Of a DNA stretch of 36,581 nt, positions 1-36,581 are shown piece after piece (within the stretch, counting starts at the first letter, position 1; each line of letters starts with the position of its first letter). Source of the stretch: Thermoproteota archaeon (GTDB lineage: Archaea; Thermoproteota; Bathyarchaeia; Bathyarchaeales; Bathycorpusculaceae); assembly GCA_012513715.1 (NCBI GenBank), contig JAAZBP010000203.1, positions 1 through 36,581 on the forward strand, read 5' to 3'. Position numbers and translations under genes: made by a program. Under the pieces are notes generated by a model. It searched no databases, was not told the DNA's origin, and saw nothing but the letters and a program-made list of their open reading frames with translations.

Positions 1-737
1 CTCTCAAGATTGATTCCGCTGTATTGTGAGTTACTTATGTCCTTGTCTTCACCTACTATTTTAACTCCAAAACCTGCTTGGGCTATCTTGTTTATGTAAT
101 CTTCTTTTTGTAAGGCACCAGCAACGCATCCACTCAATAAATTCTCATCACTCATTTGTTCCTCAGTGAGTTTTCCAAGTAGAACAATATCTGAAACACA
201 CATTTTGCCGCCTTTCTTGAGGACACGATAAGCTTCTTTGAAGACTTTGGACTTATCTGGTGCAAGGTTAATGACACAATTACTGAGTATAACATCAACA
301 GAATTATCTTCTAACGGTATTTTCTCTATGTCGCCTAGTCTAAACTCCACATTTAGGCAGCCATGGTCTTTGGATATGTTTTGAGCTTTTGTAACCATTT
401 CTTCAGTCATATCCAATCCAATTACTTTTCCTGTATTGCCAACTTTTTTTGAGGCTAAGAAGCAGTCAAAACCTGCTCCACTGCCTAAATCAAGAACAAC
501 ATCACCTTCTTTGATACTACTAAAAGCGTTTGGATTACCACAACCTAAACCAAGATTAGCTTCTGGAACAATGTTTAGTTCCTCTTGAGAATACCCAATT
601 TCTTGCGAAATCTTCTGGACTTCCTGTTTATCTAGACTTCCACAGCCACATTGACAACAACAAGAACTGCTGTTAGAAGCTATTTTTGAGTATGCTCTTT
701 TGACAGTTTTCTTTATCTCATCAGATTTATTATCCAT
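1..737 (-). CDS. arsM: Arsenite methyltransferase ArsM, 3' end cut by window edge
   Basis: SAM-dependent methyltransferase expected to methylate As(III) in the cytoplasm. About 245 residues are visible and the frame stays open to base 1, so the C-terminus lies outside. The ATG at 737 follows a GGTGA ribosome binding site 5 bases away. Visible: an unusual Cys-rich N-terminus (CCCQCGC near residue 27), SAM motif I as VLDLGSGAGFD, the Cys in SNCVINL and the Cys in LLSGCVAGAL. These last two match the As(III)-binding cysteines of the family. It lies 57 bases downstream of arsR on the same strand, so the two probably form an arsenic-responsive operon. Confident in the family; substrate inferred from the conserved cysteines and the ArsR neighbour. 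Confidence 0.9.
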   Translation of the reverse strand, partial: MDNKSDEIKKTVKRAYSKIASNSSSCCCQCGCGSLDKQEVQKISQEIGYSQEELNIVPEANLGLGCGNPNAFSSIKEGDVVLDLGSGAGFDCFLASKKVGNTGKVIGLDMTEEMVTKAQNISKDHGCLNVEFRLGDIEKIPLEDNSVDVILSNCVINLAPDKSKVFKEAYRVLKKGGKMCVSDIVLLGKLTEEQMSDENLLSGCVAGALQKEDYINKIAQAGFGVKIVGEDKDISNSQYSGINLE

Positions 738-794
738 CAAATTCACCCTTATTTTTTATTTATTTTAATACCATTTTTCTTGAATCATTTCTAG

Positions 795-1124
795 TTATTT
801 GCAGGTAACGCTCTTGAATGCCTCTGAGCTGAGGGTTTTTAGAAGTTCTCGGTTCAAAGTATCTACTACAGCACATATTTTTTGGTCAACTATCGAGTAC
901 ATGCGTTTGGTCCCATCTTTACGGCACCTAACTAAACCTGCATCTCTGAGAATTTTTAGATGTCTGGAAATCAATGGTTGAATCAGATTTAAGTGTGGAA
1001 CAATTTCGCAGACACATTTTTCACCGTCTCGAAGATATTCTATGATTTCGAGCCTGATTGGGTCAGCAAGTGCATGAAAAACTGTTGCTTTGAACCTGCT
1101 GCTGTTTTCAATAGTACTATGCAT
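795..1124 (-). CDS. arsR: ArsR-family winged-helix metalloregulator
   Basis: Small DNA-binding repressor of about 109 residues, expected to release its operator when As(III) or a related metal binds. The sequence shows the ArsR fold in order: FHALADPIRLEIIEYL, then the metal-site-like KCVCEIVPHL (two Cys in the CVC arrangement used for As(III)), the recognition helix with QPLISRHLKILRDAGLV, and a wing with RKDGTKRMYSI. An upstream in-frame TTG at 1133 would add three residues; the ATG at 1124 is preferred because the protein then begins as usual for the family, though neither start has a strong ribosome binding site. It is divergent from a ferredoxin gene, with a palindrome between them, and lies just upstream of arsM. 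Confidence 0.88.
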   Translation of the reverse strand: MHSTIENSSRFKATVFHALADPIRLEIIEYLRDGEKCVCEIVPHLNLIQPLISRHLKILRDAGLVRCRKDGTKRMYSIVDQKICAVVDTLNRELLKTLSSEAFKSVTCK

Positions 1125-1139
1125 AGGACACAACTACCA

Positions 1140-1163
1140 ATAACAATATTTAAAAGTTGTTAT
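1140..1163. promoter_or_regulatory. Inverted repeat, candidate ArsR operator in a divergent promoter
   Basis: ATAACAA at 1140-1146 and TTGTTAT at 1157-1163 form a perfect 7-base inverted repeat with a 10-base A/T spacer (TATTTAAAAG). It sits between the divergent arsR and ferredoxin starts, and the spacer resembles a TATA element. ArsR dimers bind imperfect 12-2-12-like palindromes, so this is the best operator candidate. The role is inferred from position and symmetry. Confidence 0.5.
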
Positions 1164-1191
1164 GTTCATAATTAAATAAGGTTAAACAAAC

Positions 1192-1479
1192 ATGTCGGAA
1201 AAAGAATACGACGGAATTCCTAGAAGCAAAATACCATGGGATCCAATAATAGACTACGAAAGATGCACAACATGCAACAAATGCGTTGAGTTCTGCCATG
1301 TAGGAGCTTTTGCAAGTAAAAAAGAAGAAGGGAGTAGAAAAACAGTTGTAAAACCTAATAAATGCATTGTTTTTTGTAGAGGCTGCGAAGATATCTGTCC
1401 GACCGGAGCTATTACACATCCTTCAGAGAAACAAACACAAAAAATAATCGATAAACTAAAAACGAAGAAAGAGGTTTGA
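1192..1479 (+). CDS. 2[4Fe-4S] ferredoxin-type protein
   Basis: Electron-transfer protein of 95 residues. Two cluster motifs are visible: CTTCNKCVEFC (C-x2-C-x2-C-x3-C) and CIVFCRGCEDICP (C-x3-C-x2-C-x3-C-P), separated by a basic insert of about 30 residues that is longer than in a classic clostridial ferredoxin. The C-terminus is a charged helix-like tail. The ATG at 1192 is preceded by a weak AAGGT. The gene is divergent from arsR and shares its intergenic region, so it may be regulated by the same protein. It could serve as electron donor for arsenic chemistry, but nothing in the sequence proves that. Confidence 0.85.
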   Translation: MSEKEYDGIPRSKIPWDPIIDYERCTTCNKCVEFCHVGAFASKKEEGSRKTVVKPNKCIVFCRGCEDICPTGAITHPSEKQTQKIIDKLKTKKEV

Positions 1480-1591
1480 ATTTTTTAAAATAAACCAGAA
1501 ATAATCAGAAAACTAAAAAATACTACTTCATAACCATTTTTAAGTTTAATTGATTTATTATATAAAATAAATAAGCATGTTGGCGGTTTTT

Positions 1592-2170
1592 TTATAATTT
1601 TTTCCTCATAAAAATCTTCGCGAGTAATGGTACGATAAAGCCTGCAAGGACACGAGGCAAGAATATCAACAAAGCACCAGATACATCCCCGCTAAGTATA
1701 GGTGAGTATTGCGTCGCCACTAACAAGAGTAAAGATCCCATAAATCCAGCTGTGACCCCTGCAAAAGCCATCCGCCGATAACTACTTGAACGTTTACCCA
1801 AGGCACCTGCGATATAACCTATTAACATTGAGCTAACTAGATTACTAAGCAGACTTATGTCACCAACCCCTTGAGCAGCATAGAGTTGGTCCGAATAATA
1901 GAGTGAGTAGAGACTCCCTAACAGAAATCCGGAAGCGCCCCCAGCCCAGCGATTCCAAACAAGGCCAATCAACATAGGGATACCTACAACCAAAATTGCC
2001 TCCAACAAAGTATACTTGAGTGCAACAAGAGATGTTGCTGAAGCCAAAGAGATACCTAGTATTAAGAAAGCCACTAATGTGGGAACAACTATTCCGAACA
2101 CTAAATCTTTTATTTTACTATCTTTAAAATAGTTTATCAAGACAGGATTCACTTGAACAGATTTGTACAT
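1592..2170 (-). CDS. Multi-pass membrane protein, paralogue of the gene at 2430-3023
   Basis: Unrecognised integral membrane protein of 192 residues with about six hydrophobic segments (roughly residues 22-45, 48-70, 75-92, 103-126, 133-153 and 165-187). The stretch GLVWNRWAGGASGFLLGSLY and the later MLIGYIAGALGKRSSS are nearly repeated in the gene upstream, so the two arose by duplication. Size and the glycine-rich helix pattern recall substrate-binding (S) components of ECF transporters, but I cannot name a substrate. ATG at 2170. The Cys-rich microprotein lies between the two paralogues. Confidence 0.75.
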   Translation of the reverse strand: MYKSVQVNPVLINYFKDSKIKDLVFGIVVPTLVAFLILGISLASATSLVALKYTLLEAILVVGIPMLIGLVWNRWAGGASGFLLGSLYSLYYSDQLYAAQGVGDISLLSNLVSSMLIGYIAGALGKRSSSYRRMAFAGVTAGFMGSLLLLVATQYSPILSGDVSGALLIFLPRVLAGFIVPLLAKIFMRKKL

Positions 2171-2237
2171 TGGATTGAACTAATTAAGTTTTTTTATGAA
2201 CCATAAAAAGCACAGTCGGAGGTGGAGGTTATAATGT

Positions 2238-2399
2238 TTAGCTTAGTGTACCTTTTATTGCATCGGCTTTTAGCCTTAGAAAATCCATTTCGTCTTCAAA
2301 ATCAAGGCAACTATCACCTACACTTTCAGGATTTTTGAGTGAACAGCGACCTTGCTTCCAGTTTATGCAAGACTTCTTTTCACAAGATGAGTAACCCAA
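2238..2399 (-). CDS. Cys-rich microprotein, 53 residues
   Basis: Short open frame starting at TTG 2399 and ending in TAA at 2238. Four Cys lie in the order SCEKKSCINWKQGRC and then SVGDSCLDF, followed by an acidic and then basic tail ending in GTLS. The spacing C-x4-C-x7-C-x12-C, with Trp and Gly between, suggests a small zinc- or Fe-S-binding knuckle. It resembles the other Cys-rich small protein at 31675-31845. It lies 30 bases after the membrane protein stop at 2430, which suggests cotranscription. There is no ATG and the start is uncertain (an upstream CTG is also possible), but the Cys pattern argues it is real. Confidence 0.6.
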   Translation of the reverse strand: MGYSSCEKKSCINWKQGRCSLKNPESVGDSCLDFEDEMDFLRLKADAIKGTLS

Positions 2400-2429
2400 C
2401 AGTCAAGCCTGAAATATAAAGAGTTAAAG

Positions 2430-3023
2430 TTACGTATTTGGGTTTCTGTTGAGTCCATACCATGTGAAGACTTTTGCCAAGACCGCAATTATTACTCCTG
2501 TAGCAATACGAGGCAAAACTGTAAGCAAGAAACCATCTATTCCAGTAACAACATTGGCAGTGGAAAGCTGGAATATGCCAAACATCATTATTGCACCTAT
2601 AGTTGTGGCTATTACTGCTGAGATCACTAATCGTTTGAAGTTGTCGGATCGCTTGTTCAATGCCCCCGCCATATATCCAATCAGCATTGCGCCTATAATA
2701 TAGGAAATCAGCACTGTTCCTGCACCGTGCATGCCATTGTAAGCGTTTGACCAGTATAAAGCGTAGAAGGTACCCATTATGAACCCGGATGCGCCGCCTG
2801 CCCATTGATTCCAGACTAACCCAAGAAGTAATGGAACTGCCACTATTAGGGTTAGTTCAGTTATCTCCATTGTTAGACCTATTAATATTCCAAAACTTTC
2901 AGATTCATACCCAACAAGTGAGGTAAGTTGAGATATTGCCACAATTAACAAAACTACGAGTATCGGGGCGATTATAGCGGATAATAAGTCGCTTTTTTTC
3001 CATTCTTTCCAATTTGGACCCAA
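2430..3023 (-). CDS. Multi-pass membrane protein, paralogue of the gene at 1592-2170
   Basis: Integral membrane protein of about 197 residues with six predicted hydrophobic segments. It shares with its neighbour the core GLVWNQWAGGASGFIMGTFY and the later MLIGYMAGALNKRSDN, at matching distances. I prefer TTG 3023, because AAGGTG lies 7 bases upstream; a GTG at 3050 is in frame and would add nine residues. Function unknown; it could be an ECF S-component-like transporter subunit, given size and glycine pattern only. The tandem copies with a Cys-rich gene between them look like one transcription unit. Confidence 0.72.
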   Translation of the reverse strand: MGPNWKEWKKSDLLSAIIAPILVVLLIVAISQLTSLVGYESESFGILIGLTMEITELTLIVAVPLLLGLVWNQWAGGASGFIMGTFYALYWSNAYNGMHGAGTVLISYIIGAMLIGYMAGALNKRSDNFKRLVISAVIATTIGAIMMFGIFQLSTANVVTGIDGFLLTVLPRIATGVIIAVLAKVFTWYGLNRNPNT

Positions 3024-3145
3024 ATAGAGGCACCTTATGTAACCACACACAGATTACATAATAACATATAAAATTTGTTATAGATGCAGACGAATATAAA
3101 CCCGCAAAACAAAGTGCAACTCTAAAAGCAACCACAAAATTTTGA

Positions 3146-4345
3146 TTATAAATTAAATTGTTTCACTTTCATTCGACGCTTATATTTCATGAGGTAAAAC
3201 AGCAAAGTAACAATCGCTGCTAGTGTTACTAAACCAATAAGTGCAACCATGGTTTGTGATGGTTCTGCTTTTTCGTGTGGTTCTTCAGAAGAATATGGAG
3301 TTGAAGGAGACAAAGTAGCGGCTACATATCCTATTGGTGTATACATTAAATTTTCGTTAGTTAACCAATCACCAAACCATTTTGGTTTACTTTCTCCGCC
3401 GATAGCATACAGCTTGTCGTTAACCACAGCCACTGAAAGGTCGGTCCGCTTTGATGGCATATGAGCAGCAGTTGTCCAGCTGTCAGTTGAAGGATCGTAT
3501 ACTTGGACAAGATTAGTTAATGTGCCGCTTCCAATGGTCCATCCGCCTAAGAGATAAACTCTTTGAGGTGCAAAAACACCGGAAGTTACACCTGCAGCTG
3601 AACCAATAACGACGGAAGGCATTGGACGTCCAAGGCTCCAAGTATCAGTCATAGTATCGTAAATCTGCGTCACAACAACAGGCACTGTTTCAGCGAATTC
3701 GTTAAAACCACCCAACAGATAGATCTTAGATCCGATTGTTACAGTCGGAGGCGAAATCACTGGAAACTTTAAAGGTTCTTTGGTTAGCCAAGACTCTGTT
3801 TCTGGGTCATATACTTCATTTATTGAAACAGTACTTTTTTGTCCGCCTGTACGTCCACCCATCAAATATATTTTGCCGTTAACAGTACTTGCCTGAAGTT
3901 GTCCCCGAGGGGTGGGCATAGGTTTTTTCTTTTCCCAAGTGTCTGTCAAGGGATCATACACTTGGATTACATTGGTAGCAAACGTTTCGTTTACAACAAC
4001 ACTGTAAAAATTTCCTCCAAAACAATAGATTTTGTTGTTATAGACGGTTATCCCAAATGAGTATCTTGCTGTGGGCATGGATTGTTTTGTTATCCAAGTG
4101 TCTGCAGAAGGATTATATTCTTCAACAGTGCGAAGGGCTAAATTCTGCGAGTTCATTCCTCCGATAGCATAGATTTTCCCGTCTACTACAGCGACACCCA
4201 CCCTACTTCTTGCCTGAGACATAGGCGCCTTGACCACCCAAGTGTCCTCAGCTACTGTACCATCGTAGTTGGAATCAGCCATTACAAAAGACGATATAAG
4301 TAGAAAAGCGAGGCAAAATAGTCCTCCTAACGCATTTTTGTTCAT
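3146..4345 (-). CDS. Exported kelch-repeat protein with C-terminal membrane anchor
   Basis: 399-residue surface protein. It has an N-terminal signal peptide (residues 1-23, hydrophobic LGGLFCLAFLLISSFVMA), then about six kelch blades (residues 35-330). Each blade ends in a variant of KIYAIGG followed by VYDPxTDTW. A Ser/Pro/Glu-rich linker (about 335-365) leads to a transmembrane helix (about 367-389) and a basic tail (KYKRRMKVK). This predicts a beta-propeller held outside the cell by a single helix with a cytoplasmic basic end. Kelch propellers bind proteins or glycans; the ligand is unknown. ATG at 4345. It stands apart from its neighbours by 95 bases downstream and more than 270 upstream. 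Confidence 0.88.
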   Translation of the reverse strand: MNKNALGGLFCLAFLLISSFVMADSNYDGTVAEDTWVVKAPMSQARSRVGVAVVDGKIYAIGGMNSQNLALRTVEEYNPSADTWITKQSMPTARYSFGITVYNNKIYCFGGNFYSVVVNETFATNVIQVYDPLTDTWEKKKPMPTPRGQLQASTVNGKIYLMGGRTGGQKSTVSINEVYDPETESWLTKEPLKFPVISPPTVTIGSKIYLLGGFNEFAETVPVVVTQIYDTMTDTWSLGRPMPSVVIGSAAGVTSGVFAPQRVYLLGGWTIGSGTLTNLVQVYDPSTDSWTTAAHMPSKRTDLSVAVVNDKLYAIGGESKPKWFGDWLTNENLMYTPIGYVAATLSPSTPYSSEEPHEKAEPSQTMVALIGLVTLAAIVTLLFYLMKYKRRMKVKQFNL

Positions 4346-4617
4346 TTAAGCTTCAATATTTTATTCGCTTATAGGATATTAATAAAAGATTTTGTCAAGG
4401 TTTCTTAACTAACACCGCTGAGTAGCCAACATGTGACGCAAAACAAATAATACCAAACAAAAATAAGCGAAACTAAAAAAGCCAATAACACTCGCAATTT
4501 TTAACATCTAAAAAGATCAAAACGACTTAAAGCTATACACAAAAAACAAACATGGATAACCACTAACATTAATAGGCAGTAACGTGCATTTCAGTGATTG
4601 AGGCTAAAAGACAACCG

Positions 4618-4764
4618 ATGTCATACAGAGACCCAGTTTGCGGAACAGTTCTCGATGAGAACACAGCTAAATTTAAAATAACTTATGACCATGAAACATA
4701 CCATTTCTGCAGCTTGGTATGTAAGAAACGTTTTAAACGTCAACCTACAAAATTCATCAAATAA
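4618..4764 (+). CDS. YHS-domain protein, 48 residues
   Basis: Tiny metal-binding domain protein. The start gives DPVCG at residues 5-9 and then YHFCSLVCKKRFKRQP, the two halves of a YHS domain with Cys 8, 31 and 35. YHS domains occur in heavy-metal ATPases and as free proteins and are thought to bind metal. ATG at 4618; a GTG at 4594 is in frame and would add eight residues. It is the only plus-strand gene between the minus-strand kelch and DUF1015 genes and is convergent with the latter, ending 13 bases from its stop. Confidence 0.8.
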   Translation: MSYRDPVCGTVLDENTAKFKITYDHETYHFCSLVCKKRFKRQPTKFIK

Positions 4765-4777
4765 AAATATTATAGAA

Positions 4778-6052
4778 TTAAAGTTTTTCAGAAAGTGAAA
4801 TGTCCATCAGAACAAGTCCTGACACCAATTTTGGATAAAAATCAGTACTTTTTTCAGGTAAAACTTCATGTTGGAGTGCAGCATCAACAACAGTTTCTGC
4901 TGAAATTGGATTCACAAAAAAAGCCAAACAAGCTTCGCCACGATTTACCTTATCAAAGGCTTCTTTGGTCCAACGTGCATAAAAAATGGTGTTATCAATA
5001 CAAAGTGAACAAGCATTCAAAATATGTTTAAACACAATATCTCTTAGAATCACAACATCAAAAATTTTTGTTTCCTTGGATACATTAGCATTTACAAAAG
5101 CATAGACTTCGTCGTTACTTTTTAGAAGTAAACCGAAAACTCTTGAACCATCATAGACACAAAAAGCATGGTCACCAACATGGCAAGCTAAAAATGAATC
5201 AATAGCACTCACAGTAGACTCAATTTCATATACATCAAAGAATCGCTTAAGCGCATCCAAAACAGGATTTGATAAGTTATAATTTTTTAGTAAACGATGA
5301 GTAGGCAAAACCACAAGTCCATCTTGAAGTGGAACTATATAGCACATATGAAAATTAAAAGCTGCATCAGCATCTAAGTAACCTTTGGAACGCATTTCGT
5401 CCCGGTAAGCAACTGCACTTTCATATCGGTGGTGACCATCTGTTATAACCATAGATTTTGAACTAAAAATCTTTTGAAGGTGAAGAATCTTTTCAGGATC
5501 AGTGACCTTCCATATGGTGTGTTCAACCATTAGAGAGTCAATCACGTGAATAAAGGGTTTTTGTGTTGTTATCTCATTAATGAAGTCTATTGTTTCATTA
5601 TTAGGGTCTTTATACATTAAAAAAACAGGTTCAAGATCTTTCTGCACATTCCGCAGCATATTCAAGCGGTCAGCCTTTGGCTCCTTAAAGGTACATTCAT
5701 GTGGAAAAATGACATTTTCACTATAAGAGTAAAGTCTTGAAGCAGCAATTATACCCAGACGGTAACATCGTTTATTGAATAAAGTGAATTCTTGTCGAGA
5801 AATATAAATTGCAGGTTGAGTCTCTTTAGCCATTATGCCTTCTTTTAACCATTTAGTAATGCGTTCATTAGCAACTTCATATTTGTTAGGTTCTAAGGGA
5901 AGAATCAAACGGCAATAGTGATAAGGGGATAAGGCGTAGTATTGCCTCTGCATCTCGGCATCTATTTTATCGTATGGCTGAGCAATAAGATTTGCAATAT
6001 CACCAGCTTTCGGTGTATAAGTTATTGCTTTGAAGGGCCTAATGTCAACCAA
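4778..6052 (-). CDS. DUF1015 family protein
   Basis: Full-length member (424 residues) of the DUF1015 family. It begins IRPFKAITYTPKAGDIANLIAQPYDKI, split here by the typical family order, and carries the central signature ITDGHHRYESA. The GHHR core resembles the nucleotide-binding motif of the ParB/sulfiredoxin superfamily, to which the archaeal ADP-dependent serine kinase SerK belongs; this link is my inference. TTG start at 6052, 20 bases after the upstream gene, so it is the third gene of an operon with a class V aminotransferase. DUF1015 genes often sit beside serA/serC, so a role in serine or phosphoserine metabolism is plausible. Biochemical function is not established here. Confidence 0.85.
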   Translation of the reverse strand: MVDIRPFKAITYTPKAGDIANLIAQPYDKIDAEMQRQYYALSPYHYCRLILPLEPNKYEVANERITKWLKEGIMAKETQPAIYISRQEFTLFNKRCYRLGIIAASRLYSYSENVIFPHECTFKEPKADRLNMLRNVQKDLEPVFLMYKDPNNETIDFINEITTQKPFIHVIDSLMVEHTIWKVTDPEKILHLQKIFSSKSMVITDGHHRYESAVAYRDEMRSKGYLDADAAFNFHMCYIVPLQDGLVVLPTHRLLKNYNLSNPVLDALKRFFDVYEIESTVSAIDSFLACHVGDHAFCVYDGSRVFGLLLKSNDEVYAFVNANVSKETKIFDVVILRDIVFKHILNACSLCIDNTIFYARWTKEAFDKVNRGEACLAFFVNPISAETVVDAALQHEVLPEKSTDFYPKLVSGLVLMDISLSEKL

Positions 6053-6072
6053 ACAGATTTCAACTCACATAT

Positions 6073-6531
6073 TCAGTTTTCCAGCGCATCTATAGCGTTA
6101 TTGGGTATTTGTATGCTTGCTTGGTTTTCAGCAACTAATTCTTGATTACTTAGATCAGATTCAGCGCTAATGTTACTTAACTTCAAGTTATCCTTTAGAA
6201 ACGTATCGATAATAACATAGTTTATTGCCTCAGGAACCTTACCCGAAACTAATTCATAACTGAATCCTTCTTTATCGGTCAAATCGAGACAGTTGTAATA
6301 GGGATGCCCTGAGCAAGTAACTATATATTCAATTACACTAAACGATGCGTTCTCTAAGAACACATTAACAATAGTTTTCTGCTGAACAATAGAAATGCCT
6401 GTGTCATTGTTGCTTTTTTTAAGGTCAGTTTTATTAACAGACCATCTAGGAGCAAAACGAGCATTAGTTGATTCAAATAGGAGTTTACCTTCGCCAGCGA
6501 TTATTTCGCTAACGAAGATTGCTGCGGTCAC
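6073..6531 (-). CDS. Unknown protein translationally coupled to the aminotransferase
   Basis: 152-residue protein that I do not recognise. The start is GTG at 6531, which overlaps the aminotransferase stop as GTGA and has a GGGGA stretch just upstream. A longer in-frame start at 6591 would lie well inside the aminotransferase and is not needed. No signal peptide or membrane segment is clear; the middle part (IVQQKTIVNVFLENASFSVIEY, given here by its ends, then a Cys-containing CSGHPYYNC) looks like alternating beta strands. The C-terminus is polar. It is followed 20 bases later by DUF1015. The coupling suggests a partner or accessory protein for one of the two enzymes. Confidence 0.75.
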   Translation of the reverse strand: MTAAIFVSEIIAGEGKLLFESTNARFAPRWSVNKTDLKKSNNDTGISIVQQKTIVNVFLENASFSVIEYIVTCSGHPYYNCLDLTDKEGFSYELVSGKVPEAINYVIIDTFLKDNLKLSNISAESDLSNQELVAENQASIQIPNNAIDALEN

Positions 6532-7604
6532 TGTAATCCCCAAATTTCGTCTATTGCCAAGGTCAAATCTTTGATTCCTGCAAGTGTCCATTCACCCATG
6601 TGACCGATGCGGAAGGTTTTATCAGCCAATTTACCGTAGCCTCCAGAAATCATGTATCCTCTTTCAGCTAAACGCTGATTCAGTTCCTTAACATCCTTAC
6701 ATATTGTATTGTTTATACAACTCACAGTAATAGATTCATAGCCTGCTTCAGGAAACATTGAAAAGTGCTTATTAGCCCACTTCTGTGTAAAATTAGCCAT
6801 ATCTAAGTGTCTTTTGTAAACGTTATCGTATGTCTCCTCAAGTAGCAAATCCATTCGTTTATCCAGCGCATACAATAATGATATGTTTGGAGTGAAAGGA
6901 GTCTGATGTTTCTTCTCAAATTCAAATATATCAACTAAATCCGTATATGCACCACGGTTAGGAACGTTTTTTGCACGTTCAATTGCACGGTTGCTTACAA
7001 GTGCAACTGCTAATCCAGGTGGCAGAGCAAAACATTTTTGGGTAGAACCGAAAATTATGTCACAATTCATTTCTGAAGGTAATGTTTTATCTCCTGCCAT
7101 CGAAGAAACAGCGTCTACAGCAAAAATGATGTCAGGGTATTCTTCACGCACTAACTTTCCAATCTGAGCTACTGGACTTCTTACACCAGTAGAAGTTTCG
7201 TTATGACAAACTGTTAATGTATCATATTTTCCAGTAGCAAGTTTTTCTGCAACCATTTCAGGTTTGATTGATTTCCCCATTTCAACTTCTAAGATGTCTG
7301 TTTCTTTACCGCACGAAAGTAATGTTTGTGCACATCGCTTGGAGAATGCACCGTTAACACATGCCAACGCTTTTTCTTTTACTATACTTCTACCAATTAT
7401 ATCAAACCATAATGTACCTGAAGCAGTAGTTACAGTGGGTTTATAGTCATCAGTGAGTTGGAAAAATTTGGAAATTTTATCAGTTAACCCACCGTACAAA
7501 TCTGAAAAGGATTTTTCTCTGTGACCAATAAGATAACGAGTTTGTTCATTCAAAATTTCTTTACTTACTTCTGTTGGACCTGGGATCAAGAGTTTTTTAT
7601 GCAA
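6528..7604 (-). CDS. Class V aminotransferase (alanine/serine-glyoxylate or phosphoserine type)
   Basis: PLP enzyme of 358 residues, full length for the family. It begins KLLIPGPTEVS and has the substrate-side TTASGTLWFD, the PLP-binding aspartate in FAVDAVSSMAG (about residue 164) and the Schiff-base lysine K190 in FGSTQKCFALPPG. Members transfer amino groups among alanine, serine, glyoxylate and phosphohydroxypyruvate; sequence alone does not fix the substrates. Because SerA and GlyA lie in the same window, it may act as the phosphoserine aminotransferase. TTG start at 7604 with AAGGT 7 bases upstream. First gene of a three-gene operon with the unknown 6073-6531 protein and DUF1015. Confidence 0.88.
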   Translation of the reverse strand: MHKKLLIPGPTEVSKEILNEQTRYLIGHREKSFSDLYGGLTDKISKFFQLTDDYKPTVTTASGTLWFDIIGRSIVKEKALACVNGAFSKRCAQTLLSCGKETDILEVEMGKSIKPEMVAEKLATGKYDTLTVCHNETSTGVRSPVAQIGKLVREEYPDIIFAVDAVSSMAGDKTLPSEMNCDIIFGSTQKCFALPPGLAVALVSNRAIERAKNVPNRGAYTDLVDIFEFEKKHQTPFTPNISLLYALDKRMDLLLEETYDNVYKRHLDMANFTQKWANKHFSMFPEAGYESITVSCINNTICKDVKELNQRLAERGYMISGGYGKLADKTFRIGHMGEWTLAGIKDLTLAIDEIWGLQ

Positions 7605-7732
7605 TTAGGTAACCTTCTGTCAGAAAGGTTGTTTTTAAAAATATAAGGCTTATGTGCGCACAACATTAGGTTCTAACTTCGAAAAATCAATAAAGCAGAA
7701 TTTATAAAAAACCAATTGTCAGAAAAATTGGC

Positions 7733-7749
7733 TTATCAAATTCTGATAA
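7733..7749. repeat. Short inverted repeat upstream of the aminotransferase operon
   Basis: TTATCA and TGATAA are perfect arms around the 5-base spacer AATTC. It lies in the 243-base region between the divergent aminotransferase operon and the DUF5658-like gene. It may be an operator, but six-base arms in AT-rich DNA can arise by chance. Confidence 0.25.
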
Positions 7750-7847
7750 AAGAAAAACAACTAGGGCACTATTTGGAATATATCGAGTTTAGAAAGCTAG
7801 TTCTTAAGCAAAACTGGGAATAACCACATTGGACATAAAGGAGAAGA

Positions 7848-8198
7848 ATGATGTATCAGCCAAGAGCAGCGATTTTTCCGAGTGTAATGCTCATACTGAT
7901 CGGATCAATAGATTGCATAACAACAATAATAGGAACAGCATTTTACGGATCTTTTGAAGTTAATCCTTTCTTAGTTGGTTTAGTAAGTAATATTCCGTTG
8001 TTTACAATAATCAAGTTTTCAGCCACGCTATGCATTGGTTTAAGCTACTTTTTTGCAAATAGAATTTTACATCAAACAGGAGAGAGATCCAGTAAGAGTT
8101 TTAGATACACAAACCTATTTGTTAAGGGAACCTATGCAGGATTAGCTGTGTTCTTAAGCATCGTTGTCGTTAACAACTTGGCAGTTATTTTAGCGTAA
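7848..8198 (+). CDS. DUF5658-like small membrane protein
   Basis: 116-residue membrane protein with three hydrophobic segments (about residues 8-33, 40-68 and 92-115). The family-like features are an Asp in SIDCITTIIG in the first helix, FEVNPFL between the helices and a Lys in TIIKFSATL in the second. These match the E-x-NP and K pattern of DUF5658 proteins. Function unknown. The first of two adjacent ATG codons follows AAAGGAG, which supports 7848. It is monocistronic as far as can be seen, divergent from the aminotransferase operon. Confidence 0.75.
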   Translation: MMYQPRAAIFPSVMLILIGSIDCITTIIGTAFYGSFEVNPFLVGLVSNIPLFTIIKFSATLCIGLSYFFANRILHQTGERSSKSFRYTNLFVKGTYAGLAVFLSIVVVNNLAVILA

Positions 8199-8560
8199 AT
8201 ACATACAGTAAAATTGAGATTCAGATAAAAAATACCTAAAAAACAAATATGAACAGCTAAAAAATTTTTCAATTTTATTAAAAATCGGTTTATCAAAGAA
8301 AAACTTCAAGAAGCGAATAAAACAGATAATCTAATTAAAGAGAGTTAAGGTATAAACAGCGTTAATTCAAAATTTTTAAGTTCAATAGACCATTAAAAGA
8401 AAAAATGGGTATTGGCAGTAGTAAAAAAAGAGAATCGTGAGTGGTAAAACGCAAATCAAATATGTATGTGACAACAAATCTAGCAGATGTAAAAGGGTCA
8501 ACAATTAAAAGTAAAGAAACGCTTAATTGTTAAAGCATATGTAATATCAAGGGACGAAAA
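8199..8560. other. Non-coding stretch before sepF
   Basis: 362 AT-rich bases. Only very short frames are present: an 11-codon ATG frame from 8405, followed without a gap in the same frame by a 30-codon GTG frame, and neither resembles a known protein. I see no tRNA-like fold and no strong hairpin. The promoter of sepF must lie in the last third. Confidence 0.5.
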
Positions 8561-9100
8561 ATGCCGTTCAATCTATTTCGTAAAAAAAAGCAGCAAGACC
8601 AAGAACAGTTCGACGAGCCGACTAAAGAAGCAGTTAATGAGTCGACTGAAGAAGAAACACAACAGACAACTGTAACTCAGGAAACTGAAGAACAGAAAAA
8701 ACAAATAGATGAACCGGAAAAAGAGGCAACTATAACTGTTGAAGAACACACTCAAGAACAAAACATGAAAAATGAAGAACAAGAACACAATGCTGCACAA
8801 ACACCGAAGCCTGAAATAGAAAAGGCAAGTAAAACGTATCTTAAAGCGATGCCGCTCAAAGAGTTATCTGATGTGGAAAAAGTAAAGAACGAAGTGAATA
8901 AAGGTAACATAATCATTTTAAGAGTAACTCCCCTTGCAGGTAAGAATATAGAAGAAGTGAAATGTGCAGTTAACGAGTTATTTCAATTCACAGAATCTAT
9001 AAACGGCGACATTGCACGATTAGGTGAAGAACGTGTAGTGATATGCCCTAAGAGTATAAGGATTTGGCGAGAGAAAACCCCATCGCCTGTTTCCAGTTAA
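8561..9100 (+). CDS. sepF: Cell division protein SepF (archaeal type)
   Basis: 179 residues. Residues 1-10 (MPFNLFRKKK) form a short amphipathic, basic membrane-targeting tip. Residues 12-90 are a Glu/Gln/Thr-rich disordered linker. The SepF core follows from about residue 92: YLKAMPLKELSDVEKVKNEV, then NIIILRVTPLAG and a strand VVICPKSIRIW at the end. SepF anchors FtsZ to the membrane in many archaea, so this predicts FtsZ-based division; ftsZ is not in the window. The linker is long for a SepF. ATG at 8561 with AAGGGACG upstream. It converges on fttA with only 8 bases between the stop codons. Confidence 0.85.
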   Translation: MPFNLFRKKKQQDQEQFDEPTKEAVNESTEEETQQTTVTQETEEQKKQIDEPEKEATITVEEHTQEQNMKNEEQEHNAAQTPKPEIEKASKTYLKAMPLKELSDVEKVKNEVNKGNIIILRVTPLAGKNIEEVKCAVNELFQFTESINGDIARLGEERVVICPKSIRIWREKTPSPVSS

Positions 9101-9108
9101 ACTTTTGT

Positions 9109-11046
9109 TTATAGCAGTCTGAAAGTTTCAAGTGATCCAGGGACTATAGTATTTAATCCGGCTTTGTTTGCTAAAAAGTTCGCAAAGTTTATTGTTTTCT
9201 GTTTTTCACCGTGGACTACAAATATGCGTTCTGGTTTAGGAGTCAAGTGTGTTAGATAGTTAACAAGTTGTCTCCGATCTGAATGCCCAGAGAAGCCTTC
9301 AAGGGATGATACACTCATTTTAACGCTAAGCGCAGCCATTTTACCGTCGTTATCTATCATAGTGACTTCACCTATACCTTTCTGCACGCGACGACCCATG
9401 GTTCCTTCAATTTGATAACTTACGAAAATAATCGAGTTACGTTCATCATTTGCCCAATTCTTGAAGTACTCTATCACAGGGCCGCCTTCTAGCATACCTG
9501 AAGTAGCTAAAACAATGCAGGGCTCTCCTTCGATTATACTTGATCTAACACTTGGGTGTTCGACGATAGTAAAGTAGTCGGACTTGAAGGGATTAACTTC
9601 TTCGTGAAGAATGCTATGCCTCACTTCTCTACCAAGATACTCTGGATAAGCAGTGTGAATTGCAGTAGCTTCACTAATCATGCCTTCGATAAATACAGGC
9701 GCCTCTTTCATCAAACCCCTTTTCATGTAACCGTCAATTACAAGCATTATTTCCTGAGCACGTCCAACAGCGGGAACAGGAATGAGCACTTTGCCTTTGC
9801 GTTCCAGAGTTTGATTGATTGCTTGCGTTAGAGATTCTTCAGCTTCTACACGAGAAGGAACAACATCATCCGGTCCACTATAAGTACTCTCTGTTATTAC
9901 TGTTTCAATACGTGGAAACTCTGTTGTTGCTGCTTCTAAAAGCATAGTGCGCCCAAATTTGTAGTCCCCAGTATAAACGATATTATGTAAACCTTCACCT
10001 ATGTGCAGGTGAACCATTGAACCACCTAAAATGTGGCCGGAATTATGCAGAGTTAATCTTATATCAGGTGCAATATCGGTTACGACACCAAAACGTAGAG
10101 GGATAGTGTGAAGTACACATTCACGCACGTCTTTCTGATCATAGTGAGGTGTTATGCCCTGTTTACTAGCTACATCCAAATAGTCTAGTTGTAACATAGT
10201 CATCAGATTTGAGGTTGGAGCTGAACAATAAACTGGTCCATCATAACCATACTTATACAGAAAAGGAACTAAACCACAGTGATCAAGATGAGCATGACTG
10301 ATTACTACAGCATCTAAGGAGTCAATTTCAAATTCAGGTGAATCAAACCTTGGGAAGGACTCAAAAGGCCTATTGGTACCAGGATGAATACCGCAGTCAA
10401 GAAGAACACTACTTTCGCGAGTTTTGACCAAAAAAGCAGATCTACCGACTTCTTGTGCACCACCTAGAACAGTCATTCGCACGTCGCCAACATCATAAAT
10501 TTTTGGTCGGAATATACGTTCACCTACAGTTCGAAGTATACGTTCGCGCTCTTTGCTTTCAGAATGAAGATAATGACGCATATGAGTAACAATTTTAGAT
10601 TTGATAGGTGGACTACGGAGAACATGGGGACGCCACTTTGTTTTCTTTATTATTTCTTGTAATACTGCCCCATTTCTACCTATGACTAGACCGGGTTTTT
10701 TAGTTTCAATTATTATTTCACCGAGGCTTGGATCAAAATTGATATCGGTTATTTCAGCTTCAGAGGGAATAAGTTCACGAGTAATCTTTTCTGCTTCGAC
10801 CTCAGAAATACGCACTGATGGGTCTGGACGAATAACAATTCTTTTGCGGATTACACCAACTATCTCCGCCACTATACCACTTTGATCCACAAGAATTTCT
10901 GGCCGTTTAGTATAAACAGCAAGCATTGGACCTTCATATTCTATACGAGTGACTTCTGCTTCTCGCGGAACTTTTTCAAGAATATATTGACTTATCTCTA
11001 TCTTGTCGCGATCTTTTTCTTGGGTTCGAGCCACAGTTTTTAACAT
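9109..11046 (-). CDS. fttA: KH-domain beta-CASP ribonuclease FttA (aCPSF1), transcription termination factor
   Basis: 645 residues, full length for archaeal aCPSF1. The order is an N-terminal KH-like domain (1-70), a second KH domain with GRNG at 123-126, a metallo-beta-lactamase domain with HAHLDHCG at 251-258, and a beta-CASP domain ending in the HSDR motif (FSGHSDRRQL) and a C-terminal VHGE. In archaea this enzyme cleaves nascent RNA and releases RNA polymerase, acting in the cytoplasm on the transcribing complex. The zinc ligands and catalytic motifs all appear intact. ATG at 11046 overlaps the proteasome stop (ATGTTAA), so translation is coupled to the upstream proteasome gene. Confidence 0.95.
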   Translation of the reverse strand: MLKTVARTQEKDRDKIEISQYILEKVPREAEVTRIEYEGPMLAVYTKRPEILVDQSGIVAEIVGVIRKRIVIRPDPSVRISEVEAEKITRELIPSEAEITDINFDPSLGEIIIETKKPGLVIGRNGAVLQEIIKKTKWRPHVLRSPPIKSKIVTHMRHYLHSESKERERILRTVGERIFRPKIYDVGDVRMTVLGGAQEVGRSAFLVKTRESSVLLDCGIHPGTNRPFESFPRFDSPEFEIDSLDAVVISHAHLDHCGLVPFLYKYGYDGPVYCSAPTSNLMTMLQLDYLDVASKQGITPHYDQKDVRECVLHTIPLRFGVVTDIAPDIRLTLHNSGHILGGSMVHLHIGEGLHNIVYTGDYKFGRTMLLEAATTEFPRIETVITESTYSGPDDVVPSRVEAEESLTQAINQTLERKGKVLIPVPAVGRAQEIMLVIDGYMKRGLMKEAPVFIEGMISEATAIHTAYPEYLGREVRHSILHEEVNPFKSDYFTIVEHPSVRSSIIEGEPCIVLATSGMLEGGPVIEYFKNWANDERNSIIFVSYQIEGTMGRRVQKGIGEVTMIDNDGKMAALSVKMSVSSLEGFSGHSDRRQLVNYLTHLTPKPERIFVVHGEKQKTINFANFLANKAGLNTIVPGSLETFRLL

Positions 11047-11684
11047 CCTACTTTGAGCAGACTAGACTTCTCTTCAGCAGTCAATTCCTTGTAACCCTGC
11101 TCGTTGATTACTATAATATTGTAACTGTTGCCGCTTGCAACGTCACGCTTCATAGCTGCGTTAACAGCTTTAGCTATTATTGGCAAAGTTTCACTGATAG
11201 ACATACCCTCGCGGTACTTGTCTTCAATTATACCGTATGCTAAAGGTGAACCTGAGCCGGTGGATACTGATTTCTCCTCATTTAGGCTCCCATATGGATC
11301 TAAATTGTAAACGTGAGGGCCTGTATCGTCTATGCCTCCGACTAGAACCTGTGTCGCCAATGGTATGTACCGGTTCTGGAATAGAAGATTCGCAACTAAG
11401 CGGGCGGCAGAACTAACGGGTATTGGGCGGTTCAGGTTTATTCTGTATAATTGAGCATTAGCGATTAGAATGTCAACAACTTTTTGCGCATCTGCAACTG
11501 TACCGGCAATAGTCATACCTAGGTGGTCGTCAATTTTGTAGACTTTTTTACCAAATTTATGTGCAACATAAAAACCCATTGTTACACGTGTATCTGAAGC
11601 TAAAATTACACCGTCTTTGCAGACAACGCCTATAGTTGTAGTCCCTTTAAGGATTAATTGATTAGTCACATTATTTTGAGACAT
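11040..11684 (-). CDS. psmB: 20S proteasome beta subunit
   Basis: 214 residues. A 14-residue propeptide ends in G14; cleavage exposes catalytic Thr15 (TTTIG). Counting from that Thr, the active-site Asp17 (ASDTR) and Lys33 (GKKV) are in place, as are the SGS loop (STGSGSPLAYG) and the Asp before it. It is therefore a catalytically competent, N-terminal-nucleophile protease subunit of the archaeal proteasome. ATG at 11684 is preceded by AAGGAGC. First gene of a two-gene unit with fttA. The alpha subunit and the unfoldase are not in the window. Confidence 0.96.
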   Translation of the reverse strand: MSQNNVTNQLILKGTTTIGVVCKDGVILASDTRVTMGFYVAHKFGKKVYKIDDHLGMTIAGTVADAQKVVDILIANAQLYRINLNRPIPVSSAARLVANLLFQNRYIPLATQVLVGGIDDTGPHVYNLDPYGSLNEEKSVSTGSGSPLAYGIIEDKYREGMSISETLPIIAKAVNAAMKRDVASGNSYNIIVINEQGYKELTAEEKSSLLKVGC

Positions 11685-11880
11685 AGTTTTTGCTCCTTAA
11701 AACTCCGTTTTTCGGAATGCCATCCACTAGGAAATAGCAAGAGTTAATCTTTCTATGAACTTTATTAATATTTCGCCGTTCATTCCAAGTTTAAATTTTC
11801 TATTCATTCTTAGATAGTTAAACAAAAAATGAAGTTTAAGAACTAAAACCTTTTAGGATAGCTTCAGAATCAATAGTTTT

Positions 11881-11945
11881 ATGGCGGGTGAGTGGTGCTT
11901 CCCACCCGTTCCGCCATCGATAAATAAAACCCGGGAGTAGGGAGG
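11881..11945 (+). promoter_or_regulatory. GC-rich structured leader of queT-queC, candidate riboswitch
   Basis: In AT-rich surroundings, ATGGCGG (11881-11887) and CCGCCAT (11911-11917) form a perfect 7-base outer stem. Inside it, GTGG (11892-11895) can pair with CCAC (11902-11905) around the loop TGCTTC, or GGTG can pair with CACC in a competing fold. Downstream lie CCCGGG (11930-11935) and the ribosome binding site GGGAGG, and the CTTCCC of the inner loop could pair with GGGAG. Bacterial queT genes often carry preQ1 riboswitches. I cannot match this to a known class, so the role is an inference from structure and position. Confidence 0.45.
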
Positions 11946-11956
11946 CAAAAAAAGTC

Positions 11957-12454
11957 TTGAATGTCAATACAAGAAATTTAGCAATAATCACGTTATATGC
12001 TTCACTTTACGCTATGTTGGTAATTTTTCTTCCAGGATTATCTTACGGGCCACTTCAAGTGCGCCTCGCGGATGCTCTGTTGGCAATAGTTCCATTGCTT
12101 GGTTTAGCAGGAGTTTTCGGTCATACCCTTGGGGTCTTTGTCGCAAACTTGTTTTCTCCTGCTGGTCCAATAGATCTTCTTAACACAATACCATCGTTTA
12201 TGATGGCGTTTATAGTCTACTATGTTTATACGAAAACAAACAATGATTTCACTGTAATTGCATCATGCACTGCTTACTCTACTGTCTTAGGCATTACTGT
12301 TGGTTGGATGTTGTCTTTTCTTTATGGTTATCCATTACTCATCACGATTGCTTATGTAATTCTGGGGAATTTTATCGCTAGTGTTTTACTTGGTTGGCCA
12401 CTGTTTAAGTTTCTCAAAAGAACAGGAGTTCTCCACAAATGGCTCCCAAAATGA
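11957..12454 (+). CDS. queT: QueT-type ECF transporter S component for a queuosine/archaeosine precursor
   Basis: 165-residue membrane protein with about five to six helices. Family features are the first helix with ITLYASLYAMLVIFLPG, the following GPLQVRLADALLAIVPLLG (here by its ends), the GHTLGVFVANLFSPAGPIDL region and the final KFLKRTGVL. It should bind a 7-deazaguanine such as preQ0 or preQ1 and associate with ECF module proteins, none of which are nearby. TTG start at 11957, with GGAGG at 11941-11945; spacing is long (11 bases). Its 3' end overlaps queC by 16 bases, so the two are one operon and support the substrate call. Confidence 0.85.
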   Translation: MNVNTRNLAIITLYASLYAMLVIFLPGLSYGPLQVRLADALLAIVPLLGLAGVFGHTLGVFVANLFSPAGPIDLLNTIPSFMMAFIVYYVYTKTNNDFTVIASCTAYSTVLGITVGWMLSFLYGYPLLITIAYVILGNFIASVLLGWPLFKFLKRTGVLHKWLPK

Positions 12455-13110
12455 ATACAAATACAAAAAAATGTGTAATCGTACTCAGCGGCGGGTTAGA
12501 CTCTGCAACCGTAGCATACTGGGCAAAAAAGCACAACTACGAAATATATCCTTTAACTTTCAACTATGGACAAATAGCAGAAAAAGAAACACATTATGCA
12601 CAAAAAATCGCTGAAACAATAGGTGTTAATACTAAAATCATTAATCTTTCCTCACTCAAGGAGATATTTAGCCAAGTAACTTCTTTATGTAACACAGAAA
12701 TTCCGTTGTCACAAAAGTTCAGTTCACCTATAATTGTACCTTTCCGAAACGCTATTTTCCTCTCAACAGCAGTTGCTTATGCAGTAACTGTGGGTGGAGA
12801 CGAAATCCTCTACGGTGCACAAGGCTCAGATGAACCTTTCTATCCTGATTGCAGACGTGAATTCTATGAAGCATTTGAGAAAGCTGCATGTTTGGGAACA
12901 AACCAAAAGATTACGATAAAAGCACCATTTATTTACAGCAAAAAATCTGAGTTAATTAAAGAGGGCACAAATTTGGGCGTACCATTTGAGTTGACTTGGT
13001 CATGTTACCGCAATGGTCCAATCCATTGTGGCAAATGTGAATCATGTCTAAATCGTATGGCGGCCTTTAGAGAGGCAAGAGTAAAAGACCCAACACAATA
13101 TGAGATTTAA
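12439..13110 (+). CDS. queC: 7-cyano-7-deazaguanine (preQ0) synthase QueC
   Basis: 223 residues. ATP-PPi loop SGGLDSATVAYW at 17-28, the AQGSDEPFYPDCR region, and a C-terminal zinc site made by the Cys in WSCYRNG and by HCGKCESCLNR. QueC converts 7-carboxy-7-deazaguanine to preQ0 with ATP and ammonia; in archaea preQ0 is inserted into tRNA and becomes archaeosine. ATG at 12439 has AGGAG about 10 bases upstream; a second ATG at 12451 overlaps the queT stop as ATGA and is a real alternative. All catalytic features look intact. Confidence 0.95.
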   Translation: MAPKMNTNTKKCVIVLSGGLDSATVAYWAKKHNYEIYPLTFNYGQIAEKETHYAQKIAETIGVNTKIINLSSLKEIFSQVTSLCNTEIPLSQKFSSPIIVPFRNAIFLSTAVAYAVTVGGDEILYGAQGSDEPFYPDCRREFYEAFEKAACLGTNQKITIKAPFIYSKKSELIKEGTNLGVPFELTWSCYRNGPIHCGKCESCLNRMAAFREARVKDPTQYEI

Positions 13111-13159
13111 ATTTCAACCAAAATAATAGAAGATAGTAAAAAGAGTAATAATAAATTCA

Positions 13160-13288
13160 ATGTTCTTTAAAAAGAGACTAAAAACAGAAAAGATTGAGAA
13201 TACCCAAGTGGTACTTCGCGAATTAAAAGAGGTTTTAACCCATAAAAAATATACAAACATGTTAGCCAAAAAAACGATTAAACTTTGA
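13160..13288 (+). CDS. Possible 42-residue basic protein
   Basis: ATG frame between queC and glyA encoding a Lys-rich, helix-like peptide (starts MFFKKRLKTEKIENTQ, ends KKTIKL). Composition resembles small archaeal coding frames, but there is no ribosome binding site and I recognise no family. It could be a chance frame in AT-rich DNA. Confidence 0.3.
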   Translation: MFFKKRLKTEKIENTQVVLRELKEVLTHKKYTNMLAKKTIKL

Positions 13289-13375
13289 AACCTTTGAATA
13301 TTATTCCTTCACCAGTAATGGCTAAATACTGCAAAACTCAATTCCGTTGTTGACTCAGCTTGGGGAAAATGGAAA

Positions 13376-14713
13376 ATGAAAGATTTGCCCGATTTAGTCG
13401 TTGATTTAGTTGAAACATCCCAGAAACACGAGCAATATCGTGAAAAAGAATGCATAAACATGATTGCAAGCGAGGGCATAAAATCACCTGCTGTTACCCA
13501 GATTCTTAATCTCACACAAGATCTCGCTTCACGTTATGCAGAAGGAGAAAATGACATTTCAGGACATGTTCAAAAACGTCATTATCAGGGACAAAAATAC
13601 ATGTCTCAAATTGAAGATATCACAACCGACATCATAAAAAGTCTATTCGGGTCAACCTGGGCTGATGTCCGCTTGGTATCAGGAACCCACGCTAACTTGG
13701 CAACTTTCAAAGGATTATCCTTAGCGTCAAAAAACAACAAAATGGTTGTTACACCACTTAGCTGCGGGGCTCATATAAGCCATGACTACACAGGTTTAGC
13801 AGGAAAAATCCTTGGTTTAGATAACATAAATCATGTTTATAACATTGACGAATTTAACATTGACCCTGACAAATCAGCTTATGTTATACGTGCAGCTAAA
13901 CCCGGTATTGTCACTTTTGGCGGAAGCCTATTTTTGTTTCCACACCCAATAAAAGAGTTGAAGGAAATCTGTGACGAAGTAGGGGCATATGTAGCGTATG
14001 ATGCATCCCATGTGTTAGGTTTAATTGCAGGCGGTCAATTCCAAGATCCTCTGAGAGAGGGAGCGGACTTCATCACATCGTCAACACATAAAACCTTTCC
14101 AGGTCCCCAAGGCGGAGTAGTGATGGGAAGTCCAACTACACCTGCACTTGAGAAAGCTGTAAAGAAAATTCAATACGCTGTATTTCCACTCACTGCCTCA
14201 AGCACCCACTTAGGAAGACTTCCAGCATTAGGCATAGCCTGTTTGGAAATGAAAATCTTCGGAAAAGACTTAGCAAGACAGATAGTGAAAAACGCTCAAA
14301 CGGCAGGACAATACCTATATGAAAACGGCGTAAAAGTGATAGCTGAAAAGAAGGGCTTTACTAAAAGCCACCAAATCGCACTCGACGTTCACGCTTTTGG
14401 CGGTGGAAATAAGATTGCTCAAGATCTTGAGGACGCAAACATAATACTCAACAAGAATCTCTTACCTTATGATGATCAAAGCAGTAAAGAGAATCCGTCA
14501 GGTTTACGTGTTGGTTTTCAAGATGTAACACGCCGCGGGTTTAAGGAAGGCGATATTAAGCACCTGTGCGACCTAATTTTGGATGTAGTCAAGGGAAAAC
14601 GTAAACCAACAGCAGTCAAAGAGGATGTCTTAGCACTCAAAAAAGAATTTAATTGTATTAAATACGGCTTCCAAAATATCGAAGAAGCGTTAACCTACAT
14701 TAAAAAAGCATAA
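13376..14713 (+). CDS. glyA: Serine hydroxymethyltransferase
   Basis: PLP enzyme, 445 residues, interconverting serine and glycine with a one-carbon carrier (a pterin). Visible: NMIASEG near residue 28, YAEGEND with the following HYQG, the PLP-side SGTHANLA, the Asp in YDASHVLG (about 209) and the Schiff-base lysine K239 in SSTHKTFPGPQGG. The sequence is of the archaeal branch, which differs from bacterial GlyA in the N-terminal region. ATG at 13376 with GGGGA upstream. It stands before a strong hairpin and likely forms its own unit. Together with SerA it links 3-phosphoglycerate to glycine. Confidence 0.95.
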   Translation: MKDLPDLVVDLVETSQKHEQYREKECINMIASEGIKSPAVTQILNLTQDLASRYAEGENDISGHVQKRHYQGQKYMSQIEDITTDIIKSLFGSTWADVRLVSGTHANLATFKGLSLASKNNKMVVTPLSCGAHISHDYTGLAGKILGLDNINHVYNIDEFNIDPDKSAYVIRAAKPGIVTFGGSLFLFPHPIKELKEICDEVGAYVAYDASHVLGLIAGGQFQDPLREGADFITSSTHKTFPGPQGGVVMGSPTTPALEKAVKKIQYAVFPLTASSTHLGRLPALGIACLEMKIFGKDLARQIVKNAQTAGQYLYENGVKVIAEKKGFTKSHQIALDVHAFGGGNKIAQDLEDANIILNKNLLPYDDQSSKENPSGLRVGFQDVTRRGFKEGDIKHLCDLILDVVKGKRKPTAVKEDVLALKKEFNCIKYGFQNIEEALTYIKKA

Positions 14714-14755
14714 TGATGTTTTGGGGACGGCTACGATTCCCCCGAAAACATTATT
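14712..14755 (+). terminator. Long stem-loop at the glyA stop codon
   Basis: AATGATGTTTTGGGG (14712-14726) pairs with CCCC plus GAAAACATTATT (ending 14755), with one bulged C and a 12-base loop. The stem starts inside the glyA stop codon and is followed by TTAATTAG. It is the strongest hairpin in the region and suits a transcript end or an RNA processing site, though it could also be the leader of the gene at 14788. Confidence 0.5.
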
Positions 14756-14787
14756 TAATTAGCTTTATTTCTTAGAATTGAAAACTT

Positions 14788-15069
14788 ATGCAAATAGATG
14801 TGATTTCAGCTCTCTTTATCGTTGTAGCTATAGGTTTTTTGATAATATTTTATGTGTTACCAAGATATGGGCCACACTACACATCTAGACTTACATGTCC
14901 AAACTGCAGAAAAAGCTTTAATTTTCACTGGATACCCGGAGCCACATTAACATCTTTAATTCGACGGAACTATAGAGTTTTAAAGTGTCCATATTGCCAC
15001 ATTAAATCTACATTTGATATCGCAGCTACTAGAGTAAGTGTACCAAAGAAAACTAAAGTTAAGACTTAA
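14788..15069 (+). CDS. Membrane-anchored zinc-ribbon protein
   Basis: 93 residues. One N-terminal transmembrane helix (about 5-27, rich in Ile/Leu/Phe), then a cytoplasmic zinc ribbon with CPNCRKSFNFHW (first pair, near 39) and CPYCH (second pair, near 70), ending in a basic tail. Four Cys in two CPxC knuckles predict one zinc. Function unknown. ATG at 14788 has no clear ribosome binding site. It lies between glyA and serA but separated from both. Confidence 0.72.
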   Translation: MQIDVISALFIVVAIGFLIIFYVLPRYGPHYTSRLTCPNCRKSFNFHWIPGATLTSLIRRNYRVLKCPYCHIKSTFDIAATRVSVPKKTKVKT

Positions 15070-15150
15070 GCAAAAAGCCTTTTTTAAAGAGAATGTTATT
15101 ATACACATTAGTAAACACATTTTTACCTAAAGTTCAAGGTGAAATTTGGC

Positions 15151-16332
15151 ATGAAGATATTGTTAAATGACGGTTTAGAGAAGGAAGGCATAGATATTTT
15201 CCATCAAGCAGGCATAGAAACAGATAATAAAAAGAGAGATCAGAACCAACTTATCTCAGATATTGGTCAGTTCGACGCTTTAATTGTTAGAAGTGCCACA
15301 AAAGTCACTCGTGAAGTTATAGAAGCTGGAGCTAAAGGAAAACTCAAAATTATCGGGCGCGCAGGTGTAGGATACGACAATATTGATGTAGTAGCTGCCT
15401 CAGAAAATGGGATAGTAGTAAAAATCGCCCCATATGGAAGCACCAACGCTGTTGCAGAATTAGCTGTTGACTTAATGTTATCAATCTCAAGAAATACACC
15501 TCAAGCGCATTTTACACTTAAAAATGGGATCTGGAAGAAAAAGAAACTTGCAGGAAATGAACTGGCATACAAGACTCTTGCTTTGATAGGTTGTGGAAGA
15601 ATTGGCCAAAAGGTAGCACACATAGCAAAACGCGGTTTTGATATGGAAATTATTGGTTACGACATTAAACCTTGCCCTGAATCTGGAATAAAATTCTTAA
15701 CCAAAGAAGAAGCCCTTCAAAAAGCTGACTACATAAGCATCCACACCGGCGGCAGAGACATTATCATAGGCGCAAAAGAGTTCGATTTAATGAAACCAAC
15801 AGTGTTCATAATTAACACTTCAAGAGGTAACAACATAGATCAACAGGCTTTGTATAACGCACTTAAAGAGGGAAAAATAGCAGGTTACGCTACGGATGTT
15901 TACAAAGAAGAACCCAAAAAGGAAGACGACCCATTCAATGATAAATTAAGAGAACTGGATAATGTTGTATTGAGCAGCCACCTCGGTGCTTCAACAGTTG
16001 AAGCGCAACGGGAAACCTCAATTGAGATAGCACGTGTTTTAAGCGGTTACTTGTTAGGTGGAGATTTCACTAATGCAGTCAATGCAAGCGAAAGCATAGA
16101 AGTCGAAGAAAAACAGGTTTTTACGTTATTCATACATCATAAAGATGTTCCAGGTGTGTTCGCAAATATTGATAAAACCCTTGCTGACAGCAACATAAAC
16201 ATTAGAGCAAACTATTCACGCCAAATAGACAATGGTTACGCTATCTCAGTATATGTACTTCACCAAAAAGTAAGCCAAGATATATTAGAAAATCTTAAAG
16301 CAATACCTAACGTGTGTAACGTAAAAATATAA
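15151..16332 (+). CDS. serA: D-3-phosphoglycerate dehydrogenase with ACT domain
   Basis: First enzyme of the phosphorylated serine pathway, oxidising 3-phosphoglycerate with NAD. Using ATG 15151 (GGTGA 8 bases upstream) the protein has 393 residues and starts MKILLNDGL as usual; a GTG at 15139 would add four. Visible: GRAGVGYDNID, the NAD loop GCGRIGQK (147-154), catalytic R225 in NTSRGNNID, a Glu in YKEEP (about 253) and H277 in SSHLGAST. A C-terminal ACT domain (about 320-393) lacks the extra ASB domain of the long type, and probably senses serine. A small hairpin follows the stop. Confidence 0.93.
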   Translation: MKILLNDGLEKEGIDIFHQAGIETDNKKRDQNQLISDIGQFDALIVRSATKVTREVIEAGAKGKLKIIGRAGVGYDNIDVVAASENGIVVKIAPYGSTNAVAELAVDLMLSISRNTPQAHFTLKNGIWKKKKLAGNELAYKTLALIGCGRIGQKVAHIAKRGFDMEIIGYDIKPCPESGIKFLTKEEALQKADYISIHTGGRDIIIGAKEFDLMKPTVFIINTSRGNNIDQQALYNALKEGKIAGYATDVYKEEPKKEDDPFNDKLRELDNVVLSSHLGASTVEAQRETSIEIARVLSGYLLGGDFTNAVNASESIEVEEKQVFTLFIHHKDVPGVFANIDKTLADSNINIRANYSRQIDNGYAISVYVLHQKVSQDILENLKAIPNVCNVKI

Positions 16333-16352
16333 TCTTGCCTTTTCAAGCAAGA
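16333..16352 (+). terminator. Stem-loop after serA
   Basis: TCTTGC (16333-16338) and GCAAGA (16347-16352) are perfect arms around an 8-base loop, directly after the serA stop and followed 12 bases later by CTTTTCTTTTTTAG. It fits a transcript end with a downstream T-rich tract. Confidence 0.4.
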
Positions 16353-16382
16353 ATATTAACAGCTTTTCTTTTTTAGTTATTT

Positions 16383-17063
16383 ATGCGATTTGGAGTATTA
16401 TTCTCAGGAGGCAAAGACTCTACACTTGCTTTGGATTTAGCAAGTAAAAAAGGGGAAGTTGTCTGCCTGATTACAGTCATTTCTAAGAATAAAGAAAGTT
16501 ACATGTTTCACACTCCAAACATTGAATTCACAAAACTTCAAGCTCAAGCGTTAGGCATACCACAAATCACAATTATTAGCGAGGGGGAAAAAGAAGAGGA
16601 ATTAGACGACTTGAAAAAAGCGATAATGTTAGCAAAGAAAAAATTTGAAATAGAAGGGCTAGTTACAGGCGCAATTGAATCAGTTTATCAATCTTCACGA
16701 ATAGAAAAAATATGTAACCTTCTAGATATCAAGTGTTTTAATCCACTTTGGAAGTATAACCAAAAGGTATTGCTTGAAACTCTTGTCGAAATGGAATATA
16801 AAGTAATTATTTCGGGGATTTTCGCTTATCCTCTTGATGAACAATGGCTCGGTAAACAAATAGACAAACAAGTCATAACGAAACTAGTTCAACTACAAGA
16901 AAAATATGGAATCAGCCCCTCAGGTGAAGGAGGAGAAATAGAAACAACAGTTCTTGACGCACCCATATTTAAACAAAAAATTGAAGTTACTGAAGCAAAA
17001 ACTGAAATTAGAGGCAATTCTGGGGTATACATAATAAAACAGGCAAAGTTAGTTACAAAATAG
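16383..17063 (+). CDS. dph6: Diphthine--ammonia ligase Dph6
   Basis: 226 residues, full length. The ATP-pyrophosphatase loop is LFSGGKDSTLAL (residues 6-17), and the family-specific C-terminal SPSGEGGEIETTVLDAP is intact. Dph6 amidates diphthine on elongation factor 2 in the last step of diphthamide formation. Its substrate, aEF2, and Dph2/Dph5 are not in the window. ATG at 16383 without an obvious ribosome binding site, so perhaps leaderless or dependent on serA. A hairpin with a T run lies 50 bases after the stop. Confidence 0.92.
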   Translation: MRFGVLFSGGKDSTLALDLASKKGEVVCLITVISKNKESYMFHTPNIEFTKLQAQALGIPQITIISEGEKEEELDDLKKAIMLAKKKFEIEGLVTGAIESVYQSSRIEKICNLLDIKCFNPLWKYNQKVLLETLVEMEYKVIISGIFAYPLDEQWLGKQIDKQVITKLVQLQEKYGISPSGEGGEIETTVLDAPIFKQKIEVTEAKTEIRGNSGVYIIKQAKLVTK

Positions 17064-17113
17064 ATTTCTGAGGCTTGAACTAAATTAATAAAAAAGTTTT
17101 TGCAGTAGTATTC

Positions 17114-17141
17114 CCACGGAAGCGTGGATAATTATTTTTTT
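17114..17141 (+). terminator. Hairpin with T tract after dph6
   Basis: CCACG (17114-17118) and CGTGG (17123-17127) close on the tetraloop GAAG, followed by ATAATTA and a run of seven T (17135-17141). This looks like an intrinsic-type terminator for dph6. The rest of 17064-17405 is AT-rich; a 72-codon GTG frame (17124-17342) starts inside this hairpin and is not convincing. Confidence 0.5.
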
Positions 17142-17405
17142 AATAATGTCAAATATGTAGATTCATTGAATATTATAATCTACGTAATCTTAATTGGATT
17201 TAATTCAACTAAAATACTTGTTAGTTATGAACTATTTTTTGAAGAAATACAACTGTTAGAACAAAATAAATCAAATTACTATTTTATAAAAAATGAAAGA
17301 AACGTATATTTGGAAACTGTCGAGGTGAAATTGAAATATTAATTTTGAATATTGATTCTGAAATATTAAAGCTTAATTTACCAGTAAGCGAATTAATAAT
17401 GTGGT

Positions 17406-17633
17406 GTGAAAGTGCGAGCTTTCAAGAGTGTACATAAACGCAACAGAGCATCAGTTGTAGTGCTTTTGCCAGTACTTGTTTTATTAACTTTCGTGGGGTG
17501 GGTTCTGTACTCACTAAATCTGAAACCTAAAAAGCAAACGCATGAATTGAAAACTCGCTCACAAGATAGAACTGATGGTGTAACATTTATTCCAGCAATC
17601 TTTGATGAACAAAACGAACAAATACGGGAGTAA
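17406..17633 (+). CDS. Small single-pass membrane protein
   Basis: 75 residues starting with GTG at 17406. A basic N-terminus (KVRAFKSVHKRNR) precedes one hydrophobic helix (about residues 16-37, VVVLLPVLVLLTFVGWVLYSL by its ends) and a polar, charged C-terminal tail. The positive-inside rule puts the N-terminus in the cytoplasm. I recognise no family. Composition and helix suggest a real gene, but the start and function are uncertain. Confidence 0.5.
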   Translation: MKVRAFKSVHKRNRASVVVLLPVLVLLTFVGWVLYSLNLKPKKQTHELKTRSQDRTDGVTFIPAIFDEQNEQIRE

Positions 17634-17936
17634 CATAACTACAAAAAGGCATTATTGTCAAAACATCCATCCACCAAGTGTATTATTAAATAGAATCGAA
17701 AATAACTATAATAGTTTACAGTAAATGGTCAGTTAATCGAATAGAGTAAAGGAAATGAATTGAGCTGTCAAATAGCTTAATTTTTAAAACCACTTAATAA
17801 CCAACCGGTTTTTTCAACAGCTAATTGCGATTGATGGTTTATTGTAGGTACAAGATAAAAGGCAAAATGGGATTAGGTTTTTTATACAGAATTTATTAAG
17901 TAGTAGTTATAGCATTGCTAACTTTCGTGAATAACT
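17634..17936. other. Non-coding stretch
   Basis: 303 AT-rich bases between a small membrane protein and the nuclease-like gene. I see no frame of credible length and no strong hairpin. A short palindrome AACCAACCGGTTTTTT lies near 17800. Confidence 0.4.
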
Positions 17937-18305
17937 TTGAGTTACAAAGAACGCATGCACCCAAAAGTAAGCAAAGCAGAAATTGAAGTGTTTAAAGCAT
18001 TAAGTCAAGCTGGATTAACAGGCGGCATGGTAACTCAGCAGCCGATAATTCTTAAGGCAACTATACCAGATTTCTGTTGGATTGAAAAACGCAAAATCGT
18101 ATATTTAGATGGTAATCCCGTACATAAAAAAGATAAACAAATAGAGCGAGATGAAGAAATAGACGCCCTGTTAACAACTCAAGGATGGGATGTGCTTCGA
18201 ATTCCTTACGACCCGCCGTTAAACAATAAAGAACTAATTGGAATTATGGCAACAATAAAACGTTTCCTAAATGTAGATGAAGAAGAAACACAAGACGTAA
18301 CATAA
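17937..18305 (+). CDS. Vsr/DUF559-like endonuclease-fold protein
   Basis: 122 residues. Helix 1 with SKAEIEVFKAL, then the acidic TIPDFCW (D45), strand IVYLDGNPVH (D58, H63), the RDEEIDALLTTQGWDVLRI helix-strand unit. This order is that of very-short-patch-repair and DUF559 PD-(D/E)XK nucleases, in which the classic E-x-K is replaced by a D-G with a following His. It may nick or cut DNA in repair or defence. No methyltransferase or other restriction gene is adjacent. TTG start at 17937 with CGTGA upstream; ATG at 17955 (starting MHPKVSKAE) is a good alternative. Confidence 0.75.
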   Translation: MSYKERMHPKVSKAEIEVFKALSQAGLTGGMVTQQPIILKATIPDFCWIEKRKIVYLDGNPVHKKDKQIERDEEIDALLTTQGWDVLRIPYDPPLNNKELIGIMATIKRFLNVDEEETQDVT

Positions 18306-18550
18306 TTAATGTTTATAATTAAAAAAAGAAAATTTGGGAACACAAGGTGTTGGGCGATACTAATTTTGGTATAAATGATTTAGAAAAAGTTTTGAACAAC
18401 ATTTGGTTGATTATTGCATCAAATAACAACAGTAAGTTAATTCCCCAACTGTAAGTTCACACATTTGATTTTTTAACTGAAAAGGTGTTTTATATTAGCT
18501 ACATAATTATTAACACTTCAAGAGCAGATTATTAAAAAGGGATTGAATGA

Positions 18551-19402
18551 ATGAAACGTGTAACCGCTTACATCCAAATCATGCGGCCCCTAAACTGCTT
18601 AATGATGGGGTTTGCTGTTATAGTAGGCGCAGTTTTGGCAAACCCAAACTTTACAAATTTTCTTTGGATAAACGCTCTTTATGGAGCTTTAACAGGTTTC
18701 ACGTTAACTGCAGCAGCAATGGCAATAAATGATTATTATGATAGAAAAATTGATGCAGTAAATGAGCCTGACAGGCCTATACCAAGCGGCTTAATTTCTT
18801 CAAGGTCAGCTGTGAGTTTTGCGGGTATACTAACTGTGATAGGTTTAACCTTTGCTTATTTAACCAATATTTTCTGCTTTGCAGCTGGGATAATCGCTTG
18901 GTTGATAATGATGGCATATTCCACTTTTGGTAAAAGAAGCGGGTTGTTAGGTAATTTTTTAGTTAGTGCTTGCGTAGCTACCCCTTTTATTTATGGAAGC
19001 ATCGCAGTCACAAACATGGTTCAAACCAACGTATTTTTATTTGCAGCAATGGCCTTCCTGTCAAATACAGGCAGAGAGGTAACTAAGGGCATTGTGGATG
19101 TGAAGGGGGATAAAATTCAAAACATTAAAACGTTAGCTGTAAAATTTGGCGCACGCAAAGCTGCTTTGGCAGCGGTAATTTTCTATATTACCGCGGTTGC
19201 GCTTTCACCTGTCGCATACGTTTTACAGCTGGTTTCGTGGTTATTTATTCCGTTTGTGTTGGTAACAGATATAGGGTTAATCTGTTGCTCGTTGCTTCTT
19301 ATTAGAGATTCTTCCCGTCAGAACGCACGTAAAATAAAGAAAGTCGTTCTCTTTCTGTTTATATTTGGTTTACTCGCATTCATTTTTGGAACTGTGAGGT
19401 AG
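18551..19402 (+). CDS. UbiA-family prenyltransferase, probable digeranylgeranylglyceryl phosphate synthase
   Basis: 283-residue, eight- to nine-helix membrane enzyme. First Asp-rich motif NDYYDRKID (N60-D68), second motif with REVTKGIVDVKGDK (D183, D187). These bind Mg and prenyl diphosphate. The arrangement fits the archaeal lipid enzyme that adds the second geranylgeranyl chain to GGGP, though other UbiA substrates cannot be excluded. ATG at 18551. It starts an operon: the next gene begins 7 bases after its stop, with GAGGT inside the 3' end of ubiA as its ribosome binding site. Context of lipid-phosphate kinases supports a polyprenyl role. Confidence 0.88.
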   Translation: MKRVTAYIQIMRPLNCLMMGFAVIVGAVLANPNFTNFLWINALYGALTGFTLTAAAMAINDYYDRKIDAVNEPDRPIPSGLISSRSAVSFAGILTVIGLTFAYLTNIFCFAAGIIAWLIMMAYSTFGKRSGLLGNFLVSACVATPFIYGSIAVTNMVQTNVFLFAAMAFLSNTGREVTKGIVDVKGDKIQNIKTLAVKFGARKAALAAVIFYITAVALSPVAYVLQLVSWLFIPFVLVTDIGLICCSLLLIRDSSRQNARKIKKVVLFLFIFGLLAFIFGTVR

Positions 19403-19409
19403 CCATTAA

Positions 19410-20118
19410 GTGGTAACCTATGAAATCTTATTTAACCTTGGTCTTCTGGTCACATGTTACTGTTACATAATATTAGTCATTTATTTTAGTGGAAGAATAA
19501 AGAGCAGCATTTCAAGAAAATTTCTGCATGTAATGATTGGCAATTTTGTTTTTATAATACCGTTTTTTACATTCAACGAGTTTCCACTTAATTTTCCGTT
19601 TTTAGTTGCTGCACCATTTGTAGCAATAACTTTTTTAGCATCGCCATATTCACCGATAAAAAGTTTAACCCTAAAAATGCAATGGCTTAACTGCGATTAC
19701 TGAGGGCGGTCATCATTTAGGATTATTCTTATATGCAGTTTCATACACAATTTTGGCAGGACTCTTTGCGTCACAACCTTACTTAATAGCAGTTGGGATT
19801 TTGCCAATGGCATATGGTGATGCAGCTGCAGCGTTAATTGGTAAAAAATTTGGAAATCATCAATACTGTGTTTTTGCCAAGAAAAGTTTTGAAGGTTCAG
19901 CAGCAATGTTCATAGTTACGGTAATATGTCTTTTAGCGAGCGGTTTTTTCTTTATAGTTTTTAGTCAAATACCAGCGGTCAACATTTTTAAAATCAGCAT
20001 AGCCGCTGCAGTTATATCGGTTATAGCTGAGGCGATTACTCCAAAAGGTTTTGACAACATTACGATTCCATTACTAAGTGTTTTAATTGCGCTATTTCTG
20101 TTTGGAGGTACAATATGA
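19410..20118 (+). pseudogene. Dolichol/polyprenol-kinase-type (DGK1/VTE5/SEC59) membrane gene with a frameshift
   Basis: The reading frame from GTG 19410 gives two to three membrane helices with SSISRKFLHVMIGN and then stops at 19703 (TGA). The family continues in the next frame: AITEGGHHLGLFLYAVSYT, GDAAAALIGKKFG and KSFEGSAAMF, the CTP-dependent kinase signature, ending at 20118. A shift of one base is needed near the run of five A at 19673-19677; with four A the frame reads through as SLTLKCNGLTAITEGG. So this is a single gene broken by an indel. It could be a sequencing or assembly error, a real disruption or programmed slippage. Overlaps the next gene as ATGA. Confidence 0.8.
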
Positions 20119-20693
20119 CCCTTATTGTAATTGATGGTTTGGACGGTTCAGGAAAAAGCACTCAAGCTAATTGTCTTGCAGCATACCTGAAAAGTCAAAA
20201 TAAAAGTTACCTCTTAAGGATACACCCAGAAAAGGATAATTACTTCGGAGTTAAGGCAAGTCAATTTCTCTGTTCTAGAGGAAAAAACGCCCACTTCGCT
20301 TCGGCACTATTTTACATGCTTGATGTTATTAACTCAATAATCAGGTATTCTTGGCGGCGTGAAGATTTTATAATATTTGTCAGATACCTCATGGGTACAG
20401 CGTATTTACCTGCGCCACTCCATTTAATTAGCTATTGCTTCTTTGCATTAATTGTGCCTAAAGCAGAAACTATGTTTTTTTTAGATGTAATGCCCGAGCG
20501 GGCCCATTACCGAATCAGAGTAAGGGATAGGCAGGAAATGTTTGAAGATAAAAATAAACTTGCAGAAGTTCGATTAAAGGCACTTTCTCTAGTTAAAATG
20601 GGCAAATGGGTTATTGTAGATTCAAATAAATCAGCAAAAGAAGTGACTTGTTTCATAGAAAAAGAGATAAAACAAGAACTTAGTGGAAAGTAA
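20115..20693 (+). CDS. Thymidylate-kinase-like P-loop kinase of unclear specificity
   Basis: 192 residues. Walker A GLDGSGKST (8-16) and a lid-like region with RVRDRQEMFEDKNKL fit the thymidylate kinase fold. However, the usual DR-Y motif that binds the dTMP phosphate is replaced by FVRYLMGTAY, the N-terminal RE-P-G loop reads IHPEKDNYFG, and the middle contains hydrophobic stretches (LHLISYCFFALIV). I infer a different phosphate substrate. It overlaps the polyprenol-kinase-type gene as ATGA and belongs to the ubiA operon. It could still be a divergent thymidylate kinase. Confidence 0.78.
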   Translation: MTLIVIDGLDGSGKSTQANCLAAYLKSQNKSYLLRIHPEKDNYFGVKASQFLCSRGKNAHFASALFYMLDVINSIIRYSWRREDFIIFVRYLMGTAYLPAPLHLISYCFFALIVPKAETMFFLDVMPERAHYRIRVRDRQEMFEDKNKLAEVRLKALSLVKMGKWVIVDSNKSAKEVTCFIEKEIKQELSGK

Positions 20694-20724
20694 GTTTGTT
20701 TAGAATTTAAAGCAAAAGAGCAGA

Positions 20725-22008
20725 TTACTTATTTTCCTCAAGGTTTTTAAAAAATTCCCAAGCAATATTAAATCTCCATGGATCGCCTTTTTCAGTCAAT
20801 TTGAGTTCTCCATTTTCTTGTTTAATCAAACCTTTATTGATTAAGTTGTTGACAGCATCGGGAAAAGCGTATTCAGGATAAACACCAAATTTTAATTTGA
20901 ACTCTTCCCTATTCACAGGAACACGAACATATAGCATCATCATCGACTTTTTCATTTCATCGTCTGTGGATAATTTAGACAGATTCGCTAATGGAAAAAC
21001 ATTATTCTCAGCTGATTTTATGTATTCAGAAATGTTTTCGATGTCACAATACTGGAAAGGTCCAACAGTTCCCATAAAAAACCCGGCGCCTGAACCTATT
21101 ACTTCTGAAGCGGGTTTTTCAAAATCTTTTTTGAGTCTCGAAAACCTGTTATGACAAGTTGGGAAATACCCATTTTCTTTGAATAGTTGGTAGGCCTTTA
21201 GGTACATTTGAAGTTCCATCCTGTAATCACCCGGTTTATCTATTTCGCCAGAGGCTATTTTTCTTGCAAGCGGAGTATTGGCGTATAAATCCAAAGGATA
21301 ACAGTCTACACTTTCAACATCCAATTCTAAGGCTTGATTGAGGTCTTTTTCCCATTCGTCCAAAGATTGACCTGGTAGGTTGTATAACAAGTCAATACTA
21401 ACACCCAAACCTGCTCTTTTTATTGTTTTAACCTTTAATTTTGCTTCTTCAGCTGTATCTTTGAGGGCGAGAAAACCGCGAAGTCGTGTATTAAAGGTTT
21501 GTATACCCACATCCAACTGGTTAACGTTATAGGAGGATAAAACCCGGATTTTGTTTTCTGTTAAGCTGGAAGTGCATGCAGTAAATTTTATCTGACAATC
21601 CTTAGTCAAATTGAAAGTTGAGTTACAGAAATCGAGCAAATCGGTAATTTGTTCTTCAGAGAGAACTGAGGGACTTCCACCGCCAACATATAATTCGCCG
21701 AAGTCGCTAGATTTAACATACTTTGTTTCAGAGTATAATCTCAGTGCCTTTTTTAGTGCAATAAGGTATGTACTATAAATTTGTCTTTCACAATTTACTG
21801 GAAAATAACAAAAAGCACATTTGCCTTCACAAAAAGGAATCCAAGGTTGCAGTTCTTTTGAATCCTTGGAAGTGTTTTCAGCATTTAGGTAATCAATGAA
21901 TTCACCCCTTAACTCTAAGGGTGATACAGAATTATTTCGGTACGTCAATGGAGGCCAGTGTGCAAGATTGGAGTATGGAAACTGCTCAGTAGATATTGTA
22001 AACACCAA
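20725..22008 (-). CDS. HemW/coproporphyrinogen-oxidase-like radical SAM protein
   Basis: 427 residues. Radical SAM cluster motif CEGKCAFC (C-x3-C-x2-C) after WIPF, then YVGGGSPSVLSEEQ, the GIQTFNTRL stretch and IDLLYNLPGQSLDEW. These are the hallmarks of the HemN/HemW branch. The C-terminal winged-helix-like domain (from about 340) ends in INKGLIKQENGELKLTEKG. HemW members act as heme chaperones or in heme breakdown (HutW type), not as true oxidases; which applies here is unknown. TTG start at 22008; the start is uncertain because no strong ribosome binding site is seen. Convergent with the kinase gene, 31 bases away. Confidence 0.85.
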   Translation of the reverse strand: MVFTISTEQFPYSNLAHWPPLTYRNNSVSPLELRGEFIDYLNAENTSKDSKELQPWIPFCEGKCAFCYFPVNCERQIYSTYLIALKKALRLYSETKYVKSSDFGELYVGGGSPSVLSEEQITDLLDFCNSTFNLTKDCQIKFTACTSSLTENKIRVLSSYNVNQLDVGIQTFNTRLRGFLALKDTAEEAKLKVKTIKRAGLGVSIDLLYNLPGQSLDEWEKDLNQALELDVESVDCYPLDLYANTPLARKIASGEIDKPGDYRMELQMYLKAYQLFKENGYFPTCHNRFSRLKKDFEKPASEVIGSGAGFFMGTVGPFQYCDIENISEYIKSAENNVFPLANLSKLSTDDEMKKSMMMLYVRVPVNREEFKLKFGVYPEYAFPDAVNNLINKGLIKQENGELKLTEKGDPWRFNIAWEFFKNLEENK

Positions 22009-22314
22009 CCATAATTTGTTTTTGAATTTTTTCTTGCTCGTCTGAATATGAATGCAACTTTCAGCCCTCTTTGCTTAAGCTTAGCGCCTAGCAGATATAA
22101 ACTTACGTTTAACAATAATTGAACTTAGATTGATTAAAAAACGTTAAAATGGAAAAAACAAATGATAAAAACATAACTTAAAAGGATGAAAATAATATTT
22201 TTCGGGTTTTTAATCTTGAAGTAATAAACTTCTAAATAAATCTTTAACATAGATATTAAAAACAAGGAAAAATTTAGATGTAATAAGACACAAATATATC
22301 ACAGGTGCATCACA
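22009..22314. other. AT-rich intergenic stretch
   Basis: 306 bases between divergent genes. No credible frame and no strong hairpin. The last 70 bases are open in the frame of the next gene but contain no ATG, GTG or TTG. Confidence 0.4.
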
Positions 22315-22410
22315 ATAGACGATTATCCAGATTTAACGTTTAAAATTGGGAACGGAGAAACCAAAACCGATCGTTTATGGTTAAAAAAGAAAAAAGAATA
22401 CTTCGAAAAA

Positions 22411-22992
22411 ATGTGGGAAAAAACTGGTCAAAAAATAATAAAGAAAATTGAAGACTATTGCGGCGACACTTTTACAAATACTTCTAAAAAAGAAGGAATA
22501 AGTGTTATAATTCATAAAAAAACACCTAAAACGCAAACTGGGTATGTTGTAGAAGACAAACCCCTTGAAATTCACATTTACCTCACAAAAAATGACACTA
22601 CAAATTCTATGAAAGAAATTTTAATCCGCATGCTTACACATTCGTTTATTCATCAACAATACGAGTTTCACTTCAGAATCAGGGAACAGACTCTGTTTGA
22701 GGATATTCTAGCAGACGAATTTGTTACTTCGATGACTAGTTTCATGGTAATGGGAAAGAAATTGGGACGAGCAAATTGCGCTAAAGCACTAGACCAAGCC
22801 ATAGAAATGACAGTGTATAAATTATCACAGAAGACTGCCCGAAATAAACTGGTAAACATTATGTATAGCTTATACCAAGATTACTCCAGCAAAAATAAAA
22901 CCCCAAAAACAGACATATTAGAAAATCGAGAGGAACTTATAGCAAAACTAATTGAGTTATTACCTAAAACAGTTGAAATGTCCTATTTATAG
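22411..22992 (+). CDS. Unknown protein with a degenerate metalloprotease-like motif
   Basis: 193 residues from ATG 22411. Residues 74-83 read MLTHSFIHQQ, an H-x3-H arrangement like HExxH but with Ser in place of the catalytic Glu (H77, H81). Residues 97-103 read EDILADE, resembling the downstream Glu helix of minigluzincins. So it may be an inactive or altered metalloprotease; a metal site could remain. The same frame is open for 57 codons upstream and reads like protein (ITIDDYPDLTF, TKTDRLWLKKKKEYFE), yet has no standard start. The best ribosome binding site, AGGTG at 22303-22307, would fit an ATA at 22315. Confidence 0.65.
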   Translation: MWEKTGQKIIKKIEDYCGDTFTNTSKKEGISVIIHKKTPKTQTGYVVEDKPLEIHIYLTKNDTTNSMKEILIRMLTHSFIHQQYEFHFRIREQTLFEDILADEFVTSMTSFMVMGKKLGRANCAKALDQAIEMTVYKLSQKTARNKLVNIMYSLYQDYSSKNKTPKTDILENREELIAKLIELLPKTVEMSYL

Positions 22993-23090
22993 AATAATAA
23001 ACAAGAACCCAAGAAATTGGTAGCCCATAGAAGTTAAATGTAAAATAATTTTAGGTTTCCCATTTTAAAATTGACCGAACTCGGATAAAT

Positions 23091-23202
23091 TGGCGCCGGG
23101 AGGGGGATTTGAACCCCCGTGGCCCAAGGGGCCACAAGCTAATTGGTGCCCTTAAAATGGGCATTTCCAGGCTTGCTCCCTGCCAGGCTAGGAGACCCCG
23201 GC
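23091..23202 (-). tRNA. tRNA-Ser(GGA) with a 24-base intron
   Basis: Minus-strand tRNA of 88 bases after splicing, including encoded CCA. Acceptor arms GCCGGGG and TCCCGGC (one G-U), discriminator G, T arm with five G-C pairs around TTCAAAT, and a class II variable arm (TGGCCC CTT GGGCCA). The anticodon stem CAAGC/GCTTG with loop C-T-GGA-A-A gives anticodon GGA. The long variable arm and G73 match archaeal tRNA-Ser. D-arm stem is TCCT/GGGA. I folded it by hand; all stems are supported. Confidence 0.92.
23141..23164 (-). other. tRNA-Ser intron with bulge-helix-bulge
   Basis: 24 bases at the canonical 37/38 position. On the RNA, TGG of the anticodon loop pairs with CCA at the intron end. The bulge AA-A precedes the stem TGCCC/GGGCA with loop ATTTTAA, and the bulge TT-A holds the second cut. 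This is the archaeal splicing endonuclease substrate. Confidence 0.85.
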
Positions 23203-23547
23203 AACAAGAACCAGCACCTAACATGTGGTTTGAATAACTTCTCTTAAGTTTGCAGAATTTAAAGCTTTATCGTTACAAAATTCAGATGGATTGGTTGGTA
23301 TTGTTGAAAAAGCCAGTTTAATAAAAATAAATAAAAATTAAAGGAAAAAGAAATTAATTAACAAAAAATGTTTAGTTATTAAGTAATCAACAAAATAGCA
23401 ATAAACATAAGAGACATTTTTAGTTGATATCAATTTGTCCTAAAGGTTATGTTCTTTAAGTAATCTAATTTTTTGGTTAGAAAGAAAAAAAAGTAATTTT
23501 AAAATTTGTGCTATGTAAACAAAAGGTTCTTTCTATTTGTTATTTTA
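23203..23547. other. AT-rich intergenic stretch
   Basis: 345 bases between the tRNA and the 3' end of aIF5B, transcribed towards each other's ends on the minus strand. No frame of credible length, no strong hairpin. The tRNA promoter should lie within the first 60 bases. Confidence 0.45.
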
Positions 23548-25332
23548 TCAATGACCAGCCCAGAAGGGAACCTTTTTCCGCATTATGTTAACGTATTCTT
23601 TCAATAATTCCTGCTCATCGGCGTTCAAATCGTCCAGATGGGTTGTCAACAGAACTTTAGCGTCTTTCTCAGGAATCTTCACGTAAAGAATATCTTTTTC
23701 AAATAAGTGCCTACCAGCTACAGGTTTGTCCATTGAAATAGCAACTTGCGCCCCAGCTTTAGCTTCACCTACAGCTTTACCTTGGTCTTGTATCTGCTGT
23801 AACTCACCTAACTCAGAGGTATCTTCTACACGTAGAAGACTAACTCTTGGTTTAAGTCGCCCTCCAAGAATTTCTACTCCAAAAATTGCAGGTTTAGCGC
23901 GGCGGAAAATACAATTCGGTAGAACCATCAATTTTCCAGGTTTCACAAGAGCCTCAAATTCAGCCTCGCTTTTAGCTTCACGTTTATTTTTAACCCAAGT
24001 GAGATAATTATCAATTAAATTGTAAATTATCGGTTCTTTAAATATAGGCACATTATCAGCTGCTGCCTCTATTTCCGCGTCAGGTAAAACTTTTACGCCG
24101 AACGCTAATATAGCTCCAACTAATGGTTCACGAGTTTTTACTACTGAAGCTTCGATTACATCTCTTTTACTGATGTCACCAATATCAGCCGACCTAACTT
24201 GCACATTATTAGTTCTTAGAATTTGAGCCAACGCTTCCAGAGAACCTAAAGTATCAGCTTTGACGATTACACCATCTATCTCTTTTGCAATACGTATTCT
24301 ACCTATTTCTTCAGTGATAAGTTTACAGTATTTAGCAACTTCTTCACCTGGAGGAACTACAAACAGAGGTGCACCAGCTAAAGCGCTCTCCAATCCGGGA
24401 GCAACAATTTTTACTCCTGAACTAGCATAAACACGTTCGACACTGGTAAATTTATCTCGTGGGTCTCGCATTTCATCAAGTGGTTTGGGAACTAAGAGGG
24501 TTCTTATACGAGCGGAAACTGCACCTTCTTTACCGCCTACGACCACTAAGTCGTCATTGTTTAAAGTTCCATCATAAATAATTGTGTTAAGTGTTAAACC
24601 TAAACCAGGTTCCTCTTTTACTTCCAATATTGAACCTTTTGCTGGACCATCTGTTGTTTGTAACCGTTTCTTTAGGAACTGCTGTGTTAATCCGACTAAA
24701 ACCATCACTAACTCTGATAATCCTTCTCCAGTTTTTGCGCTAGTAGGCACCAAAGCCAAGTTCATTGTGAAGTCACGAATATGATCAAAACGGTCGGTTT
24801 TGAAGTTTAATCTGGAGAATTCACCCATAACTTGGTAAAGTCGGTTATTGAAGTCTTCTTGTACGAAACTATTTTGAATTGAATAAGATTTAAGAAAAGG
24901 AGCAGATTTCTGTGCTTTCCAACCGGGGATACGATCAATCTTATTTACGGCAACAATAAAGGGTGTTTTTCGTGCTTTAAGAATATCGATACATTCTAGA
25001 GTTTGAGCCTCAAACCCTTTGAGTATATCAACAACCAAAATTGCAATATCAGCAACACTTCCACCTCTACGACGGAGGTTAGTGAAGGCTTCGTGTCCAG
25101 GAGTATCTACTATGAGTAAACCTGGAATTTCAATTCCTGTTTTAAAGCCATCCATGTAGGGGCCGATAATCTGTTTTAAAGTTTCGATTGGAAAAAAACT
25201 TGCACCGATATGTTGTGTCATACCACCAGCCTCACGTAATTGAACAGTGGTTTTCCTAAGCTCATCAAGCAAAGAAGTTTTGCCTGTATCAACGTGACCT
25301 AGAACACATACGATTGGTTGGCGTATCGGCAT
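23548..25332 (-). CDS. infB: Translation initiation factor aIF5B
   Basis: 594-residue GTPase that joins the ribosomal subunits with initiator tRNA in place. G1 GHVDTGKTS (12-20), the switch region REAGGMTQHIGA, G3 DTPGHEAF and G4 NKIDRIPGW are intact. Domain II starts near 230 (GSILEVKEEPGLG), domain III near 350, and the tRNA-binding domain IV follows with the terminal helix of archaeal/eukaryotic aIF5B (LLKEYVNIMRKK). No intein. ATG at 25332, with TTAGGAG upstream inside a hairpin. Confidence 0.96.
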   Translation of the reverse strand: MPIRQPIVCVLGHVDTGKTSLLDELRKTTVQLREAGGMTQHIGASFFPIETLKQIIGPYMDGFKTGIEIPGLLIVDTPGHEAFTNLRRRGGSVADIAILVVDILKGFEAQTLECIDILKARKTPFIVAVNKIDRIPGWKAQKSAPFLKSYSIQNSFVQEDFNNRLYQVMGEFSRLNFKTDRFDHIRDFTMNLALVPTSAKTGEGLSELVMVLVGLTQQFLKKRLQTTDGPAKGSILEVKEEPGLGLTLNTIIYDGTLNNDDLVVVGGKEGAVSARIRTLLVPKPLDEMRDPRDKFTSVERVYASSGVKIVAPGLESALAGAPLFVVPPGEEVAKYCKLITEEIGRIRIAKEIDGVIVKADTLGSLEALAQILRTNNVQVRSADIGDISKRDVIEASVVKTREPLVGAILAFGVKVLPDAEIEAAADNVPIFKEPIIYNLIDNYLTWVKNKREAKSEAEFEALVKPGKLMVLPNCIFRRAKPAIFGVEILGGRLKPRVSLLRVEDTSELGELQQIQDQGKAVGEAKAGAQVAISMDKPVAGRHLFEKDILYVKIPEKDAKVLLTTHLDDLNADEQELLKEYVNIMRKKVPFWAGH

Positions 25333-25343
25333 TGCAGTTTTTC

Positions 25344-25358
25344 TCCTAACGATTAGGA
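25344..25358 (-). promoter_or_regulatory. Hairpin over the aIF5B ribosome binding site
   Basis: On the minus strand TCCTAA, loop TCG, TTAGGA forms a perfect 6-base stem just upstream of the start. The AGGAG ribosome binding site lies in the 3' arm, so folding would hide it. It could also be a protein-binding palindrome. Role inferred. Confidence 0.4.
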
Positions 25359-25483
25359 TGATTGTAATTAGTGTTGGTTTATAAATACGCTCTTTTTATT
25401 TTGTTTTTTGTATTGTAGATGAGAACATAATTTTTTGGTAAAGCTTTTATTCAAATTGTTTCTTCTGAATTTCTGGTGATTAA

Positions 25484-25801
25484 TTGCCTTATTGTGTAAA
25501 GTGTGGTTCACATTTGAAGAAAGAGGATAGATTTTGTTTTGTATGCGGTGCAGCTACACCTAAAGTAACAAATGAAGAGTACAACGTTTCAGGTAAAGAT
25601 GTTGTTGATAAAGTTGGACAGTTACTTCATGAAGGAAACGTGACACGTATTATTGTCAAAGATGAATCAGGTAAAACTTTGTTGGAGATACCTGTAACAA
25701 TTGGTGTTGTCGGAGTTGTTGTAGCACCCTGGTTGGCAGCTTTAGGAGTTGTCGCTGCACTTGTTGCTAACTGCAAAATCGTTGTTGAAAGAAGGGAATG
25801 A
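25484..25801 (+). CDS. Zinc-ribbon DUF4342 protein
   Basis: 105 residues. N-terminal zinc ribbon with CVKCGSHLKKEDRFCFVCG (residues 4-22, four Cys in two CxxC pairs) fused to a DUF4342 domain: VSGKDVVDKVGQLLHEGNV, then IIVKDESGKTLLEIPVTIG and a hydrophobic hairpin-like end (VVVAPWLAALGVVAAL). DUF4342 function is unknown; the C-terminal segment may touch the membrane. TTG start at 25484 with GGTGA upstream. Divergent from aIF5B and convergent with the 25809 gene, 7 bases between stops. Confidence 0.85.
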   Translation: MPYCVKCGSHLKKEDRFCFVCGAATPKVTNEEYNVSGKDVVDKVGQLLHEGNVTRIIVKDESGKTLLEIPVTIGVVGVVVAPWLAALGVVAALVANCKIVVERRE

Positions 25802-25808
25802 AAAACGT

Positions 25809-26009
25809 TTAATGAGAAGGCTTTATAATAAGCAGAAAAACACCCAAAATCAACAAGATTATACTTAAAACACTAAAGAATACTCCAAACCCACCTAAAT
25901 CTGCGGTTGTAGCTGTGAAATAGAGCATAATTGCCCCAATTATTATAACAAGTATACCGATTACCCGTTCAGCTAAAGACACCCAGAAGATGTCGCCTTC
26001 TTCGCCCAT
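25809..26009 (-). CDS. Small two-helix membrane protein
   Basis: 66 residues: acidic start (MGEEGDIF), helix 1 at about 14-34 (VIGILVIIIGAIMLYF), a short Gly-rich turn and helix 2 at about 40-62. I know similar small proteins from Bathyarchaeia-like genomes but no function. ATG at 26009. Convergent with the DUF4342 gene. Confidence 0.7.
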   Translation of the reverse strand: MGEEGDIFWVSLAERVIGILVIIIGAIMLYFTATTADLGGFGVFFSVLSIILLILGVFLLIIKPSH

Positions 26010-26282
26010 GTCCTGTTTATTCCCCTTGCCTGTTTTGTTTTGTATTTCTCTGATATAAAGAGATGGGGTTATTTTAAATTATTCTATAAATCGGAGTTTA
26101 AAAGGAGTTTTCATTCTGCTTAAGAGTAGGTTGCGAATAAACAGCGTCAACATAAATTTTGACTTTAGAGAATAGTGATGTAAATTCAGTGATAACATAA
26201 GGGATATGAGATACTGAAAGTGACGATTATTTTAGAAAGCACTAAAATATTCAGGAGACAAAAGATATATTGGGTATAACCG

Positions 26283-27050
26283 TTGAAACTGAGTTTATCT
26301 AATGGAATTTTTAGCAAACTAAAAGTGAACAGCAATTTTGCAGTCATCAAAGACCTCAGTTTTGAAAATATCGAGTTTAACATGAAAACTATAAAGAAAG
26401 AAAACGATACAGGTGTATATAGGGAACAAAAAGCGCTTTTTTCGTCAGGATTAAAATGTTTAACTCTTCACTCTGCGGTTTTCCATGTAAAGGACCCGAT
26501 TGAGGTACATCAAGCGGTTTACTATGGAAAAATCTCGCTTGAATGTGCTAGGGCACTTTGTGCGCCTTTAATGACAATACATTCGAACGTTTCCAAGAAG
26601 ACACCAAAAAAGGTCAGGGAACAATGTCTGCAGAACATTTTTGGAGAGATTAAACCTTTTGCAAAAAAATTAGGAATAAAATTAGCGTTGGAGAATTTGT
26701 CACATAACTCTTCGGGGTTCGGTAAGAATGTTGAAGAAATTGAAGAAATACTTGATATAATTGATACAGATGAAGAATTAGGTATTACTTTTGATTTTTG
26801 TCATGCTTTGGAGACAAAAGTAGTTGATGAACTGATTGATAAGTACTACAGAAGAATATGTAATGTACATATGGCAAATAAAGCTCATAAACCCTTTATA
26901 AAAGAGACACCTGAATTAACTAAAATTCTTTCTAAGTTACATAACTGCGGTTATGAAGGTCCCATAACGTTAGAGTTAGACAGTAAAACCTCAATTGAAG
27001 AAATAAAGAAAACTAAAGTCTTGTTTGAGCAATTATTGAGAAGATTATAG
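26283..27050 (+). CDS. Sugar phosphate isomerase/endonuclease IV-type TIM barrel protein
   Basis: 255 residues with the metal-binding pattern of the xylose-isomerase-like TIM barrel: LTLHSAVF (first His), TIHSNVS (second His), LALENLSH (Glu), ITFDFCHA (Asp/His), NVHMANK (His) and a final LELDS (Glu). It could isomerise or epimerise a sugar or act on abasic DNA; the sequence does not decide. TTG start at 26283, with weak upstream GGT. Its 3' end overlaps the MEMO gene, on the opposite strand, by 6 bases. Confidence 0.8.
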   Translation: MKLSLSNGIFSKLKVNSNFAVIKDLSFENIEFNMKTIKKENDTGVYREQKALFSSGLKCLTLHSAVFHVKDPIEVHQAVYYGKISLECARALCAPLMTIHSNVSKKTPKKVREQCLQNIFGEIKPFAKKLGIKLALENLSHNSSGFGKNVEEIEEILDIIDTDEELGITFDFCHALETKVVDELIDKYYRRICNVHMANKAHKPFIKETPELTKILSKLHNCGYEGPITLELDSKTSIEEIKKTKVLFEQLLRRL

Positions 27051-27902
27051 GTATTTTTTGAAGCTAACAGCGGCATACCCAACAACTGCTGATAAATCAC
27101 CGGATATTTCTCCGCTATTGTGATAACTTAAAATTTTGGCTTTTGAATTGACACATTTGGCATAGGTCATCAAAGCTGCTATTGGACCGAAACCGCACGC
27201 AGTGATATTTTGGGCTTCAATTATTTCATAAAAAGTTTTAGCGTCCATATCTATTACAGATTTTAGTGCCGCCTCATCTTTTGCAGACGCGGATTTAGCT
27301 GACTCATAATGGGTCATATCTGAAGATGCTATTACGATAGAGTTTGAATTAGCTAAAGCCCTGTTTAATGAATTACCTATCTCAACAGCTGAATAGTAAT
27401 CCTGCATTTGAAAGCATATTGGTACAATTTTGAATGTGTTTCCGTAGAGAAATTGTAGAAAAGGCAACTGGACTTCGATGGAGTGTTCATATCTGTGTGC
27501 GAGTTCATCGATATCAAGAATCTTTGCTTCTTGGAGTATAAGATTAGCAATTTTTGAATCAACTTCTAAGTCTCCAAGGGGGGTTTGCCAGATTCCCTTA
27601 TTCATAATTGAAAGTGCACTACCATAACCAGTATGGTTTGGTCCTAACAAAACGATTGTTTCAGGTTTCCCATCAAAAGCCAAATCGTTAAAAGCAGTTG
27701 CTGCTACAGGCCCTGAATACATGTAGCCTGCATGAGGAGAAATTAGACCCACAATAGAGCGCGGGTAATTATTGAGGTTGATTTCCGGAAGTTTTCCCGG
27801 ACCGAAATCATGTAGGAAACAGTTTTTAATTTGTTCACGGAGAGCTTCGGCGTCGCCTTCATAGAATTGATTTGCTACGGTTGGGCGCCGAATGTTAGGC
27901 AA
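27045..27902 (-). CDS. MEMO1-family protein
   Basis: About 285 residues of the MEMO/dioxygenase-like fold. Visible: IRRPTVANQFYEGD at the start, SPHAGYMYSGP, LLGPNHTGYG, YEHSIEVQLPFLQ, ASSDMTHY and ACGFGPIAAL, with the His, His and Cys of the metal site. Function in archaea is unsettled; it may be redox related. TTG 27902 (starting PNIRRP) is preferred, four bases after the rpsB stop; a longer frame from 27947 would overlap rpsB by 41 bases. In many archaea this gene sits beside rpsB, eno and mevalonate kinase, as here. Confidence 0.9.
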   Translation of the reverse strand: MPNIRRPTVANQFYEGDAEALREQIKNCFLHDFGPGKLPEINLNNYPRSIVGLISPHAGYMYSGPVAATAFNDLAFDGKPETIVLLGPNHTGYGSALSIMNKGIWQTPLGDLEVDSKIANLILQEAKILDIDELAHRYEHSIEVQLPFLQFLYGNTFKIVPICFQMQDYYSAVEIGNSLNRALANSNSIVIASSDMTHYESAKSASAKDEAALKSVIDMDAKTFYEIIEAQNITACGFGPIAALMTYAKCVNSKAKILSYHNSGEISGDLSAVVGYAAVSFKKYL

Positions 27903-27906
27903 CCCT

Positions 27907-28689
27907 TTAGGGTTCCTCCTCCTCGTCACGTGTAACTTTGGCTTCAAAGTCTTCTATCGTCACTGGTGGGTCGCGGTCTGGTGCTAATTCGCCTCTTTCA
28001 CGAAGCACTTGCCGTGCTAATAACCAGAAAATAACTGCAAGGGCGCGTCTACCTTTATTGTTTGTCGGGATGACTAAGTCTACGCCTACGAACTCGTTGT
28101 CGGTGCTACATAATGCAACTATGGGTATTCCAACTTTACTTGCTTCTTTGACTGCCTGCGCATCTGCACGTGGGTCTGACACGATAATTACTTCGGGGTC
28201 GACACGTTTTGAGTATTGCGGATTAGAAAGCTGACCAGGTATAAATCTTCCAATTAAAGGTGTGGTACCAGTTAGTTTACAGAACATTTTAACTGGTTCA
28301 TGGGCATATAATCTTGTAGCAGCAACAGCTACTTTAGATGGTTCATAACGAGATAGAAACTTTGCAGTAGTCCTAATACGATCATCTGTTTTTTTAACAT
28401 CTAAAACAAATAAGCCGTCTGGTCTAACACGGTAAATAAACGGCTCCATATCAAGAGTTTTCATTCTTGTACCTATATGGATACCTGCAGAGAGCAATGT
28501 ATCTCTGGGTAAAAGTAATGTCTCTTCTGGCTGTGTTTCTTTAACTTCTTCTTCCTCTGCAGTGGCAGAGTCTACATTGAGTGGTTCGGCAATTTCTTCT
28601 TGAGGATTCTCTACGGTTTCAATTGGGTCCTCTTGTTCCTCTATTTCGTTTTCAACTGGTTGATTTTCTTTTACTTGGTCTTCAGACAT
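27907..28689 (-). CDS. rpsB: Small-subunit ribosomal protein S2 (uS2)
   Basis: 260 residues. An acidic Glu-rich extension (1-58) precedes the S2 core, which begins LLSAGIHIGTR and includes GLFVLDVKKTDDRIRT, PLIGRFIPGQLSNPQY and DPRADAQAVKEAS with VDLVIPTNNKGRRAL near the end. The extension is longer than in most archaeal S2, which is common in this group of genes. ATG at 28689. Between enolase (20 bases upstream) and MEMO, so the three are one operon. Confidence 0.96.
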   Translation of the reverse strand: MSEDQVKENQPVENEIEEQEDPIETVENPQEEIAEPLNVDSATAEEEEVKETQPEETLLLPRDTLLSAGIHIGTRMKTLDMEPFIYRVRPDGLFVLDVKKTDDRIRTTAKFLSRYEPSKVAVAATRLYAHEPVKMFCKLTGTTPLIGRFIPGQLSNPQYSKRVDPEVIIVSDPRADAQAVKEASKVGIPIVALCSTDNEFVGVDLVIPTNNKGRRALAVIFWLLARQVLRERGELAPDRDPPVTIEDFEAKVTRDEEEEP

Positions 28690-28709
28690 TCTTTATTCAT
28701 CTTCTTTTT

Positions 28710-29963
28710 TTAGCATACATTTAGGGCAGCCATTTTGGCTCTGCTTCCAAGGAAATGTTCAATTCTGATGAGCTCGTTTAGCTTTGCTATACGTGCCCCT
28801 TCAACCACACCAGTCTTAATAACTGGACATTTATAGGCTACAGCTAGATGGGCAATATGCCAATCACATGTGTCACCCGAACGGTGGGATACCACGGCAT
28901 CATAGCCATTTCTTTGCGCCATCTCTATTGTTTCAGCTGCATCGGTTAGGGTACCTATCTGGTTGACTTTAATGATGATAGCGTTTCCAGCGTTAATCTT
29001 AATACCATTATTTAACCTTTCAGTATTAGTTGTAAATAAATCGTCTCCACAAATGAGACAATTCTTTGATTTTCTAGTTAATTCTGCAAAGCTATCAAAG
29101 TCATCTTCATGGAAAGGATCTTCAATATATGTCAAATGGTATTTCTCGATTAACTCAAGCATATACTCAAGTTGTTCTGCTGTATCACGTTTTTTATCTC
29201 CATTTTCGTACATATACTTTTGCTCTTTAGGTTTCCAGAAGGATGACGCCGCTACATCTATACCAAAACCACATTCAAAATCTAGCTCGTTACCTACTTC
29301 TTCACATGTCCTAGCCATAATTTCAAAAGCATCATCAGTTGTAACGTTGGCTATCCATGCACCTTCATCGCTTTTACCACCGTTAAAACTGGTAATTTTC
29401 TTTTTAAGCGAGTCCCCTATTCGTTTATGTATTAGGGTATTAGCTGTTTGTGCTTCCAAAAAGCTTTCAGCACCATGGGGTAAAGCAAGGTATTCTTGAA
29501 TGCTTGGAGCTTTACCACGTGCATGTTGGCCACCACTGATACAGTTACCCAAAGGATAAGGAAGCGTATTTGCAGAGCTTCCACCTAGAAATTGGAATAA
29601 TAGTAAACCATGACTATTAGCTGCTGCTTCTGCATTCGCAAGGCTTATTGCAAAAGCAGTGTTTCCGCCTATATTCTTAAAGTCAGAAGTACCGTCTATT
29701 TCATGGAGTGTATCATCAATTTCTTGCTGAAAATCAGCATTTAAACCTGCTAATTCAGGAGCGATTAAATCATCAATCTTCTTAATAGCTTGCTCAACGC
29801 CACCCTGTGGATAATAAGATACTTCAGCTTTACCTCTGCTTTTACCTGCAGGTGCACCTACTCGACCAAAACCACCGGTTGTTATTACATCGACTTCTAT
29901 TGTTTCGTCTCCGCGGTTGTTGAAGATTTTTCGGGCAATGAGGTCCTCGATAATTGATGACAC
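28710..29963 (-). CDS. eno: Enolase (divergent)
   Basis: 417 residues, phosphopyruvate hydratase. Conserved: the Glu in GAESFLEA, Glu in SDEGAW, metal ligands D in IDVAASSFW, E in YIEDPFHEDD and D in CGDDLFTTN, Lys in IIKVNQIGT, His/Arg/Ser in VSHRSGDT and Lys in VIKTG. So the active site is kept. Unusual: the flexible N-terminal loop, SGASTG in most enolases, reads PAGKSRGKAE, and SGETED reads SGDTCD. GTG start at 29963 with GAGGT 9 bases upstream. First gene of the eno-rpsB-MEMO operon, divergent from mevalonate kinase. Confidence 0.93.
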   Translation of the reverse strand: MSSIIEDLIARKIFNNRGDETIEVDVITTGGFGRVGAPAGKSRGKAEVSYYPQGGVEQAIKKIDDLIAPELAGLNADFQQEIDDTLHEIDGTSDFKNIGGNTAFAISLANAEAAANSHGLLLFQFLGGSSANTLPYPLGNCISGGQHARGKAPSIQEYLALPHGAESFLEAQTANTLIHKRIGDSLKKKITSFNGGKSDEGAWIANVTTDDAFEIMARTCEEVGNELDFECGFGIDVAASSFWKPKEQKYMYENGDKKRDTAEQLEYMLELIEKYHLTYIEDPFHEDDFDSFAELTRKSKNCLICGDDLFTTNTERLNNGIKINAGNAIIIKVNQIGTLTDAAETIEMAQRNGYDAVVSHRSGDTCDWHIAHLAVAYKCPVIKTGVVEGARIAKLNELIRIEHFLGSRAKMAALNVC

Positions 29964-29965
29964 GC

Positions 29966-29991
29966 AACTATAACCTCAAGTGGCTATAGTT
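29966..29991 (-). promoter_or_regulatory. Hairpin covering the enolase ribosome binding site
   Basis: On the minus strand AACTATAGCC pairs with GGTTATAGTT (ten pairs, one G-U) around the loop ACTTGA, ending two bases before the GTG start. The GAGGT ribosome binding site spans loop and 3' arm, so folding would restrict translation. A dimeric regulator could also bind it as DNA. Confidence 0.45.
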
Positions 29992-30604
29992 TTGTTACGT
30001 GGTTATTTTAGTTTTCGGAAAAGCTATGTTGTTGTTAGTATTTTTTTCCGTGTTTATCCAATGATTAGGAACAGTTTAAAATTTGCAGCTACTTTTTCCG
30101 TGGCGAGTAAATGAATTTGAGGCAGTGTAAAGAAAACTTTGAACCTTCTCAGATATGTAAAATATATTTTCTATGGTTTATTTTGAAAAGCGATTTAAAC
30201 CAACTTAAGTTAACTACAATGTTAAGAAATAAATTAAGTTTAAGGCTCAAGTCATTTCCAGCAAATTCAGTTCGCTGATTTTCTAAAAAAATTTTTCTTT
30301 GATAATACACACCTAAAGAGAAGCAGTCTATTTATGGAAAATAAAAAAATGTACTACAAATAAAGAATTGATTTGATAAGTCTATGAAGCCGCTTCTAAT
30401 CGTTACGTCTTGTTTCTACCAACCACTTCGTGAGAAGAAACAATTTTTAAAAAAGTACGCTTTTTGTATAGAAAACATCATTAAAAAATGGAAACATCCA
30501 AAATAAGAAATCACTGTTTTGACCAAGAGCCGTAAACCACCAGTTCAGAACAATGTTTTTTTAGCTAACAAACATATAGCATCCTACCAAGGAGCAAAAC
30601 TAAC
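29992..30604. other. Long divergent intergenic region between eno and mvk
   Basis: 613 AT-rich bases. A 40-codon ATG frame at 30384-30506 (MKPLLIVTSCFYQPLREKK...) lacks a ribosome binding site and a family. Otherwise no convincing frame, tRNA or C/D-box RNA. The promoters of both flanking operons must lie here. The length is unusual for this compact window, so an unrecognised non-coding RNA is possible. Confidence 0.45.
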
Positions 30605-31546
30605 ATGGGCAAAGGATCAGGTTATGGAAAAGTAATTTTGTTCGGTGAACACTTCGTAGTTCATGGAATCCCCGGCATAGTTTCAGCAATTGATTCATCA
30701 ACTGAAGCTGAAGTAACGAAAGCAACTGAAGGCTTAAACATTAAAGATGAACGTAAAACAGCAAAGGGATACAGCGAAGAAAAACGTCTACAACAAATAG
30801 AATCGATTGGGCGTATGTTAAAAGCGATGAATTTGGACCCAAAAACACCGCTTAATATTTGGATAGGTGGAACACTACCCGGCTTCAGTGGACTGGGAGC
30901 TTCAGCCGCAAGCAGCGTGGCTATCGCACGGGCTATAAATGAAGAAATAAATCTCAACTTATCTAACGAAAAAATCAACTCTGTAGCTTATGAAGGAGAA
31001 AAAGCATATGCAGGTAACCCATCTGGAATAGACAACACCGCAGCTACTTATGGAGGCTTGATGTGGTTTAAGAAAAACCCTGCAGGAGGGCAAGACTTTG
31101 TTGAACGCTTGAAAATTCACAGACCAGTTGAGATAGTAATCGGCAGTACCGGTAAAGTTGCCAACACAAAAGCGATGGTTGAGGGTGTAGCTGAACGTAA
31201 AAAGAAGAACCCAGAAAAATATGATCCACTCTTTAGACAAGCTGAAAACTTAGCTAAAATAGGACGTAAAACACTTGAAGATGGCGACCTCAAGAAAGTC
31301 GGCGAACTGATGAATGAGAACCATCGGATACTTCAAGAAATCGGTGTATCTAGTAGAGAACTAGACTTACTTGTAGACATAGCAAGAAAACAAGGAGCAT
31401 TCGGCGCGAAATTAACCGGCGGCGGAGGTGGAGGCTGTATGGTAGCTTTAACTCCGGGAAAAGATCTCCAAGGCAAAGTTGCGAGTGCCTTCAAAACAGC
31501 AGGCTACGAGTTTTTAAGCACAAAAATCGGTGTAGTCACACATTAA
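30605..31546 (+). CDS. mvk: Mevalonate kinase
   Basis: 313 residues, GHMP kinase that phosphorylates mevalonate to mevalonate 5-phosphate in the cytoplasm. Motif 1 VILFGEHFVVHGIPG (10-24), motif 2 PGFSGLGASAASSVAIARA (near 93), and motif 3 KLTGGGGGGCMVAL (about 275-288) are intact; the Asp in GIDNTAATYGG is the catalytic base. ATG at 30605 with AAGGAG upstream. The first step of the route completed by the three genes at 33420-36306. A strong terminator follows, so it is expressed alone. Confidence 0.95.
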   Translation: MGKGSGYGKVILFGEHFVVHGIPGIVSAIDSSTEAEVTKATEGLNIKDERKTAKGYSEEKRLQQIESIGRMLKAMNLDPKTPLNIWIGGTLPGFSGLGASAASSVAIARAINEEINLNLSNEKINSVAYEGEKAYAGNPSGIDNTAATYGGLMWFKKNPAGGQDFVERLKIHRPVEIVIGSTGKVANTKAMVEGVAERKKKNPEKYDPLFRQAENLAKIGRKTLEDGDLKKVGELMNENHRILQEIGVSSRELDLLVDIARKQGAFGAKLTGGGGGGCMVALTPGKDLQGKVASAFKTAGYEFLSTKIGVVTH

Positions 31547-31577
31547 ACAACAATAGAGTTTTTTACTCTTTGTTGTT
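31546..31577 (+). terminator. Stem-loop terminator of mvk
   Basis: AACAACAATAGAGT (31546-31559) pairs with ACTCTTTGTTGTT (31565-31577), one bulged T, loop of five T, then TTTC. It starts at the last base of the mvk stop codon. Confidence 0.6.
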
Positions 31578-31674
31578 TTCATTCAATTTTTATTCGCCAA
31601 TTTAATGCATACACAGCTTCTTTATGGATTTTACAAGTTAAAAATAGTTGATAGATTGGTTAGAGGGTTTTGGT

Positions 31675-31845
31675 TTATGTTTTTTCTTTAGCTTTGAAGT
31701 GGGGACATGCTTGACCTTTAGGATCTAGATTTGTGAAATGAAAAAATTTACATGTACCATCATCAAAGTTAGCGCAGTCTTCATGCTTATTTTTTAGAAA
31801 GTCTGTTTTAATAACCCTACGCAAGGCATTTTTCAATGACCCCAT
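31675..31845 (-). CDS. Cys-rich microprotein, 56 residues
   Basis: ATG at 31845 has GGTG 5 bases upstream; an in-frame ATG at 31929 would add 28 residues of unlikely sequence. Basic first half (MGSLKNALRRVIKTDFLKNK), then HEDCANFDDGTC, a linker with Phe/His and QACPHFKAKEK. Three Cys plus several His could hold a metal. It resembles the protein at 2238-2399 in length, Cys-x-N/Asn-F/W-x-x-G-x-C pattern and charged ends. Function unknown. Confidence 0.65.
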   Translation of the reverse strand: MGSLKNALRRVIKTDFLKNKHEDCANFDDGTCKFFHFTNLDPKGQACPHFKAKEKT

Positions 31846-32121
31846 ATTTACACCGTCCAAACTTAGAAGGCTTATTGTAAGCCGATAGTATAACTGATGA
31901 TTGATGTTATTATTCTTTAATTTCAACACTATTCTACATACTATTTTATAATAAAAAAGAGGAACAAAGAGTCATTTCTTTACATATAGAGAAACAGAAA
32001 GGCGCATAGCCCAAATTAGCAGTAGTTTTTACTGATAAACTGGCCTATAACAGGCATTATTGAACATAATTAATAATTACGAAAAAACTTATTGCATACT
32101 TAGCTACTATTTAATGTACAA

Positions 32122-33264
32122 ATGAAATCAAGATACATTTTAGTGGGTCTTTCGCTCCTTCTGGTTACATGTATTTTTTTAGCAAATTTCTTGTTAACAA
32201 GCGAAAATACCAGACCGAAAACTTTTCCAGACTTTTATGTCGGAGTCGACGCTGCCTACGACGACGTTGACGAAATTAAGAGACTAATTGATGAAATCAG
32301 CAAATACACAAACCTGTTTATTATCGGAAGCACCGGCATAACGTACAATGAGACAAAACTCACTGACCTCTGCCAATACATCTTTGATAAAGAATTATCG
32401 TTTATTGTATTCACAAATGACCATGATTACCCTATTTCGCCGTCTACAGAATGGATTGACCAGGCCAAAGCTGATTGGGGTGAAAGGTTTAGGGGTTTAT
32501 ACGTCTTTGACGAGGTAGGCGGAAAAAATGTGGATTCATATATCTACAGACTTGTAAAAGATGCAGAAAACATTACTGATGCAAGTTCAAAGTATGTAAC
32601 TCACCTAGAATTTATGCTAAGAGAGGTTGCTCCTAACGCGACCAATAGTGAAGAAATTAAATATTATACATCTGATTATGCGCTCTACTGGTTTGATTAT
32701 AAAGCAGGTTATGATGTTGTCTTTGCGGAATTCGCTTATAACTTCAGTAGAAGTTTGAATATTGCATTATGTCGTGGAGCTGCCACAATTCAAGAAAAAG
32801 ATTGGGGCGTAATGATAACTTGGAAATACTCTGAAAGCCCATACATTTCATCTGGAGCCCACCTCTATGAGAATCTAGTCAAGGCATATAACTCAGGAGC
32901 AAAGTATGTTTTAGTTTTTGATAGCAATGAGGACTACACTGATAGTACACTTAAAAAGGAACATTTTGATGCGTTAAAGAGGTTCTGGCAATATGTAGCG
33001 GCTAACTCTGAAAGAAACTTGGAAAGCAGCGATAGGGTAGCTTTTGTTCTTCCAAAAGATTATGGGTATGGTCTTAGAGGACCAACCGATAAAATCTGGG
33101 GGTTATGGGATGCAGATGATTTCGCACTTGAGATATGCACAAGTTTGAATTATTGGATGGAGCAGTACCCAAATAACCTTGACATAATCTATGATGATAA
33201 CCTAGAATTAGATGACACTTACAGCAAATACATTTTCTGGAATAATACAGCTTATTTTCCATAA
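32122..33264 (+). CDS. Exported glycosidase-like TIM-barrel protein
   Basis: 380 residues. N-terminal hydrophobic segment (residues 5-27, signal peptide or anchor; a Cys lies at 17 but without a clear lipobox), then an extracellular domain: FYVGVDAAYDDVDEIKRL, NLFIIGSTGITYN, the acidic LYVFDEVGGKN, and GVMITWKYSESPYISSG with KYVLVFDSNEDYTDS. The repeated strand-helix plan and acidic strand ends resemble glycoside hydrolases. No family or catalytic pair can be named. It sits between mvk and the AcnX operon, although it appears unrelated to isoprenoids. ATG at 32122, no ribosome binding site, possibly leaderless. Confidence 0.7.
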   Translation: MKSRYILVGLSLLLVTCIFLANFLLTSENTRPKTFPDFYVGVDAAYDDVDEIKRLIDEISKYTNLFIIGSTGITYNETKLTDLCQYIFDKELSFIVFTNDHDYPISPSTEWIDQAKADWGERFRGLYVFDEVGGKNVDSYIYRLVKDAENITDASSKYVTHLEFMLREVAPNATNSEEIKYYTSDYALYWFDYKAGYDVVFAEFAYNFSRSLNIALCRGAATIQEKDWGVMITWKYSESPYISSGAHLYENLVKAYNSGAKYVLVFDSNEDYTDSTLKKEHFDALKRFWQYVAANSERNLESSDRVAFVLPKDYGYGLRGPTDKIWGLWDADDFALEICTSLNYWMEQYPNNLDIIYDDNLELDDTYSKYIFWNNTAYFP

Positions 33265-33419
33265 GAAACAAAAATAACAAAAACCGGAAAATTTCAGTTT
33301 AATTAAACAGCTACTAACTATTTAGTAATAAGAATAAGGCAGATTCTATCAAAGGTCAGTGTTGATTTGCAAAAGCTATAAACGTCGACTTGATTACTCT
33401 GAAATTGGGGCGAAAGAAA

Positions 33420-34727
33420 TTGGGTTTAAGAAATTTCATCGAAGAGCTCAAAAATAAAGGGGAATTAACAAGAATCACTAAACCAGTCTCTACTGAGTAT
33501 GAGGCAGCAGGCATCATAAACGCCTTAGGCGAAAAACCAGTCTATTTTGAAAACATTAAGGAATCAAACTATCCTATAGTAGCGGGTCTGGTCTCTTCTA
33601 AAGAGTTAATTTGCCGTTCACTTGGAATAACAAAGGAAGAATTACTACCTAAATTACTCGGCGCCATAGAAAATCCTGTTACTCCTGAAACTGTTAAAAA
33701 AGGAGCATGCCAAGAAGTTGTACAATCCAATGTGAATCTAGAGAAGCTTCCCATAATGCGTTACACCGAAAAAGACGGCGGAAAATACATTGCCTCAGCG
33801 ATTTCAATAATTAAAGATACAGAAATGGGCAGCAACATGTGTTTCCACAGACTTATGCTGAAAGACAAAAATCATTTTGTAGCAAGAATAGTTGAAAATC
33901 GAGGAACAGATACAGCTTTGAAAAAAGCTGGTGGAGAACTCGACATTGCAATTTGTATTGGTGCCTCCACTGCAGTGCTGCTTTCAGCAGCTACATCTTT
34001 ACCCATGGGAGTAGACGAGTTAGGTATGGCAAACGCTTTAGAGGAAACAGAGCTTGTCAAGTGTAAAACTGTAGATTTGGAGGTTCCTGCTGATTGCGAA
34101 TTCGTATTAGAAGGACGGATAACCAAAGAGAAGAACAGTGAGGGGCCATTCCTAGATTTAACTGGAATAGTTGACCGCCAACGACAACAGCCAGTTGTAG
34201 AAATTAAATGTATAACTCATCGCCAAAATCCTATATACCAGACAATTCTAGCAGGCAAAAATGAGCATAAATTCCTCATGGGGATGCCTAAAGAGCCGAC
34301 AATATACAAAGAAGTTAGCAAAGTATGCCAATGTAAAGATGTGTACATTACACCAGGCGGATGCAGTTGGCTTCATGCAGTTATACAAATAAAAAAGCAG
34401 GCAACTGACGATGGGAAAAAAGCTATAACAGCTGCTTTTGAAGGCCATAAATCCCTAAAACATTGTGTAGTAGTAGACGAAGACATAAACATTTACGACC
34501 CACATGACGTAGAATGGGCAATATCCACACGTTTACAAGCAGATAAAGACACAATAATTCTATCTAATCAGCCAGGTTCATCTCTAGATCCTTCAGGCGA
34601 CTTGTCAGAGGGAAAAAAGGCAACTACAGCTAAAGCAGGTTTAGATGCAACTGCACCTTTAGTTACAACTGGGAAAGGTTTCAGCAAAGTTGATTACGTT
34701 AAAGTGGACTTAAACAAGTATAAGTGA
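33420..34727 (+). CDS. UbiD-type decarboxylase, probable anhydromevalonate phosphate decarboxylase
   Basis: About 435 residues in the UbiD family, which uses prenylated FMN. Visible: LRNFIEELKNKGELTRI at the start, KLPIMRYTEKDGGKYI, FHRLMLKD, AISIIKDTE, ARIVENRGTD, SEGPFLDLTGI and the C-terminal ADKDTIILSNQPGSSLDPS. In archaea this enzyme turns trans-anhydromevalonate 5-phosphate into isopentenyl phosphate. TTG 33420 is chosen because the family normally starts close to LRNF; a TTG at 33390 would add ten residues. It overlaps the AcnX large-subunit region and is the first gene of the operon. UbiX, the source of the cofactor, is not in the window. Confidence 0.9.
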   Translation: MGLRNFIEELKNKGELTRITKPVSTEYEAAGIINALGEKPVYFENIKESNYPIVAGLVSSKELICRSLGITKEELLPKLLGAIENPVTPETVKKGACQEVVQSNVNLEKLPIMRYTEKDGGKYIASAISIIKDTEMGSNMCFHRLMLKDKNHFVARIVENRGTDTALKKAGGELDIAICIGASTAVLLSAATSLPMGVDELGMANALEETELVKCKTVDLEVPADCEFVLEGRITKEKNSEGPFLDLTGIVDRQRQQPVVEIKCITHRQNPIYQTILAGKNEHKFLMGMPKEPTIYKEVSKVCQCKDVYITPGGCSWLHAVIQIKKQATDDGKKAITAAFEGHKSLKHCVVVDEDINIYDPHDVEWAISTRLQADKDTIILSNQPGSSLDPSGDLSEGKKATTAKAGLDATAPLVTTGKGFSKVDYVKVDLNKYK

Positions 34728-34732
34728 TAATT

Positions 34733-35932
34733 ATGGAGTTGACTAAGCAAGAAAAGGCTATGCTTGACGGAAAAGAAGGATACGCAGTTAAAAAAAGCAT
34801 GGAAATCCTTGTGGCATTAGGAGATATTTTCGGCGCTGAAAAATTGATTGATGTCGGAAGCGTTCAAGTTGCGGGTGTATCGTACCATAACTTAGGCGAT
34901 GCTGGGTTGGATTTTCTAAATTCACTAGCAGAAGATGGCAGAGTCAAAGTTTTAACTACTTTAAACCCAGCAGGGATGGATTTAGAGAATTGGCAACAAC
35001 TTGGAATAAGTCCAGAGTTTGCTGAAAAACAGAACCTTGTAATCGATGCGTTCACACGTATGGGGATACTAGTCAGTTGTACGTGTACACCATATCTTAT
35101 AGGCAATGTACCGCTTTATGGAGAACATATCGCATGGTCAGAAAGCAGTGCTGTAACATTTGCTAACTCAGTTCTGGGAGCGCGTACCAATCGTGAAGGA
35201 GGCCCCTCAGCTTTGGCAGCTGCATTTGTAGGTAAAACACCATGTTATGGTTTACATTTAGATGAAAATAGAGTACCAGACATTAATGTTCAGGTTAATG
35301 CAGAATTAAGCAGGCTTTCAGATTGGGGTGCATTAGGCTATGCAATCGGAAAAAAAGCAGAAAACAAAATCCCCTATATTTCAGGAATTAAAAAAGCAAC
35401 ACTTGACGAATTGAAAAGTTTTGGCGCTTCATTAGTGACGTATGGTGCTAAACCACTTTTTTACATTAAAGACATTACTCCTGGTGCAGAACTGCGGCAG
35501 CAACCTAAAGAGACAGTTACAATTGAGAAAACTGACCTTGATGATGCTTATAACAAAATCAATGACCAAGTAGATGAGATAGATTTTGTATGTGTAGGTT
35601 GCCCTCACTGTTCAATTAAAGAAGTAGCAGAGATAGCGGACCTTATAAGAGGTAAAAAGGTTGCAACTGGAACAGAACTCTGGGTTGCAACTTCGCGTAC
35701 AACCAAGCAGTTAGCTGATAAACATGGCTATACAGCGATTATTGAGGCTGCAGGTGGAAAGTTTGCATGTGATACATGCATGGCAGTGGCACCTCTAAAG
35801 GGCAGATTTAAAGCCTTAGCTACTACTTCTGCGAAAGGCTGTTTCTATTCAAGGCAGAATTTAATGAAAACCAAAATGGGCAGCATGAAAGAGTGTGTAG
35901 ATGCAGCGGTGACTGGAAAATGGAACAACTAA
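34733..35932 (+). CDS. AcnX large subunit, phosphomevalonate dehydratase large subunit
   Basis: About 399 residues. Fe-S ligand cysteines in SCTCTP (C116, C118), CVGCPHCS (C287, C290, C293) and CDTCMA (C346, C349), of which three bind the [4Fe-4S] cluster. Other landmarks are YHNLGDAGLDF, TTLNPAGMD and RTNREGGPSALAAA. This protein with its small partner dehydrates mevalonate 5-phosphate in the archaeal pathway. ATG 34733 (starting MELTKQEKAMLDG) is preferred over GTG 34724, which overlaps the UbiD stop as GTGA. Ends overlapping the small-subunit gene. Confidence 0.92.
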   Translation: MELTKQEKAMLDGKEGYAVKKSMEILVALGDIFGAEKLIDVGSVQVAGVSYHNLGDAGLDFLNSLAEDGRVKVLTTLNPAGMDLENWQQLGISPEFAEKQNLVIDAFTRMGILVSCTCTPYLIGNVPLYGEHIAWSESSAVTFANSVLGARTNREGGPSALAAAFVGKTPCYGLHLDENRVPDINVQVNAELSRLSDWGALGYAIGKKAENKIPYISGIKKATLDELKSFGASLVTYGAKPLFYIKDITPGAELRQQPKETVTIEKTDLDDAYNKINDQVDEIDFVCVGCPHCSIKEVAEIADLIRGKKVATGTELWVATSRTTKQLADKHGYTAIIEAAGGKFACDTCMAVAPLKGRFKALATTSAKGCFYSRQNLMKTKMGSMKECVDAAVTGKWNN

Positions 35933-36306
35933 AAGGTAGAATAATTTATAGGGGCAAAGCTGAAGGTGAAGCATTAGTCACTTCTATGCCGATTAGTTTC
36001 TACGGAGGAGTAGACCCTAACACTGGAGTAATACTAGAGAAGGGACATGAACTTGAAGGGCAGAGTGTAAAAGATAAAATTCTGGTGTTTCCACAAGGCA
36101 AAGGCTCAACAGTAGGGTCATACACGCTTTATCGAATGAAGAAAAACAATACAGCACCAGCAGCTATGATCAATAAAGAGACCGAAACCATTGTTGCAGT
36201 CGGAGCAATAATAAGTGAAATTCCCTTTGTAGATAAAATAGATTTATCAAAAATCAAAAAAGGCGACACAGTTAAAGTAGAAAACGAGAATGTCACTATA
36301 CTTTAA
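35920..36306 (+). CDS. AcnX small subunit, phosphomevalonate dehydratase small subunit
   Basis: 128 residues: the swivelling aconitase-like domain. It starts MEQLKGRIIYRGKAEGEAL and has the conserved FPQGKGSTVGSYTLYRM loop and NTAPAAMINKETETI. ATG at 35920 has GGTGA 7 bases upstream and overlaps the large subunit stop by 13 bases; an ATG at 35893 would lie deeper in it and give an unlikely Cys-rich start. It completes the phosphomevalonate dehydratase of the archaeal mevalonate route. Confidence 0.92.
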   Translation: MEQLKGRIIYRGKAEGEALVTSMPISFYGGVDPNTGVILEKGHELEGQSVKDKILVFPQGKGSTVGSYTLYRMKKNNTAPAAMINKETETIVAVGAIISEIPFVDKIDLSKIKKGDTVKVENENVTIL

Positions 36307-36475
36307 CATCCAACTTTTTTCATTATTCATAATTCATAATTTCTGGTACTAACTAAGTTCTGCTTTGGCAAACAAAAATTTTGTAGAATTTTTTAATTGA
36401 ATATTTCTTGAATAGGTCTTTTTGTTAGTCAATAAATATAGACAAAGCTTAGTCAAGAAATCTTTACAAGAACTC

Positions 36476-36518
36476 TTTTATAACATAAGTAATCCGAGGA
36501 TACAAAAGGAAAAGGAGG
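36476..36518 (+). promoter_or_regulatory. Promoter and ribosome binding site of the last gene
   Basis: A TATA-like TTTTATAA at 36476-36483 is followed about 30 bases later by the strong ribosome binding site AAAGGAGGTT (36511-36520). The spacing fits archaeal promoters. The 224 bases from 36307 otherwise hold nothing I can name. Confidence 0.45.
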
Positions 36519-36530
36519 TTAAATTGTGTG

Positions 36531-36581
36531 ATGAGAAAATCCGCCTTAACGCTCATACCCATCCTGACTTTACTGATAATA
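36531..36581 (+). CDS. Start of an exported protein, cut by the window edge
   Basis: 17 codons: ATG, two basic residues (RK) and a hydrophobic run (ALTLIPILTLLII), which is a signal peptide or membrane anchor. The ribosome binding site is 11 bases upstream. A TTG at 36524 in another frame has better spacing (5 bases), but its peptide is hydrophilic and less convincing. Product unknown. Confidence 0.5.
   Translation, partial: MRKSALTLIPILTLLII

Follow-up and report, generated by a model that had tools for sequence, protein, structure and literature searches.

A conserved leader of ~66 nt (positions 11881–11946) precedes the genes for a predicted 7-deazaguanine transporter and for preQ0 synthase in an archaeal genome; judged from the sequences of its homologues, it is genuine and widespread, and the structural evidence supports it well as a candidate class of archaeal riboswitch. 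We consider it probable that the element is a translational OFF riboswitch that combines aptamer and expression platform in one structure and senses preQ0 or a closely related 7-deazaguanine. It was found in the window, that is, the complete stretch of 36,581 nt that was analyzed (contig JAAZBP010000203.1 of assembly GCA_012513715.1, from a Thermoproteota archaeon of the class Bathyarchaeia; all coordinates refer to the forward strand). The original prediction had put forward an archaeal 7-deazaguanine riboswitch at this position, and the candidate gains support from the comparisons described below: the leader is conserved, its helices covary, it lies within the expected transcript, and it occurs upstream of genes encoding QueT, QueE and QueC. 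A conserved, covarying structured leader in front of the genes of one pathway, as seen here, is one of the general features of a riboswitch.

Immediately downstream of the element on the + strand, queT (11957–12454; TTG start) encodes the predicted 7-deazaguanine transporter (PF06177, 78.8 bits, cut-off 33.7, E 6.4e-22), and queC (12439–13110, + strand) encodes preQ0 synthase (PF06508 above the cut-off; TIGR00364, 191.8 bits, cut-off 150.3); the start of queC overlaps the end of queT (12439 vs 12454). The earlier assignment of a preQ0 transporter and a preQ0 synthase to these reading frames is thus borne out by the family matches. The divergent neighbors on the minus strand (9109–11684), which border on the intergenic region that contains the leader, encode the transcription termination factor FttA and a subunit of the proteasome.

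The element folds onto two helices, P1 and P2, the latter in two parts. The 5′ strand of P1 (ATGGCGG, 11881–11887, + strand) is perfectly complementary to its 3′ strand (CCGCCAU, 11911–11917, +), as expected from the 37-base hairpin with a perfect 7-bp outer stem that had been described; the conserved core is GGCGG:CCGCC (5′ strand at 11883–11887), to which two A-U pairs are added in the window. P1 encloses loop L1 (the conserved GUGAGUGG, 11888–11895, +), the 5′ strand of P2b (UGCUUCCC, 11896–11903, +), the 5′ strand of P2a (CCCG, 11905–11908, +) and the UU of loop L2 that joins P2 to P1 (11909–11910, +). An A-rich linker, L3 (CGAUAAAUAAAACC, 11918–11931, +), follows P1 and leads to the 3′ strand of P2a (CGGG, 11932–11935, +), which forms part of the downstream CCCGGG noted previously (11930–11935), and to the 3′ strand of P2b (GGGAGGCA, 11940–11947, +). 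The latter holds the Shine–Dalgarno (SD) sequence GGGAGG (11940–11945), and the 5′ strand of P2b is therefore an anti-SD. The suggested pairing of CTTCCC (11898–11903) with the ribosome binding region is present as the complement of GGGAGG and extends to a helix of 8 bp, UGCUUCCC:GGGAGGCA. The conserved fold is, on the comparative evidence, a well-supported H-type pseudoknot that consists of P1 and the pairing of its loop strand, UGCUUCCC-A-CCCG, with CGGG and the SD GGGAGG across the A-rich linker.

Upstream of the element, 165 aligned loci share a peak in A+T content at −34 to −28 relative to P1, preceded by an A-rich, BRE-like stretch; by position in the window, the corresponding probable promoter (11841–11857, +) consists of the A-rich stretch at 11841–11850 and the TATA-like TTTTAGG at 11851–11857. 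Archaeal transcription starts ~25 nt downstream of the center of the TATA box. This spacing places the expected start at the 5′ edge of P1 (about 11880), and the whole element should therefore be contained in the mRNA; a start downstream of 11917, which had been named as the observation that would overturn the prediction, is unlikely.

The first 29 distinct sequences contain four base pairs with two-sided changes in P1 and P2a; none of 500 shuffles reached the observed covariation score, and the pairing is lost when one partner is slid along the other. Double changes in P2a include CCCG:CGGG vs UCCG:CGGA. The first core pair of P1, tallied over 158 distinct rows, is GC in 119, AU in 19, GU in 5, CG in 3 and UA in 2, and the fifth is GC in 153 and CG in 5. 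For P2b we used an alignment-free test in which the best helix that each loop forms with its own tail is compared with those from randomly dealt loop/tail pairs. The native score over 159 loci is 17.03 vs 14.97 for permuted pairs (sd 0.18; z 11.7), with none of 20,000 permutations reaching it; the loci are related by descent, so these figures are not exact probabilities. The signal persists with one sequence per loop type (z 8.5), and a control region farther downstream gives z 1.5. Between lineages the P2b helix is replaced in its entirety (e.g., ACAUCUC:GAGAUGU, UUUCCGAC:GUCGGAAA, ACCUCG:CGAGGU, GCCCCC:GGGGGC, CUCGCA:UGCGAG and CCUCUCA:UGAGAGG), and in 157 of 167 loci it spans the SD core.

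The single-stranded regions are also conserved: the G-U after P1 is invariant in L1 in the 158 rows and GAG nearly so, and in L2 the second U is invariant and the first is present in 153 of 158 rows, although both observations are partly set by the search pattern; in L3, AAA-CCC is conserved and the length varies. Many of the loci were gathered with a pattern in which GCGGGT, CCGTTCCGC and AAAYCCCGG are constant, so conservation is inflated at these positions; P2b lies outside the pattern. An all-pairs covariation scan against a tree-simulated null places the top pair in P1 but below significance (E 0.43), a consequence of a short, highly conserved and phylogenetically clumped alignment; the significance therefore rests on helices that were defined in the initial sequences and afterwards tested in a larger set. 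Folding of the window element as a single sequence, which is no stabler than chance (z −0.59), is uninformative.

The inner architecture differs from that first envisaged. Two inner stems nested within P1 had been described, and both can be found in the sequence (GTGG 11892–11895 with CCAC 11902–11905, and GGGTG 11886–11890 with CACCC 11903–11907); however, they do not covary (z −0.5), and we reject them as a conserved alternative fold. They may form in the free state, with no covariation signal for selection on them. The comparative data instead support the pseudoknot of the P1 loop with the CGGG/SD strand as the conserved alternative fold.

Construction of a covariance model across the leaders of relatives had been suggested as a check, and the result is a conserved element in which P1, P2a and P2b covary. 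The model was built from 30 aligned homologues with P1 as the sole structure given. It identifies exactly one copy in the 2.1-Mb genome of the window (E 5.5e-16) and has matches within the class Bathyarchaeia in 184 of 257 genomes, within the phylum in 78 of 398 (other classes among them) and within the phylum to which an Asgard locus belongs in 10 of 195. When named genomes were scanned with the sequence pattern, the matches listed included Bathyarchaeota, Methanomethylicota, Nitrososphaerales/Thaumarchaeota, Njordarchaeum, an Asgard group archaeon and Odinarchaeia. Outside Bathyarchaeia, the element occurs in Methanomethylicia, Nitrososphaeria and Asgard archaea. When an 801-base query (leader plus queT) was used, 32 of 41 relatives gave matches, and in other families of the order the match covers essentially the element alone (about query positions 179–254). 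Viral contigs contain no match to the element. The bacterial matches to the pattern (among those listed, Streptomyces, Pseudomonas, Leisingera, Arthrobacter and Bryobacterales) were discarded as chance, as they have long GC-rich spacers and no recognizable preQ0 gene downstream.

Variants of the element also occur. In six rows, CCCCAAAA replaces CCCCGG, and P2a is lost while P2b with the SD is kept; these rows count against the proposed switch. Six loci from the phylum of an Asgard genome have P1 lengthened and additional bases separating P2 from P1 (CCGUGCUCCGC); all are located upstream of QueT-like genes.

The proteins encoded downstream of 158 elements comprise 148 members of the QueT family, 8 QueE-like radical SAM proteins, 1 QueC and 1 probable wrong-frame call. 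The three QueE-like proteins that were tested have QueE models as their best NCBIfam matches, below the cut-off; the QueC is above its cut-off. In the four two-copy genomes examined that have complete loci, a QueT-like gene follows each copy. The metabolite common to these genes, by their predicted functions, is preQ0, the precursor that archaea use for archaeosine. Across the genome of the window and 40 relatives, QueT is present in 36 of 41 and QueD (PF01242) in 7 of 41; the window genome encodes TGT and QueC, and we detected neither QueD nor a clear QueE in it. From this complement, the organism probably salvages a precursor; the frequent QueT and rare QueD, together with QueC and TGT in the window genome, suggest salvage of a 7-deazaguanine precursor such as 7-carboxy-7-deazaguanine (CDG).

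We infer the identity of the ligand, switching driven by it and the direction of control from this arrangement. In the free state, P1 would be formed, the loop strand would be open or engaged in a nested hairpin, and the SD would be accessible, allowing translation of QueT and QueC (elsewhere QueE). In the bound state, the ligand would stabilize the H-type pseudoknot, with CGGG and the SD paired to the P1 loop strand over the A-rich linker; because this structure would bury the SD, binding is expected to turn expression OFF, and import and synthesis of preQ0 would stop. Such a response to binding would provide sensible feedback on both processes. The mean fold energies of the nested and knotted forms are close (−22.7 and −24.9 kcal/mol, before a pseudoknot penalty), so a modest contribution from the ligand could tip the balance.

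Other explanations share parts of this evidence. The same RNA switch might respond to preQ1, CDG, guanine or the free archaeosine base instead of preQ0; bacterial QueT riboswitches sense preQ1 (PMC11625349), and the excess of QueT over QueD (36/41 vs 7/41), with QueT adjoining QueC in the window, could reflect import of a precursor such as CDG. We nonetheless regard a different ligand as unlikely, as the element is also found upstream of QueE and QueC genes, which points to their common product, preQ0, and archaea make archaeosine from preQ0. A conserved structure that occludes the SD would suit autoregulation equally well, with a pathway enzyme or an RNA-binding repressor recognizing the pseudoknot and repressing translation, and the small-molecule pocket is a prediction; however, the downstream genes vary (QueT, QueE, QueC, an unrelated membrane protein), so no single encoded protein explains the element, and a common metabolite or a separate repressor is what such variety leaves. 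A protein-binding leader is therefore improbable. The complementarity to the SD would suffice to account for P2b, and the similar nested and knotted energies are compatible with a fixed structure or a thermosensor that masks the SD and lowers translation with no ligand; masking, however, leaves unexplained both the near-invariant unpaired residues (GU after P1, UU, AAA-CCC) that are shared across phyla and the restriction to preQ0 genes, and we consider this the least probable of the explanations.

In favor of membership in a known bacterial preQ1 class, as a divergent representative, the element has the topology and gene context of both preQ1-I and preQ1-II (an H-type pseudoknot with an A-rich linker, the SD within P2 and queT downstream). 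With class I (RF00522) it shares a small H-type pseudoknot in which an A-rich L3 follows P1, a P2 that touches the SD, and queT/queCDEF genes downstream; unlike class I, its P2 is long and two-part, and it is archaeal. In class I, the two nucleotides before the 3′ strand of P1 are UC in type I and AC in types II and III, and the C pairs with the ligand (PMC11625349, a 2024 review). At this position the archaeal element has UU in 153 of 158 rows, and no row has UC or AC; the UU is fixed in the pattern-derived rows, and the covariance-model rows likewise have no C. Class II also resides in queT leaders and pairs the loop of its first hairpin with the SD for translational control, but it comprises four helices including P4 (the HLout pseudoknot) and is confined to Bacillota (PMC11625349), whereas the archaeal element has no P4 and its A-rich linker is too short for a hairpin. 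Class III shares the queT leader and control of the SD by a pseudoknot but is ~100 nt with five helices, compared with ~66 nt and two helices here. Rfam gives no match in the window at the gathering score or even at E 10, including classes I, II and III, and none at the gathering score in ten diverse homologous loci. The earlier remark that the element falls outside the known preQ1 classes therefore holds, and membership in one of them is very improbable.

The nearest prior art to the proposed preQ0-sensing riboswitch is sRk28 of Pyrococcus abyssi (527697–527833), reported in 2011 as an RNA of 70 nt that adjoins a QueC-like gene, has a putative pseudoknot and was suggested to be preQ1-like for several features in common with the bacterial preQ1 riboswitch (PMC3124441); in Thermococcus kodakarensis it is transcribed as an orphan transcript (PMC4247193). 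The two RNAs are similar in size (~70 and ~66 nt), archaeal origin, putative pseudoknot and, in P. abyssi, an adjoining QueC-like gene, a likeness known by description only that bounds the claim of novelty; in contrast to the element, sRk28 is reported in Thermococcales only (PMC3124441, PMC4247193). The literature searched, which did not extend to bioRxiv and most subscription papers, contains sRk28 alone as an archaeal preQ1/preQ0 riboswitch and no description of the element in Bathyarchaeia or Asgard archaea. What is already known, then, is that bacteria use 7-deazaguanine riboswitches with SD-occluding pseudoknots, plus one archaeal hint. We judge it an even chance that the element is a fourth, independent 7-deazaguanine riboswitch class that is native to TACK and Asgard archaea and selective for preQ0, a single pseudoknot of ~66 nt acting as both aptamer and ribosome-site lock. 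Archaea have few known riboswitch classes, and none for preQ0 is described in the literature searched; a class that is present in most Bathyarchaeia and reaches Asgard archaea would establish metabolite-sensing RNA as a routine means of gene control in archaea, and it yields testable ligand predictions for archaeosine metabolism.

At four loci, the element or a close variant precedes a gene for a membrane protein of ~230 aa; the two copies searched (L097 and L093) have no Pfam match. Its placement under the control of the element would mark this unannotated family as a likely 7-deazaguanine transporter, and we propose it as a candidate for a new one.

A second conserved leader was found upstream of QueT genes that do not have the element, in five genomes of the class (L269–L273; also L251, L252 and L256); it has no relevant Rfam match. 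It consists of GGUAG-UUUCCGUANAUAAC-CUACC, then an A-rich stretch and CCGG, and a CCG in it can pair with CGG; AC stands before the 3′ strand of its P1, a feature shared with preQ1-I type II.
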